Shown: piece after piece, positions 1 to 64,000 of the stretch
Numbering within the stretch: position 1 is the stretch's first letter
Layout of the letters: every line of letters starts with the position of its first letter
Assembly (NCBI GenBank): GCA_963971225.1
Contig: OZ020269.1
Coordinates: 95,855,540 to 95,919,539 of the forward strand
From: Melieria omissa
Taxonomy: Eukaryota; Arthropoda; Insecta; Diptera; Ulidiidae
Direction of reading: 5' to 3'
DNA: 64,000 nt
Program-made: the position numbers and the translations under genes
Notes under the pieces: model-generated
The model's input: the letters and a program-made list of their open reading frames with translations, nothing else
The model's database searches: none
What the model was told of the DNA's origin: nothing

Positions 1-2140
1 GTTAGAGTTCTAGAGCTAGTTTACTTTTGAACAATTTTAGCTTAAAATGGGTTAAATAAATTTTAAATCAATATTCATGAATAATACAAAATTATTACTT
101 TTTATTTTATTTAACCATTATTAAAAAAAACTGGGTTTTAATAAAACGCGCCCAATTCGTAGACTTCGATTAGAACACAAACTTTCCCTGATATCGCTGC
201 AAATTATTGGAAATTCTGTTGGGGATAATAGTAAAATTTTTGTAATTTTCTTTGAATTTACTTCTAAAAATATTTATTTGTTGGTGCCTATTTAAATTAA
301 ACCCATAAATCAATCGTAGCTTTTGCTATAAACTGACAAAAACGTGAAGTTGCTCTCAGGCAACTTTGGGGTCGGAATGGTTAAATAAAAATATAACAAA
401 TAGTTTTTATAAAGAAGAAAAAAATTTAAAAAAAATATTGCGAAAATTTATTTTCGCTGGGCAAAGCAAGCGTAGTTCGTATCGCTGGATTGTGCCAAAG
501 TAAATCGGAGCGTAACTCGTTTTTGGTAGTCTGTCAACTTTATTTATTTAACTCAATTTATGGTAAACATAGGCTATATAGAATCAGTCACGCCCACTTT
601 TCGCGCCCACTAAACAAATAAAACAACTTTTTAGTACATTTCTGCAAATCAATATTGATATCAAATGATTCAGAGTTTGATAGAGTTAAACATAGGTTAT
701 ATAAGATTGAACAGGCCTACCTCATGCCCACGCCCTCCATAGTGACAGAAAACAGCCATGGTATACTTTTGATTTTTATTCTGTTTTCGTTGAGTAAACT
801 CGTCTTCACTAAAGAATGATTAAACAGTTAAAATGTTAAACAAAAACATATACCCGAGAATACTAAATGATTATTGGTGATCTTGCGGTGTGGTTCTTTA
901 CCAATAGCCAATTCCCTAGACACAGATATGAATAGAGGTTGTAGCTTAGACATCTGCAAGGGGTCAGGTTATGGGGTTCGAGTGGAGTGACTCCGCTGAA
1001 TGAGTAGAGTTATTGACTACGCTAGACTCGCTAAAACTTGACTTGCTTGATAAAAAGTTTGATAAAGTTAATGTTAATATGCAATTTGAGGGATTTTCTG
1101 AGGACTTTTTTATGAGTCCTTTTGGAGGATATAAAATTCGACCGAGTTTTGGCATTTTATAAAAGTCTGTAATGAAACGGCTTATACCACTTTGATGAAA
1201 CATTTGAATAATTTAGTTTTCGGGGCTTTTAGTAGTTTATTGTGTTTTTGATCTGGAATCTGCTGCATTTCGGGAATAATTAACCATAAAAGTTATACCA
1301 TATGATGGAATCACACTGAAAAAAACCTCCAGTGTATTGTTTTCGCTCACCAATAAAATTATATCCTTTATTTCTCCACCATCAGTTGAATAATTCTGCA
1401 ATGAATCCCCAACAGCTCAAAGCATTATTGGCGCATTTAAATGTACTATGCGGATTTATTGCATTAAATGCTTAACGCAATTTCACTGCACTATGTTCAA
1501 GTTGTAAATGTAAAATGTATAATAGTAGTAAAATTTAACACCTGCAGTGCCCGCAGGCTTGTTTGCGAACAAAGGATATGTATGCAATATTTTTAGATAA
1601 ATGCAAATTTGTATGCGCTAACATGTGGAAAACATGTGAAAACAGTTCCAGCGATTGTTGTTGGTTTTGTCATTGTATTTATATGTAATTTTTTTTTCAA
1701 ATGATGAAAACAATTTTTAGTTCAAAAGGTATAAAAATGTTAAGCTGTAACCTGGTTATTATGAGAGGAATTTTTATTACGAGAGAGGTTTCATATCTGT
1801 CAAAAATTTCTATTTTTTATTCAAATTTTGGTATAAATTTGAATAATATGAGCTAGAGATCGTTGGTTCGATTCTCAACTTTTAAATTCGTTCTTCTTTC
1901 TAACAGTTTTCTATCCCTTCATTTACCTGCCAAATCCTTTACCTTTGAAAAAGCTTTTATTCTTTTCACTCCAATCAGTTGTGATGATCAGATCAGACCA
2001 GTTCTTCATATCTAGTAGTCGCACTAGTGCAACAACAAAACTATTAACAGTGTCAGTTTGGACTAACGGCTTTAAATTGTAGTGTCAATGTTCCTCATTA
2101 GTCAGAAGAAGGCACAAGAATCTCAGCTCAATTGTTTTCA
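1..2140. other. Non-coding AT-rich sequence
   Basis: No exon, RNA gene or recognisable mobile element was seen on either strand. Open frames here are short and have no family resemblance. It is probably upstream intron or 5' flank of the pgant gene whose first visible exon is at 8643. Confidence 0.5.
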
Positions 2141-2249
2141 TTAGTCGAACCAAATCTTCTTGGTTCTCAGCGCTGTTAGGGTGAGTTGCGCCATCCACTG
2201 TGGTACCACAATAAGCCAGAAGTTGTGTAGTGCAGAAGTAGGGGGTCGA

Positions 2250-2700
2250 ATAGATGGTAGAACCATCACATCAACCAAAAGAAGCTCAGCAAAGACACTT
2301 ACCTCTGCGTTTTCTAATAACACCTTCGTCCCAGCAGCAATGGAAACACAGAGGGATGCTCTGCACAACCCAGTAATAACTTTTCACATGAGGAAGTGTC
2401 TCTGCTAGGGGATCGAACATTTTGGGAGGCAACTATGGTTTCAACTAGTATTGAGTTCAAAAGTTGTGCACGGAACCTTCCCTCCAAAATGAAATCCTGT
2501 GTGCGCCACTGATCGCAGCACATACATCAACCAAAAGAAGCTTATCAAAGACACTAATCTCTGCGTTTTTCAACAATACCTCCTACCCAACAGCGATTGT
2601 ATGCACAGGTGGCGCTCTAACCAACCCAGTAATAAACTTTCACATGTGGATGTGTCCCTGGGGTTGAACAGATAGTAGAACCATCACCTAAGACTGCTAG
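2250..2700. repeat. Two diverged direct repeats, spacing about 275 bp
   Basis: The block around 2270-2430 recurs around 2523-2690. Shared words include ATCAACCAAAAGAAGC, AAAGACACT, CTCTGCGTTTT and AACCCAGTAATAA. Short open frames on both strands mirror each other between the copies, but I recognise no protein in them. It could be the tail of a decayed retroelement. Confidence 0.5.
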
Positions 2701-4530
2701 TCATAGGCCAATCACCTACACTGGCAGAACTTCAATCGATAATAAACAAACACCGCCTTAGGCTTTTCCTGAATAAGGAAACAAATTTTCATATTTTTTA
2801 AAAGAAATTAAAATTTTTAAAATTAAAATTTTTTAAATTTAATTTTCTTTATTTTAAATTAAATTTTGAATTTAAAATAAATTTTAACAGAAAAGACAGA
2901 ATTTTATAAAGCTTCACTTTCAAAAGAGTTACTTCAGGTACTTGAAACATTTTACTCTATTCTAACCTAAAAACATTCCAATGTTTAATTTTGACAAATT
3001 CATTTTGACACTTAAAAACTGCAGAGTTGCCCCAACCATAGAAATATGCCATGTTGTTGTCACTTTATGATTTCTTAAAAGTATTCAAAGTCCACATTCC
3101 CAGCATCGACAGCTAAAATCATAAATTCATAATCCAACCTTCAACTAAAAATATGTAAATAAAAATGTGCTTAAACATGCATGCGAACTCTATTTTTAGT
3201 GCAAAATATATTTCATGGTGTCACATCTTAACAGACAAATCATGTTCACTGCCAGCAACATTCGAGAACCGTTGTCAAAGTTCACATCCGGGTTGGCTGC
3301 ACAAAATTAGCCATTTTGAATGTTCGTCCGCCGTTCAAATAGCTGTCACACAATTGCTTTGAATGTCAATAAAATTTGTCAAACCATTCCCAACAAACAA
3401 AAAATACAAATAAAATACATAAAAACCCCATCACAGCCGAGTCGAACGCCAAATAAACCTTTTTCGAATGCTGCACTCATAAATAATAAATTTCATTTCA
3501 ATGCGTAGCATAGCAACAGGCGAAAATACGAAAATGAGAAAATGTGAAAATGCGAAAATGTGAAAATGCGAAAATACGAAATATTTGTAATTCAGCGCAT
3601 CAACGCTGAATGAACGCAATGCCATAAATCGAACTTTCCTAAATATGCCAGACGCATGAATAAATTATTTCGATTTCATTAAATCAGTCAACGAGCAAAA
3701 AGAAACAAGCCAATAACAACAACAACACTTCAACTAGTCGTAACTCTGCCTGCATGTGTTGTCCTGTGTTGGCCAGCCCAAAGTGGGCGCTCGAAGTGCT
3801 TGAAGGCACTTCATGATAAGCGGCATGTGCCGCTCCTGCTGCAACCTGACATTGACAAATCGAAACGTATTCATGAAAATCTAAAAATCCCATTACGTAA
3901 GAGGAAAAAGTAAGAATTTTGAAATGCTTGTACATAGCAAATGTCAGAACAAGAAAAACTGCTGGCTCGCGTTGCGTTGGAAAAGTGCCAACACACTCAC
4001 ACACACACACACACGCACAGAAAATGGACAACAACTGACACTTGAACTGAATGCTCGTAGATAAATTGAAGATGTTCTGCCATTTGCAAATCCGTAAACG
4101 TGTTTGGCTTTCATTACGCATTTCTCTGCCTGACTGCAGTCCTCCGATGCGAGTGTGAGTGCAACAAAACTGCAATGTCCTCGTGCACACAAATGTGGCA
4201 CAGTTTGAACTGAATTCAAAAATGCTCATTTTTATATTTAAGTTCGGAAAAATGCCATTTAGACCTCTTAAATATTCTATGCATCTACTTAACTGGGTTT
4301 CGAGTAAAAAATTCGTTGCCTTTTTATAAATTTTCGATTTGAATCACATCTCGTTGTTTTATAGACGGACTCACTTGTCTTGGGCCAAATTAAAAGAGAA
4401 CTTTTTATTAATTTAAATTTAAATATTTTTAAATATTATTATTTCTCAAGGCCTGTCGCACCGCAACCTAAAGGTTTATTGGGCCCCTAAAACCATCTGG
4501 TGTGGTATATGCTCAAGTTTGAATCGGATC
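2700..4530. other. Non-coding stretch with small simple repeats
   Basis: No gene was recognised. The stretch holds an A/T-only patch near 2790-2885, a run of 8-10 bp units of the type GAAAATGCG / GAAAATGTG at about 3520-3585, and an (AC)n microsatellite near 3995-4015. The 181-codon minus-strand frame across 3684-4229 has the composition of translated simple sequence and was rejected as a gene. Confidence 0.5.
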
Positions 4531-4535
4531 CTTCT

Positions 4536-4925
4536 GCAATAGTCCAGTGGGTTGAGCGCTGGCTTTTCATACCGAGGCCCTAGGTTCGATTCCTAGCTAG
4601 AGCTGGTAAAACCTTGTTTACTTCTATCTATCCACATGAAGCTGATGAGGATTACAATAATCGCACAAGTGCGCTCTAGGTAGGCAATGGCAAAACCTCC
4701 CAGTGTGAAAAGAAAGTTGCCTAAAAACCGCCGTTAGGACTCGGCGTTAAACTGTAGGTCCCCTCCCTCCCTTTCCCCATCCGTTTGAAATGTTTATTGC
4801 ATCACATGTTGAAAAAAAAAGTGTTGCTTACACAATTCAAACGGGTGGAATTTGTGGTATCACAACGAGTCATATAGGCCTGAGTGTGTCTCATACAAAG
4901 GCAGCCACTACAACCAACCAACTTC
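4536..4925 (+). mobile_element. tRNA-derived SINE, family B, copy 1
   Basis: The head is tRNA-like, with an A-box-like stretch near 4541-4552 and a perfect B box GGTTCGATTCC near 4585. The body runs through CAATGGCAAAACCTCCCAGTGTG and AAACTGTAGGTCCCCTCC, and the copy ends with GTGTGTCTCATACAAAGGCAGCCAC followed by an AACC-rich tail. Related copies lie at 11798-12147, 13167-13345 and 51145-51480. No clear target duplication was found. Confidence 0.8.
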
Positions 4926-4959
4926 TCCATCGAGGCTACGTTTCCCCAGAAACTTTTCA

Positions 4960-5135
4960 TGTCTGTGTGTCAGGGCAGAACAATCGGCGACAATGTATTC
5001 CATTGTTCATCGCAGTTTCATAGCAGAATCTACATGTTCTGTGTCGGTAAGACCTTTGTATAGGTGATTGCTACAAAAGAAGTGTCCTGTCACAGCATCA
5101 CATAGAGTCCTAAGTTGGATCTGTTAAGATTACTG
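4960..5135 (-). mobile_element. LINE C-terminal remnant (zinc-knuckle region)
   Basis: Read on the minus strand, the region gives pieces such as TLCDAVTGHFF followed by DTEHVDSA. These recall the T-G-H...C..C segment after RNase H in I/Jockey-type LINE polyproteins. Frames are broken and only about 50 codons remain, so the call rests on weak motif resemblance. Confidence 0.4.
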
Positions 5136-5209
5136 AAATGCCTCTCTTCTTGTTGAAGTTTAGGAAGTTTTTTGAGTGGTGCCACGTTGTCCCAATATTC
5201 TTATATACT

Positions 5210-6020
5210 TACTTACTTAACTGGCCACAACAACCCGTTACCGGGTTACGGCTTGTACCAAAAGCTCTCTCCAGGCGTGGGCAGTATAAGCGTCCTATAA
5301 AGTGCAAGTTTTGTCGGCCAAGAGAGGCCTCTGCGACTCAGTTGCCTACCGAGACCGTAGTAGCACCTACAAGCAGGAGTAATCCCTAGCTTGATTTCCA
5401 GGCTGACATTATTGATGCTGTTTATGGCGGTATCTATCAGACTCGACATGAGACCTTAGCCGCTTCGAGTCCCTGCGTGTAGACAGCATATACTTCGCTT
5501 GGCCTTCATTTACCACCAGACCCATTTTGGCAGATTCTCTTTCGATTGCCACAAAGGCAGCGGTGACATCGGGCTCTGACACTGGACACTCTTATTGAGG
5601 ATTGTGCCATTCCAATGTATATCAGCCTTGCGCAGAACACTCTCCATGGTGAAGTTGAAGAGGTCACATGGCAACGAATCGATCTGTCCGAAGCCTTGAA
5701 CGGTATCGAATAGGTTGGAGAGGTCACTTTCCACATGACAACGGATCGCCCTGTCTGAAGCCTTGAACGGTATCGAATAGGTCGGAGAGGTCACTTCCAA
5801 CCTTGATAGAGCCGCGCGTATTGCTTAACGTCGCTCCAGAGATTTCCAGGGATACCAAGTTCAGGGTTAAGTTATCGGGCTATCGAATGCTGCCTTGTAA
5901 TCGATAAATAGATGGTGGTTATTGATTTGACACTCATGGGTCTTTTCCAGCATTCGGAGTAGAGTGAATATCTGTTCGATGGTAGATTTACCAGCGCTAA
6001 AGCCGAACTGATAGGTTCAA
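5210..6020 (-). mobile_element. RTE-type LINE reverse transcriptase remnant
   Basis: On the minus strand, about 6020-5890 encodes a piece with QFGFSAGKSTIEQIFTL and then HHLFIDYKAAFD. This is the pattern of the RTE-clade reverse transcriptase just before its catalytic segment. Further along, near 5370-5260, comes CRCYYGLGRQLSRRGLSWPTK followed by LALYRTLILP, the usual C-terminal piece of that clade. Stops, frameshifts and a small internal duplication (about 5690-5780) show that it is dead. The opening TTACTTAACTGGCCACAACA word recurs near 59690, where more RTE-like debris lies. Confidence 0.75.
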
Positions 6021-6049
6021 ATCTGCGCCTTGGCGAGTGACTTCAATCT

Positions 6050-6310
6050 TTCAGTGTCCCAGTATGCTTGCTATGTTTTTGTGCCCAGTTGTGAATGTCC
6101 TGTTTAAGGTTAGTTTTCCTCAAACCGAACATTGGAGCTGGCCCTATAAATGGCTATGGCTCATACCCTGATATCCAAACCAGAACTACACGATTCTGGG
6201 TATCGAGGTTATTGAGTTCCCTGAGGCAGTTCAAATGAATTTTCGATGAAAAAGGGTAGCTATCCAAAGTTTTTAATATTGAAAGACTGTCCGAGAGTAT
6301 TGCGATTTTC
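6050..6310 (-). mobile_element. LINE RNase H remnant, minus strand
   Basis: The minus strand reads KIAILSDSLSILKTLDSY, then ELNNLDTQN and VVLVWISGYE. This matches the central Asp-Ser motif and the degraded W-x-P-G-H motif of LINE RNase H domains. It is a fragment with no intact frame. It faces the next LINE fragment, which is on the plus strand, so the two came from separate insertions. Confidence 0.5.
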
Positions 6311-6342
6311 ACTATTTTTACTATTCTTACAAATCCTTCCCT

Positions 6343-7040
6343 ATGGGGAAGCTAGCTACCATATTCCAGGCTGAAATCCATGCCATTGAGGCATGCGCCA
6401 GAGAATGCCTACGCAGGAAAGCATCTGGTGCACAAGGACATATATTATCCGACAGTCAAGCGGCCCTAAAGGCTCTAGAAGCCTATGCGGCCTCCTCAAG
6501 ACTCGTCAAGGATTGCCGTGCTCTCCTAAATGAACTGGGAGGTCGTAACTCAATAGAGCTACACTGGATCCCAGGACACGAGGGTCACGAAGGCAACGAA
6601 AAAGACGATCGCCTTGCCAAAAGAGGCAACTTTGCCGAACAATGGACCATCAGCACGGGAAAACGCCAGGCAAAGCGGTTTATAACACCAGACAGAGGAG
6701 TATATAGAAAACTCCTCATGTTAAAAAAGGTGGACCTCCGCATCCTCACTGGATACCTAACTGGACATTGTTTATTAAGGTATCATCTCAGTAAAATGGG
6801 AATTTCCTCTTCGGATGTCTGCAATGCAATCAAGAAACAGAAACCTCCATGCACGTTCTCTGTGATTGACCTGCACTCAGTAGAAAAAGATTTCCCCAGC
6901 TAGGGGCTATCACCATAGCCTCGGAAACGATCTGGAATCTACAACCCCAAAGAGTGCGTAAACTAATAAAAAGCCTCAACTTAGAGGGTTAAACCAGGCT
7001 TGCACAAAAAATCTACACTGGTCGCAGTGCCCAATAGCCT
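6343..7040 (+). mobile_element. LINE RNase H domain and C-terminus, I/Jockey-like, decayed
   Basis: A 186-codon open frame starts inside an RNase H domain. It shows the second acidic residue in FQAEIHAIEA, the third in HILSDSQAALKAL, the conserved WIPGHEGHEGNE, and the last Asp region in KDDRLAKRG. The first catalytic Asp (the T-D-G-S type motif) is missing, so the 5' part has been lost. After the domain comes ILTGYLTGHCLLRYHL with the expected Cys-rich knuckle garbled. The tail after a stop at 6901-6903 still reads as LINE C-terminus (WNLQPQRVRKLIKSLNLEG, near 6930-6990). It is on the same strand as the pgant exons but is not part of that gene. Confidence 0.8.
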
Positions 7041-7520
7041 CAATATTATTTTTACTATTCTTGGGTTACCTATGATGAGAACCTGAACTGTCTCTATTAT
7101 TAGAATGAGCTCAGCCTGGAATATTGACGTATCTTTGCTTAGTAAAGGAATGTGCTGACTTTTCGTCCCACTACGCCAACCCCTACATCAGTTGATGTTT
7201 TGGAGCCATTGGTGTATAATTTTTGTGAGTCGTCGTTTGGATGGATGGATGGATGTGAGGGTGGGCAAGAAGGCTACAAGCCTTCCATAGCACTCAGTCT
7301 ATTTCAGACCATTGTACTATACCCATCGGGGATAGGGAAAGTCTATAGCATAGTTACTTCTTCACGTAACTGAGTTAAGGTTTTGTGAAATCAAGATATG
7401 CTGTTTTATAGAGAGTATTCTCTATTTGGTTTAGTATTCCCAGGTGTCCTGTGAGGTTACCCATATTTATTCATATTTATTGTATCTATGTAGCGTGATT
7501 GCACTCGATAGCGCTTCTTC
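7041..7520. other. Unassigned sequence between LINE fragments
   Basis: No motif was recognised. It probably belongs to the surrounding retrotransposon debris. Confidence 0.35.
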
Positions 7521-8036
7521 TTAAATGGTTCTATGAAGAGGTGTAAGGTTAAGTAGTGCTTCCATGCCTGTAATTGGGGTCGTCTTCTTAGTCCCTGAAA
7601 TACTGTTCATGATGATCTGATTAGTTTTGCCCCACCATACCAGAGCATCGAATAGTATGATGGGTGTAATCTTCTGAGTGAAAACCGAGATCATCATTTC
7701 GGGTGATAAGCTCCATGATTTGCCTAGGCTTCGGTTCGTTGTCCACAGTGTCTTTGGCGTCTTCTTTAGTGTGGAATTTACATGCGGTTCCCAAAGGAAC
7801 CTTTGATCTACAGTGATTCCTAGATACTTTACCTCTTCCTTTAGGGGTAGGACTGTGTTATTTATGCTGAGATCAAGAAGATTTAGTTTTCGGCAGGAGG
7901 AGAGCACTTGCTCAATCACAAAACAACTATGGCCCACTTTAAACCCCGGGCGCACTAGAACTCTTGTCTCGCTTAGCAGACAACACATCAGTACGATCGT
8001 CTCGATTCTTACGGACATTGTATATTTGGTCGTCAT
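7521..8036 (-). mobile_element. Jockey-type LINE reverse transcriptase C-terminal fragment
   Basis: A 171-codon minus-strand frame contains VKYLGITVDQRFLWEPHVN, then TLWTTNRSLGKSWSLSP, then FDALVWWGKT. These are the thumb and connection region motifs after the reverse transcriptase catalytic box in Jockey-like LINEs (K-Y-L-G-V-x-L-D followed by W-x-x-H). The catalytic YADD box is absent, so this is a 5'-truncated or rearranged piece. The ORF is still open, which suggests modest age. Confidence 0.8.
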
Positions 8037-8041
8037 GCCTA

Positions 8042-8385
8042 CAGACTAGGTCTTGACAGTCGGGGCTTTTGCCGAAGCTGTCAAAATGAGGAGGAGAAAG
8101 AATCCATTATTCACCTCCTCTGTCACTGCCCGGCTCTCTCTATACGAAGGTGGAAAGCCTTGGGCTCTACTTTCTTCGACGGCCTGGATGGCCTTAGATC
8201 AGTCAACATAAGGGACTTGCTGGGTTTTATCCACAAAACAAAATGGCTTGTATAGGCACTTACTTGCAGTAAGTCAGATCACTTCCTCCTTGTGGTATCA
8301 AAATGGGCACTTTTCGAGGCCTAAGTGTGTCTTTCGGCAATTCCCGTGCCTAGGCAGCCACTTTAACCTAACCTAACCTAGTTTC
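8042..8385 (+). mobile_element. LINE 3' end: Cys-His knuckle, 3' UTR and AACCT tail
   Basis: The first part reads CRSCQNEEEKESIIHLLCHC and then PALSIRRWKALGSTFF, ending in LLGFIHKTKWLV and a stop near 8255. This is the C-x-x-C...H...C knuckle and terminal helix of I/Jockey-type LINE polyproteins. The 3' UTR (about 8255-8370) contains GTGGTATCAAAATGGGCAC and GTGTGTCTTTCGGC and ends in TTTAACCTAACCTAACCTA. That 3' UTR closely resembles the 3' end of SINE family B in this window. The fragment ends about 260 bp before the first visible pgant exon. Confidence 0.75.
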
Positions 8386-8642
8386 CGTCTTTTTGTAAAT
8401 GGTTCCATTGTAGTTTTACTGGAGTTGATTGAAAAACAAATATAAAATCTCTTAAAATTACATCTCCTTAATTGGGATCAGTGGAACAATTTGCAACAAA
8501 TTAAAAAATACTTTTATGTTCAAGTTGGGAAACTGAAATTTGAAACTTTTTCTTCATTTATTTTATGAATTTTTTATAAAATCTTAGAAAACTTAATCAA
8601 TAATTCGAAAATCTTCTAACATTGCATCTCTTTCTTTTTAAG

Positions 8643-8835
8643 GCAAAAATGCCCTGGACGCGCCTGCAGGAGAGGACACTCCCGGCGCAATGGGAAAACC
8701 AGTAACGCTGCCCGCCAATATGTCTGCAGAAATGAAAAAGGCCGTCGACGATGGCTGGACAAATAATGCCTTCAATCAATATGTTTCCGATTTGATATCG
8801 GTGCATCGCACACTGCCCGATCCACGCGATGCCTG
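8643..8835 (+). CDS. pgant9-like: Polypeptide GalNAc-transferase (pgant), visible exon 1
   Basis: This family transfers GalNAc from UDP-GalNAc to Ser/Thr of mucin-type proteins in the Golgi lumen, as a type II membrane enzyme. The exon follows a TTTCTTTTTAAG acceptor and starts inside a codon. It encodes GKNALDAPAGEDTPGAMGK and ends YVSDLISVHRTLPDPRDAW, the end of the stem and the conserved start of the GALNT catalytic unit (R-x-L-P-D-x-R). The donor is G|GTAAGC, and the next exon lies after a 75-bp intron. No in-frame Met with a membrane anchor was found upstream in the window, so the 5' exons are outside it or unrecognised. The pgant9 assignment rests on remembered similarity and on the nested Idgf6 gene; another pgant paralogue is possible. 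Confidence 0.9.
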
Positions 8836-8910
8836 GTAAGCACTACTTGCAGAATTATACAAAATATATATCTACCATATATCCACTACTTCTTTTGTTT
8901 CATTGTGCAG

Positions 8911-9080
8911 GTGCAAAGAGCCAAATCGCTATCTAACCAATCTGCCCGCAACCGATGTTGTCATTTGCTTCCACAACGAGGCGTGGTCAGTGCTGTTGCG
9001 CACCGTGCACTCGGTTCTGGATCGTTCGCCAGAACATTTGATTGGAAATATCATTCTCGTCGATGACTTCTCCGACATGC
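8911..9080 (+). CDS. pgant9-like: pgant visible exon 2 (start of GT-A catalytic domain)
   Basis: The acceptor is CATTGTGCAG; TG from the previous exon plus G gives the Trp codon. The exon encodes [20 protein letters not shown], then [20 protein letters not shown], then [10 protein letters not shown]. These are the GALNT hallmarks: the C-x at the domain start, the V-I-I-C-F-H-N-E-A strand that begins the UDP-binding Rossmann-like fold, and the V-D-D strand. It ends GACATGC|GTAAGT. The intron that follows is 109 bp. Codon use is ordinary fly coding, clearly different from the AT-rich flanks. Confidence 0.95.
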
Positions 9081-9189
9081 GTAAGTTGTTGTTGTTGTTC
9101 TTAGTGTACCTGCTTTGCATTTTAATTGCCCACTTGCAAGTTGTTCATAAGAATTTTAAACATTGATTCTTTTTTTCGTTTTGTCTTAG

Positions 9190-9354
9190 CTCATACAAAG
9201 AAGCAGCTGGAAGACTATTTCGCTGCGTATCCAAAGGTGAAGATCATACGCGCACCCAAGCGCGAAGGTCTAATACGCGCGAGACTGCTGGGCGCACGTT
9301 ATGCCACCTCGCCTGTGCTCACTTACCTGGATTCGCATTGCGAGTGCACCGAAG
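9190..9354 (+). CDS. pgant9-like: pgant visible exon 3 (carries the DxH metal motif)
   Basis: The acceptor is TTGTCTTAG; C plus CT makes the Pro codon across the junction. The exon encodes [20 protein letters not shown], then [12 protein letters not shown], then [16 protein letters not shown]. The D-S-H triplet is the family's DxH motif that binds Mn2+ and the UDP diphosphate. The exon ends GAAG|GTGAAT. The following intron (9355-13978, 4.6 kb) holds two TTAA miniature elements, a tandem array and two SINE copies. Confidence 0.95.
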
Positions 9355-9739
9355 GTGAATTGCCGCATAATTTTTTGTTTTTTTTATTATTTCATTATTA
9401 TTTTTAACTTGAATGCAAATGTTTGCACACATTTACATATTAAGCTGAAAATTATTCGCGTTGAATTTGATTGAAATGTGTATGTCCGATTTATGTGCAG
9501 AGTACGTGGTAGAATTTCAATTGTTGGCAAAAGAAGTTGAGTGGATAATGTTTTCATATCTTTGGAGACGTTCTTAAATTAGCTGAAGGAGTGAGAAAGA
9601 GGCTCATGAAGTGTGTAATTTATTTTAATTCGGCAGCGAAGTGCTGAATGGCATTCAATGTCATCAAAATCGGGTCCATGGATGACTTGTAGAACATAGC
9701 GAATACTACTTTCAATTAGATGGCAATAACTTTGTGGTC
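9355..9739. other. Intron start, nothing recognised
   Basis: AT-rich intron sequence follows the donor at 9355. No repeat or coding signal was seen. Confidence 0.5.
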
Positions 9740-9743
9740 TTAA

Positions 9744-9955
9744 CCCTTTCCGGACACCTGGGATAATACGTCATACCAAGTTTTTAATGCCCATTAAAAC
9801 AATTATTCAAATCTTACGACCCACGCAAAATATTTTTTCGATTTCGGTGTTCCCGCATAAAAGGATGATTTCAGAATTTGTGAGCATCTAATATAATTTT
9901 CTAACCCCAACTGAGATTATTTGGGATTTCAAAATTAAACTCCGCCCCGAAAGGG
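9744..9955. mobile_element. TTAA-flanked miniature element (piggyBac-like), 212 bp
   Basis: The left boundary is TTAA then CCCTTTCCGG (TTAA at 9740-9743). The right boundary is CCCCGAAAGGG then TTAA (9956-9959). TTAA duplicated at both ends, with CCC at the tips, is the signature of piggyBac-superfamily insertion. The inverted match is short, about 7 bp beyond the TTAA, and there is no coding capacity. Confidence 0.5.
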
Positions 9956-9974
9956 TTAAGCAATGAACGCTTAA

Positions 9975-10191
9975 CGCTTTGCGGCACAGTATACACAATT
10001 AAGCGATCTAACTTTAATAACACTGTGGCGTAAATTTTGAATTTATAAGCAATTTTTAATTTATGTCATTCGACATTCGAACAATTATTGTGCAAAATAT
10101 TTAAAAATATTATGCAACTAAATGTGTAACTTTTTCGTGATAAATCTCGTCAAAGCCGAAAAAGGTTGCCAAAACGGTGTGTCACAAAGGG
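9975..10191. mobile_element. TTAA-flanked miniature element (piggyBac-like), 217 bp
   Basis: TTAA at 9971-9974 is followed by CGCTTTGCGGCACA. The right end GTGTGTCACAAAGGG is followed by TTAA at 10192-10195. Comparing the left tip with the reverse complement of the right gives C-CTTTG-G-CACA, an imperfect inverted repeat. It sits 20 bp after the previous miniature element and is nearly the same length. Confidence 0.5.
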
Positions 10192-10559
10192 TTAAGTTGA
10201 CCTAAGACAAAGCTTAAAAAACTAAGAACAATTCTTAAGAAGAGAGTTAGTTGACACTTTGTTCTATTTATAACATTTTCATATCCACTAAGTTCTTTTA
10301 AGTGGCTTAAAACTGCAGCTCAAGTCATAAGATGCTATAGGCTGCTGCCAAAAATAGGTAAAAATAATAGATTTCGATGTGGAACTATTTTTACGCCAAA
10401 AGTTCTGCCACACAAAGTGGAAGAGAAAGCATTTTAAACCTTTCGACCCGAAAATATATACCAAAATATATAGGCCTACTGGGACATTATCTTTATACAT
10501 TTAATTGTTTGTCTTGACTGACTAACTGACTGATTCATCATTGCCCAGTCCAAACCGCT

Positions 10560-12230
10560 GAAGTTATAAACATGAAATTTGAATTGTGGGCCCACTTTAG
10601 AAAATGAACCACTAAGATGAATTTTTTGAAATTTGGCATCTAAAAGGGTAAAACATGGGTTAAGGTGTTGTATGAAAAAACGTGATTTTATGGACATTTT
10701 GATTTCAAACTTGATGAAAATACTCCAAATCAAAAATAATTTTACACGTATTTTTTAAATTTTCCAAAATCTAAATTGAACGGGGTCAAGATTTTAAGCG
10801 CCTATTAATTTTAAATTTGGTGAAGACACTTAAAAAATTGTAACACGTATTTTCTAATTTTTCGAAAATCAAAATTTAACGTAGTCAACAATGGGTTAAG
10901 GTTCCTGTACGTGAAAACAAAGCAAAACCCCCAAACCGCTTAGTCTATTGACTTCGAAAATCAAAATTTAACGTAGTCAACAATGGGTTAAGGTTCCTGT
11001 ACGTGAAGACAAAGAAAAACCCCTAAACCGATGAGTCTATTGACTTCGAAATTAATGAAAATACTTAAAATAATAAGTAATTGAACACGTGTCTTAATTT
11101 TTTTTAAAATCGAAATCTAAAGGATTAAAAATTTGTATGGAGAAACAAGATTTTAGGCCCCTTTGACTTTGAACTTGCTGAACTTGCACTTCGTATGTGA
11201 AATAATTTGACACGATTTTTTTTTTAAATCAAAATCTGACGAGTTCACCAATGGGTTGGAAGTTTGTACAGGAAAACATGATTTCATGGACCTATTTTCT
11301 TCAAATTTGATGAAAGTACTTCAAATGAGAGATAATTGCGCAAATAGTTTATTTTTTCATCAAAATCTGACTTGTCAACAATAGTTACTACCTATTTGTA
11401 TGGGGAAACAAGATTTGATGGGCGTTTGGATTTCAAACTTGGTGAATGCACTTCGCATGTGAAATAACTTAACACGAATTTTTTATTTTTTTTTAATTCA
11501 AAATATGACTCAGTCAACAATGGGTTAACAGTTTGTCTGGATGAAGATTAATTAATGGGCAAATTTAGTTCAATCTTAGTAAATGTATTCCAAATGAGTA
11601 ATAACCTTATACGCGTTTTTAACTTTTTTGAAATGCAAAATCTGACGGGGTCAGCAATAGGTTAACATTTTGTTTGAAGAAACATGATTTCATGAAACTA
11701 TTGATTTCAAATATGATGACAGCACTTCAAATGAGAAATAATTGGACATATAGTTTTCTTTCTTTTCATCAAAATCTGACGGGTCAACAAAGGGTTAGGT
11801 TAGGTTGCGGTGGCTGCCTCTATAAGAGACACACTCGGAGGCCTGAAAGGCCCATTGTGATACCACATATTTCACCCGTTTTTGAACTGTGTGTATGCAA
11901 CACTGTTTTGCCAACATATGTTACAGCACACATTTCAAGCGGATGGGGAAAGGCAGTTTTTTGTTCACACTTGGAGGTTTTGCCATTGCCTGCCAAGAGC
12001 GCACTTGTGCGATTCTTGTAATTCTCATTCCCTTCATGTGGATAGCGATAGAAGTAGATGAGTTCTTCACCAGCCCGAGCCAGGAATCGAACCTGGAGCT
12101 TTTGGTATGAGAAGCCAGCGCGCTACCCGCTTGACTATCGAGGCCGGCAACAAAGGGTTAAGATAATCCTGATTAATTGGGCCCATTGACTTTAGACTTG
12201 TATGCAAAGTAGCCGGGTCCTGCTAGTATA
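10560..12230. repeat. Diverged tandem array, unit about 130-150 bp
   Basis: A recurring unit contains, in order: TTTCAAACTTGATGAAA, ACTTCAAATGAGAAATAAT, a T-rich run, ATCAAAATCTGACGGG, TCAACAATGGGTTA and TTTGTATGGAGAAACA. At least nine diverged units can be followed. A SINE (11798-12147) interrupts the last units and the array resumes after it. The unit has no coding frame. Confidence 0.75.
11798..12147 (-). mobile_element. tRNA-derived SINE, family B, copy 2, with target duplication
   Basis: The SINE lies on the minus strand. The head (12147 downward) reads GCCTCGATAGTCAAGCGGGT, then AGCGCGCTGGCTTCTCATA, then AGGTTCGATTCCTGG. It resembles elongator tRNA-Met, including the CTCATA anticodon-loop stretch. 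The 3' end (low coordinates) has GTGTGTCTCTTATAGAGGC and an AACCTAACCTA tail. The 13-bp repeat CAACAAAGGGTTA at 11785-11797 and 12148-12160 flanks it exactly, as expected for target-primed insertion. The target is a unit of the tandem array around it. Confidence 0.88.
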
Positions 12231-13160
12231 TAATATTTGTTTAGCAAAACAACAATTTGTAACGAAAATGAGTTCTTTAGGCTTAATCTCTGGATTGTGC
12301 TTGAAAAATAAGACACACTTCAATTACTTAGCGCTTGTCTGCTTATGGCACCAATTGTTCTCGCACATTCCAGTTGGATTATCTCTCGATCATTCTGGCA
12401 CATCCCATTATCATCGCGTCCCATTATTCATATAGGCACATTCATGAGGCACAGCGACAGAGTGCCTCATCGTTACATTATTACTCCTCTGAGAGTCTCT
12501 GGCGGTAGAATTGAATTACCAGACGAGTAAATTTTCCACTTTTCTTAGGTTATGTAAGATAAGGTAGCAGCACTTGCTTTCGGAAACCTGACAAAGGCAG
12601 TTTGTGAGTCCCTTCATATATTTTTAAGTGAAAGAATATCCCGTTTTTTTACCCGGCTTCAGTTAGAACCCATTAGACTTTTTGGTGAAGTTTAGCGAGT
12701 TCTTTAGTTTAGCTTCCGCTATGCCGCCCAGGTTAGACAGGAGTCTAAACAACAGTTGAGTAGTGATAGCTTAACAGTCTATGTTTCTTGTTTCTCAACA
12801 CAGCTTCTGCAAACAAGGCTGAACAAGAGCTGCCACTTTACTAGCAAAGCCCCAAGGTACAGTGTCCTGACTATCCTCATGACTCCAATGAAACGCCTGG
12901 CAGAAGTACAAGTCAGCGACAACGTATGCCTTGTCAGTGGCGTACACCAAAGGTTGAAACCCCAAATACAAAAATTTCTGGTGCAACGTATGGTTTGAAA
13001 TGATTTTGGGCTCAGTTCTACGCAAACTCCTTTCCCAAATTAAATCCTGTATCCTCTTCATAGATAATCTTGGCCACATGTTACCACATGTATCACAATC
13101 AACCATATTGTTTCCAAAAAGATTCCGTATCCTTAGCCTGAGTTGGCTAAGAACCATTTC
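12231..13160. other. Non-coding intron sequence
   Basis: No supported gene. A 120-codon minus-strand frame at 12795-13157 has no recognisable domain. The stretch 12930-13070 (GTCAGTGGCGTACACC and neighbours) has the look of repeat debris but was not assigned. Confidence 0.4.
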
Positions 13161-13166
13161 TTGCTA

Positions 13167-13345
13167 AGTTAGGTTAGGTTATGGTGGCTGCCTCTGTAAG
13201 AGACATATTTGGAAGCCTATTGTGAAGCCCATTGTGATATCTCATATTTCACACGTTTTTGAAATGTGGATGCAACACTGTTTTTCTAACATATGTTACA
13301 GCATTTAATTTCAAGCGAATGGGGAAAGGGGGCGAGGGGACCGAC
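13167..13345 (-). mobile_element. SINE family B, copy 3, 5'-truncated
   Basis: Minus-strand copy of the 3' half of family B. It includes the AGTTAGGTTAGGTTA tail (low coordinates), GGTGGCTGCCTCTGTAAGAG, TCACACGTTTTTGAAATGTG and the GGGGAAAGGGG segment. The tRNA head is missing, as is common for 5'-truncated retroposons. Confidence 0.75.
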
Positions 13346-13978
13346 ATGGTAACTCATCAGCAAATTAGTATCTATACTACAGTGTATTAGTTTCTCTTTG
13401 TCTTCAAGACTTACATAGTCAAAAATATATACATCCAGTAGATTTATTTGGCTCCTATAAAATCATTTAAATACCTTGTCTCTAACTTTGATCTTTTGAA
13501 GCAATTTGGCTACAGTTTTTAATACAAATTTCTAAATCCTTATTTCGAAATATATATAAACATACATTTACATATGTAAATGATAAGCAAATTTCATATT
13601 TTTAGCCCCGGCTTAGCTATTATGAATAAATTAGTTAGCCAGCCACCGCACATACACACACACACATATAAAACATCCATTTCGAAATTGAAAGAAATAC
13701 AAAATTACGCATTAGACACGCAGACAATTTGTGCAAATATCGCCAACAACAAAAATTGAATTAAACCAAAAAATTCAATTTAACCTTTCACACTTTATGG
13801 TGATCCCCCGTTTCAACAGACTCCTTTGCCTCAAAGCAACACGGCGAAAGGTCAGAAACATACACATTTAAAAACAGCTGCAACAGAACCGCACTCAACA
13901 ACCACAAAAACCAAATCCTTTGAGTGATTTTATTGCAACAACACAACCACACTAACCATCTGACATTTTGGCCAACAG

Positions 13979-14172
13979 GTTGGCTGGAGCCATTGCTGGA
14001 TCGTATTGCACGCAACCGAACAACAGTTGTTTGTCCGGTCATCGATGTTCTCGACGATACAACCCTGGAATACCACTATCGGGATTCGACTGGCGTTAAC
14101 GTTGGCGGATTCGATTGGAATTTGCAATTTAGTTGGCATGCGGTGCCGGAACGAGAACGCAAACGCCACAAG
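13979..14172 (+). CDS. pgant9-like: pgant visible exon 4 (catalytic core)
   Basis: The acceptor is TTGGCCAACAG. G from exon 3 plus GT restores Gly, giving TEGWLEPLLDRIAR across the junction. The exon continues TTVVCPVIDVLDDTTLEYHY, then VNVGGFDWNLQFSWHAVPER and ERKRHK. The W-L-E-P-L-L and F-D-W-x-L-x-F-x-W blocks are invariant landmarks of GALNT enzymes; the latter contributes to acceptor peptide binding. The donor is CACAAG|GTAAGT. The intron that follows is 44.3 kb (14173-58488) and contains the whole Idgf6-like gene on the other strand. Confidence 0.95.
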
Positions 14173-15100
14173 GTAAGTGTGATTGTCTCTTTTGCCCTGC
14201 AACTTTGTGGGTTTAAATCTATTTTTTTGCCAACAGCAAAACATTAAAAAGAAACCATAAAAGTTAAAGCTTACTTTAGCCAAACTCAACCAAAATAAAT
14301 GCGCGTTTGTTTTTCTAGTGCCAATGTTTGCACACACCGGGCTTAAGTGTAAAAAATCTATTATACTTCCGTCGCACTCTGGCGTTTCCGCACGCTTGTT
14401 CTACCAATGAAAACAAGCGTTTGTAATGGCGAAAGGTTGGCTGGCGGCAGCGGCGGTGGCGGTGGCAACGAAAACGAGCAACGGAAGTCATTCCCGGAAG
14501 CGGATGCTTATATTACAGCTATGAAAACAGTTATCAGAGTGTGCGCTTCCTTCTATGCCCCGTCACACACACACTCGCGACTCTGTCGCACACGCACACA
14601 CGCACATTTGCCCACTTGCGTTCTCATGCACGCGCATCCACGTGCATTGGGTGGAGCGCCTTCGCATCCTTTTTGCACTGCCACCAGCCAACAATCGGCA
14701 TTGCTAGATTTACAACTTCCATTGTAAGCGCCAAAACGTGACAATTTTACATAAAAGTGACATTGCTGCGTCACATGCCGACACATAGAAATTCGCGCTC
14801 ATACGTACGAGTACTTGTGCCACCACCTACATAATATATACATATGTACTTACATATATTTGTATGTATGTGTAATGCACAAGTGGCATAGGAACAGGAA
14901 TAGAGAAAAAATTCAGAAAATAAATTTTTATTTCCATTGTTTTCCAACTTCCTCTGACTGTTCGCTGCTGGCGTTCGTTGTGAACGTATCGGCGCATAAA
15001 ATCAGTCAGCACAGTGGTCGATTCATGTTAATGCATCAAATAAATTCACTTCATTTAATATGTGAATAATATTGTGGGCAGATATATGTTGTTTCCTAAA
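14173..15100. other. Start of the 44-kb pgant intron
   Basis: No gene. A GC-richer patch at 14430-14700 contains (GGC)n and CA-rich simple sequence (CACACACACTCGCGACTC and CGCACACACGCACA). It translates into low-complexity frames on both strands that were not accepted as genes. Confidence 0.5.
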
Positions 15101-15109
15101 CTATGAGAA

Positions 15110-15570
15110 TAGTTTGAAAAGTAATGAGCCTCGATGGGAAAACAAAACTTTTTCTGTCAAATGTGATTTTAGTTTTCAACAAAGTAATTTTCAACTTTTA
15201 AAGAGGTCGGCAAAGAAAGTATCAGGGAAACTGACTTTGACTTCCTGATTCCATGAAAATCTTTTGCTATTTAGCCTCTTTTCATATTTGGGAGGAGGAG
15301 CCAAATCTGGACACTACAGTGAATGAGGTTGCAATTCGTACTTGAATTCATTAAATTTTTTTAATCCTTCATTGTTTTTTCTTACCAAATTCCAGTAATA
15401 GCACTTTTTCTTCTTTAAATGAGCCCAGTTTTTCTTGATTTTATGCGTCACCCATCTTGCAGTTAGCTTCTTCATACCCAGTTTTCGTTCAGTTCGTTAT
15501 ATACAAAATCTGTTAAGATATTCACCAAGTCACATAACTCAAGAACTCTCATTCTACGATCTCCCACAAT
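15110..15570 (-). mobile_element. mariner transposase remnant, minus strand
   Basis: Read on the minus strand from about 15570 down, fragments in several frames recall mariner transposase: ELNENWV near the start, then KLTARWV-like words, then CPDLAPPPKYEKRLNSKRFS, which corresponds to the Y-S-P-D-L-A-P block around the last catalytic Asp. An internal deletion, stops and frameshifts make it inactive. Near the end is AATAGTTTGAAAAGTAATGAG, possibly close to the element's terminus. Confidence 0.55.
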
Positions 15571-15629
15571 GATATGTTAATTTTTTAAGGCAGCGGTTTC
15601 GTTCTCATCGTTCATATAAAAGTATTATT

Positions 15630-17740
15630 ATAAAAGTACTCACTGAGGGTTCCGCTATCCGTGAGAGTCAGCGAAAAGACACTCGGTTACCGTTGACTAC
15701 TTGTAAGTCATCAATTCTAGTGTAACCGAATTCTATGGCAGGGTCAGGTACTCACTGAGGGTATTTGGTATCAGTAAAGGTTCGCGAAAAGACATTCAGT
15801 TATGGCTCACTACTTGTATGCTATCGATACCCACATTCTATTCTAGTATATCCTCATTCTAAGTACTTACTGAAGGTATCCACTAGCAATGAGGATCCGC
15901 GAAAATACACTACCAGTATGCCATCGTACACCAAAATTCTATGACCAGCTCAAGTATTCTCTCAGGGTACCTGGTTTGGTCAGGCTTGTTAAAAAGACAT
16001 TCGGTTACCGCTGACTACATGAACGCCATCGATAAAAGTATACTAAACTGAACTGAAGATTGAAATACTCACGGAGGATAAGACACTCGGTTACTGCTGA
16101 CTACTTGTATACTTTCGATCATAGTACACCACAAATTCTGTGGCGGGGTCAAGCACATACTGAGGGTATCTAGTATCAATGAGGGTCCGCAAGAAGCACT
16201 ACTAGTATTCCATTGATCATAGTATACCAAAATCCTGTGATCAGCTTAAGTACTCCCTGAGGGTATTTGGTTTTGGTCAGGGTCGGTTACCGCTGACTTC
16301 TTCTCCCACCCATTACCATCAATAAAAGTATGCCCAAACTCAACTTCAAATTCAAATACTTACTGAGAAATCCTGGTAGCAGCGAGGGTTCGCGAAAAGA
16401 CACTCGGTTACTTCCAACATCTTGTATACGATCGTTGATAGTGTACCCAAATTCCATGGCAGGGTCATGTACTAACTGAGGGTATTTAGTATTTCAGAGG
16501 ATTCGCAAAAAGGCACTCGGTTACCGCTGAATACTTGTATGCTACCGATCATAGTGTATCCAACTACTAAGGCAGAAGGGTATCTAAGGGTACTGAGGGT
16601 ACTTACTGAGGGTATCTTGTTTCAGTGAGATTCCACGATGAGACACCTGATATTATCCTCGTTCATAGTCAGTACTTGACGTGGTCACGTACTGAGAGTA
16701 TCTGGTATCAGTGAGGGACCGTGCAAAGAAATTTGGTTACCGGTGACTACTTGTATGCCATCGATCATAGTGTACTCAAATTCTAAGGCAGGATCAAACA
16801 CTTACTGATGGTATCTGGTTTCAGTGAGGATCCGCGAAAATACACCCGGTATTACTATCGGTCATAGCATACCCAACCTCGATGGGAGGCTCAAGTACTT
16901 ACTAAGGATATCTGGTATCAAAGAGGGTCCGCGAAAAGACAATACTAGTCCTCCATCGATCATAGTATACTAAAATTCTGTGACCAGCTCAAGTCCTTTC
17001 TGAGGATATCTGGTTTTGTTGGGCGTCATTAAAAAACACTCGTTTACCGCTGTTAATGTGTATCCCATCGATCAAACTATACCCAAACTCAACTGCAGAC
17101 ACACATACTCACTGAGAATTCCTGGTATTGGCGAGGGTTTGCGAACATACACTCGGTTATCGCTGACTGCTTGTATGTCATCGATCATAGCATACCTAAA
17201 TTTCATGGCAGGGTCAAGTACTCACCAAAAGTATCTGATGAAAGACCGTGGAAAGACACGCTCGGACACTCGGCCGACTGATTGTATGCCATCGATCGAT
17301 CGTAGTATACCCAAATTCTGAGGCAGAATCAAGTACTTACTGAGGGTTTCTGGTTGCAGTAAAGTTTCGCGAAAAGACACCTTATATTACTTTGGGTCTC
17401 AGTCTACCCCAATTCTATGGCAGGGACAAGTATTCTCTAAAGGAATCTGGCATCAGTGAGGGTCCGTGCAAAGAAATGCAATTACCGGTGGTTATTTGTA
17501 TGCCATCGTTACCTTCATTCTATTCTAGTATACTCTCATTCTATGACAGTTTCAAGTATTCACTGACGCTGTCTGTGCAAAGATATTCTGTTACTGGTGA
17601 CTACTTGTATGCCATTGATGACAGTATACTCAAATTCTAAGGCGGTGTTAAGTATTCTCTGAGGATGTCTGGTTTCAGTGAAGTTCCGCTATCTGTAAGT
17701 GTCGGCCCAAAGATATTCGGTTACTGCTGACTACAATCTA
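15630..17740. repeat. Diverged satellite array, unit about 108 bp, roughly 19 copies
   Basis: The unit contains, in order: TACTCACTGAGGGTATCTGG, TATCAGTGAGGGTCCGCG, AAAAGACACTCGGTTACCG, CTGACTACTTGTATGCCATCG and ATCATAGTGTACCCAAATTC, then GGCAGGGTCAAG. The ACTTGTATG word recurs at about 15700, 15810, 16100, 16530, 16745, 17165, 17490 and 17600, giving spacings near 108 or multiples of it. Divergence between copies is considerable, and there is no coding frame. Confidence 0.85.
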
Positions 17741-18720
17741 AGCTCCTTGGCTCAGGACACAAGGCACCGTAGATTAGCATATTTGTTTATTAACTCCACA
17801 GTAGCTCTAGAATCATTTTGTTAGTTAACTTTAAGTTAAGTTTGTTAACGTAGTTAACTCAGGTGTGATTTTTCGCCACGCATTTAAAGTTCTCTAGTTC
17901 CATTTTAAGAACTGTAACCTGGAAATAACAAAGATTTGAAAATATACCTTTAGCTCCTTGGAATCCACTTTTTCGCTTCAATTTTTACACAATTTCAGTG
18001 TTTTGCTTATATTAGACTTTATGAAATTTAACTTCCCCCCCACATTCTTCAAAAAGTACACAAACATATTGCGTGCGCTGTATGGCAACTTTCATGGCAT
18101 ATTTGTGTTTTACTTAGCGTATTCGACAAGTTAAGCGTCGATACTTTCAAACTGCACGCATATTAGAAAAACGTGCCATGCGTTGATGTGTGTATTTTTT
18201 CACGCATTCCCAACCTCCACCAACCTATACTTAACATATGTACATATATGTGTATGTGTGGGTGTTTGTGCATAAGTTTGAGCTGCTTAAATATTGCTTA
18301 GTATTTGCAGTGAGTACGCCAAACTTTTGGTGTACATTTTGTAGAACATTTATTGGAAAACTTTGCTGCGGCTTTCACGAATTAGTTCAAACGTAGTTTG
18401 AGGCGAGCAAAACTTGTGCACGGTCGCATTGCTAATGCGTAAAGCTGCATTTCATTTATTTCACACCGAGTCAACACAGCTGCGACGTATTTAAGTATAT
18501 TGAAGGCGTTAATACGTTCGACTCAATACTCAAAAAATTGGATTAGTGTTCGATTGGAGTGCACAGTTTTTTCGATAAGCTGTGTACAGTAAGTTTTTTT
18601 TTAACTAATTTTTTTTAATTTCGTGTCTAGTTGGTCAAACTGTATGTTTTTGTATAATTTTTTAGTAATGAAATTTTGTAGCTTTTGACTTAAAAATTGG
18701 TCTTTAATTCTTAGGCTGAG
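17740..18720. other. Intron sequence, nothing recognised
   Basis: AT-rich unique-looking sequence with a short ATGTACATATATGTGTATGTG run near 18238-18260. No gene or element was identified. Confidence 0.5.
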
Positions 18721-18724
18721 TTAC

Positions 18725-18870
18725 GGTGACCTGGTAACTTCGATGAAGCGATTTTCAAACTCAACACAAAAATATAGAAAATATAATTTTTTCTTCGGCT
18801 CTCTCAGCAGAAAATGGAAAACCTCTAAGAGCGAAACTTCCCTTGAATTGCCTCACGGAATAAAAAAAAA
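18725..18870 (+). mobile_element. Degenerate SINE, family A fragment
   Basis: The segment TTTTTCTTCGGCTCTCTCAG, then CAGAAAATGGAAAACCTCTAA and GAGCGAAACTTCCC, aligns with the middle of family A (TTTCTTTCGACGGTTGTCCT and AATGGCAAACCTCTGAGAG in the better copies). The tRNA head and GAA tail are not visible. Confidence 0.55.
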
Positions 18871-19735
18871 ATTTAGAACCTTTTCATGTACAAATCCAAA
18901 TGCAGAACATATGGTAGATGATTGAAAAACTTGATTCTTGTATAGTCTTCTCAGTGCTCTGATTTAATTTATCTGCAAACCTACTGCGGTCAAATGAGGT
19001 TAGAGTCATTGAACATACCTCGTGGTCTCACAGCTAACTTACCTCCTAATCCTTCAGCGTTTAAAAATAGCAAAAACCCAACGAAACTAATGAAATGAAA
19101 AATATGAAAAAATGAACTCTTCCAAGTGTTGCAACAAAAGTGCCGGCCAATATGTTGCAAGGATCAAAAGGCAAAACGAAAGCGGTGCACGCTGAACTAT
19201 GGACATACGAATTGTATGTCGATTGAGCGAGTACGAGTAATCCGCACAAGTTAAGTGCCGTTTATATGTGAGTTAAGCCACACAGCACTCGGATGCATTA
19301 TGAAATGATGAAGCTGCATTTACCGCAGTTTGTTGTAAATTTATGATTATGGCGAACCAATGGTAAATAGATGGTTTACTAGTGATTAGCGAAAGTAGCT
19401 AATAGACTACAAGGAACTCTGGAACTACTTTCCATGCGAGTGTCTGATTAGATTCAATAATTTTTTCGAAGAACCTTTAGAAAATGAATAAGTTTCGTTA
19501 TTGATTTAGTTATTTACAAATTAAAGCATAGTTTTTAGTTATTTTATTACAAATAGAACATTAAATTGATTCGACTTCGGGCACGTTTCTTTCACATATC
19601 CTTAAAAGCAGTCTTGAGAACTTTGTTATAGGTTTCGTTGATTTGAATTTAAATTTGAATTGATTTAGTAATAAAAGTTAGTACGATAAATTACATGAAC
19701 AAGAATGAAAACGAATACCACACAATACAAAAATG
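18871..19735. other. Intron sequence, nothing recognised
   Basis: No coding or repeat signal that I could support. Confidence 0.45.
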
Positions 19736-22005
19736 CCTGAGTTAGTTAGTTCGGTAATTTAGTTAGTTAAGTAAGCCAATTTGTTCGTTAGTTCCTTTGT
19801 TAGTAGTTCCTTAGTGTAGTTCGTCAACTAGTTTTACAGTTAGTTAATTAATGAGTTCGGTAAGTTATGCCATTTAGCTAGTTAAGTTAGCGAGTTGAGT
19901 TCATTAATCAGTTAAATTGGTAGTTAGTTAGGTCGTTAGTTGGTTAGTTAATTAGTGAGTTAGTTTGGTAATTTATTTATTTCAGTAAGCCAGTTCGTTT
20001 GTTAGTTAATTTGTTATACGTTCTTAGTTCAATTAGAATTAGTTAATTAGTTAATTTGTTATACGTTCTTAGTTCAATTCAGTTAGTTAATTAGTGAGTT
20101 AGTTCAGTAATTAATCTATTTAAGTAAGCCAGTTCGTTTGTTAGTTAATTTGTTATACGTTTTTAGTTCAATTACAATTAGTTAATTTGTTATACGTTCT
20201 TAGTTCAATTCAATTAGTTAATTAGTGAGTTAGTTCAGTAATTTATCTATTTAAGTAAGCCAGTTCGTTTGTTAGTTAATTTGTTAGTAGTTCGTTAGCT
20301 CGTCAACTAATTAGTTAGTTAATATGTTTGTTAATGAGTTAATTAGTGAGTCGGTAATTTAGGTCATTTGGCCAGTTAAGTTAGCCAGTTTAATTTATTA
20401 ATTAGTTGTTTGTTAATAGTTAGTGAGTTAGTTAGTTAGTTATTTTATCAGTAGGTCGTTAGTTCGTCGACTAATTTGTTAGATAGTTAATTAGTTAGTT
20501 ACTTTGTTAAAAGTTCTTAAACTAGTTTGTTAGTCACTTAATATGTTCGTTAGTTAGTTAATTAATTCGGTTATTTAGATAATTTAGCTAGTTAAGTTAG
20601 CCGGTTTAGTTCATTGATCACTTACTTGTTAATTAGTTAGTTAATTAATGAGTAAGTTAGTTAGTTAGTTCGGTATTTTAGTTAGTAAAGTTAACCAGTT
20701 TAGTTCGTTTGTGAGTTAGTTAGATAATTTCTTCTATAGTTAGTTAATTAGTTAATTATTTAGGGCATTCAGCTAGTAAAGCTAGCCAGTTCAGTTCTTT
20801 AGTTAAGTTATTAGTAGTTAGCTAGTTAATTTGTTAGTAATTCGTTAGCTGGTCCACTAGTTAGTTAAAATGTTCTGTAGTTAGTTAATTAGTTAGTTAG
20901 TTCAGTAATTTAGGTAATTTAGCCAGTTTAGTTCATTAATTAGTTAATTTGTTAGATATTTAATTGGTAAGTTAGATTATTGAGGTAGTTTAGTCCGTCA
21001 AGTTAGGCAGTTTTGTTCATTAGTAAGTTAATTTGTTTGTTCGTTTGTTAGCTAGTTAATTCGTTAGTTGGTTAATTAAATACTTTGTTAGTTAGTTAGT
21101 TGGTTACGTTATTGAGGTAGTTTAGTCAGCTAGTTAAGTTCATTAGTTACCAAATTTGTTAGCAAATCGTTCGTTAGTTAATTAGTTAGTTACTTTATTA
21201 GGTAATTAAAGTAGTTTAGTCAGTTAAATTATCTAGTTTAGTTCATTATTGAGTTGATTTTTTAGTAGCTAGTAAGTCAATTAATTAGCTAGTCAGTTAA
21301 TTAGTTAGTTAGTTAGGTAATTTAAGTAATTTATTCAATTAAGTTTAGTTCATTAATTAGTTAATTTGTTAGTTATTTAATTATTTAGTTAGGTTATTGA
21401 AGTAGTTTAGTCAGTTAGTAAGTCAGTTTAATTCGTTAGTTAGTAATTTGTTAGTAAATTTTGTTAGTAAATTTGTTAGTAATTCGTTCGTTAGTTAGTT
21501 AGTAGTTTTGTTAGTTAGTTAGTAATTTCGTTAGTTATTTATTTAGTTAGGTAATTCAAGTAGTTTAGTCAATTAAGTTATCCAGGTTAGTTCGTTATGT
21601 AGTTAATTTGTTAGTAGTTAGTAAGTTAATTGATTAGTTAGTTAATTAGTTAGGTTATTTCAGTAGTTTAGTCAATTAATTTAGCGAGTTTAGTTCATTA
21701 ATTAGTTATCTTGTTAGTTATTAAATTAGATAGATAGGTTATTGAGGAAGCTTAGTCCGTTAAGTTAGCTAGTTAAGTTTGTTAGTTAGTTAACTTGTTA
21801 GTAGTTCGTTAGTTAGTTAGTTAATTCGTTAGTAGGTTAATTAGTAAGTTAGGTAATTTCAGTAGTTTAGTCAGTAAGAAAGATAGTTTAGTTCGATAGT
21901 TTTCTAATTTGTTAGAAGTTTGTTGGCTTATTAGTTAAATCGTTAGCTGGTAAGTAAGTTAGTTAGTAGTTCAATTAAATAGTAGTTAGTCAGCCAATCA
22001 GTTAG
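19736..22005. repeat. GTTA/TTAG-rich low-complexity block, 2.27 kb
   Basis: The block is made almost wholly of GTTAGTTAATTAG-like words. A higher-order pattern is visible: AAGTAAGCCAGTTCG, TTTGTTAGTTAATTTGTTA and TACGTTCTTAGTTCAATT recur at about 60-125 bp spacing near 19985-20290, and AGTTAAGTTAGCCAGTTTAG, TTCATTAATTAGTTAATTTG recur later. The plus strand has many TTAG and few CTAA words, so the bias is strand-specific. Confidence 0.9.
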
Positions 22006-22009
22006 TAAA

Positions 22010-22940
22010 AATTTAACAGCATTGCGCATTATTTCACATCTGTTCCTTACGTCATACCGCTACAACTTCAACCTGTGGTGCGTTCCTCTTGCAATTAAAT
22101 TTCAAAATATTTACAACTTTCCAAATTAAATCCTCATAATCGACCAACCGATTGTGCTCCCTTGCCGCTCTCACTCTCTATCTCTTTTTCGCTTTTTACT
22201 GCCACACTTTATTGTTGGCACTTAAACTGCGCATTGTTTATACAATTTTATAACTCAGACTCTCATGTGTGTGTTTGAACAATAACACGTTGCTGAGTTT
22301 CGCACAACGTTCTTACCCCTTGCCCGAGCACCTGCCGCTTAATCATAATAAATTTATACGACTTCATGTATGGCACATCCTTCCGTTCTTCATTTTGGCC
22401 GCTGCCTATTGTATCCCTGTGCTATAATACATATGTACATAGGTACAAGTGAGTGTCTGTGTTTTTGTTCGTGTTCGTTCCATAATAACGTAAGGAAAGT
22501 GATAAATTCAACCCTGACATGCAATCCGTAATATTTAGTGTTGCTGCATCGAAAAAACCTCGGCAAATAGAAGTCTTTTTAATTTTGCGTGTTTTCTAGA
22601 CCACTTTTCTTCTTCTTCTCATTCTTATATATCCCTGGTTTTATGTTTTTTTTTGTAGGAAAATAATCTCCTTGTTGGTTTAAATTTTTAATCAAACTGT
22701 TTGTATATTTCAAACGTTGATTTATGGTGTTTTTGTGAAACAGTGGTTAATTGAAAAAGTTGTTTATTTTATAGAAAAGAAAGCGTAAGTTTTTGTTTGT
22801 GTTTTGTGGTGAAAAGGTGCATAAATAAATCAATTCCAATTTTTTATCATAAAGAAAAAAGTTTCTGTGAGAAATCCTTTTAACAATCCTCTTAAAAAAA
22901 CTTACCCAAAAATTAAAAAAAAAAACAAGCTTTTTTGTTC
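22010..22940. other. Intron sequence between GTTA block and Idgf 3' end
   Basis: No gene recognised. AT-rich with poly-T and poly-A runs. The part nearest 23189 may be 3' UTR of the minus-strand Idgf gene. Confidence 0.45.
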
Positions 22941-22946
22941 TCCTCT

Positions 22947-22952
22947 TTTATT
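22947..22952 (-). terminator. Candidate polyadenylation signal for Idgf6-like gene
   Basis: TTTATT on the plus strand is AATAAA on the minus strand, about 240 nt beyond the Idgf stop codon. This position is plausible for a fly 3' UTR, but AATAAA is common in AT-rich sequence, so support is weak. Confidence 0.3.
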
Positions 22953-23188
22953 TTCCCCTTTCAAACCCTCATCAGTCATAAAGCAGCTTTCATTTTTTCT
23001 CAAACATTTCTATGTATTTTTGCAGCCAAATTTAATATTACATTCCTCGCTCAGATCTCACTTTGTTAACAATCTCTGGTGCATTGTGTGTGCAATTAAT
23101 TTTAATTTGAAAATCTCCAACGTCTACAAGTCTTCAAAGTCATGCAGAATTCTTTCTTCCTTTCTCCTCATTGAAGTCCTCATAGCAA

Positions 23189-23469
23189 TTAGTTCGTCAG
23201 GCGATATTTAATGGCACGCAAAATCGGATACTTGTCGCCCGTGCACGAGCCACGGAAATCATCAAAGGACAAATCGAATAGCGCCACGCCGCCCAAATGG
23301 AGCTGTTGCACATAGCCCGCCTTCTCGGCAGCGGTGTCCGGATCCTCGTACGCCACCCAGATGCCGTTGTCGCCGTTCTTGTCCGCAGCGCGATAGGCGT
23401 AAATGCCAAAACGCCTAGTCGGATCAATGACCTTTTTGAGCGGCGAATTGGCACCCTTGGCATGGGCGT
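23189..23469 (-). CDS. Idgf6: Idgf6-like exon 3, 3' part (beyond the transposon)
   Basis: Minus-strand frame from the 8-bp target copy to the stop TAA at 23191-23189. It encodes NAHAKGANSPLKKVIDPTRR, FGIYAYRAADKNGDNGIWVA, YEDPDTAAEKAGYVQQLHLG, then GVALFDLSFDDFRGSCTGDK and YPILRAIKYRLTN. This is the C-terminal end of the GH18-like barrel: the G-V-A-L-F-D-L-S-x-D-D strand and the final Cys are family landmarks. There is no splice acceptor at the 23469/23470 edge; the exon simply meets the transposon end. In the assembled state this segment is separated from its start codon by 1,990 bp with stops, so it would be expressed only from alleles lacking the insertion. Confidence 0.9.
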
Positions 23470-25459
23470 TAGGGTGGAGTGAAAAACTCGATTTTAAAAT
23501 TTTTAGAAGCTAGTATTTTGGAAATGTGCCAAATGTCCATAGTACCAATCCTGCAAAATTGTATTAGTTTCTAACATCTCCTTGATCGCCCATCACCTAA
23601 TTGAAATAATTGTTTTTCATCAAAAGAAGTGAAAGCCGTATTTTCAACTCAGTTAAGGATTCAAAATAAATCTCAGTAACCTTTGCTTTAGGTTTGCGGT
23701 TTTTAAGTTATTTATTGTAGCAGTCCCGATTGAGCGAACAAAAACTTAGATCGGACTCGTCTGACAATGCTACTGTCGATGAGTACATTCCAGATAGAGA
23801 ATCAGTCAAAAGTAAGCCAAATCAGGATCGCCAATGTCAAAAAATGGCTTTCTCTCTGCCTTCCCCCACTATAGCTTGTGATCGGACCAGAGTTTCGGAC
23901 AGATCGGCTGCTGTATTAGCAACATCAGTTCTGCATGATCTTGGTCTCGAATCACCCAACGACCGATCCAAAGTAATTGACCGAAGCATAATCTGTCGAG
24001 AACGCAGTAAACTTCGAAAGGAACTGAGGCAGAACGAAGACGACCAGTTTGACCACACTCACAAGGGCATAGATGGACTATTCTTCGATCGCCGCAAGAA
24101 TAAAACTTTGACACAAGTTCTCAACGTCGACAACAAGTACCACAGAAAAACCATATCGGAAGAACACATAACCATCAACGCACAGCCGGGTTCTTCGTAC
24201 TTCAGTCATACGTCTCCGTCATCAGGCTGCAGCAAAGTCAGCCAGTCGCTAGTCATGAGTCATTAGTCGCTAATTTCAAAGAGTGAAATGCGAAGACAGA
24301 AAATATTAAAGTTGTCGGGTGTGACGGCACAAAAGTAAACGGCATATCAGTGGCTGATATGTCTACTCCATGCCAATGAGCTGCCCTTGCGCAATCTCTT
24401 CCAGTCACTTGATGGCGGGACTACAGGCCCTCATGGATTCTCTGGATCTATCGGAAAGCGGCTAATGACATATAGCGAACAGCCTGTCTCCTCATATCAA
24501 CCAGTTAAACTGACCGAGCAACTCTCCAATGTGAACCCAAATGAGTTGAGCACAAATAAGCGGTATCTACTGGAAATGTGCAATAGCATCAGCAAAGGTG
24601 AATGTAGCGTCGATCTGGCAGTGGGAACCCTGGGTGCCTGAATCATTCACGATGGTTAACGACGCGTCGGCCAATCAAATCCTCCAATTGTATGTCAGCG
24701 ACAAGAAACCGTCCAAGAATCTAACAACGATGGTCACGTTTATCATTCGCGTATATGCTCGGATGTGGTTTGGCACAAAACCCCAGCCATCATGCAAAGA
24801 GGGAGATAGGCACATTCACCAGATGCTCGTCAAGTCACGTTACCTCAGCCGTAAACTCAAGGGAATCGTTGACCCCGTTATTCACCGTAACGCGAACTTT
24901 GCTCAACCAGAAAATCTGCTCCTGGCCATGATGACGCAACATCGAGCACATATACGTGAGTTGGGCTTACGACGAGCGATGAAGGCCAGAGCTACCGCAG
25001 TCCCCAGTGAATAAATACGAAGGTTCAAGGTTCCCGCAAAACTTAACTTCGACGCCGTGGAATACTTCGACATGATTGACTGGGCAGTCTGCCCTATTTC
25101 GGAACCTCCCGTCATTAAAGCCATGACAGACGCTGAGCTCACGGATCTCATCACGACAGAGGTGACTCCAAATTTCATCTTTCCAAAGTTCCTAAGCAGT
25201 TTATACCATGTGTTTATAACTTTGGCATCATTAAATACTGTAATTATAAGGGTATTTGATTATTAACTAAATTTTAAGATGACTACCTTTAATGTCGCGT
25301 AATACTGTGAAATTAAAAGCCGCGATGGGAGATCAAAAAATTGTTTAATTTATTTCTAATTTTTACACAGCTTTCTATTGATGTATTGGCACATTTTGAG
25401 ATATCTAGCGAATTGATATTCCAAAAAAATTTTTTTTTGGCCATTTTCACTCCAGCCTA
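23470..25459. mobile_element. hAT-like DNA transposon inserted in Idgf6 coding exon
   Basis: The left end reads TAGGGTGGAGTGAAAA (23470-23485). The right end, reverse complemented, reads TAGGCTGGAGTGAAAA, a 15 of 16 match. The flanks are an exact 8-bp duplication, ATGGGCGT, at 23462-23469 and 25460-25467. An 8-bp duplication with a YAGGG-type tip fits the hAT superfamily; P and some other superfamilies also make 8-bp duplications, so the class is inferred. Both sides of the insertion are one continuous Idgf6 exon, and removing the element plus one target copy restores the frame. The interior holds a decayed protein-coding region of an unnamed family (separate entry). Confidence 0.88.
23721..25240 (+). 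pseudogene. Decayed transposon ORF, uncharacterised arthropod protein family
   Basis: The frame begins after an acceptor-like TTTATTGTAG, with no ATG. It reads through basic, Asp-rich sequence (LATSVLHDLGLESPNDRSKV, then LRKELRQNEDDQFD). It then gives QWLICLLHANELPLRNLFQS and DGGTTGPHGFSGSIGKRL near 24340-24480, and LSTNKRYLLEMCNSISKGEC near 24540-24600. A frameshift near 24600-24650 leads to LQLYVSDKKPSKNLTTMVTF, IIRVYARMWFGTKPQPSC, PVIHRNANFAQPENLLLAMM and HIRELGLRRAMKARA. In-frame stops fall at about 24264, 24339 and 25012; after the last, IRRFKVPAKLNFDAVEYFDM and IDWAVCPISEPPV continue. I recall these blocks from unnamed proteins in aphids and other arthropods but know no assigned function. 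The D...C-x-L-H order loosely recalls RNase H-fold transposases; this is inference only. Confidence 0.65.
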
Positions 25460-25839
25460 ATGGGCGTTGTTTGCGTTGGGTAGCAGCGCACAAACTTCGG
25501 GCCAGCTGTAGATGCCCTGCACGCCTGTGTTGGGACCGGCTGGCGCCTCGTTTTCCACCTTCGACACTGGCGGCGAGCCCGTCTCACCCGAGTCGTCGGT
25601 CATTTTCCAGACACGACCATAGGCCGGCACGCCCACATTGATTTTCGAGGCGGGGCAATTGTTGCGCAGCCAATACTGCACCTGGTAGTTGACATTGAAG
25701 CGGGGATCGCGATCGGCCATCTCGTAGAGCGGTGCCGGCAAGTCGGCCAGCTCGGGATTGCGTTCCGGTGTGTAGAAATCGAAAAGGCCCAAATTGACAA
25801 AGTCCAGATAGTTGATAATGGCCGGCACATCATAGAACA
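25460..25839 (-). CDS. Idgf6: Idgf6-like exon 3, 5' part (before the transposon)
   Basis: The acceptor on the minus strand is ATATTTTTAG; the C left over from exon 2 plus TG gives Leu. It encodes FYDVPAIINYLDFVNLGLFD, then FYTPERNPELADLPAPLYEM, FNVNYQVQYWLRNNCPASKI, NVGVPAYGRVWKMTDDSGET, and GVQGIYSWPEVCALLPNANN. The Y-W-x-x-x-x-x-P-x-x-K-I-x-V-G-V-P-x-Y-G-R block is the conserved GH18 barrel strand, and the insertion G-E-T-G is typical of IDGFs. In the assembled sequence the frame reaches TAG three bases into the transposon, right after ALLPNANNAH, so the protein encoded here would be truncated. Confidence 0.93.
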
Positions 25840-25912
25840 CTAAAAATATATATATAAAATAATATATAGTCAGCAAATCTTTAAATCTAGTAAACAACTG
25901 TAAGCGACTTAC

Positions 25913-26488
25913 GGGATGAATTCACGTTGGGCAGCACCGACGCTGACAACAACAAATTGTCTGGTCTGAATTCGTTCTTGAGGTCACGCAGCAAAGCCGT
26001 AAATTGTTCCTTGTGCGCTTCGGAATTCTCATCGATAATGAAATCCCCGGTGAAGGCCTTCTTGAAGCCCTTCCACAGGCTGCCGAAACCGCTGTGCACC
26101 TTCTTCGGTTTGTTCTTGGGGAATTGCCATGCCACATCCATACCATCGAAGCCATAAGTCTTCACAAGAGCGTAAGCAGTGTTGATGAAGCGTGCACGGC
26201 CTGCTGGATTCTCCAACAATTCCAGATACTTGTTGGGCAAATCTTTGGCATCTTCGCCAGTTTCAATATCCTTATCGCCGCCAAGACTAAGCAGCACCTT
26301 AAGTTGGGGATACTTGCGCTTGACACGGGTGACAACGCGGTAGAGTCCTTTGCCCAGATCCAAATCAAGATTTTGATTCAAGCTAACTGCTTTGTAGGAA
26401 TCACGCTCAATGCCCGCATAACCATAGACCAGATAGTCGCAAAATTGCAGAGCCGGTTCCAAGTCGTCGATAATCAATTTGCCGAGAC
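25913..26488 (-). CDS. Idgf6: Idgf6-like exon 2 (chitinase-like barrel, inactive catalytic site)
   Basis: The acceptor is CTTCTCAG and the donor is CATCCC|GTAAGT on the minus strand. It encodes LGKLIIDDLEPALQFCDYLV, YGYAGIERDSYKAVSLNQNL, LKVLLSLGGDKDIETGEDAK, and FDGMDVAWQFPKNKPKKVHS, then the IDGF-specific region FGSLWKGFKKAFTGDFIIDE. In active GH18 chitinases the D-x-x-D-x-D-x-E motif ends in the catalytic Glu. Here the same position in DGMDVAWQ is Gln, which is the known reason IDGFs lack hydrolase activity. The extra S-G-F-G-S-L-W-K-G loop is an IDGF trait. The adjoining intron toward exon 3 is 73 bp. Confidence 0.95.
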
Positions 26489-26606
26489 CTGAGAAGAGTG
26501 AAGAAATGTGACGTAAAAATTAAAAATAAATTAGATTGAACTTATGTCGTAGGTAGGCAGATAGGTGGATGGTTAGGTTGGTGTTTAATGAAAGATTTAA
26601 AGGTAG

Positions 26607-26918
26607 CCGTAGCTCAGCTGGCTAGTGCGTTGGGCCGCGAGTCAAGACTCCGCGAGTTCAATACTCCGTTGCGTTAACAGCGAAAAAAAGGAAAACAACA
26701 ATTTTTCTTTCGACGGTTGTCCTCTCAGCAGGAAATGGCAAACCTCTGAGAGTAAAATTGCCTATGAAAAATCTCCCAACTCGCCGTTCGGAATCGGCAT
26801 AAAACTGTAAGTCCCTTCCAACCTTGTAAAAAACATTCACACGCCCAACACGGTTGGTTGCGGGTAGGTAGGCCTTAGTCTCGTAATCGGGCTGTCGTGC
26901 CAGTCAAGAAGAAGAAGA
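26607..26918 (+). mobile_element. tRNA-derived SINE, family A, copy 1, with 14-bp target duplication
   Basis: The head is CCGTAGCTCAGCTGGCTAGT (A box) with CGCGAGTTCAATACTCC (degenerate B box). The body contains CTGTCC-type CCTCTCAGCAGGAAATGGC, AAACCTCTGAGAGTAAAATTG, then GGAATCGGCATAAAACTGTA, and ends GTCAAGAAGAAGAAGA. The repeat AGATTTAAAGGTAG at 26593-26606 and 26919-26932 flanks it exactly. It lies in the first intron of the Idgf6-like gene, on the opposite strand. Confidence 0.88.
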
Positions 26919-26962
26919 AGATTTAAAGGTAGGTAAGTAGGTAGAGTAAGTAGGTAGGTAGG

Positions 26963-27298
26963 CAGCCGCCGTGGCTCAGTTGGTTAGTGCGCGGTCCAAC
27001 GAGTCGCATGCAGAGCGACGCAAGATCGAATACTGCATGTAGTAACACCTAAAAAAAATAACGGGAAACTCGTTTTCTCTTTCGGTGGCTGTCCTCTCAG
27101 CTGGAAATGGCAAACCTCTGAGAGTAAAAATTGCCTATGAAAAAAGCTCCCAACCTGCCGTTCGGAACCGGCATAAAACTGTAGGTCCCTTCCACCCGCG
27201 TACAAAATTCACACGCACAACACGGGTGGTTGCGGGAAGCTTGGCCTTAGTCTCGCGTAAGCGGGCTGTCGTGCCAATCAATTAATTCAATTAATTAA
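26963..27298 (+). mobile_element. tRNA-derived SINE, family A, copy 2 (variant)
   Basis: The head is GCCGCCGTGGCTCAGTTGGT, then TAGTGCGCGGTCCAACGAGT and AAGATCGAATACTGC. The body matches copy 1 (CTGTCCTCTCAGCTGGAAAT, GGCAAACCTCTGAGAGTAAA, CATAAAACTGTAGGTCCCTT). Its tail is AATTAATTCAATTAATTAA instead of GAA repeats, and the head differs enough to suggest a subfamily. Target duplication is unclear because both flanks are GTAG-rich. Confidence 0.82.
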
Positions 27299-27500
27299 GT
27301 AGGTAGATAAATGGATAAGTTGGTATATAGGACGGAGGGTAGGTAAGTGGATATTCAGGAATGTTTACCTATGTATAGACAGGTAGACGGATAAATAGGT
27401 ATGTGGGTAGATATGTAGGTAGTTAGACAGGTAGTTAGGTGAGTAGTTTGGTAGGTAGTTAGTTAGGTAGCGAGTTCAGTATGTAGTTAGGTAGATGTGA
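27298..27500 (+). repeat. GTAG-type simple repeat
   Basis: Runs of GTAGGTAG, GGTAGATAGATAAATGG and TAGTTAGGTAGG lie on the plus strand. A similar run sits before SINE copy 2 (26928-26962), so the SINE seems to have landed inside one longer GTAG block. Confidence 0.8.
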
Positions 27501-27894
27501 ACACAGATGTGTGAACAAGCAAAAATTAATCAGGAATGAATACTCCGAAAGAAAGTTCCCTAGGCAATAGAGGCTTATGCTGATATAACAATTTATTGGA
27601 CTGAGACCCCTCTTACTCCAGGTGTAACTCACTATGACCTGTTAGATCTATTGCAACCTACTAATGACTCATAAGACCACAAAGCTCTCATCTCTAGGGT
27701 CTCTGTCGGATCAATATTTGCTACAAATTTTTGAATGTCGAAGTACTGGATAGAGTTGAGGAGTTCAACTTTTCTCCGAGACATAGTCCACGTAGAATCT
27801 ATAACTCTACAGACCTATCTATCTACATATCTATCTATCTATATCCCCATCACGGGTTAGCTGCCTTGGATCCGCGTCATTCCCTTCCTTGGAA

Positions 27895-28055
27895 AGAATT
27901 GCCGAAAAAAGCGACGACCTTCTTAGATTTGCCAGAAAGTGCTTAAAAACCCACATATAGGTCTGGAACTTCAGCATTTTGGTACCACTAGGGACCACTA
28001 CTTGGTCAATGTGAGACTCCTTGGGTCAGCCAACCTAACCTAACTATATCCCAGA
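27895..28055 (+). mobile_element. Probable LINE 3' end with AACCTAACC tail
   Basis: The sequence ends CTTGGGTCAGCCAACCTAACCTAAC, the same kind of tail as the LINE end at 8370-8385. Short plus-strand frames ahead of it (TTFLDLPESA) recall the last residues of R1/Jockey-like polyproteins only vaguely. The support is mainly the tail. Confidence 0.35.
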
Positions 28056-28330
28056 ACTAGTTGGAGCTTCCAGTTAAGTTGACTCTGAATGTTGACTCTG
28101 GATTGTTGCAAAAGAAGTTTCAATGTGAATCTCCCTTCTTCTAGAACAAGTGAAGGATCAAATAATTGGTTTTTTTTTCTGTCCATGCGACTCGCACAGA
28201 AACCTTTCGAAAACAGTCACAACGTCTTGGCGTGGGTATCTATCGACATTGATCCGTCAGAACCGACCCGTCAGGGTTCTTACGTGGTAAATTTTAGTCA
28301 TACCTAACGGGAAATTTACAGAAAAATACC

Positions 28331-28742
28331 AAAAACATATTTTGAACCAGCAATTTTTCTGTTTGGGGGCGTTTGAACCCCCAAAAACATATTTTGAACC
28401 AGCAATTTTTCTGTTTGGGGGCGTTTGAACCCCCAAAAACATATTTTGAACCAGCAATTGTTCTGTTTGGGGGCGTTTGAACCCCCAAAAACATATTTTG
28501 AACCAGCAATTTTTCTGTTTGGGGGCGTTGAACCCACAAAAACATATTTTGAACCAGCAATTTTTCATTTGGGGGCGTTTGAACCCCCAAAAACCTATTT
28601 TGAATCAGTAATTTTTCTATTTTGGGGCGTTTTAACCCCCAAAAACATATTTTGAACCAGCAATTTTTCTGTTTTGGGGCGTTTGAACCCCAAAAACATA
28701 TTTTGAACCAGCAAATGTTTCTATTTTGGGGCGTTTGAACCC
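28331..28742. repeat. 52-bp tandem repeat, eight copies, each with a G5/C5 hairpin
   Basis: The unit is AAAAACATATTTTGAACCAG, then CAATTTTTCTGTTTGG, then GGGCGTTTGAACCCCC. Unit starts at 28331, 28383, 28435, 28487, 28538, 28589, 28641 and 28692 give periods of 51-52 bp. The GGGGGCGTTTGAACCCCC segment is an inverted repeat in nearly every copy. The block lies in the first Idgf6 intron. It translates to repetitive frames on both strands that are not genes. Confidence 0.95.
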
Positions 28743-28759
28743 GTAAACCCTCCCTGTGT

Positions 28760-29480
28760 GCATCACTGACTGTATCTAAAATTTTTTTTTAATTTCTAAA
28801 CCAAACCCTCAAAGCTTCTAGCAACAACAATTTAACAACAGCAACAATTTAAATTCTAAGGCCATCAAATTTCACTTTTTTTAATTAATTTAATTTGATT
28901 TTTAATTTGATTCAGTGCCCAAATCAGTTGCCGGCTCTACACACAAAAACTTTTGCTTCTACAAAAAATCGCCTACATACAGACAACTCAGATAGGTGAC
29001 AGCTTTAAATTGTTTGCAAGTACAACAACAATGAAATTAACGTTCAGAGTTCAAAAGTATTTTAGACTACTTCTAAGAATAATCTCACAGATCAACACCA
29101 ACAAAAATATTTCGCACTGTGACTGGTGCACGATTCACCGATTTGTTATCGCAATTTGGTTTCAACATCATAATCGCTGTTTTTACTTTTTTGCAAAGTT
29201 TTAAAGGGTAATTTTTTCCAACAAACAAGTAAGTAGAGCTTATTAACGCTGATTTCCAGTAAAATCTGGTTGTCAACAAATAAATTATTTAAAAAAAAAC
29301 CTATGAATTCAAGCTTTTGTCAACTCATGAGCCACTGCTAACAGCCGTTAATGCTAATTAACATTTTAAGTGTACAAAAACAATTTAACACCTCAGTTGC
29401 CACCTTACGTAAGCACCAAATGAAGCTCGAACTAAGCGTCAAAAACTGCTGCACTTCACCGGCTAAACGCGACAACACTC
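28760..29480. other. Idgf6 intron 1, part near exon 1
   Basis: AT-rich intron without recognised elements. No regulatory motif could be supported. Confidence 0.45.
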
Positions 29481-29482
29481 AC

Positions 29483-29612
29483 CTTCCTTGATGAAGCTGC
29501 TCGAGTCATAGTAGCAAACCATATGTTTCTGCGGTCCGGTGGGCTGCTGATTGCCCACTTTGACGGCCAGGGCGGCCGCAATGAAAAGTGAAAACACAAT
29601 AAATTCTTTCAT
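29483..29612 (-). CDS. Idgf6: Idgf6-like exon 1 (start codon and signal peptide)
   Basis: The first ATG is at 29612-29610 on the minus strand, preceded by GTGAAA. It encodes MKEFIVFSLFIAAALAVKVG, then NQQPTGPQKHMVCYYDSSSF and IKE. Residues 1-16 are a clear signal peptide (hydrophobic IVFSLFIAAALA), fitting a secreted protein. H-M-V-C-Y-Y-D-S-S-S-F is the first barrel strand of GH18-like proteins, with the first conserved Cys. The donor is GGAAG|GTGAGT, and G plus GT of exon 2 rebuilds Gly. Intron 1 is 2,994 bp and carries two SINEs and the 52-bp satellite. No other Met lies upstream in frame close by. Confidence 0.95.
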
Positions 29613-29715
29613 TTTCACAAAAACAATGCGTACATAGACGCTCGGGTCGGGACACTAGAATTCGCACGCGTACAGTCGAACAACGAACAGCGAACAGAGA
29701 AATCAGAGAGCAGCG

Positions 29716-29750
29716 CGATCCACTCGACGCTCCGTCAAAACTGAAACTGA
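29716..29750 (-). promoter_or_regulatory. Candidate TATA-less core promoter (Inr + DPE) of the Idgf6-like gene
   Basis: On the minus strand TCAGTT (29750-29745) matches the fly initiator TCAKTY, with +1 A at 29748. GGATCG occupies +28 to +33 (29721-29716); its first five bases fit the downstream promoter element RGWYV. No TATA box is visible about 30 bp upstream. A second overlapping TCAGTT follows directly. The 5' UTR would be 136 nt. Confidence 0.5.
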
Positions 29751-29759
29751 TCACAGCCG

Positions 29760-30100
29760 TTGTTCGAGATGCGAATCGAAGACCGGCTGTGGCTGTCGTT
29801 GTTGATGAAACCGAAATCGAAATCGAAATCGCCTCAAGGCGGCCGGCCACACAGACAATCTTCGTATTTCAAATACAACATACACGAGTGTCTATAGCTT
29901 TGACTTGGAAATTGATTTTCTATGTATTTATTATAAATAATTTGTTTCGCTTTTATTTCTTATCAATTATACATATCGCTGTTGTTGTGGTTACTTGTTA
30001 CTTGATTTTTTCAATAGAAGTGAATATTTTCGATTTCATTTTGCGGTCCATATGCGACACCCTGCATTGAGGTGTAAGCATTTTGGTGTATTTGGGCTAA
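29760..30100. other. Upstream flank of the Idgf6-like gene
   Basis: Contains a short GAAATC repeat (GAAATCGAAATCGAAATCGC, about 29810-29832) just upstream of the putative promoter. No other motif was recognised. Confidence 0.4.
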
Positions 30101-30107
30101 TTTGCCC

Positions 30108-30232
30108 TCGTGAATCAGTGGTCAGTGTGCTGAGTTACGAATGGGAGGGTAGTAGGTTCGAATGCAAGGATTTTGTCGTTCTTCGAGTGTACTTCAAACA
30201 AATATTAAAATTAAAATTAAAATTAAATATTA
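30108..30232 (+). mobile_element. Short tRNA-like SINE, family C, copy 1
   Basis: Reads GAATCAGTGGTCAGTGTGCT, GAGTTACGAATGGGAGGG, then AGTAGGTTCGAATGC (B-box-like), and ends in ATTAAAATTAAAATTAAA. A second copy lies at 30622-30735. About 120 bp long, with a simple tail. The LINE 3' end at 30236 follows directly. Confidence 0.55.
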
Positions 30233-30235
30233 TTA

Positions 30236-30510
30236 CTATGGAATGCTCGGGCAAGAAGGAGATGGAAAACAATGGGAAACCAACATTCCAGAATTTCGAA
30301 GAGATAGCGAAGTGCACCATACACTCGCTACTCTCTTTCATCAACCTCACGGATTGGATATAGGATATACACTGTAAAAGGTCCGGAAGACAAACATCAG
30401 TATACCGTAAAGTACCTATCGGGAATAGTGGTAACAAAACGGCGCTAACGCACTAATTGGATGTTCATGTTGGATGTAACATCGCCACTTGAACCAACCA
30501 ACCAACCATG
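30236..30510 (+). mobile_element. LINE 3' end, I/Jockey-like, with ACCA tail
   Basis: The frame PTFQNFEEIAKCTIHSLLSF, then INLTDWI and a stop (about 30280-30363), is the same C-terminus as in the minus-strand LINE at 62436-62642. The 3' UTR (AAAGGTCCGGAAGACAAACA, TCGGGAATAGTGGTAACAAA) matches 62300-62440 in inverse orientation and ends AACCAACCAACCAACC. The copy is 5'-truncated after about 100 coding bases. Confidence 0.8.
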
Positions 30511-30621
30511 GAATACTCGAGCTCTCCTCTAAAGGTAGATGAAGAAAAGTTTCAACAGTTTCAATCCACTGGTTCCCACCATAACTATTCAAGAAGCTAT
30601 AAAAATCAAATTTGATGATAT

Positions 30622-30735
30622 GGTTCAGTTCTCAGTGCGTTGAATTACGAGTCAGAGGGTAGTTAGTTCGAATGAAAGGAATTATTGTTTCGACGTGTGA
30701 ATTTTAAACAGTTAGTAACAAACAAACAAAATGTA
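30622..30735 (+). mobile_element. Short tRNA-like SINE, family C, copy 2
   Basis: GGTTCAGTTCTCAGTGCGTT, GAATTACGAGTCAGAGGG and TAGTTAGTTCGAATGAAAGG align with copy 1 at 30108. The tail is AACAAACAAACAAAATG. Confidence 0.5.
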
Positions 30736-30739
30736 TTAC

Positions 30740-31395
30740 TTGGGTACGAACTTCACATTAAACTGCATATAAAGGGTGATACGGTTTCAAGAAGTTAGTG
30801 CCCATAGTAACTTTTTAAGAAGTTAAGATATGACAATGAAATTTTATAAGAGAACTGTACTGGGATTCTATGAAGTAGTTTATAATGTGTCTATTTTTCC
30901 AAAGAAATCTTCCCTATTCAGTCTTCAACTATGCTCATAGGAGGTTCAAATCAAGGGATCAGAATTTCTTTCTTTGAAACCTTGTTTCATAACTTTTGCA
31001 TTATTTTAGGATTAATGCAATCATAGGGGACTCTATACCAAAAAAAGGGTTGTCAGGCCTTAAGTACCATATAAGACTATTGTGCTACTAATATATATAA
31101 AAGTTTATATATATTTCTAAAGGTGTTTCTTATTTATCTTTCTATCTTCTGTACGTATTGACTTCTAAACAGATCAGAAGAAGCGAATATATTCTAAGCA
31201 TTGAATATAGTATATAGTACGCTATTTATCGAACTCCTACTGGCTATGTATTACTTAAGAGTATCATTATTGATATAGGTGTATTGTTGATAAGTTCCTG
31301 ACTATAAAAATATCACTAGTCACTGTGAATGTTATGAGTTTTCCAGATAGGGCCGAAACCCAACATTAGTGTGAGCTCAATAAACTAGGTTTTAA
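30740..31395. other. Intron sequence, nothing recognised
   Basis: AT-rich, no supported element or gene. Confidence 0.45.
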
Positions 31396-31397
31396 AC

Positions 31398-33410
31398 AGA
31401 CGTTCGTTAGCTCAACTTGGTCCATCAAAGAGGGAATCACATAGACATTCATTAGCTCAACTTGATTAAATAACAATCAAATAGCTCAACTTGATTCATC
31501 AAATTAACAACCAAATAGCTCAACAGGATCCATGAAAATGACAATCAAATCAACATTTGTTAGCTCAACTTTATGCATCAAATTAGCTATCAAACAACTT
31601 AACGTGATCCCTCAAAATAACAATCAAAAAGAGAGATTTGTTAGCTCTTAGCTTGATCCATCAAACAAATATTCATTCCCTCAACTTGATCCATCCATTT
31701 TTCAATAAAACAGACATTTCTTGGCTCAGCTTGGTCAATCAAACTAACAATTAAACAACTCAGCCTTATACATCAAACTAGCAATCAAACAGCGTAACGT
31801 GATTCCTCAAAAAACAATCCAAAAGAGAGATTCGTTTGCTCTTTAGCTTGACCCATCAAACTGACAATCAAACAAATATTCATTCGCTCAACTTGATCCA
31901 TCCATTTGACAATGAAAGATACATTTCTTGGCTCAACTTGATGAAATAAACAATCAAATAGCTCAACTTGATTCATCAAATTACCAATCAAATAGCTTAA
32001 CGTGACGCCTCAAAATAACAATCAAAGAGAGAGATTTTTTAGCTCTGTAGCTTGATCCATCAAACTGACAATCAAACAAATATTCATTCCCTCCACTTTG
32101 TCCATCCATTTGACAATAAAACATACATTTCTTGGCTCAACTTAGTCAATAAAATTAACAATTAAACAACTCAACTTTATCCATCGAATTACCAATGAAG
32201 CAAACATTTATACTGTGAATGTTAGTAGCTTTCCAGATACGTCCTGAGACCCACTGTTTGTGTTAGGTCAGATTAATTCATGAAAGTAAGATTCAAATAG
32301 ATATTTATGAGCCCAACTTGATCAAATAGCTCAATTTAATTCATTCAACAATAAAACTGGAATTTATTACCTCAACTTAATCCATTAAACTATTAATTAA
32401 ATATACATTCAGTTGCTTAACTTGTTCTATCAAATTATCATTTATACAGATATGCATAAAATTAACAATCAAACAGTTCAAACTGATCCATCAATCTAAC
32501 AATAAAATAGGCATTCATTAGCTTAACTTTATCCATCAAATCGACAATTAAACAGACATCCATTTCATTTGATTTGATTATTATTCAAATAGATATTCAT
32601 CAAATTAACAATCAAACAGTTCAAATTGATCCATCAAACTAACAGTAAAATAGACATTAATTAGCTCAACTTATCCATAAAATTAACAATTAAATAGACA
32701 TTCGTTAGCTTAACTTGATCCATCAAATTATCATTCAAACAGATATGCATCAAATTAACCATTAAACAGTTAAAATTGATTCATCAATCTGACAGTAAAA
32801 TTGACATTAATTAGCTCAACTTTATCCATAAAATTAACAATTAAATAGACATTAAATAGACATCAAATTATCATTCAAACAGATATGCATCAAATTAACC
32901 ATTAAACAGTTCAAATCGATTCATCAATCTAACAATAAAATAGACATTCGTTAGCTTAACTTGATCCATAAAACTAGCAGTAAAATAGGCATTCATTAGC
33001 TCAATTTGCTCCATCAAATTATTATTCAAACAGATATGCATCAAATTAACCATCAAACAGTTCAAATTGATTCATCAATCTGACAGTAAAATAGACATTA
33101 ATTAGCTCAACTTGATCCATCAAATTATTATTCAAACAGATATGCATCAAATTAACCATCAAACAGTTCAAATTGATCCATCAATCTAACAATAAAAAGA
33201 CATTTATTAGTTTAATTTGATCCATCAAATTATCATTTAAACAGATATGCATCAAATTAACCATCAAAAACTTCAATTTGATCCATCAATATAACAGTAA
33301 AAAGACATTTATTAGCTTAGATTGATCCATCAAATTATAATTCAAACTGATATTCATCAAATGAACCATCAAACAGTTCAACTTTATCCATCAATTTAAT
33401 AGTAGTTAGA
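31398..33410. repeat. Diverged tandem array, unit about 45-50 bp, 2.0 kb
   Basis: The unit contains ATCAAACAGACATTCATTAG, then CTCAACTTGATCCATCAAA, then TTAACA. Roughly forty diverged copies can be followed. Higher-order units are visible: the GAGAGATTTGTTAGCTC variant recurs at about 31630, 31825 and 32030, and the TTATCATTCAAACAGATATG variant recurs from 32430 to 33250. No coding frame. Confidence 0.88.
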
Positions 33411-33419
33411 TTTCTTAGC

Positions 33420-34680
33420 AAAAAGTTGCCCAGGTGAGTCTTCCTTCTTCTAGAGAAAGCAGCAAAGGACATAGAAGGTGACATTCGTTTCATTCTCTTT
33501 CTCGTTCATACAACTTCGACACAAGTCATTACAAAGCAACCCTTTTTGCTGAAAGAATAAACATTTGATTTAAATGTTTAATTAAAAAATATATATTTTA
33601 TATGATCCTTTAATTACAAATAGAACTTGAAATATGTGTGGCCTACGTCTTTAAGCCAATTCTGGTCCCAACAAAATTCATAAACCTTAATCTTTTTAAA
33701 TTATATTTCATTAATCTTGCTTTGTAAATCGGTTTATTCATTAAAAGTCCCTCAAAAGTTGTTTAGTAGTTCGTTCAAGACCCACTAAAACTCTCTTATT
33801 TGGTTTTGTAATTTTTTTTATGACACCTATCTGTAAAAATTTAGATAAATCAATGTTCAAATGCCATATTGCGAAAGTTTTTTGACGCATTACTTTAGTT
33901 ATTTTCTAATCAAATGATTTAGCTCTAAATTTTCACACGTCTGCTAGTCAACACCCACCTGACAATGATGCCACATATTTACTAATAAAATTTGAACTCA
34001 ACAAATCTGTGTCACTAACGTCACTACACACACATCACTTATGATTTCCAGTTGAATGATTTAAAAATAACGTTGATATAATAAAAAATAACAAAAAATT
34101 CTCCACGTACACCACATTTAAATTGTTTTTAAACTACAATTGTAATATTAATTTGTATTTATTCAAATTTCATATGCAAAGCTATGCTCAATTAACTGAG
34201 CAAATATTGCAAACCCCAATTCTGGCATCAATTAAAATCGGTTTATTTTAGTAGTGGGATTTTTCCCTCAAATATTATTTATGCTCCCGATTGGTCATCG
34301 CTTTGGCCATTAAAAACAATCAAATGGTACTTTTTTCGTACTATTGATAACGTCATATCGTGGTGTCAACAATTATTGTTTGACCTTTTGCTGATTAGCA
34401 ATTCAAATGTGTCCATTCGGCGTGTGTGCGTTCGGTGTTTGTGTTCGCGGCGTTGATTCGCAGTCGCCTCCGAGTGGGTTCACGGTGTGTGGGCAGTACG
34501 TGGCGCTCGTGTTCCCGCACAACGTGTCCGCCCGTTTGCCTTGTGGCTTCCACAGTCACAGTAGCTTAAATGCTGATCTATGGATTCGCATCTTCGCAGC
34601 GCACACACTCGGTTGATTTGCATAAATGCTGTCGCGTTGTGTCGTGCGCTGCTGGCAAAATATTTCGAGTATTTGCTTTG
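33420..34680. other. Intron sequence with a GC-richer patch
   Basis: No gene. 34400-34620 is GC-richer (GTGTGCGTTCGGTGTTTGTG and neighbours) with a 69-codon open frame that lacks any known domain. It was not accepted as a gene. Confidence 0.45.
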
Positions 34681-34682
34681 AA

Positions 34683-34770
34683 TTATTTGCCTGTGTATAT
34701 ATGTGTATGTATGTATATATATATGTATATATATGTATGCATGTATGCTTGTTTGTTTGTTTGTTTGCTA
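34683..34770 (+). repeat. TATG/TGTT microsatellite
   Basis: TGTATATATGTGTATGTATG followed by TATATATATGTATATATATG and then TTGTTTGTTTGTTTG. Confidence 0.9.
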
Positions 34771-34809
34771 TTGTTATGGCCGCGATGACCATAGTTTTGC
34801 AATCAATAG

Positions 34810-36880
34810 GGGAGAAATAAACGAAATAATAAATAGTACCAAAATAAAATTTAAAAATAAAACAAAAACATTAAATACAAAATTAACATAAAATTTTTAC
34901 ATAAAAAATGTACAAAATAAAAAAATTATAATATAAAAAATTTTACGAAATAACACAAAATTCAACTAAATATAAGCAATAAATTTAACAAATTGCTTGC
35001 TAATACAAAAAATACGTTAATAAAATTTGCTAAATAAATAACAAATTAACATAAAAATCTAAAAACTTTTAAATTATAAGTTAGTAATAAAACAAATATA
35101 TATAAAAACAATTAAATAAAAAATTTTGCGAAATAAGAAACAATTCAATTAAATAAAAAATAAATAAACAAAAACAAAATATTTTAATTTAATTAATGAA
35201 TAATTCAATTAATTAAAATAATATAAAAACGACCAAATAAAAACTTTCTTGAAATAAAAAAAAAATTTATTAAAACAAAAAATACAAAAAAGAAAAGTGA
35301 TGCAACAAAAAAAATAAAACATTAGTTCGAAATAATAAAATAATAAAAAAAAATTAAAACTTTCTTGAAATAAAAAACAATTAATGAAATAAAAAATGAA
35401 AAAAACAAAGTGATTCAACAAAAAAAATAAAACATTAGTTCAAAATAATACAATAATAAAAAAAATTAAAATAACATAAAAACAATGAAATAAAAACTTA
35501 CTTGAAAAAAAAATTATGAAATAAAAAATTAAAAAAAACAACAAAGTGAAAATGTTGAATATTTTTTGACTCCTTGATTAAAATTTCTAATTTTAGATTT
35601 GAAATTTGAAAATTGAATGATCGGAGAACCAGATCGAAGAAACAGATCGGTACGAATTCGGATTGTACTTAAAAAACAAATAAAAAAATAAATTAAAAAT
35701 TATCAAATAAATTTCAAAACATAAAAACAATAATAAAAACAAAAACTTAGAAATAAGCACAACATAAACATAAAAACAAAAAACTAAAATTAATTAATTA
35801 ATTAAAAATAAAAAAAAAGAAATTCAATTAAATAACAAAATATTTACTAAACACATTTTTTTTTTCAATTACAAAATTATACACAAAATTAACATAATAG
35901 TGTAAAACAATAAATTAAAAAAAATAACAAAAACTAAAATAGAACTTGACAATATTAAAATAATATTGAAACTATAAAATAAACAGTTATAAAAAACAAC
36001 ATAAACATTTATAAAAATTATTAAAAAAAAAAGTAACCAAAATTAAAAACTAAAATTATAAATTAAATAAAAAATTAACTTCAAAATTCTAAATATTAAA
36101 AAACAAAAAATATTACAAATAGATAAACAAAAAAATAAATTTGAAAAGAATAAAATAATATTGAAACTATAAAATAAACAATTATAAAAAGCAACATAAA
36201 CATTTATAAAAATTATTTAAAAAAAAACAAAACAGGTAAACAAAATAAAAAAAATTAAATAAAAAATTAACATAAAAATTTAAGACATTATAACCAAAAA
36301 AATATTAAAATAGAATTTGACAATATTAAAATAATATTGAAACTATAAAATAAACAATTATAAAAAAAACATAAACATTTATAAAAATTATAAAAAAGGC
36401 AAAAAAAATTTAAAAAAATTAAACATCAAATAAAAAATAACATACAAATGTAAAACATTAAAAACCAAAAATTATCAAAATAGAATTTGAAAATAATAAA
36501 ATTATATTGAAACAATAAAATACAATGTTTTACGAAATAAAAAACAATTTAATTTAATAACAAAAAACAGTTCCTTTTCTGTTTTTTGTTGATAAAAAAT
36601 TCAAAAAAAATTCAAATAGTAAAAAAAAAAAAATAATAAACAGAAGCTAAAATAATAAAATAAATTTAAAAACAATAAAATAAATACAAAAACAATAAAA
36701 TAAAAAATTGCATTCAATAAAACCAATTCATAAAAAATACTTCCTTAAAAAAAATAAAATTGTAAATAAACAAGAATGAAATAGATGAAAAATATATAGA
36801 AAAATTTGCAAACAAAGTTAGAAGCAAAAATGTATAAAATAGAAAAGAACATCATACAAAAATTATTATAAAAAAACTAA
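34810..36880. repeat. A-rich low-complexity block, 2.05 kb, with internal 170-200 bp units
   Basis: The plus strand is dominated by A with scattered T and very little G or C, in words such as AAATAAAAAATTAAAAT. A longer unit, AATATTAAAATAATATTGAA, ACTATAAAATAAACAATTAT, AAAAACAACATAAACATTTA, recurs near 35950, 36150, 36330 and 36490. Another unit (AAACTTTCTTGAAATAAAAA) recurs at 35245, 35360 and 35490. Confidence 0.88.
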
Positions 36881-36889
36881 ATTAAGGTT

Positions 36890-38295
36890 TAACATTGTTC
36901 AAAAATCAGATATGGGCCTCATAGTTGACAAAGGTCCGAAAGTTCTTCCTCCAAAACCTTCTCTTCTGTGTTTGCTTGGTGCTCGCTATCTCAAATCGGG
37001 CACCCAATTCGCAATAACATATGAGGCTCGTTCTGAAACCCTGAACATCTTTACATCTTTACATCCTTCCTGAATTAATTCTCAAATTCGGTGAGCCAAT
37101 TTATTTGTGGAAATATTCCCTGATAATATTTAATACTTAAATTGTCCATTTGTTGAGATATTTTCTGATGTTCCTAAATCACTATATACCAAAAGATGAT
37201 CTCTAAAGTATTCATCACCTTTTACACGCCAGTCAGCCGATTCACATATCTTTAATCCAAACTGAGATTCTTGTTCTCTAGCGGCTGTTTTTAATTTAAT
37301 TTTCATGTATTACATTTATTATTATTAAATTTCATTTATTAAATATTTGAATAAAATGTTCTGTAAAATTTATAACCATAATTTCAAATCGTTGGGAAAC
37401 CTTAAAAAAAAGTAAACTTCTTTTGCATTGTAGGGTCACCGTAGTTGTGGCTGATTTCACGCGTGATTTGCACATTTATTTAAAAAGCCTATTAAATGCA
37501 AAACAGTCTTCGCAAATAGTCTTTAACCAACATACACCCCTGCAAGACAGGACTGATGGAAACTCCAACACATCCACAAAAATTCTCGCTGAAACTAACA
37601 CATTTACATATTCCCTTTGAATTAAAAAAAAAATCCGATTAAAAAAAAAATTTCTTCTGCTATTAATCCAATGATAATAAAAGAGATAGTTCGGCTACAT
37701 TTCTTACAAACGTGAAGTTATGTATGAGAGAACGAGATAGCTAATGTATACATTGGCTCGTGAATTTGACAGGTGCTCGTGCACGTGGCGCACAAAACTC
37801 GTGAAGTTTGGTGAAATTTGTGAGCTGCGGACGGACGCTGAAAACTAAAAAGAGGAAAAAAGGAAGGAAAAAGGCGAAAAAAGGAAAAAGAAAAGCAAAA
37901 TAAAGATAAGTATTTGTGTATAGTGAATAAAGTTAATAAAATGAAAAAAAAGAACATTGCAAAATTGCTTGAGCAGACAGAAAAGGATTTACGAATCCAA
38001 TGTCTAGAAATTTCAGGAATCCGCTCAAGCAATGGAATGTGCGGAAAAATTATCTTAAAAATTCTTAACTAAATGTTAACCCCTTTCTTTACTCCTATTT
38101 CAGACCACGTACTTACAAAAAATCAAAGGTTCAACTGGAGATGAAGATATTAGCATCGAAGCATCAGCATCAGTTTCATACTACTATGGTTTAAAGTAAT
38201 TAATTTTTAAATTAACAATTTTAATTTATTTAAAAAATTGATGAATTATTGTTATATAATAAAAATAAACAATTAAACAGCCAACAAATGAATTT
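36890..38295. other. Intron sequence, nothing recognised
   Basis: The patch 37730-37870 is GC-richer, and AGGAAAAAAGG-type purine runs lie at 37850-37900. No gene or element was supported. Confidence 0.45.
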
Positions 38296-38299
38296 TAAT

Positions 38300-38667
38300 C
38301 AGTGCTGATAGGTTTATACACCAGCCCTGATATCAGAAATCAATGAAGTTTCTATCAGGGCTGATTAATCATCTGATTAATCAGGACTGACAGAAACTCT
38401 GTTGAAAGCTGATGTGAGTAAGCGAGACAGCTTGAAATTCACAAGGAATTCAACCCAAAATGACAGAAGGTGCGAGCGAACAGCTGCCCATTGAATCTTT
38501 TGCCATAGTAGGTGCGAGCTAGACAGCTGTATATCTGTGCTAGATACCAAAACTCCTGTGTTGAAAGGTGATGCAAGATCACACGTATACGTGAGATTCT
38601 ATCAGAATTTTCACACGGCGCTTGAGAAACTGATGGGAATTCTGGTGGAAATTTCTATCAGCACTAT
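38300..38667. mobile_element. Candidate miniature inverted-repeat element, about 368 bp
   Basis: The left end is CAGTGCTGATAGGTTTATAC followed by ACCAG; the reverse complement of the right end is AGTGCTGATAGAAATTTCCA followed by CCAG. The first 11 bp match perfectly and CACCAG matches further in. Internal palindromic CTGATTAATCA / CTATCAGGGCTG words support a fold-back element. No target duplication could be defined. Confidence 0.5.
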
Positions 38668-38738
38668 AGGTTAAATGATTAATCATTTTACACACTGTGT
38701 TCTTGCAGGGACACTTGTGTACCTGCATATGTATGTAT

Positions 38739-39896
38739 TAGGCATCGCAATCCCGGGATCCCGGGATCCCGGGATCCCGGACATTTTCCAGTCCCGAAAA
38801 TCCCGGGATTCAAATCCTTTAATCCCGGGATTTTCGGGATTGCAAAAGATGCTTCAAAGTTCAAATGAAATAAATTTAAAAACACAAAAACCCAATTGCT
38901 TTTCTTAGGGAGGTGGGAGGGGATAGAGGGCGTCTTTTGGAAAAGGCTTATAATTATTTACTATGCATTCAACCAACAAGTGTTGAATCTTAAAGATGTT
39001 TCTCTTCAGCAGGGTTTATTTGCAATAAATTTCGCACTAGATTAGAGGACAAAACACTTAATGCCTTAGTATTTTTAAGATCTCAGTTTTTAGTTAATCA
39101 AAACGCTTAACTTTTTTATCGAAATAATCGAAGTAAAACTAAAAGCACAAACAAATTAACTATTTTATTTTTTTTATCAAATATGCATATACATATATGC
39201 ACTTTATGATACATCGGTTGCAAAATAATAAGTTATGTTTAAGTGTCATTTTTGGATAAAACAAAATGCTATGAAACTGAAGTTAAATGACAAATGAAAA
39301 ACTTTTAAGTTAACTCTTCAATTCCCAGTGTCACCTGCAGGTGACAGATGCTTAATATTGGTTTTCCTACCACATAGGTTTTTATTTTTAAATTCGAACA
39401 CTTGTATAGAAAAGTCAATTAGTAGTACTTGTTTATTTAATTTTCCTAGCAACACTAGCGATACGTCATTTGTAAAATTTATTCATTTGCTTCACGCGTA
39501 ATTAAAGCAGTGCGAGTTTGTGTGGTTTCTTTCAATATAAAAATGAGGGTAGTGTAAACATTTTTTATGTATTTTTTTGTCTTATTCAAACGTATCTAAG
39601 CTATTTTATTTAAAAAGAAAATTTTCTTTTTCACTATTTTGGACATGGGAATTGAAGGGTTAAACAAAATGTGCTTAAATTCAAGATAAAAAATCTTGAA
39701 ACTACCCAAATGTGATTAAAATGTGTCCATTTTTATGATAAATATATTATAAACAAGTATTTATGCAATTCGGGAAAATTGTTTTATTAAAAAATTTGTT
39801 ATATGAATCCCGGGATTAAATCCCGGGATCCCAGGATTTGATTTTTCAATCCCGAAAATCCCGGGATCGCAAAATGGCAAAAAATTGCGATCCCTA
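38739..39896. mobile_element. Non-autonomous hAT-like element with CCCGGGAT subterminal repeats
   Basis: The left end is TAGGCATCGCAAT and the reverse complement of the right is TAGGGATCGCAAT, a 12 of 13 match. The flanks are GTATGTAT at 38731-38738 and 39897-39904, an 8-bp duplication, although the surrounding GTAT simple sequence weakens that evidence. Both ends carry several CCCGGGAT / ATCCCGGG words (38751-38830 and 39808-39870), as expected of subterminal transposase-binding repeats. There is no coding capacity. Another element (39314-39659) is nested inside it. Confidence 0.75.
39314..39659. mobile_element. piggyBac-like miniature element, 346 bp, nested in the hAT-like element
   Basis: TTAA at 39310-39313, then CTCTTCAATTCCCA. 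The right end TGGGAATTGAAGGG is followed by TTAA at 39660-39663. The inverted repeat matches at 13 of 14 positions. The palindrome GTGTCACCTGCAGGTGACA lies just inside the left end. Confidence 0.7.
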
Positions 39897-40624
39897 GTAT
39901 GTATATAAGTATAATATGAGTAAACATGTATGTATATAGGAAATATTATGGAGTGTAGTGCTTGAACAAGAACAGATGTGCTTGTTATACAAAAATCACG
40001 GCTCGCATGTAAACAAAAAAGTGATTTATAACAAACGAGTACATGAAGTACAGACATCCATCTTATTTTCTTGACTCTTTGAATCTGCAAAATTCTGAAT
40101 CATCGAATATCAGATTTTATGAGTTAAAAATATTTAGTTTTCACATACTAATGGACCACTGTTGCCTCGGTCCACAAATCAGAGCGCATTGGGCTCGAAG
40201 CACAACACAATCAATTTTAAATAAAGATATTCTTATAGGAGACAATTGCAGAACTATTCTTAATTTGTATATAAAATATGTTATGTTAGTTTAACAAGTC
40301 CACTTTCTTCGTATATTAGTTGAAAAGATTTCTAAATAGTTGATGGCGACAGTCATAATTTTAGATGTAGCCACTTAAATTTGAAGTCTGTGTGGCTTTT
40401 AAATTCTTACCTGATCTGAGTTCAAACCGACAGGATGATTTCTATCTGTTATAAGATGAAATATTTAAGTACGAAAGATTCAGCGATTCAAACTTACGTT
40501 CAAATCTAGTCTTCAATAACATCAAAGACAGACATCCTTTCCAGAGACTATAACTAGTAAAACTTTTCGAGTATATTACAGAAAATTTAAGCTCCTCAAA
40601 TTCATATTTTGCATCAACTGAAGT

Positions 40625-41480
40625 TTGAATGTCTGTCGTCTCGTCTTAACGATTCATTCCTCCGTTCTTATCTCGAATCAGAGCGTATTGGGTTCGAATC
40701 CCAACTTAACCCCAAAGAACAATTTTCGAGAAAATGAACGCATACCTCGTTTTAAGTTTTCTAATAAACCTTTTTCGACTATGTTAAAGAAAATTTAAGC
40801 TTTTGAATTTCATATTTTGCTTCAGCTGAAGTTTGAAGGATCTTAATGACAGTCGCCTCCTCTTAGTGATTCATTCGTCCATTGTTATCTCGAATCAGAG
40901 CGTACTGGGTTCGAATTCCAACATAAACCCAAAGAACAATCTACGAGAAGATGAACGCATACCTCGTTTTAAGTTTTCTAATAAACTACTTTCGTATGTT
41001 AAAGAAAATGTAAGCTCTTGAAATTCATATTTTGCATCAGCTGAAGTTTGAATAATGACAATCGCCTCGTCTCAATAGTTCATTCATACGTTCTACACTC
41101 AAATCAGGGCGTATTGGGTTCGAATCCCAACCTAATCAACTAATAAACCTTTTTCGAGTATATAGCAAAAAATTTAAGCTCCTCAAGGTCATATTCAGTT
41201 GAAGTGCGAATCTTCTTATTGACAGTCGCCTCTTCTCAATGGTTCATTGGGGCGTTCTTATGTCGAATCAGAGCTCATTTTGAGTTTTCTAATATACCCT
41301 TTTCGAGTATATTACAAAAAATTTAAGCTCCCCAAGTTCATATTTTACATTAGCTGAAGTTTGAATGATCTTAATGACATTCGAATCAGAGAGAGAATCA
41401 CCAAACTCAAAGCATATTGGGTTCGAATCCCAACTTAATCAATCAATTAAGAATAACCTTTCAGAAGATAAAAGCATATT
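40625..41480. repeat. Tandem array of units carrying a tRNA T-arm-like hairpin
   Basis: Units of about 212 bp (shorter later) contain ATCTCGAATCAGAGCGTATT, then GGGTTCGAATCCCAAC, then GAACGCATACCTCGTTTTAA, TTTTCTAATAAACC, and TTCATATTTTGCATCAGCTG, then AAGTTTGAA. TTGGG-TTCGAAT-CCCAA is a perfect T-stem/loop and B box, present near 40695, 40910, 41120 and 41425. A damaged unit sits at about 41275, and outlying partial units at 40170 and 41590. No full cloverleaf is visible. Confidence 0.7.
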
Positions 41481-41484
41481 TAAT

Positions 41485-42710
41485 TTTAAATTTTTTTTAT
41501 CATCTGTTTTCTAAGTTCATCCAGTTAATGTTCTGTGTATTAGCCAAAAAGGATTCAAAGTTATTGATAGCGGCCCCCACGTCTCACTGATTCAAATGTA
41601 CCTAACACCAAATAAAGACATCCTTTTTGAAGGCAATTTTGCACCTCTCTTCAACAATCAATCGTAAAACTCTGAGTGTAAAATATTTGCTTATGCACAG
41701 CGCCCAATCCCAAAGTTTTATTTTCTTTTAATTAATTTTTGCATAGCCTCGATTTATCAATGATTTCTAATTGGTCTCTATTGGTCTCTATTGCATTAAA
41801 GCCTGTAGACTAAATATTTCATTAAAACCAATGCAAAAATACTTCAAACAACCAATATTTGTTTTGGCCAAATTAGAAAACATAAAAAATTAGAAATTTA
41901 AAAAAAATATACGCCAAACTCATTGAAATCCATTTAAGCCACGAAAATTTCGTTTTCTTTTCTAATTAATGCTTCTAGGCAAACTTTGCGGCTGTGTAGT
42001 CGAACATGCGGTAATCAGCCAGAAAACTGTGGAATTTTTTTTTGCACCATGCAGTTTCGTTTTCTTTTTGAGACCAAATGAAAAGCGGAGCATTTTAGCG
42101 AATGAAAAAATCAACGAGCTTACTTCAGCAAGCAAAGTCTACCTCCTCCTGCTCTGCTCAATACAAACTTTTTGCATTTGCTTTCGCTCTCTTTTGATGT
42201 TTACTTTCGCTGGCTTTTCTTTATTTGCTTTGGCTCGTGTTGACTCTATAGACGAACCAAGCAAAAAAAAGGGTAAGAACGGCGCATTTAATTAAAATTC
42301 AAGTCAACCCAAATGCACTGAAGGGTAATGCTCGAATTTGGGCTCGACGAGGTCTCGTGTTTCAAGAGCAAACAGCACCACATGCATACATACATATTTG
42401 TATGTAAATGTGTATGTAACAGCTTATGTGCTGAGATTTAATTTGCATGTAAGCTGCAGACCAACAAAACTGGCCAGAATTACGGTAGCAAAACTAGCAT
42501 TTTTACCCAGTTGACATGCTGAAATATTTGTGAAAACTGTATCTGGGAAGAAATTTGTGGAAATATTTATTGGGACTAAAAATGTTCCAAGCTCTGCTAT
42601 CGGTGACCAGTTGACACAACAAATCAATGTGCTTGTAATTTGTCATGAATGAACTAAAGCTTGGGTCAACATGTGGGTCATTCATAAGCCAGATTGTCAT
42701 TGATTTGAAC
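41485..42710. other. Intron sequence, nothing recognised
   Basis: A 108-codon plus frame at 41969-42295 has no recognisable domain and no supporting context. CATACATACATATTTGTATG near 42384 is simple sequence. Confidence 0.45.
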
Positions 42711-42717
42711 CCTTTAA

Positions 42718-43871
42718 CCCATTTCGTACCAATATTTGAAACAATTTTTTTTGGGAGTGAAATAAGACGCGAAAAATGAGTTGGAGCAAGATCAATGATG
42801 GCATTTGTCCATAATCGCAGATTAAAATGTTATTTTTTAACACTTGTGTTAAAAAATAATCTGTGATCATGTGAACAGATCGAAACATATTTTATTTTAA
42901 AGCAAAATTACTAACTTTCTCTTTCCAATCATTGTGTTTGGATTTTTCTTAAGTCTTGTAAGTCTTGTTTAATCTCTTTAAAATAAATGCAAGAAAAAAT
43001 TTGATATGTGTGGTTGTTTTTCAATGCCCGCCCGGCTTTGATAGAGTAGGTGTGGCATGGTAAAAAATATTTTATTAGAAAGCCAATAGATCTTAGAATA
43101 AATACAAAAAACATAAACTTCAGATTACACAGGTTTATCGTAGTAAAAAAACTGCAAACAATACTAATTTCTATGATATGATTTGTTAATAAATCAAATG
43201 TACGAAATGGGTTAACAGATTTTAAAGAATTCCAAAATTTGTGTGGAATATTTCCAATCATTCTATGTTAGCTTTGTACAAATGTGGTCATTATTTGTAT
43301 TTTTAAAGAATTTAAGAAAAAATCTATTATGAGGTTTTTCTCAAAGCCTTAGGTAGGCTTTTTAATAGAGTAGGCGTGGCATGACAACAAATATTTTAGT
43401 TGAAAGCCAATAGCTCTAAGTTTAATATAAAAAACATAAAGTAAAGATTACTCTAGTTGATCCTAAAAAAGTGCAAATATTACTAATTTCAATGATTCAT
43501 TACAGACCCAAAGGTACAAAATGGGTTCAAGAGATTTAAAAGAATTTCATTATAATGCAACATTTTTGTCGGATTTTTCCAATCATTCTTTGTTGGTTTT
43601 TTTACAAATCTGGTTATTTTTGTATTTTTAAAGAATTTAAGAAAAAAGGGTATAAATGAGATTGTTTTCAATGGTTTTGAAGGTTTTTTTCAAAGCCCAC
43701 ACAGCTTAAATAGGGAAGGCGTGGTATGGCAAAAAATATTTTATTAGAAAGACAATAGATCTAAGAATAATATAAAAAACATAAACTTCAGGTTACACAG
43801 GTTTAGAAAACAAAAGCTGCAAAAATTAAAAATTTTTCTGATTTGTTAATAAATGAAAGGTACGAAATGGG
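42718..43871. mobile_element. TTAA-flanked piggyBac-like element with internally repeated end
   Basis: TTAA at 42714-42717, then CCCATTTCGTACC. GTACGAAATGGG plus TTAA recurs at 43200-43215 and again at 43860-43875. The inverted match is 12 bp. Between them, a unit of about 330 bp (GTGGCATGGTAAAAAATATT, TTATTAGAAAGCCAATAGAT, AACATAAACTTCAGATTACA) occurs three times (about 42930, 43340 and 43720), each copy ending with the right terminus or a damaged version of it. A shorter reading, 42718-43211 alone, is also possible. It is non-coding. Confidence 0.62.
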
Positions 43872-43879
43872 TTAAGTGA

Positions 43880-46655
43880 TTCTCTGCCCTTAATCTAGTA
43901 TAGATTCTAGTATTGGTAGGACCAATGCTTGTGCCCCTTATTTGTTAGGTGCACTAGGCCCACTGTCCTAATGAAATGAGTTTTGTTTTAAGAGTTTTTG
44001 TGGATTTTGAGGTTTCTTTAAAAGTTTTAGTCGGTTTGTTTGAGTTTCCCGATCTCTAACTGTTACTGACACAGACATTATCTACTGATATGATGTATAA
44101 GACCATAGCAAAGGATCATGAGCCTAAATCTAACAATGATGGTATACAAAAATACATTTTGAAGACAATTAGACTAAACACCACTGACAATCTCCCGAGT
44201 GAAATAAAGCTCAAGTGAATATCATTAAAACCCAATCATTTCAACGGATCATTAACAGTGAACAATGATGACATAATATCAACAGATTTAAATGCTGCAA
44301 CGTTTATGTTTTAATCTCTTAGGTATGATTTCAAATTTGTGCTCGGCCTACAATATTTTCTTGGCATTGTCTTTTTCATGTTTGTATCTCTTTAAAAATA
44401 CATAAAAGTGTCAAACAAAAGACAATAAAAACAAAAGAACAAACTTATTTGTGTCTTTTTGCCCCCTTGTCCTCGTTCTACTTTGACACAGTTTGGCTCG
44501 AATGTCGGCATCTTTATTCATTTATTTCATTTGAGCGTATTTACCTTTACACTCGGCCTTTTGTCCTGTTGCTCGAGTGTTCCCCAGGCATCATAAGATA
44601 CTTAAGGTGGCCATTCGACCAATGGATAAAGCATACCAAAGCTTTCGGTTGTAATTTTTCCAAATTATTGTTTTTATTTCCAAATATTTAACCGGTTAAA
44701 ACTGATTTCATCGGAAGCTTTCTATGCTGATTCCTTGAGAAAAGAAAGGAAAGATGAATGAGGAGATGAAAAAATCCTCATAGAAACTGCTAGACTCGTT
44801 TCTACTAACGGCACAATAGGCTTTCTAGTCTGAGTGCTTGAGAAATTGGACCCTCTAGGGTTTACTTTCTCGGCTCCTCTTTTATCTATCCATTCTACCA
44901 ATCTGCTAGATTCTTTTCGACAAAAACCACCTTTTGTTTGGAGTTTTCCGAAGCCGCCCATATAGTGTGTCACTTTTCGTTTCCAAGAAATTCATGTCCA
45001 GTCATTCGAAGGTCTGCCGTAATCATCGACTTTACTCCTAATCACTATGTCACCCATTATCTCTAATAGACATCTGTGACTTATGGTCCATAACTCGTTA
45101 TATTTTATTGACGGATCTTTTAACCCTCAACACTTGAAAGACCAAGAAAGTCGACATGGCTCCATTGAGGTCTTTTTCTCTTAATAACTTTCCTTTCTGA
45201 AAGGAAATCTTTTCTAATTTTGACAAAATTTGTAATAGCATTAACCACAAAAAGTTGGTATATATGGAATCAAAATTACTCTATTCATCTAAAAAAGGTA
45301 CATTTCATAAACTAAAAAGATTAAACTCCAACTGTCCAAATTATATCTTCCGCCAAAACACATGGTCACTCTAACCATGCTAAGTATGTAGAATAAAACG
45401 TTTGTCTATATATTTTTGCGTGTGAAGTTTTATGTCCCCATCCTTTCATCCTCTCCTTCATAGCATTCTTTATGTTGTTTATGTTTGTTTTCATAAAAGT
45501 AGCTCTTCACAGTTGTTATTATTTTCTTTCCTGTATTGCTGTCAACTTTGGCGAATTCGTTGTTAATTTTTTTTTTAAACTTTTTATTTGCGAACTTGAA
45601 CTTTTTGCCAATCTTTACATTTTAACATGAACAATTTTGCCTGCCTGTGTTGCTGGTAAATAGTCAGAAAAGCAAACAAACATTTGCCAAGAAAGTTTAT
45701 GTATTTAGCAAATTAAAACATTCATGCAACTGAGACTTGAGATGCAAATTTAATGAGTATTCTACGTTAAATGTTAACATTTGATGACAAATATTTTTAT
45801 TTGTTGTTTATGAAGAGAGCAACGAGATGTTTTAATGTGTAACAACTTTTTCATTAGATGTGTACAGACAACTGGAAATCTGTTTCTGTTTAGCTTTTTT
45901 CTCGTTATTCACTTTGCTTAGGTGCATTGGGCTTCAATGAGGCAAATGCTTTGTGTTGGTTACATTTATCGATTGAAGTTCTGCCAGTGTGGGCGATTAG
46001 CAGGTAATGGTCCTGTCATCTGTTGTCTCCTAGAAGAGAGACACCTACGTATGTGAAAGTTTTTTACTGGGTTGTATAGAACAAACCCCGGTGTATCTGT
46101 TGTTGATAACGAAGGTGCTTTTGAAAAACATAGAGGTTGGTGTCTTTGATAAGCTTTGGGATGATGTATGCGCTGCGATATAGTTTCGTTAATCGAAATC
46201 TATGCTGCTAATGGTGTTGTTGTTATGCTAATAGGGTTGATGGATATGAAAATCTGCTGCAAGCTACTTGTAATGAGATTTTAATTTACAACTGATTGAA
46301 GTGGGAGGATAGGAGACTGTTCAAAGGTAAAGTATTGGACTGGGTAATGCTAAAGAGATCAAAAACGGTTAGAAATAACAAAAATGGACAGATTTTGGTG
46401 CTGAATTGCATAAATTTTGATAAGGTTTTCATAGCGCCGAGAATAGTATAGAAAAATCGATGACTTTGTATTCAGATCTACGTATCTAACTACGATAGTA
46501 GATTTTACGATATCTATGTCTGGTTATCAATCAGCTGACAGTACAAACTATTTCTAAGAAATAAAAACTAAAATTAGTATTGATTGAGGAAGCTTCTCTC
46601 AACACGTCATTGAAACCAGGTCCCAAATTTCCAACAATCGAACAAATTTTTAATC
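43880..46655. other. Intron sequence, nothing recognised
   Basis: A long stretch without supported genes or elements. The minus frame 44722-44973 and the plus frame 44449-44691 lack known domains. Confidence 0.4.
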
Positions 46656-46659
46656 TAAA

Positions 46660-47800
46660 TTTCATGAAAAGATATCATTTCATTGCTTTCAACTTCAAGC
46701 TTCCAACTATTTTAAAATTAAAACATAAATTTTAATTTCAACTTCTTGAAAGGATATCATTTCATTGCTTCAGAGCTTCCAACTATATTAAAATTAAGAG
46801 TTAATTAAAATTAATTAAATTATTTAAATTAATAAAATTAATTATATATTAAATTATAAATTAATTAATGAATTAATATTAAATTAATTATAAATTAAAT
46901 TAATTACAATTAAGTTAATTAATTAATTTAATTTATAATTCCACTTATTATAAAATTAAATTTCAATTTTAAAATGAATTTAATCAATTAATTAATTAAA
47001 TTAAATTAAATTAATTAATTTAATTAATTATTGTTTAATTAATTAAATTAATTCTAATTTATACTTTATTATAATTTATGTATTTATTATAATTTTGAAA
47101 TTAATTCAACCAATTAATTTATTTAATTAATTTATTTATTAATTAATTACATTAAAATTAACCTAACCTAAATTAAAATTAATTTAATTAATTAAATTAA
47201 TGTATGTATTAATTAAAAATTTATTTAATTAATTCATTCATTAAATTAATTTTAAAATCTAAATTTAAATTTAATGTTAATAATTAAATAAATTAACTAA
47301 CTAAATTAATTTATCAATTAGTAATTGAGTTGAGTTTTAATTTAGTAATTATTTAGTTAATTAAAGTGATTAATTAATTTATTTATTTATTTATTAATTA
47401 GTAATTGATTTGAGTTTTAATTTAGTACTTATTTAGTTAATTAAATTGATTAATTAATTAAATTAATTCATTTGAACTTCTTAAAATAATATCACTTCAT
47501 TGCATCATTGCTTCCAACTATTTTAAAATTTATATACTATTAAGATTTAAAAGATATCACTGTTTCATATCTTTCAACTATTTTTTAATTAAAATTGAAA
47601 TTAAATTTTAATTTTAAGGATGCCACTTCATTGCTTCATAGCTTTCAACTTTTTTAAAATTGAAATTTAATTCAAATTTTAATTTAAATTTCTTAAAGGG
47701 ATATCACTTCAATGCTTATCATAGCTTCCAAATATTTAAAAATTAAAAATTTCAACTTTTTAAAAAATGATCACGTCATTTCTTATCATAGCAACGAAAA
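46660..47800. repeat. TTAATTAA-rich block bordered by a GATATCA repeat unit
   Basis: The core 46795-47470 is almost only A and T in AATTAATTAAATTAATTT words, with one AACCTAACCT at 47160. On both sides a unit of about 70 bp recurs: AAAGGATATCATTTCATTGC, TTCATAGCTTCCAACTATTT, TAAAATTAAAATT, seen near 46665, 46750, 47485, 47550, 47615 and 47695. Confidence 0.8.
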
Positions 47801-47804
47801 CGAT

Positions 47805-49195
47805 TCTTCAAGTACTTTAGTTCATAAATACTATAGAACACTTCTCTCTGCACCTCGTTCCACCTCCTTCCATGCTGCCTACAACATTGCTACTTTCATT
47901 TCGTTTGTCCTCTTCTAACTTTTGCAATATTTTTACATCACGGCATGCAAAATCTCTGAAATTAAACTGCCGCACATTAGCGTCTCTTAGACCTCATCAT
48001 TCTTTGAGTCACCGCACGCTATCAAATAAATTACCGCCCGGACCGAAAACGAAGAGGAGCAAAATGTTGGCCATTTATCAGGTTCAACTGCAGGCCGCGC
48101 CGCGAGTGTTCACGCTGCCTGATGCTCGGCATAAGCTGCATGCGATTCTAAATGAAGTCACCATTTACATTAAGTGGTTTCTTAATGATTTTTAAAATTG
48201 CCCGTAAAGTATGCTCAAAAATTTTCTAAATTACGTACCCGCCATATCTGCAAAGAATAATAAATGACTATTGCAGCGCGTCAGACGGCGCGCACCACGC
48301 CCACACTCTATTGACACGCCAGTCACGTACGCGACTTCGTCGACGAAAACAAAAAGAAATTGACGCAGAAAAATGCCTAAAACACACAGCGCACTCAAAC
48401 ATCGACAATCGCAAACGCAATGCAAAAACTACAGAACCAAAATAACTAAAGCGCCCGAAAATATGCCACATGCACACATAAACGAACACACACACAGGCA
48501 CACTCATTTTTTACAACTTGGCTGCTGCGCATTGCTGGTGTTGAGTGGTTGAAGGAGGTGGGGGCGAGACGAACGAATACGTTTTATTATGACGGCGAAA
48601 ATGTTGAGCCAGCAATGTGGCAAAAGTTTGGAGCAATGAGTGCTAAAGGTGGCGCCTGGTGGCAGTGTGAAAAACTGTGCCCGCGTTGCACCTTCATTTT
48701 TATTCGTTTGCCTTTTTTCATAGCATTTAAAGAGGAAAGTCGTTAGTGGCAGCGAAAAATAGAGTTTGAAGAGCAAATTATGCTTTGATAATGTAAAGTG
48801 TTGGTTGCTTTAAAATGTGCAGCTGGGCTATAGATGCGCGTGAAATAACTAAGAGAAGCAATTTGCTTTACTTGAGGAACTTCAACACACTTTTCTCTGA
48901 TCTGTGCTGCATGCATTTTGCGTAATTGGAAGGAACGGTTTAGTTTCCTTAAATAACGATAATTTAAAATTGATCAACAAGTGTGGCAATAGAAGAAACA
49001 AACTCATTTTGGATTGATTGATTTTGAAATAAAATGTATGTCCAGAACCTTTTTTAAGTTTGTGTAAAAAAGCTTTATTCATTCTAATCAGCAAAAACGA
49101 GATAATAAGCAGGAATCGATACTGGAAAAACCAACCAGGTCCGAACATTCCAAGGCGATTATGGGGTCATATAACAAGAAAAGAATCGAGTAATG
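47805..49195. other. Intron sequence, GC-richer patches
   Basis: The patch 48040-48150 has a coding-like composition inside a 107-codon frame (47872-48195), but no domain is recognised and no splice-linked partner was found. 48260-48720 is GC-richer with CACACACACAGGCACACTC simple sequence. No gene is called. Confidence 0.4.
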
Positions 49196-49199
49196 TATG

Positions 49200-49535
49200 A
49201 ATCTTTCAAAGAATGATCTAAGGAATATTACAGGCAAGCTGACAGGGCATTGCCAAGTTGAACTATCAACTAGCTAAACTAGGAATAGTTTAGTACGAAC
49301 GAATGTTACAAAACTGCAGTAAATATACTAGAAGAATGCCCTAGAGAGAAGAATGCATGGTCGAAAGAAGCATCTGGGGGATTACCTCATAACATGCAGC
49401 AATTTAGGGTCCAGAGGTTTAGCTGATATACTAAAAATCCTTTCGGATGCTGCATTCACCGTCGAAGTGTGCGTCCATGAAGGAGGCCATAGATATTTTA
49501 GGTGCCAGTGCACTAACCCCAGCATTAATAAAACT
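49200..49535 (+). mobile_element. LINE C-terminal remnant, plus strand
   Basis: Broken plus-strand frames give NDLRNITGKLTGHCQ near 49212, then ENAL- or EECP-like words followed by RRMHGRKKHLGDYLITCSNL near 49345. They recall the L-T-G-H-C...E-C-P-A-x-x-x-x-R-x-x-x-L-G segment at the end of I-type LINE polyproteins. It is heavily decayed. Confidence 0.4.
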
Positions 49536-49911
49536 AATTAGAATAGTAATGTTTCTTAAAATATACCTACAATTTTTGGATTTTTTCTTGATATTTTTAA
49601 TTTTATAAAAAATAAGAATACAGTAGACGCTCTCAAATTCGAACCACTTTGTGTAAGTAGTTCGAATTTCTGGCCTTTTGTAATTCATGTAAAAAACCAA
49701 ACAAAATACTGAAACGACATCTAAGAACTTGAATGTGATGGCATTTTTTTCTTCACATTAAAAAATGTATTAGGTTTTATTCGCATACAAATTTATTTTT
49801 AATAACTATTCGCTTAAAATGTTCATATAATGCATAAATCGCTAATCGCTAAGCGATTTGCCTGAACAATTTCATATTTCGAAAATTCGAGCCGCAATTT
49901 AATGCATTTAA

Positions 49912-50154
49912 TCCTTCTAGTACCTAGGTAGCTTTTGTATTTTTAAAATAAAAATAGCCTACTTTCGGCCAAGGAACGCTATGCTGGTATTTTAGTATCT
50001 TCCTAAATATCAATTCACTACCTATTAGAAAACTGATATAGAGAGACAACTTTTTCTGTATAACTTTTAGAACCGATTTTTGAACACCACTCCTACTGTT
50101 CCCGGGTACCTTCGTATTGATGTTAGGTGGACATTTTTCGTATTGACAGAAGCG
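49912..50154. mobile_element. TTAA-flanked piggyBac-like miniature element, 243 bp
   Basis: TTAA at 49908-49911, then TCCTTCTAGTACCTAGGTAG. The right end ACCTTCGTATTGATGTTAGG, then TTCGTATTGACAGAAGCG is followed by TTAA at 50155-50158. The interior (CTACTTTCGGCCAAGGAACG, CTATGCTGGTATTTTAGTAT) is the inverse of 55200-55350, so it is a deleted relative of the 53948-55369 element. Confidence 0.7.
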
Positions 50155-50169
50155 TTAATGTTATAAAAT

Positions 50170-50895
50170 ATGAGGTTAAAATTTTTGGAAGATTCAAATT
50201 TGTGAGAGTTTGAACGTGTGAGCGGCTACTGTGTATAAAAAATATTTTTTTTTTATATTCCCATTTGTTCAGATGGACTGTGCTGTCTTCAATGATCCGT
50301 CGATCCCATCTCCAATCCCAATGTTTCCTTTTCCCTTTGTACTCATGTTCCCCCTATTTTCTGCTCCCCGGCTTCGGCCGTTTGTATCGTTTCATGTTTC
50401 TTGTATTACTTGTTATTAGCATCTCGTCCAATAAAGACCGAAAACCCCAAACCTCAATATTTTTATTTATCCGCTCCGCCGCGAACCGAAAACTAAACAC
50501 CATTAATTAAAATTCCCATTAGCCATTTTTAGATTTTGTTCTTCTGTCTTTTTTTCAATTTTGTAATGAAATATATTTGTTTTCAAAAATATTTGAATTT
50601 TTTCTTGTTTCTTTTGTAAAGAAAACTAAGAAAATATTTTGTAATAAAATATATTTGTTTTTAAAAGATTATTTTAGCATGAACATTGTGGTCAGATTGG
50701 AAACATATTACGCTAAAGAGATTCGTGTATCATTTGGTCATCAAAGCTTTTTTGAGGCTTTAGAGCCTTTTTTAAATATTTGTTTATTTTAATTAAACTA
50801 TTACATACTCTGAACACGCTGAAAACCGGGACAATTTGAAAATTTGGAAAATTAAATTATTTTTCTAATAACTGGCTTTAGTTATTTGTGTTTAG
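50170..50895. other. Intron sequence, nothing recognised
   Basis: AT-rich; no supported gene or element. Confidence 0.45.
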
Positions 50896-50904
50896 CTTTC
50901 ACTT

Positions 50905-51750
50905 TAATAGCACATCACGCGGTTAATTTCGTCGATTCTGCGTCGCGCTCTGGAAGGCCAATTGTCGAAGATTTCAATAAAATCATGCAAATCGTCCAGT
51001 CCAATCGTTTTGTAAGCACTGTTTCGATTGTCCAGTAGATAAAGATTGCACCAGAACCCCATTTGGAACCACTTGAATAAAGCTGGGTACAAAACGTTGG
51101 TAAACACCACACGTGTTAACACAAATGCGATGAAACACCGGCCTCGACAGTCCAGTGGGTAACGCGATAGCTTCTGACACCAGAGGCCCTAAGTTAGATT
51201 CCTAGCTTGGGCTGGTAAAAACGCCCATCTACTTCTATCGGTATTCACATGAAGGATATGAGAATCGCCTGCCAAGTGCACTTTTGGCAGGCGATGGCAA
51301 AACCTCTAAGTGTGATTGAAAATTGCCAAAAAAACCGCCATTTGAATTCAGCATTAAACTGAGGTTCCCCTCCCCTTTCCCACAACCGCTTGAAATGTGT
51401 TTTGTAAAACATGTTGGAGAAACAGTGTTGCATCCTCCGAGTGGGTCTCTGACAGACGAAACCGCCATAACCTAACCTTACCTTGTAGATTTTCCACGAT
51501 AAAAGTAAATTTGCAAGCCAAGCAACTAAAAATCGTTTCGCCGATTCTATTCCGGTAATTTTTATGCCATCCACTGAAGAACCAATGGTCGAAAATGTCA
51601 ATTAAATCATGCAAATCGTCGAGTTCGATCCCCATGTAAACACTGCTTCAATTGCCCAGGAGCTAAACATTGCACAAAGACGCGTTTAGAACCACTTGAA
51701 TTATAGTGGATACAATGGGTGCCACAAGAGTTAATGCAAAAAATTTCATA
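50905..51750 (-). repeat. Tandem duplicate of a unit of about 230 bp, split by a SINE; open frame in one copy
   Basis: Copy 1 (50905-51135) and copy 2 (51530-51750) share ATCATGCAAATCGTC, GAACCACTTGAAT and more. On the minus strand copy 1 is open: LTRVVFTNVLYPALFKWFQM, GFWCNLYLLDNRNSAYKT, IGLDDLHDFIEIFDNWPSRA, RRRIDEINRVMCY. Copy 2 has LDDLHDLIDIFDHWF but stops and a frameshift. I do not recognise the protein. It may be a decayed exon pair or part of an unknown repeat. Confidence 0.5.
51145..51480 (+). mobile_element. tRNA-derived SINE, family B, copy 4
   Basis: The head is GGCCTCGACAGTCCAGTGGG, TAACGCGATAGCTTCTGACA and TAAGTTAGATTCCTAGC. The body is GCAGGCGATGGCAAAACCTC, AAACTGAGGTTCCCCTCCCC and CTTGAAATGTGTTTTG. 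The tail is GTGGGTCTCTGACAGACG then AACCGCCATAACCTAACC. It lies between the two copies of the duplicated unit. Confidence 0.8.
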
Positions 51751-51809
51751 GATCGAGGTTTCCATTTACGAATCGCTGCTGAATCGTACCAAAATTACCC
51801 ATTTTTGAA

Positions 51810-52250
51810 TTGATTGATTGGTGTTGAGGAATGTTTTCCGTGTATTTGGTGAGGTGGTGCAGATAATCATCTCTTATGAATTATTCTCCTATGGCCAAAC
51901 TCTGAATTCGGATCTGTACTGTAAACTATTGGCCCGTCTGAAGGAAGCCGTTTCTCAGAAGTGGCCAGCTTTTGACAATAGGAGAGGAATTGTGTTCCAT
52001 TAGGACAACTTCAATCCACACACATTCATAGTGATTCGCTAGATGCTCAGGGAACTGGGTTGGGAGGTTCTTTTGTATCCATGTTATAGGCCAGAACTGG
52101 TACTGATTGAAGTGATTACTATCACCAAATTTATGAACTTGTGAACTAGTTTTGTGTTAATAAGGATTGAATGAAAGAAGAACAATGGAAAATTATAACA
52201 AGTTATCGAACAGAGCGATGCATATTTGACCTAAACCGGATTTTTCTGCC
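51810..52250 (+). mobile_element. mariner transposase remnant, plus strand
   Basis: The plus strand reads YELFSYGQTLNSDLYCKLLA, RLKEAVSQKWPAFDNRRGIV, FH-stop-DNFNPHTF, then LRELGWEVLLYPCYRPELV, and near the end KEEQWKIITSYRTERC. This is the C-terminal half of a mariner transposase: the G-Q-T-x-x-x-x-x-Y-C block, the Q-D-N-A-x-P-H block with the second catalytic Asp (preceded here by a stop), and the degraded Y-S-P-D-L block with the third Asp replaced. It is inactive. Confidence 0.85.
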
Positions 52251-52299
52251 TGAAAAAAATCTTTTCATTTCATGCTTTCAATTTCATACATTTTTTTCA

Positions 52300-52390
52300 T
52301 TGTTCACTCCTCTCTGGAGCATAGGGCCTCCACAAGACTCTTCTTCATCTTATACGATTCGGGGCTGTTGTTTTCGCGTTGTTGTAGTTT
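52300..52390 (-). mobile_element. RTE-type LINE C-terminal scrap
   Basis: AGGGCCTCCACAAGACTCTT and GGCTGTTGTTTTCGCG closely match 59028-59085, where the minus strand encodes the end of an RTE polyprotein. Confidence 0.5.
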
Positions 52391-52394
52391 CAAA

Positions 52395-53940
52395 AATTAA
52401 CCTTATAAGAATTTAATCACTTCATTGAAAAGTCAACATAAATTAATCATAAATTATTAAATTTATATTTAAACTTTAACTAGTCCACTGCTTGATATCA
52501 ATGCCAGTTAATTACAATAGCCGTCTGGCTAAATGTCTCAAATAACGCAAACACAAAAAATAGAACTCACAAAAAAATTACCAAGTTTGTCTATAAAAAA
52601 AAATCTCCTTTTACTTCAGCAAAAACGCTTGTCGAATACACCAATCAACTGAGTTTCCTTTGCTCGAAAATAATTGCCGCAAAAAATTCAACAATGCTCC
52701 GGGAAACCCCTTTACTGGCGCAAAATTTGCATAACTACCAACAAAAGAAAAGGGGAGAAACAACTACCAACGACTATGAAAGGGAAAACGCTGTCAAATT
52801 TGCGGGCCATGCAAAACGCTGAAAATGCGGAAGACGTTGTCGAATGCTACAAGACTACAGGGTGAAATTATGGTAATTCGAGGCAGCAGCCAGAGTTCTA
52901 ACTTTACTAGCTTCGCAATGCGGCGAGGGAACGGGGAAAGATCAAATATCGTTCACCGAAACATGCCAACTTTTCGCAGAAAATCTTCACCTGCTACGTT
53001 GTTTGGTTGGTTGGTTTTCATTGGTGGCTGTCGATATTTTTTAATGTGAACGAACTTTTGGAATTTGCGGTAATGGTTGCCCCAAAGGTGGACGTTTAAT
53101 TAACCGCAAACAAATTTGCTTTGTCTCCTCGTTGCCATCTTTGTGTTGCTGTCTTTGTCTTTGCTTCTGCTTGACTGAACTTTGTGCACGTTCAGGTTAT
53201 GCGTTCAAAATTTAAAAAATTAACACATGCTTTTCTGAACCTTTTCGGTGAGGCTGTCAATCGTTGCGGCACACATTTTTTATTTTTTTTTCTTTTCTTT
53301 TTTATTTTTTTTATTTTTGTTATTTGTATTTGTTATTACACTTTGAACTACTCTCCCCTCAAAAGACACGTGCTGCTTGTTTTTTTTTTCATACTGCACA
53401 GCAATTCGCCCGTTTTGGTGTTATTAGGTTTTCAAACGCTTTACTTACATTTTCGTCCTATTTGGGTTTTGCTAGTCACTCAAGTGTGTTGTGAGTTTGG
53501 TGTTTTTGGCAGTTTGCAAATTGCTCCATGATTTCGGTGCGCTTCGTTTCCTTCCGCACTAATGCACCGGACCGGCCTTCGCTGGCTGCCGAATTGCTGC
53601 ACAACGCACAGCTGAAGTGTGCTTTTCAAATTGCCCCCAGCAGCCGCGCCACACAGGGCGGCTGTCGAAATCTGCTCGCTGGCGTTCTTTTCCCATTTGC
53701 TCCATTTTCCACTACACTTCCGGCAATGCCTGACCAATTTCGTACTCGTACCGACTGGCTGTCTATTTGCCCATCCGATTGTTTGTTTGTCCGACCGGCT
53801 GTTTCACTGTTTGTTCGTCTCCATGCCGGTTCAGCTGCCTAACGTAGTGTTTGTCTGCCAAGCCTGACGTGCTTAAAAAATGATGACGAAAAATAACCGG
53901 AAATTGGTGAAAACTGAAGATTTGTAACGTTGGTCATGGG
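52395..53940. other. Intron sequence, nothing recognised
   Basis: Contains T-rich runs at 53270-53330 and a GC-richer patch 53530-53850 whose 104-codon frames on both strands lack known domains. Confidence 0.45.
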
Positions 53941-53947
53941 ATTTTAA

Positions 53948-55369
53948 CCCTTCTGTCAATACGAAAAATTTCCACCTATCTCCAATACGAAGGTACCCGG
54001 GTACCTTCATACAATTTGTATGGGAAAAGTGAAAATAATAGCGCAAAAATGTTAAAAATCGTTGTTGGCTTATAAAACAAAGCGTTATTTGTTGATAATT
54101 AAAGTTAAAAATATTAAACACATATTAATAGTGCAATAATTTTAGCATTTTCGTGTTTTACGTTGTTGCTTACGTTAATCGGAATAGATATAGCATGACT
54201 CCATGGGCTTTTGGCCGGTGGTCGAAGTCATGTTTTGTTCCTGCTGACACTTGCAGATACGAACATAAGGGTTCCTGTGCTCCGCAAACTGCTTCAAAAC
54301 CATTTTTAGTGTAAAAATTGTGATAGCAAGGGAATTTTTTGGCTATTCTGAATTTTCGGCTTCAGGGGCGCACACAGGATTTCATTTTAGAAGGCGTTCT
54401 GCACACAACTTTTGACCAAAATACCATTTCAAATCAATGTGTCACACATAATTTTTGTTGCTAGCAAATATGTGGGAGTTTGAACCACCAATACCCCCTC
54501 ATGTCACCTTCTCAAGATATTCTCCACAGCATCTGGCTTTGTTTGTGGTATCTAATTTATGTTTGCTGCCAAGGTGCAAATATTGAGCATGCACTTATCA
54601 CTTTTTCGTAGCGACCTTTGTACTATTGTAAATGCCAAAGATTTTTGGTTTCAGGTTGTCCCCTGGCACTGCTTTGCCGTGGTGCATAGTTGAAAGAACC
54701 ACCCAGCTTCATTACCCTTTGGAAGGTACAACTCCAACGATTTTGTCGCTGTAAAAATGACTTTAGGGGTCGAGTATTACTTTTTAAACCAAAGTGAGAT
54801 TTTTTGTGACCGCCAGCGCCTTAAAAGTAAAAAGGTCATCCGTTGCAGCATTGCGGACGTAAGATTTAAAGCTTTGAAGAAATATTTTTTAATAATATTT
54901 TTTCGCCTACTTGGGTTTTACATACTTTGGCAATTGCCTACTTAGTTTTTAAGAGTAAACTTGTCCTTTCAAAGGGTAAAACATCTTGGAGCAACACGTA
55001 TCTGAAGTCGATGACTCCGATCGGATGTCCTAAATTTAACTTATCTTTGAAGACAACTTTGGTTTCAAATTTAAAGTTTGGTTCACTTAAATATGAACGA
55101 GTAATTTCACGTTGAAACTGTATTGTTTTACTGTATTTTGTATGAAGGTACCCGGGTACCTTCGTATAGAACAAAGGGGTAGTGTTCAAAAATTTGTTCT
55201 AAAAGTTATACAGAAAAAGTTTTCTTTCTATATAATTTATCTAATAGGTAGTCAATTGATATTTAGGAAGATACTAAAAATACCAGCATAGCGTTCCTTG
55301 GCCGAAAGTAGGATATTTTTACTTCAAAAATGCAATAGGTACCCAGGTACCTTCGTATTGACAGAAGGG
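53948..55369. mobile_element. piggyBac-like non-autonomous element with GGTACCCGGGTACC palindromes
   Basis: TTAA at 53944-53947, then CCCTTCTGTCAATACGAA. The right end TTCGTATTGACAGAAGGG is followed by TTAA at 55370-55373. The 18-bp inverted repeat is perfect, and the TTAA duplication with CCC tips is diagnostic of piggyBac-type insertion. The palindrome GGTACCCGGGTACC lies at 53992-54005 and 55147-55160, with a variant (GGTACCCAGGTACC) at 55338-55351, always next to a CGAA or TTCG word. No transposase frame is present. A small relative is at 49912-50154. Confidence 0.85.
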
Positions 55370-55379
55370 TTAAAGCTAA

Positions 55380-56300
55380 AAAATTACATTTTTTTATATC
55401 TAACTCTTTTTAGAATAAAATTTTTAATTGCCAAGTAGTCAATGTCAATGCTCTGTGCCTGCATTGCTGGCAACTGGACACGAATTACGGATATCGCCTG
55501 AAATTGTCTTAGCTAACGGCATTCAATTCATAGATTGATAATGTTAACAGTTATATGATTCATTTGCACGTTTGGCATTTTTGGATAAAATCAAAACACA
55601 GCAAGGACCAAGTTACATGAACAAATTACAAGCTAAAAGTTCTTTTGAAGGAGACATGAGATTGAAAAAAGATCTTTGAATAACTAGAGAACTTAGGTTA
55701 GATTAGTAAGGTCTTCTTATAAAAATTAATGAGTCTTCTTATGAAAATTAAAGTGAATTAATGTCGAAAATTAAAGTCAGAAATATGAAAAAAATTAATC
55801 TGTCGTAGTCCTTGACCGCCCTAAGGTACAAACAAACTTAACAAACTTTGGTAATTGTAGCGCACACATAACCTAAAAAACAATTAAAACATTTTAGGTG
55901 TCACGGTGGGAGAAAAAATATATGTTGTTAAACATTATATGAGAAATATATTTAAAAAATTTAGTGATTGTACCAACATTCTAACTTGATGAAAACTTTT
56001 TTTTGAATAAACAAATTTTTTTTTTAAATAAAAAAGTTTTTTTTTAAATAAAAAATGTTTTAAAATAAAACAATAAACATTTTTTTTAATAAAAAAAAAT
56101 TAAATAAAAATAAAAATTTAAAATTAAATTAAAAAAAAATTAAAATTAACAAATTAAAATAAAAATTTGTTTGTAATTGAAAAAATTTTTTAGGTTATAT
56201 TCACTTTTGAGTTCCACCGATTTTTCTGATAATGCGTTTAAGTGATATCTATGATATGTCTAAAACTCATCTAAATCCGATGACTACTTAGAAAGTTATT
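55380..56300. other. AT-rich intron sequence with poly-A/T runs
   Basis: 55990-56180 is nearly all A and T (AAATAAAAAAGTTTTTTTTT and similar). No element or gene was recognised. Confidence 0.5.
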
Positions 56301-56639
56301 TTTGTTACTTTTGTTTTATTTACTAATATTAATTATGACAGATCGGGGATTATTTGTTATGGCCGGAGGCACTTTGCCCTGCATTATCCAGCTATGGCCT
56401 TTGTTACCGATTTCCATTCAAAATTTCATTATATTTGGTTCAATCGAAAGGAATTTGCGATGCGTAGGCGTAGTTCGTAACACTGAAATGTGCCCAAATA
56501 AGAAACTTTAAAATTCTTTAGCGAAGTTTACCACATGGACCTAAGCTTCTTCAAGACATCAGTTTATAGCATTTCAACCAAACATTTGGACATTCGAACA
56601 GTGTGTATACGGTTTGTTCTGCACAGGTTGATTGGCCCA

Positions 56640-57010
56640 ACTCATCCCCATCTGATTTTTTTGCACCAAAAATGCATCTAATCATCAACTATTCTTTGTA
56701 TTCTTATTAATTTTTCTTTCGGCGGCTGTCCTCTTAGCAGGAAATGGCAAACCTCTGAGAGTAAAATTGCCTATGAAAAAGCTCCTAACTCGCCATTCGG
56801 AATCGGCATAAAACTGTAGGTCCCTTCCAACCTTTTAAAAACACAAACAGTCAAAAAGAAGAAGACTCCTTGTATTCGCCTTATTTGGAACCGCGCAACT
56901 TTTCACTTTTTAGAAAAATGCATTTGCCATTGAAGGAAAGCATTTTGAGAACATAGAAGCCATCTAAAAGGCTACCGGCATCTTGAAGGACATTCCAGCC
57001 GACAAAGGAG
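56640..57010 (+). mobile_element. mariner/Tc1-type transposase scrap interrupted by a SINE
   Basis: After the SINE, 56870-57005 reads YLEPRNFSLF-stop, then AFAIEGKHFENIEAI-stop and KATGILKDIPADK. This recalls the segment after the last catalytic Asp of mariner-type transposases (F-L-F-P-K-L...G-x-x-F-x-x-x-E-x-I). Before the SINE, NSSPSDFFAPKMHL may be related. Frames are broken. Confidence 0.45.
56716..56868 (+). mobile_element. SINE family A, copy 3, 5'-truncated
   Basis: CTGTCCTCTTAGCAGGAAAT, GGCAAACCTCTGAGAGTAAA, GGAATCGGCATAAAACTGTA and a terminal AGTCAAAAAGAAGAAGA match family A. A likely target duplication is CTTTGTATTC before and CCTTGTATTC after the copy (9 of 10). The tRNA head is missing. 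Confidence 0.8.
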
Positions 57011-57014
57011 GGGG

Positions 57015-58488
57015 GAGCTGGGAATCGGGTTTGCACGAAAAAACGTGTTTTTATATTTTTTTAATTGTTTAAGGATTTACAGTGATTAAACTTATTTTGA
57101 CGCCCAAATCATCATTCTCCTATATGGACATTTGTGTCAGGAGGCAGCGCCTCTAAATCTTGTTTTTACTTTACTTTTACAATTTAAATACTTTTAAGCA
57201 AAACACCATGAATAGTTTTGTCATTGTTATCACATTAGCACTTACAGAAAGTCAAATGAGTCCCTAGAGATTCTTCATAGAGTCTTCGGTGACGTTTCGT
57301 ACTTTTTATAGCCAAAATAAATAGAAAGCTTAGTTATTGTTAAAAGAATATCTCTTCAAAATTTGAAATGAATTCTGGAATGGCCCGGGTTATCTGAGAC
57401 AATTGAATTTTTTTTGGTGTTTTTCTTAGTGTAAAATACTTTCCGAAAAAATTTTAAATTGTATGCTAATTTAGACTCAAAGTTGGGTTAGATTAAGCTG
57501 GTTGAACAATTTGGCCACACATGGGCCCTTTTTAGTTCCTAGAAGTTTCGGTTTGAGTTTCTTAGACGTTAAGAGCTGATAAAATAATGATCGCTTAGGA
57601 TGCCATGAACCAAGAACTACGACATTAATTCATCATTCGGTTTTAACAATCGGTTTTAACGACTTTAACCATCATCAAAAAACTATCTCTAACCACAAAA
57701 GTGCCGTTTGATTCACATTCACTTCCGCACACCCAATGCTCACTCACACTCATTTGTTTTAATTTACCCCAACAACAACAACAAAAAATGTGTGTATTAT
57801 TCCATACACGTTGCAGCCGCATTTGATGCTATTAAGGCCAGACTCCTGCTGGCGATTTCTGCCATTTCATTTACCACAATGGCACATCTCATCTCATTGC
57901 ACTCTATTGCCACACAGTGCCAAAAGTAGACAGACACTTGGCATATTTTCCACACGCACAAGTCGTGTCATGCAATTAGCGCGATGCTGCTTTGTTTCAA
58001 TTACGAAAATTAAATGATCTTATGTGATTCAATTTATTTCTAAGCTGCCTGAGTTTCACTTCTTGCCCGGCTGCACACTTACATACAAACATTTACATAA
58101 GCATCAAATATGAACATAACGAAATGCACAGCAGCTCATATCAGATATCGTCGCTCTTGTCCCTTCAGCTGAGGCTGCTGATGTCAGCCCAATAGTCCGC
58201 GCCATACAGCCACGTGCTTACGAGCACGTAAGCACCGCTTCAAGGTTTGCCACCTTCCCAAATAACTGCTTATTGCATCTCTTTCTGGCACACCTCTTCT
58301 CTGTCTCTATCTCGCTCTGAATTAGTTTCTCAAGTATGGCATTCTGCCACTCATTGTGCGTCGGTTTCGTTGAGCTGTGTAATTAACAATTGTGTTGCAA
58401 AAATAAAGCAAATAATCCAACAGTTATGCGCTGGTTGCTTCTATTCTGGTAAATTAATCAACTCTTGTGTGTCTCTTTTTAATTACAG
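57015..58488. other. End of the 44-kb pgant intron
   Basis: No element recognised. The acceptor for the next exon is CTTTTTAATTACAG at 58475-58488, with a good polypyrimidine tract upstream. Confidence 0.5.
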
Positions 58489-58707
58489 AACACCGCCGAG
58501 CCCGTCTACTCGCCCACAATGGCCGGTGGCCTCTTCTCTATTGAGCGTACATTTTTCGAAGAACTGGGCACTTACGATTCGGGCTTCGATATTTGGGGTG
58601 GCGAGAATTTGGAGCTGTCCTTTAAGACGTGGATGTGCGGTGGCACACTGGAGATTGTTCCATGCTCACATGTGGGACATATTTTCCGGAAACGTTCACC
58701 CTACAAG
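58489..58707 (+). CDS. pgant9-like: pgant visible exon 5 (Gal/GalNAc-T motif)
   Basis: The exon starts and ends between codons (73 codons exactly). It encodes [60 protein letters not shown], then [22 protein letters not shown] is the Gal/GalNAc-transferase motif; its acidic residues help in catalysis and sugar binding. The His of H-V-G-H-x-F-R completes the metal site begun by D-S-H in exon 3. The donor is CTACAAG|GTAAGT. The phase matches exon 4, so the 44-kb intron separates two consecutive parts of the catalytic domain. The next intron, 4.7 kb, is filled with LINE debris. Confidence 0.96.
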
Positions 58708-58779
58708 GTAAGTGCAACAATGATATCCATTGTAAGTTAGAAATGTTTGATGTGGAGAATAGAAACTGTGACGAAACGC

Positions 58780-59690
58780 CAGAGAGTAGTTACAATCCTT
58801 ACCAATAGATCTGGTACAAAGCCGGGATCTCTTTTTCGAAGCTCTTCGAGACGAAAAATCATTCAGGTTTTCAGATCTTTATAGAGTCTTTAAGGAAGAG
58901 ATCTATGCCATATGGAAGGTAGCTGAACTTACTAATACTACGAAGTGGTTTATAGCCCTGTTGCATCAAGATTTACGAGGATTATTTTAACGACTTAATT
59001 ACTTGTTTTCCTTGTTTACTTTTCTCGGGAGCAAAGGGCATCCACAAGACTCTTCCATCTCACATGATTCTAGGCTGTTGTTTTGGTGCCGTCTCATGTG
59101 GTGTTGACAGCGTAGAATTGACCTTCGCAAAGTGTTCTTTGGCCAACTGCGACATCTACTCTCTTGAGGTTTTCGGTCTAGCGCCATGCTCGTGATGCTA
59201 TTGGGTGGTTTTCTCAGTGTGTGACCTATCCATCGCCATTTTCTGTGCTTTATTTGCCAGTGGATGGGTTCCTCCCCAGTAAGCCTCCACAGCACATCGT
59301 TGCTAATTGTGTTGGGCCAGAATATTCACCTTCCAATTGATCACACCAAGAGATGAAAACCGTCCTCAATTTGGTCGGAGACCCAGTTTTCCTCTTCTTC
59401 GTCGACCTCCAACTACCGCATCGAATACCTTCTTCGTCGGAGCTTCAAAGTCCCCTCTGTCGTTTCCTTATGTCGTTTTGGATACAATCCTTACCGATGG
59501 ATCTGGCACGGTGGCCGAACTCTTTTCCGACGCGCTTCAGGGTGAAAAATTATTTCGGTGGTCGGACCTTTGAAGTATCTTCTAAGCAGAGATCTATACC
59601 ATATAGAGCTAGTTCAGCTACTACAACTAAATCTACGAAGTGGTTTATAACCCTCTTGCATCAAGATTTTCAAGGATGATCTTATTTACT
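58780..59690 (-). mobile_element. RTE-type LINE debris, with C-terminal coding piece at 58999-59295
   Basis: The minus strand from 59295 reads LWRLTGEEPIHWQIKHRKWR, WIGHTLRKPPNSITSMALDR, KPQESRCRSWPKNTLRRSIL. This is the standard end of RTE-clade polyproteins (E-P-I-x-x-x-I-x-x-R-x-W-x-W-x-G-H-x-L-R-K). The stretch 59475-59690 resembles 58790-58990 (ATCCTTACCGATGGATCTGG, AGATCTATACCATATAGAGC, CTACGAAGTGGTTTATAACC), so part of the element is duplicated in tandem. The element is inactive. Confidence 0.75.
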
Positions 59691-59950
59691 TACTTAACTG
59701 GCCATAACAACCCGTTACCCAGTTACGACCTGCCGCAAAAGTTCTTTCTAGGCGACTCTGCTGTACGTGCACCTACTCCAGTTGGTCACACCAAGAGATG
59801 ATAGGGTCTCCTCAACTTCGTCGAAGTCACAGCCTCCCTTTTCACCATAGACCTTCTGCTACCGCATCGGAAATCTTCTCCATCGGAGCTTCATCGTCCA
59901 TACGGTAGACAAGCCAAGCCAGCGTACCCATTGGATGTTGATTTTGATTG
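59690..59950 (-). mobile_element. Second RTE-like fragment
   Basis: It starts with ACTTACTTAACTGGCCATAACAACC, nearly the same as at 5210. The minus strand reads MDDEAPMEKISDAVAEGLW, followed by basic Arg-Leu words and ISWCDQLE. Similar words occur in 59330-59430. I place it with the RTE debris but with less certainty. Confidence 0.45.
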
Positions 59951-60127
59951 ATTTGTTTGTGCTACGTCCATGGTGTTAAACAGCTCATACAGCTCGTTGT
60001 TGTTTCGTATACGATAGAACAGGGCCGAAGATTTACTGCAGTCGACTTTTTCAAGGATGACCAGGATATCAAAAAAACCCTTCAATTAGTGGTTGTGAAA
60101 TCGGAGATTGTACGTAAGGTTATGTTA

Positions 60128-60690
60128 AAGAAAGGGAGTGTGCGGCATGTACTTCCACCTGAAGACCCTAATGGGTTCATTGTAAATACTTTCATTCTTC
60201 AAAATACCGGTATCCTTCCCTATCTGTTGGGATCTCTGTAGATTCAGACGGAATCTTTTGAGAACCATTTGGTCTTGGCAAGGAAATTGTGCAGATGGGT
60301 AATGCGTGCATCAGCTATTTCCGTAAGCTTATCCAGAAATCTGTCTCCAAGGGTCCGAAGCCGTTGGGGAAGGGGAGTGTGAGGCATGCACTTCCACTTG
60401 GAGATCTCATTGGGTTCATTATAAATCCTTTAATTCCTACTGGTGTTCTTCCTTATCTGTTGGGATCCCAGTAGATCCAGATGGAATCTTTTGAGAACCA
60501 TTTGATTTTGGCGAGGAAATTATGTAGATCGGTAATCCGTGCATCAGGTATTTCCGTAAGCCCATCCAGGAACCTAGCTCCAAGAGTCCGAAGCCGTCGT
60601 TCCTGCAGTGATGAGATTCTCGTTTGCTTCCACTGCATCCTCGTCTCCACAGCTTCTGCATAAATCGTCAGTCGCCATTTGCATAGCATT
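60128..60690 (-). mobile_element. Tandem LINE 3' fragments, unit about 240 bp
   Basis: Unit 1 (60128-60365) and unit 2 (60366-60690) share GTGTGCGGCATGTACTTCCA, TATCCTTCCCTATCTGTTGG, GAATCTTTTGAGAACCATTT and GGTCTTGGCAAGGAAATTGT. On the minus strand they read ADARITDLHNFLAKIKWFSK, close to ADAQITDLQNFLSKTKW in the LINE at 62297-63360. A third unit is at 62145-62300. The low-coordinate end of unit 1 carries AACATAACCTTAC, an AACC-type tail. Confidence 0.65.
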
Positions 60691-60699
60691 ACATCGGGG

Positions 60700-62140
60700 A
60701 TTGTAAGAGCTTGTGCCCTTCTACGAGTTATAAAGCATCACGACGTCTGGCTTGCTGGGTTCCTACACACTGCAGTATTGAAGACAATGCAACCGTTGAC
60801 AAGGTAACAAAAACGAGGCGTTGAGATGGCTAACAGTAAAACAAACGACTCCGATCTCTGCCCTGTTTTTAGACAAGAGTAGAGCTCACAGGGGCATTGA
60901 ATCTTTTTGGAGCATTGAATCTTTCTGGTAGGTCGACTGTGGTGCACCCATCCTGGCAGTGTTTCAATTGATTAACGTAACCAAGCGCAGTGAATAAGGA
61001 GAAAACGTCTTCATAATTATTCCTACATAGACTTCTCATAGTAGAAGCTCCTGCAAAGTCGTTTAAAGCACGATTTCTGTACGAAAAAATGTCATGAAAC
61101 TTGCACATTTCGTAAACTTTAGCTGTCCCACCGATAATGGGCTCCTAAATTATTTATTACTTTAGGCGACAGCTAAATATCATCACGTTAAATTTTTAAA
61201 TCCATATCAAGCGGCAGCCATTAGGAGCGTTTGTAAACCTATTAGTCACTCATGTGACCAGACGGCCTGTTTTCACTTGTCGCCCTTAGACAAAATAACA
61301 ACAACATACAACACAATTTCGACAAGTAACATATTGCACTGACACAAATAAACACACACACATACACTAACCGAATAACGTTGACAATACAATAAATAAA
61401 CAAACAAACATTCGTTGGAATTACTTGTCTGTAAAGTGTTAACGTTCCATTTGTCTCAAACGACCATTTCTCATTCCCTCTACGCTCTATCCTCCGAATG
61501 ATACGGACGCCTTTGCAGCTGTCTATGTGCGTGTTTGTATGTATGTATATGTGAGTGTGCGTATTGGGAATGTATGTTTGTGTGTAGCACAGGACCACAA
61601 TCCAAACAACCAACACCAGCGCCACCACAATGCGTCTACCACCTCCAACCCATCGACCGACCGTCCAACCGACCGAATGGAGTTGTGCACGTGCGACACG
61701 AAACTAAAACTTGCCGCACTGGGGGTTACTCATATATCAATGCTGTCCTGTCCCCACCCCCTTGAACTCTGGCCGCACGTCTGAACGGCACATCTGACAC
61801 CGCACAATCGTCCTGGCAGCAAAACGGTGCACTCATGTTTCGGCAATTATCGCTGCTGCGGTTTGTGCCACGGTTCCGCTCTGCGTCGGCAACGGCAACA
61901 CGCCACTCGAAACGACACAGGGAGGCACTACAGCAAAATGAGCTAACCGGGTCAACATACCAGCGGCAAAAAACCTGAAAACAAGTAGACCGGGAGCAGG
62001 TCATTAGTGACTCTTGTGCTACGCTCGCTCGTGGACATGGAGTATCATTTGTATTTTTGCGACCGACCAGTCAAACACACACTACCACGCAACCAGGAAG
62101 TTATTTGTCAGAAAGAAAACATAGGTTAGATTAGGTTAAA
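60700..62140. other. Intron sequence, partly GC-rich
   Basis: No gene. 61300-61700 has CACACACACATACAC and TGTATGTATGTATATGTG simple repeats. 61560-62000 is GC-richer, and frames of 70-90 codons on both strands lack domains. Confidence 0.45.
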
Positions 62141-62144
62141 GAAG

Positions 62145-62300
62145 GGAAGAGTGCGGCATGCACTTCCAACCGGAGAGCCCATTGGGAATGGACCCTTGAA
62201 TCCCTTCAATCTTCAAAATACCGGTATCCTTCCCTATCTGTTGGGATCCCTGTAGATTCAAATGCGGTCTTTTGGGAAGCATTTGGTCTTGGTTGGTTGG
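62145..62300 (-). mobile_element. LINE 3' fragment, third unit
   Basis: GAAGAGTGCGGCATGCACTT, TACCGGTATCCTTCCCTATC, TGTTGGGATCCCTGTAGATT and TTTGGGAAGCATTTGGTCTT match the units at 60128-60690. The tail side reads TAGGTTAGATTAGGTTAAAG on the plus strand. Confidence 0.65.
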
Positions 62301-63360
62301 TTGGTTTAAGTGGCGATGTTACATCCAACATGAAAATCCAATTAGCACGTTAGCGCCGTTTCGTTACCACTATTCCTGGTAGGTACTTTACGGTATACTG
62401 ATGTTTTGTCTTCCGGACCCTTTACAGTGTATATCCTATATCCAATCTGTGAGGTTGATGAAAGAGAGTAGCGAGTGTATGGTGCACTTCGCTATCTCTT
62501 CGAGACTCTGGAACGTTGGTTTTCCCATCATTTTCCATCTCCTTCTTGCCAAGGCCGGACAGGCGCAGAGATAATGATGGAAGGTTTCCTTCTCGTTAGG
62601 GTTTTCACAGCTATGACAGCTGGTATTGAAGGGAATCCCCATTTTAGCCGCGTGCTCTCCAATGGGCCAATGACCTGTGATGACTGCCGTTAGTCTCGCT
62701 ACGTCCCGGCGGCCCTTGTTTAAGAGCTCCAGGATTCCAGGAGCTTACAGGATTCCATCCCCTGCCATCTAGTGTTAGCTTTGGCGAAGAAGTCCTTGGA
62801 GACCTCGCTCTTGATAGAGTCAAATGGGGCGAGAACCGTCAGCGCCTCACTCTCATCAAGAGCGGAGCCTCTTCGAGCCAGTTCATCGACTCGTTCGTTC
62901 CCGTCAATGTTATTGTGCCCCGGCACCCAAATCAGGGTAACTTTGAACCGATGAGCTAGCTCTTTGAGGATCTTCCTGCATTCCCGCACTAGTTTTGACG
63001 ATAAGATCGACGAGTCCAGTGCCTCAATCGTGGATAGGCTGTCGAAAAGTACAGTGATGTGGCTTTTGTAGGATGTATCAGCCAGTGCCATCCTGCATGC
63101 TTCCGTAATAGCAAGCACTTCCGCCTGGAAAACGCTTGCTATGTTTGGGAGCCGGAAAGACACACTTAGCTTTAGATGTTCGGAGAAGACTCCGCATTCC
63201 ATCTTGGAGCCGTCAGTGTAGATTGTGCTCCATTTGGTCTTAGAGAGGAAATTTTGTAGATCGGTAATCTGTGCATCAGCTATCAGGTTGTCTGAAGAAT
63301 TTTTTACAGTAAAGCGTATAATTTTTAGTTTAGTTCTGCTCAGTGGTGGACATTGCTTTT
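62297..63360 (-). mobile_element. I/Jockey-type LINE, RNase H to 3' end, minus strand
   Basis: A 229-codon minus frame carries a complete-looking RNase H domain: first Asp in IYTDGSKM (near 63213), Glu in FQAEVLAITEA, Asp in VLFDSLSTIEAL, VIWV-type LIWVPGHNNIDGNERVDELA with the last Asp. After a frame break, 62642-62436 gives SCHSCENPNEKETFHHYLCA, CPALARRRWKMM and the end LLSFINLTDWI, with the C-x-x-C...H...C knuckle. The 3' UTR runs to the GGTTGGTTGGTTGGT (ACCA) tail at 62293-62307. The domain is intact in sequence but the reverse transcriptase is missing. The upstream edge lies about 30 bp from the next pgant exon. Confidence 0.85.
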
Positions 63361-63392
63361 CTGATATAGTTTTCCTTTTTTTTATTTTACAG

Positions 63393-63535
63393 TGGCGCAG
63401 CGGAGTCAACGTGCTGAAGAAGAACTCTGTGCGTCTGGCCGAAGTCTGGCTGGACGAGTTCGCGCAATATTACTACCAACGTATCGGCAATGATACGGGC
63501 GATTTTGGTGATGTGTCCTCACGAAAGGCAATAAG
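63393..63535 (+). CDS. pgant9-like: pgant visible exon 6 (end of catalytic domain)
   Basis: The acceptor is TCCTTTTTTTTATTTTACAG. The exon begins between codons with WRSGVNVLKKNSVRLAEVWL, DEFAQYYYQRIGNDTGDFGD, then VSSRKAI and AG of an Arg codon, before the donor GTATAG. The N-x-x-R-x-A-E-V-W-x-D-E block is the family's last strongly conserved catalytic-domain segment. The donor G-TATAG is weaker than the consensus. The remaining catalytic tail, the linker and the ricin B-type lectin domain must lie beyond the window's right edge. Confidence 0.94.
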
Positions 63536-63662
63536 GTATAGTAAATGGATTTATGTCGTAACTCGATTGGTTCCTATATTGTAACTTGGTTCCTATATCG
63601 TTTAAGCGTTTAACATCAATCTTGGGAAAAGCATTTCAAATGGGAAATAGTTAGACAAGTAT

Positions 63663-63979
63663 TCTTCTTCTTCTTGACTGGCACGACAGCCCGATTACGA
63701 GACTAGCTACCCGCGACCATCCATGTTGTGCGTGTGAATTTGTTCAAGGTTTGGAAGGGACCTACAGTTTTATGCCGATTCCGAACGGCGAGTTGGGAGC
63801 TTTTTCATAGGCAATTTTTCTCTCAGAGGTTTGCCATTTCCTGCTGAGAGGACAGCCGCCGAAAAAAAATTTTTTGTTTTTCGTTTTTTTCGGTATTAAT
63901 GCAACGGAGTATTGAACTCGCGGAGTCTTGACTCGCGGCCCAACGCACTAGCCAGCTGAGCTACGGCAGCTGCTGCTAA
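63663..63979 (-). mobile_element. tRNA-derived SINE, family A, copy 4, with target duplication
   Basis: Minus-strand copy with all parts. The head near 63975-63900 is GCCGTAGCTCAGCTGGCTAG, TGCGTTGGGCCGCGAGTCAA and CGCGAGTTCAATACTCC. The body matches copy 1 almost word for word. The GAA tail shows as TTCTTCTTCTTCTTGACTGG at 63663-63681. The flanks TTAGACAAGTAT (63651-63662) and TTAAACAAGTAT (63980-63991) are an 11 of 12 target duplication. It lies in the intron after visible pgant exon 6. Confidence 0.88.
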
Positions 63980-64000
63980 TTAAACAAGTATATTTCACAA

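Follow-up and report, generated by a model that had tools for sequence, protein, structure and literature searches.

Transposons of the hAT group are recognised by short inverted ends, typically starting C/TA-G, and by the duplication of their target site. In the Ac family (hobo, Hermes and Ac/Ds) this duplication is 8 bp long, with T preferred at position 2 and A at position 7, and Ac/Ds elements are split into intact and internally deleted copies. The Drosophila P element, too, has a catalytic fold of the RNase H type into which helices are inserted, and its target duplication is also 8 bp long. For the Ac family of hAT elements the target pattern nTnnnnAn is reported (PMC8961557). The gene considered here, idgf6 (imaginal disc growth factor 6), codes for a cuticle protein and is a non-catalytic member of GH18. 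It is described from RNAi studies: in Drosophila, RNAi of idgf6, like that of Cht2, is reported to kill more larvae than RNAi of any other family-18 gene studied (PMC4738247) and idgf6 RNAi to give tracheal defects (PMC7414880), in Bactrocera correcta larval death and malformed wings are reported (PMC7218075), and in Zeugodacus cucurbitae malformed wings (PMC8287652).

In the 64,000 nucleotides of Melieria omissa DNA analysed here (the window), a hAT-like element interrupts the last coding exon of a gene that we take to be Idgf6. The features of the locus are the following:

23189..23469, minus strand: Idgf6 exon 3, severed portion, with 90 codons and the native stop; it holds the second copy of the target duplication
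23462..23469, no strand: target-site duplication ATGGGCGT, left copy, direct repeat
23470..25459, plus strand: 1,990-bp non-autonomous hAT-like transposon, oriented by its plus-strand transposase remnant
23470..23485, plus strand: left terminal inverted repeat TAGGGTGGAGTGAAAA, matching the right end at 15 of 16 positions
23757..25191, plus strand: degenerate transposase remnant, found by tblastn of P0002 and matching residues 216-699 of this 754-aa relative
25444..25459, minus strand: right terminal inverted repeat TAGGCTGGAGTGAAAA, whose first three bases are the premature Idgf6 TAG (25459-25457)
25460..25467, no strand: target-site duplication ATGGGCGT, right copy, direct repeat
25460..25839, minus strand: Idgf6 coding exon 3, portion upstream of the insertion
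25913..26488, minus strand: Idgf6 coding exon 2
29483..29612, minus strand: Idgf6 coding exon 1, with the ATG at 29612, a hydrophobic start and ...CYYDSSSFIKEG

The exon model on the minus strand has GT/AG splice sites, and an earlier note on this DNA had placed an Idgf6-like gene here, interrupted in the middle of an exon. This agrees with the protein comparisons: Pfam PF00704 (GH18) matches both tested pieces of the gene, residues 30-450 of the frame with the flanks joined match the solved Idgf2 structure 1jnd, and among named proteins the closest is the IDGF6 of a gall fly, Eurosta solidaginis, which is 82% identical from end to end, whereas proteins named Idgf4 reach 67% at best. It is on the 82% identity to Eurosta IDGF6 that we assign the gene to Idgf6. 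The Eurosta protein has 452 residues, the same length as the frame that is obtained in the window when the element and one copy of the duplication are omitted; the difference between the two genes is that the last-exon frame is broken in the Melieria omissa assembly. As assembled, the frame has 362 codons, and the rebuilt frame of 452 codons and the loss of about 90 C-terminal residues proposed earlier were both recovered by joining the flanks. Among the 90 lost residues is GGVALFDLSFDDF. In alignment it pairs with a conserved C-terminal stretch of 9g3q, a relative of solved structure, and from the general architecture of GH18 barrels we take it to be the last barrel strand. The premature TAG of the earlier note is real, but it does not lie three bases into the element: on the gene strand, the TAG at 25459-25457 is itself the first three bases, and hence the first codon, of the element.

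The proposed anatomy of the insertion, a 1,990-bp element with 16-bp ends and an exact 8-bp duplication, was confirmed to the base. The edges of the element read TA...TA, without GT-AG as the note had said, and an ordinary intron was rejected on these grounds. When the window was scanned for 8-bp repeats enclosing inverted ends with at least 14 of 16 matching positions at a spacing of 0.5-4 kb, the Idgf6 pair and one more (38823-39866) were returned, and the same scan of 20 mononucleotide shuffles of the window gave zero pairs. The second pair, spaced by about 1 kb, has inverted ends that begin TCCCGGGATTTTCGGGATTG (24/25 match) and is surrounded by more CCCGGGAT repeats; a flanking duplication is absent there.

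The assembly from which the window comes (490 Mb, 164 contigs) contains at least 47 matching rows, which were resolved to at least 40 loci including the window copy. Perfect 8-bp duplications enclose 38 of the 39 other copies, which were fetched with their flanks; the sole exception, L043, has lost its left end. L025 and L026 have a common duplication and common flanks and are a single insertion that was duplicated afterwards, and L029 and L042 have identical flanks and a shortened right part. L029, L042 and L043 were left out of the target-site count, the alignment and the empty-site test, and the nested copies L043-L047 out of the pairwise alignment. The duplicated sites of 36 insertions (35 others and that of the window) give the consensus nTGYRCAn, in keeping with the Ac-family pattern, with T at position 2 in 33 of them, G at position 3 in 31, C at position 6 in 28 and A at position 7 in 34. 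The Idgf6 site deviates by a G at position 7; an extra site, ATGATGAT, outside the 36 counted, conforms to nTnnnnAn. When the window copy was aligned with 32 others, L010 proved identical to it over the 1,990 bp, L009, L011 and L012 had one difference each, and private changes in the window copy numbered zero. L009 (C2:106774451-106776455) lies about 2.8 kb from a GH18-like match (C2:106769448-106771618), which is probably a coincidence. Four copies (L044, L045, L046 and L047) harbor a nested 606-bp element, bounded by CAGTGTTG...CAACACTG and flanked by an 8-bp duplication of its own, GTCATTAG; these copies have multiplied with it inside. L043 has a gap of equal size at this position and probably belongs to the same group.

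Empty sites were rejoined for 37 insertions including that in Idgf6, with 440-bp flanks that overlook short exons, and the 14 longest junction-crossing frames were inspected by eye; in a control on random windows the frame length was 164 codons at the 95th percentile and 210 at the 99th. Idgf6 was the only recognisable host gene among the 14. Eight of the 13 other frames resemble reverse transcriptase, endonuclease, RNase H or mariner, and five were not recognised.

The window element is non-autonomous and has no working transposase of its own: the remnant contains in-frame stops and frame changes and is devoid of the N-terminal Cys motif and of the last-helix glutamate. The transposase match (tblastn, P0002) is disrupted by stops or frame changes in all 40 copies; that of L021 reaches residue 728, but crosses two stops. 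The same genome holds at least 22 near-full-length transposase rows with 82-83% identity to P0002, 21 of them stop-free (two of these span only residues 1-730), and a second intact lineage of at least seven rows at 46% identity; all these genome counts are lower bounds, as 59 of 1,021 candidates were scored. We examined two of the 21 elements of the main lineage (L048 and L049) and one of the seven of the second lineage (L050). The two main-lineage elements, 3,052 and 3,056 bp long, have perfect duplications and the same 16-bp ends, including the left-end TAGGGTGGAGTGAAAA. Compared to the first of them, the window copy lacks blocks of about 870 and about 165 bp, and the remainder is 88-93% identical. 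In its division into intact and internally deleted copies the family is like Ac/Ds, yet because the aligned blocks are only 88-93% alike, the dead copies are not fresh deletions of the intact ones. The window element is a dead derivative that exists in many copies and was amplified recently.

Both intact 754-residue frames and the 741-residue frame of L050 retain all 77 family-invariant residues. These frames keep D321, D396, C425, H428 and E707 (P0002 numbering), candidate residues for the acidic triad and the C-x-x-H motif of hAT transposases, which are invariant in 45 of 45 relatives; the paired N-terminal cysteines 126, 128, 135 and 137, a point of difference from the Ac family, are invariant as well. 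L050 (C1:98239000-98243100) is 3,118 bp long, with the ends TAGGGTGGAGCGAAAA and the duplication ATGCCTGT. Three intact full-length transposase copies on contig C4 (43154298, 43161705 and 43169112) are spaced exactly 7,407 bp apart in the manner of a tandem array, and a second dead family comprises at least 25 rows that match residues 1-412 of P0002 at 79% identity. Viral contigs were scanned for the transposase family as well; none of the 16 pattern matches was supported by tblastn, and no relative emerged.

The hAT-like identity given in the earlier note draws support from the fold of the transposase, the target pattern and the intact relatives in the genome. The transposase of a relative has a fold like that of Hermes, an RNase H-like catalytic domain with a large helical insertion, and the ends of the window element are short as in hAT elements. 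The P element was rejected as an identity, its fold match being weaker than that of hAT. Sequence profiles place the family less readily. When 45 relatives were scanned against Pfam, the lowest E value for any family was 0.0028, and the best hAT-type families, PF14372 (E 0.072) and PF14291 (E 0.097), had one match each; PF05699 and the BED finger were absent among the best 25 of 40 Pfam families, and a divergent member could still lack a profile match. A profile built from the 45 relatives does not recover Hermes by sequence, and its two matches among solved structures (E 1.4 and 1.7) are not transposases. Of 104 transposase relatives, P0103 alone has a precomputed Pfam label (PF27073.1), and the scan done here assigns it none; a newer Pfam model (PF27073.1) may already cover part of the family. 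Tentatively, the element could belong to a large sequence-divergent branch with the hAT fold that the profile library does not recognise and that occurs in arthropods and further animals. The branch would be active at present in this fly, with one or more intact lineages driving several dead families in its genome, and a copy from one of these dead families would very recently have inactivated a gene important for development; we hold this broad reading to be doubtful.

For the locus itself we propose the following course of events. A transposase-defective hAT-like element would have entered the final coding exon of Idgf6, for which the assembly shows a single locus, and duplicated its target ATGGGCGT. 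Most likely, the intact 754-aa transposase, whose many copies lie in elements with the same 16-bp ends, would have mobilised it in trans; such mobilisation of dead copies is plausible in view of the shared ends. The right end of the element would supply the TAG in the Idgf6 frame, giving a product of at most 362 residues that lacks the last barrel strand and the C-terminus, and the allele is very probably null. The primary assembly would then have retained this null allele from a heterozygote. Segregation is the most likely state of the insertion in this one primary assembly, because knockdown of Idgf6 is harmful in other flies. Taken as a whole, from the recent insertion and the mobilisation in trans to the segregating null allele kept in the primary assembly, we regard this account as probable.

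The age of the insertion bears on this account. An old break would be expected to have let the 90 codons that follow it decay. The severed codons contain no stop and keep 30 of the 30 tail residues that are invariant in 14 Idgf6-like proteins, and the core keeps 136 of 138. The tail/core difference ratios of the Idgf6 studied here are 0.93-1.56 and fall inside the spread among the 14 proteins, where the mean is 1.25 and the range 0.66-1.79 (91 pairs). The 14 proteins are those left from the best 17 rows when P0113, P0116 and P0120 were omitted, and the test is of low sharpness: upon leave-one-out, six of the 14 proteins are likewise without a tail change. The mutation rate of flies is 2.8x10^-9, and with this value the zero private changes in 1,990 bp place the insertion at less than about 5x10^5 generations ago, a loose bound from hand arithmetic. 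From these sequence comparisons we judge the insertion into Idgf6 to be recent.

The earlier note had left three readings side by side: a segregating loss-of-function allele, a haplotype choice in the assembly and a fixed loss compensated by other Idgf genes. We favour the former two, which are the same thing seen from two sides, over the third. No intact Idgf6 allele was found on the 164 contigs, which would be expected of a primary-only assembly but is also compatible with a homozygous or fixed insertion; a second intact copy or haplotig was rejected, as none occurs among 34 assembly matches. If the insertion were fixed or homozygous in the sequenced strain, paralogous genes would have to compensate for full-length Idgf6, and five other Idgf loci with 49-66% identity are indeed at hand (one on contig C2, three on C1 and one on C3). 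Moreover, in a Drosophila study that deleted each Idgf gene, viability and fertility reportedly fell once all six were lost, which suggests that single Idgf genes are deletable and that losing Idgf6 alone would be survivable. However, the severed 90 codons are without decay, and silencing Idgf6 alone by RNAi harms both Drosophila and tephritids even with the paralogues present. We consider a fixed loss unlikely, if conceivable, and it would come as a surprise.

Two further explanations concern the transcript and the assembly. Maize Ds elements can be spliced out of transcripts, and cryptic splicing might similarly bypass the element here, so that near-normal or shortened Idgf6 is still made. 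We scanned upstream donors against acceptors from 60 bases inside the far edge of the element to the native stop and found 103 in-frame pairs, among them donor 25495 with acceptor 23509 (inside the element), which would yield a product of 456 residues. Yet, on a rough scoring matrix that gives intron 1 a score of 15.3 and intron 2 one of 4.8, no in-frame pair exceeds -1.0. The TAG comes before any donor in the end of the element, and on the gene strand the element carries poly(A)-like hexamers at offsets 105, 110, 166 and 1743. With candidate sites this weak, splice rescue is improbable and was set aside. The remaining suspicion is that a repeat copy was falsely joined into the exon, and near-identical multicopy repeats are the usual setting of false joins. 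A false join, however, would not leave an exactly repeated 8-bp target beside precisely defined inverted ends; the same anatomy recurs in 38 of the 39 other copies, and the exon resumes in frame past the element. We therefore rejected a chimeric join, in view of the matching anatomy of the other copies, as highly improbable.

An insertion into an exon is an ordinary, well-known type of mutation, though this one is unusually clean and easily tested. A literature search for Idgf6 with transposon insertion found no report within one library and wording, and a search for hAT exon insertion alleles found nothing of use. The value of the Idgf6 case is that a clean, datable and recent exon insertion, with likely mobilising relatives identified in the same genome, affects a gene whose loss is expected to matter; a natural loss of an RNAi-important gene becomes directly testable at this site. 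It also calls for caution, as single-haplotype assemblies can enter a segregating null as the gene of a species in catalogues. The transposase family is frequent in arthropod data and nearly without Pfam labels, and it merits a profile of its own.

Other repeats were seen in the window. Intron 1 of Idgf6 contains two tRNA-like repeats that look like SINEs by eye (26600-26900 and 26960-27290), and Rfam at gathering score gave no match in the whole window, these repeats included. The same intron holds a minisatellite of eight 52-bp units (28329-28742). RNase H pieces (Pfam PF00075), probably of retrotransposon origin, lie at 6343-6900 on the plus strand and at 62723-63409 on the minus strand.
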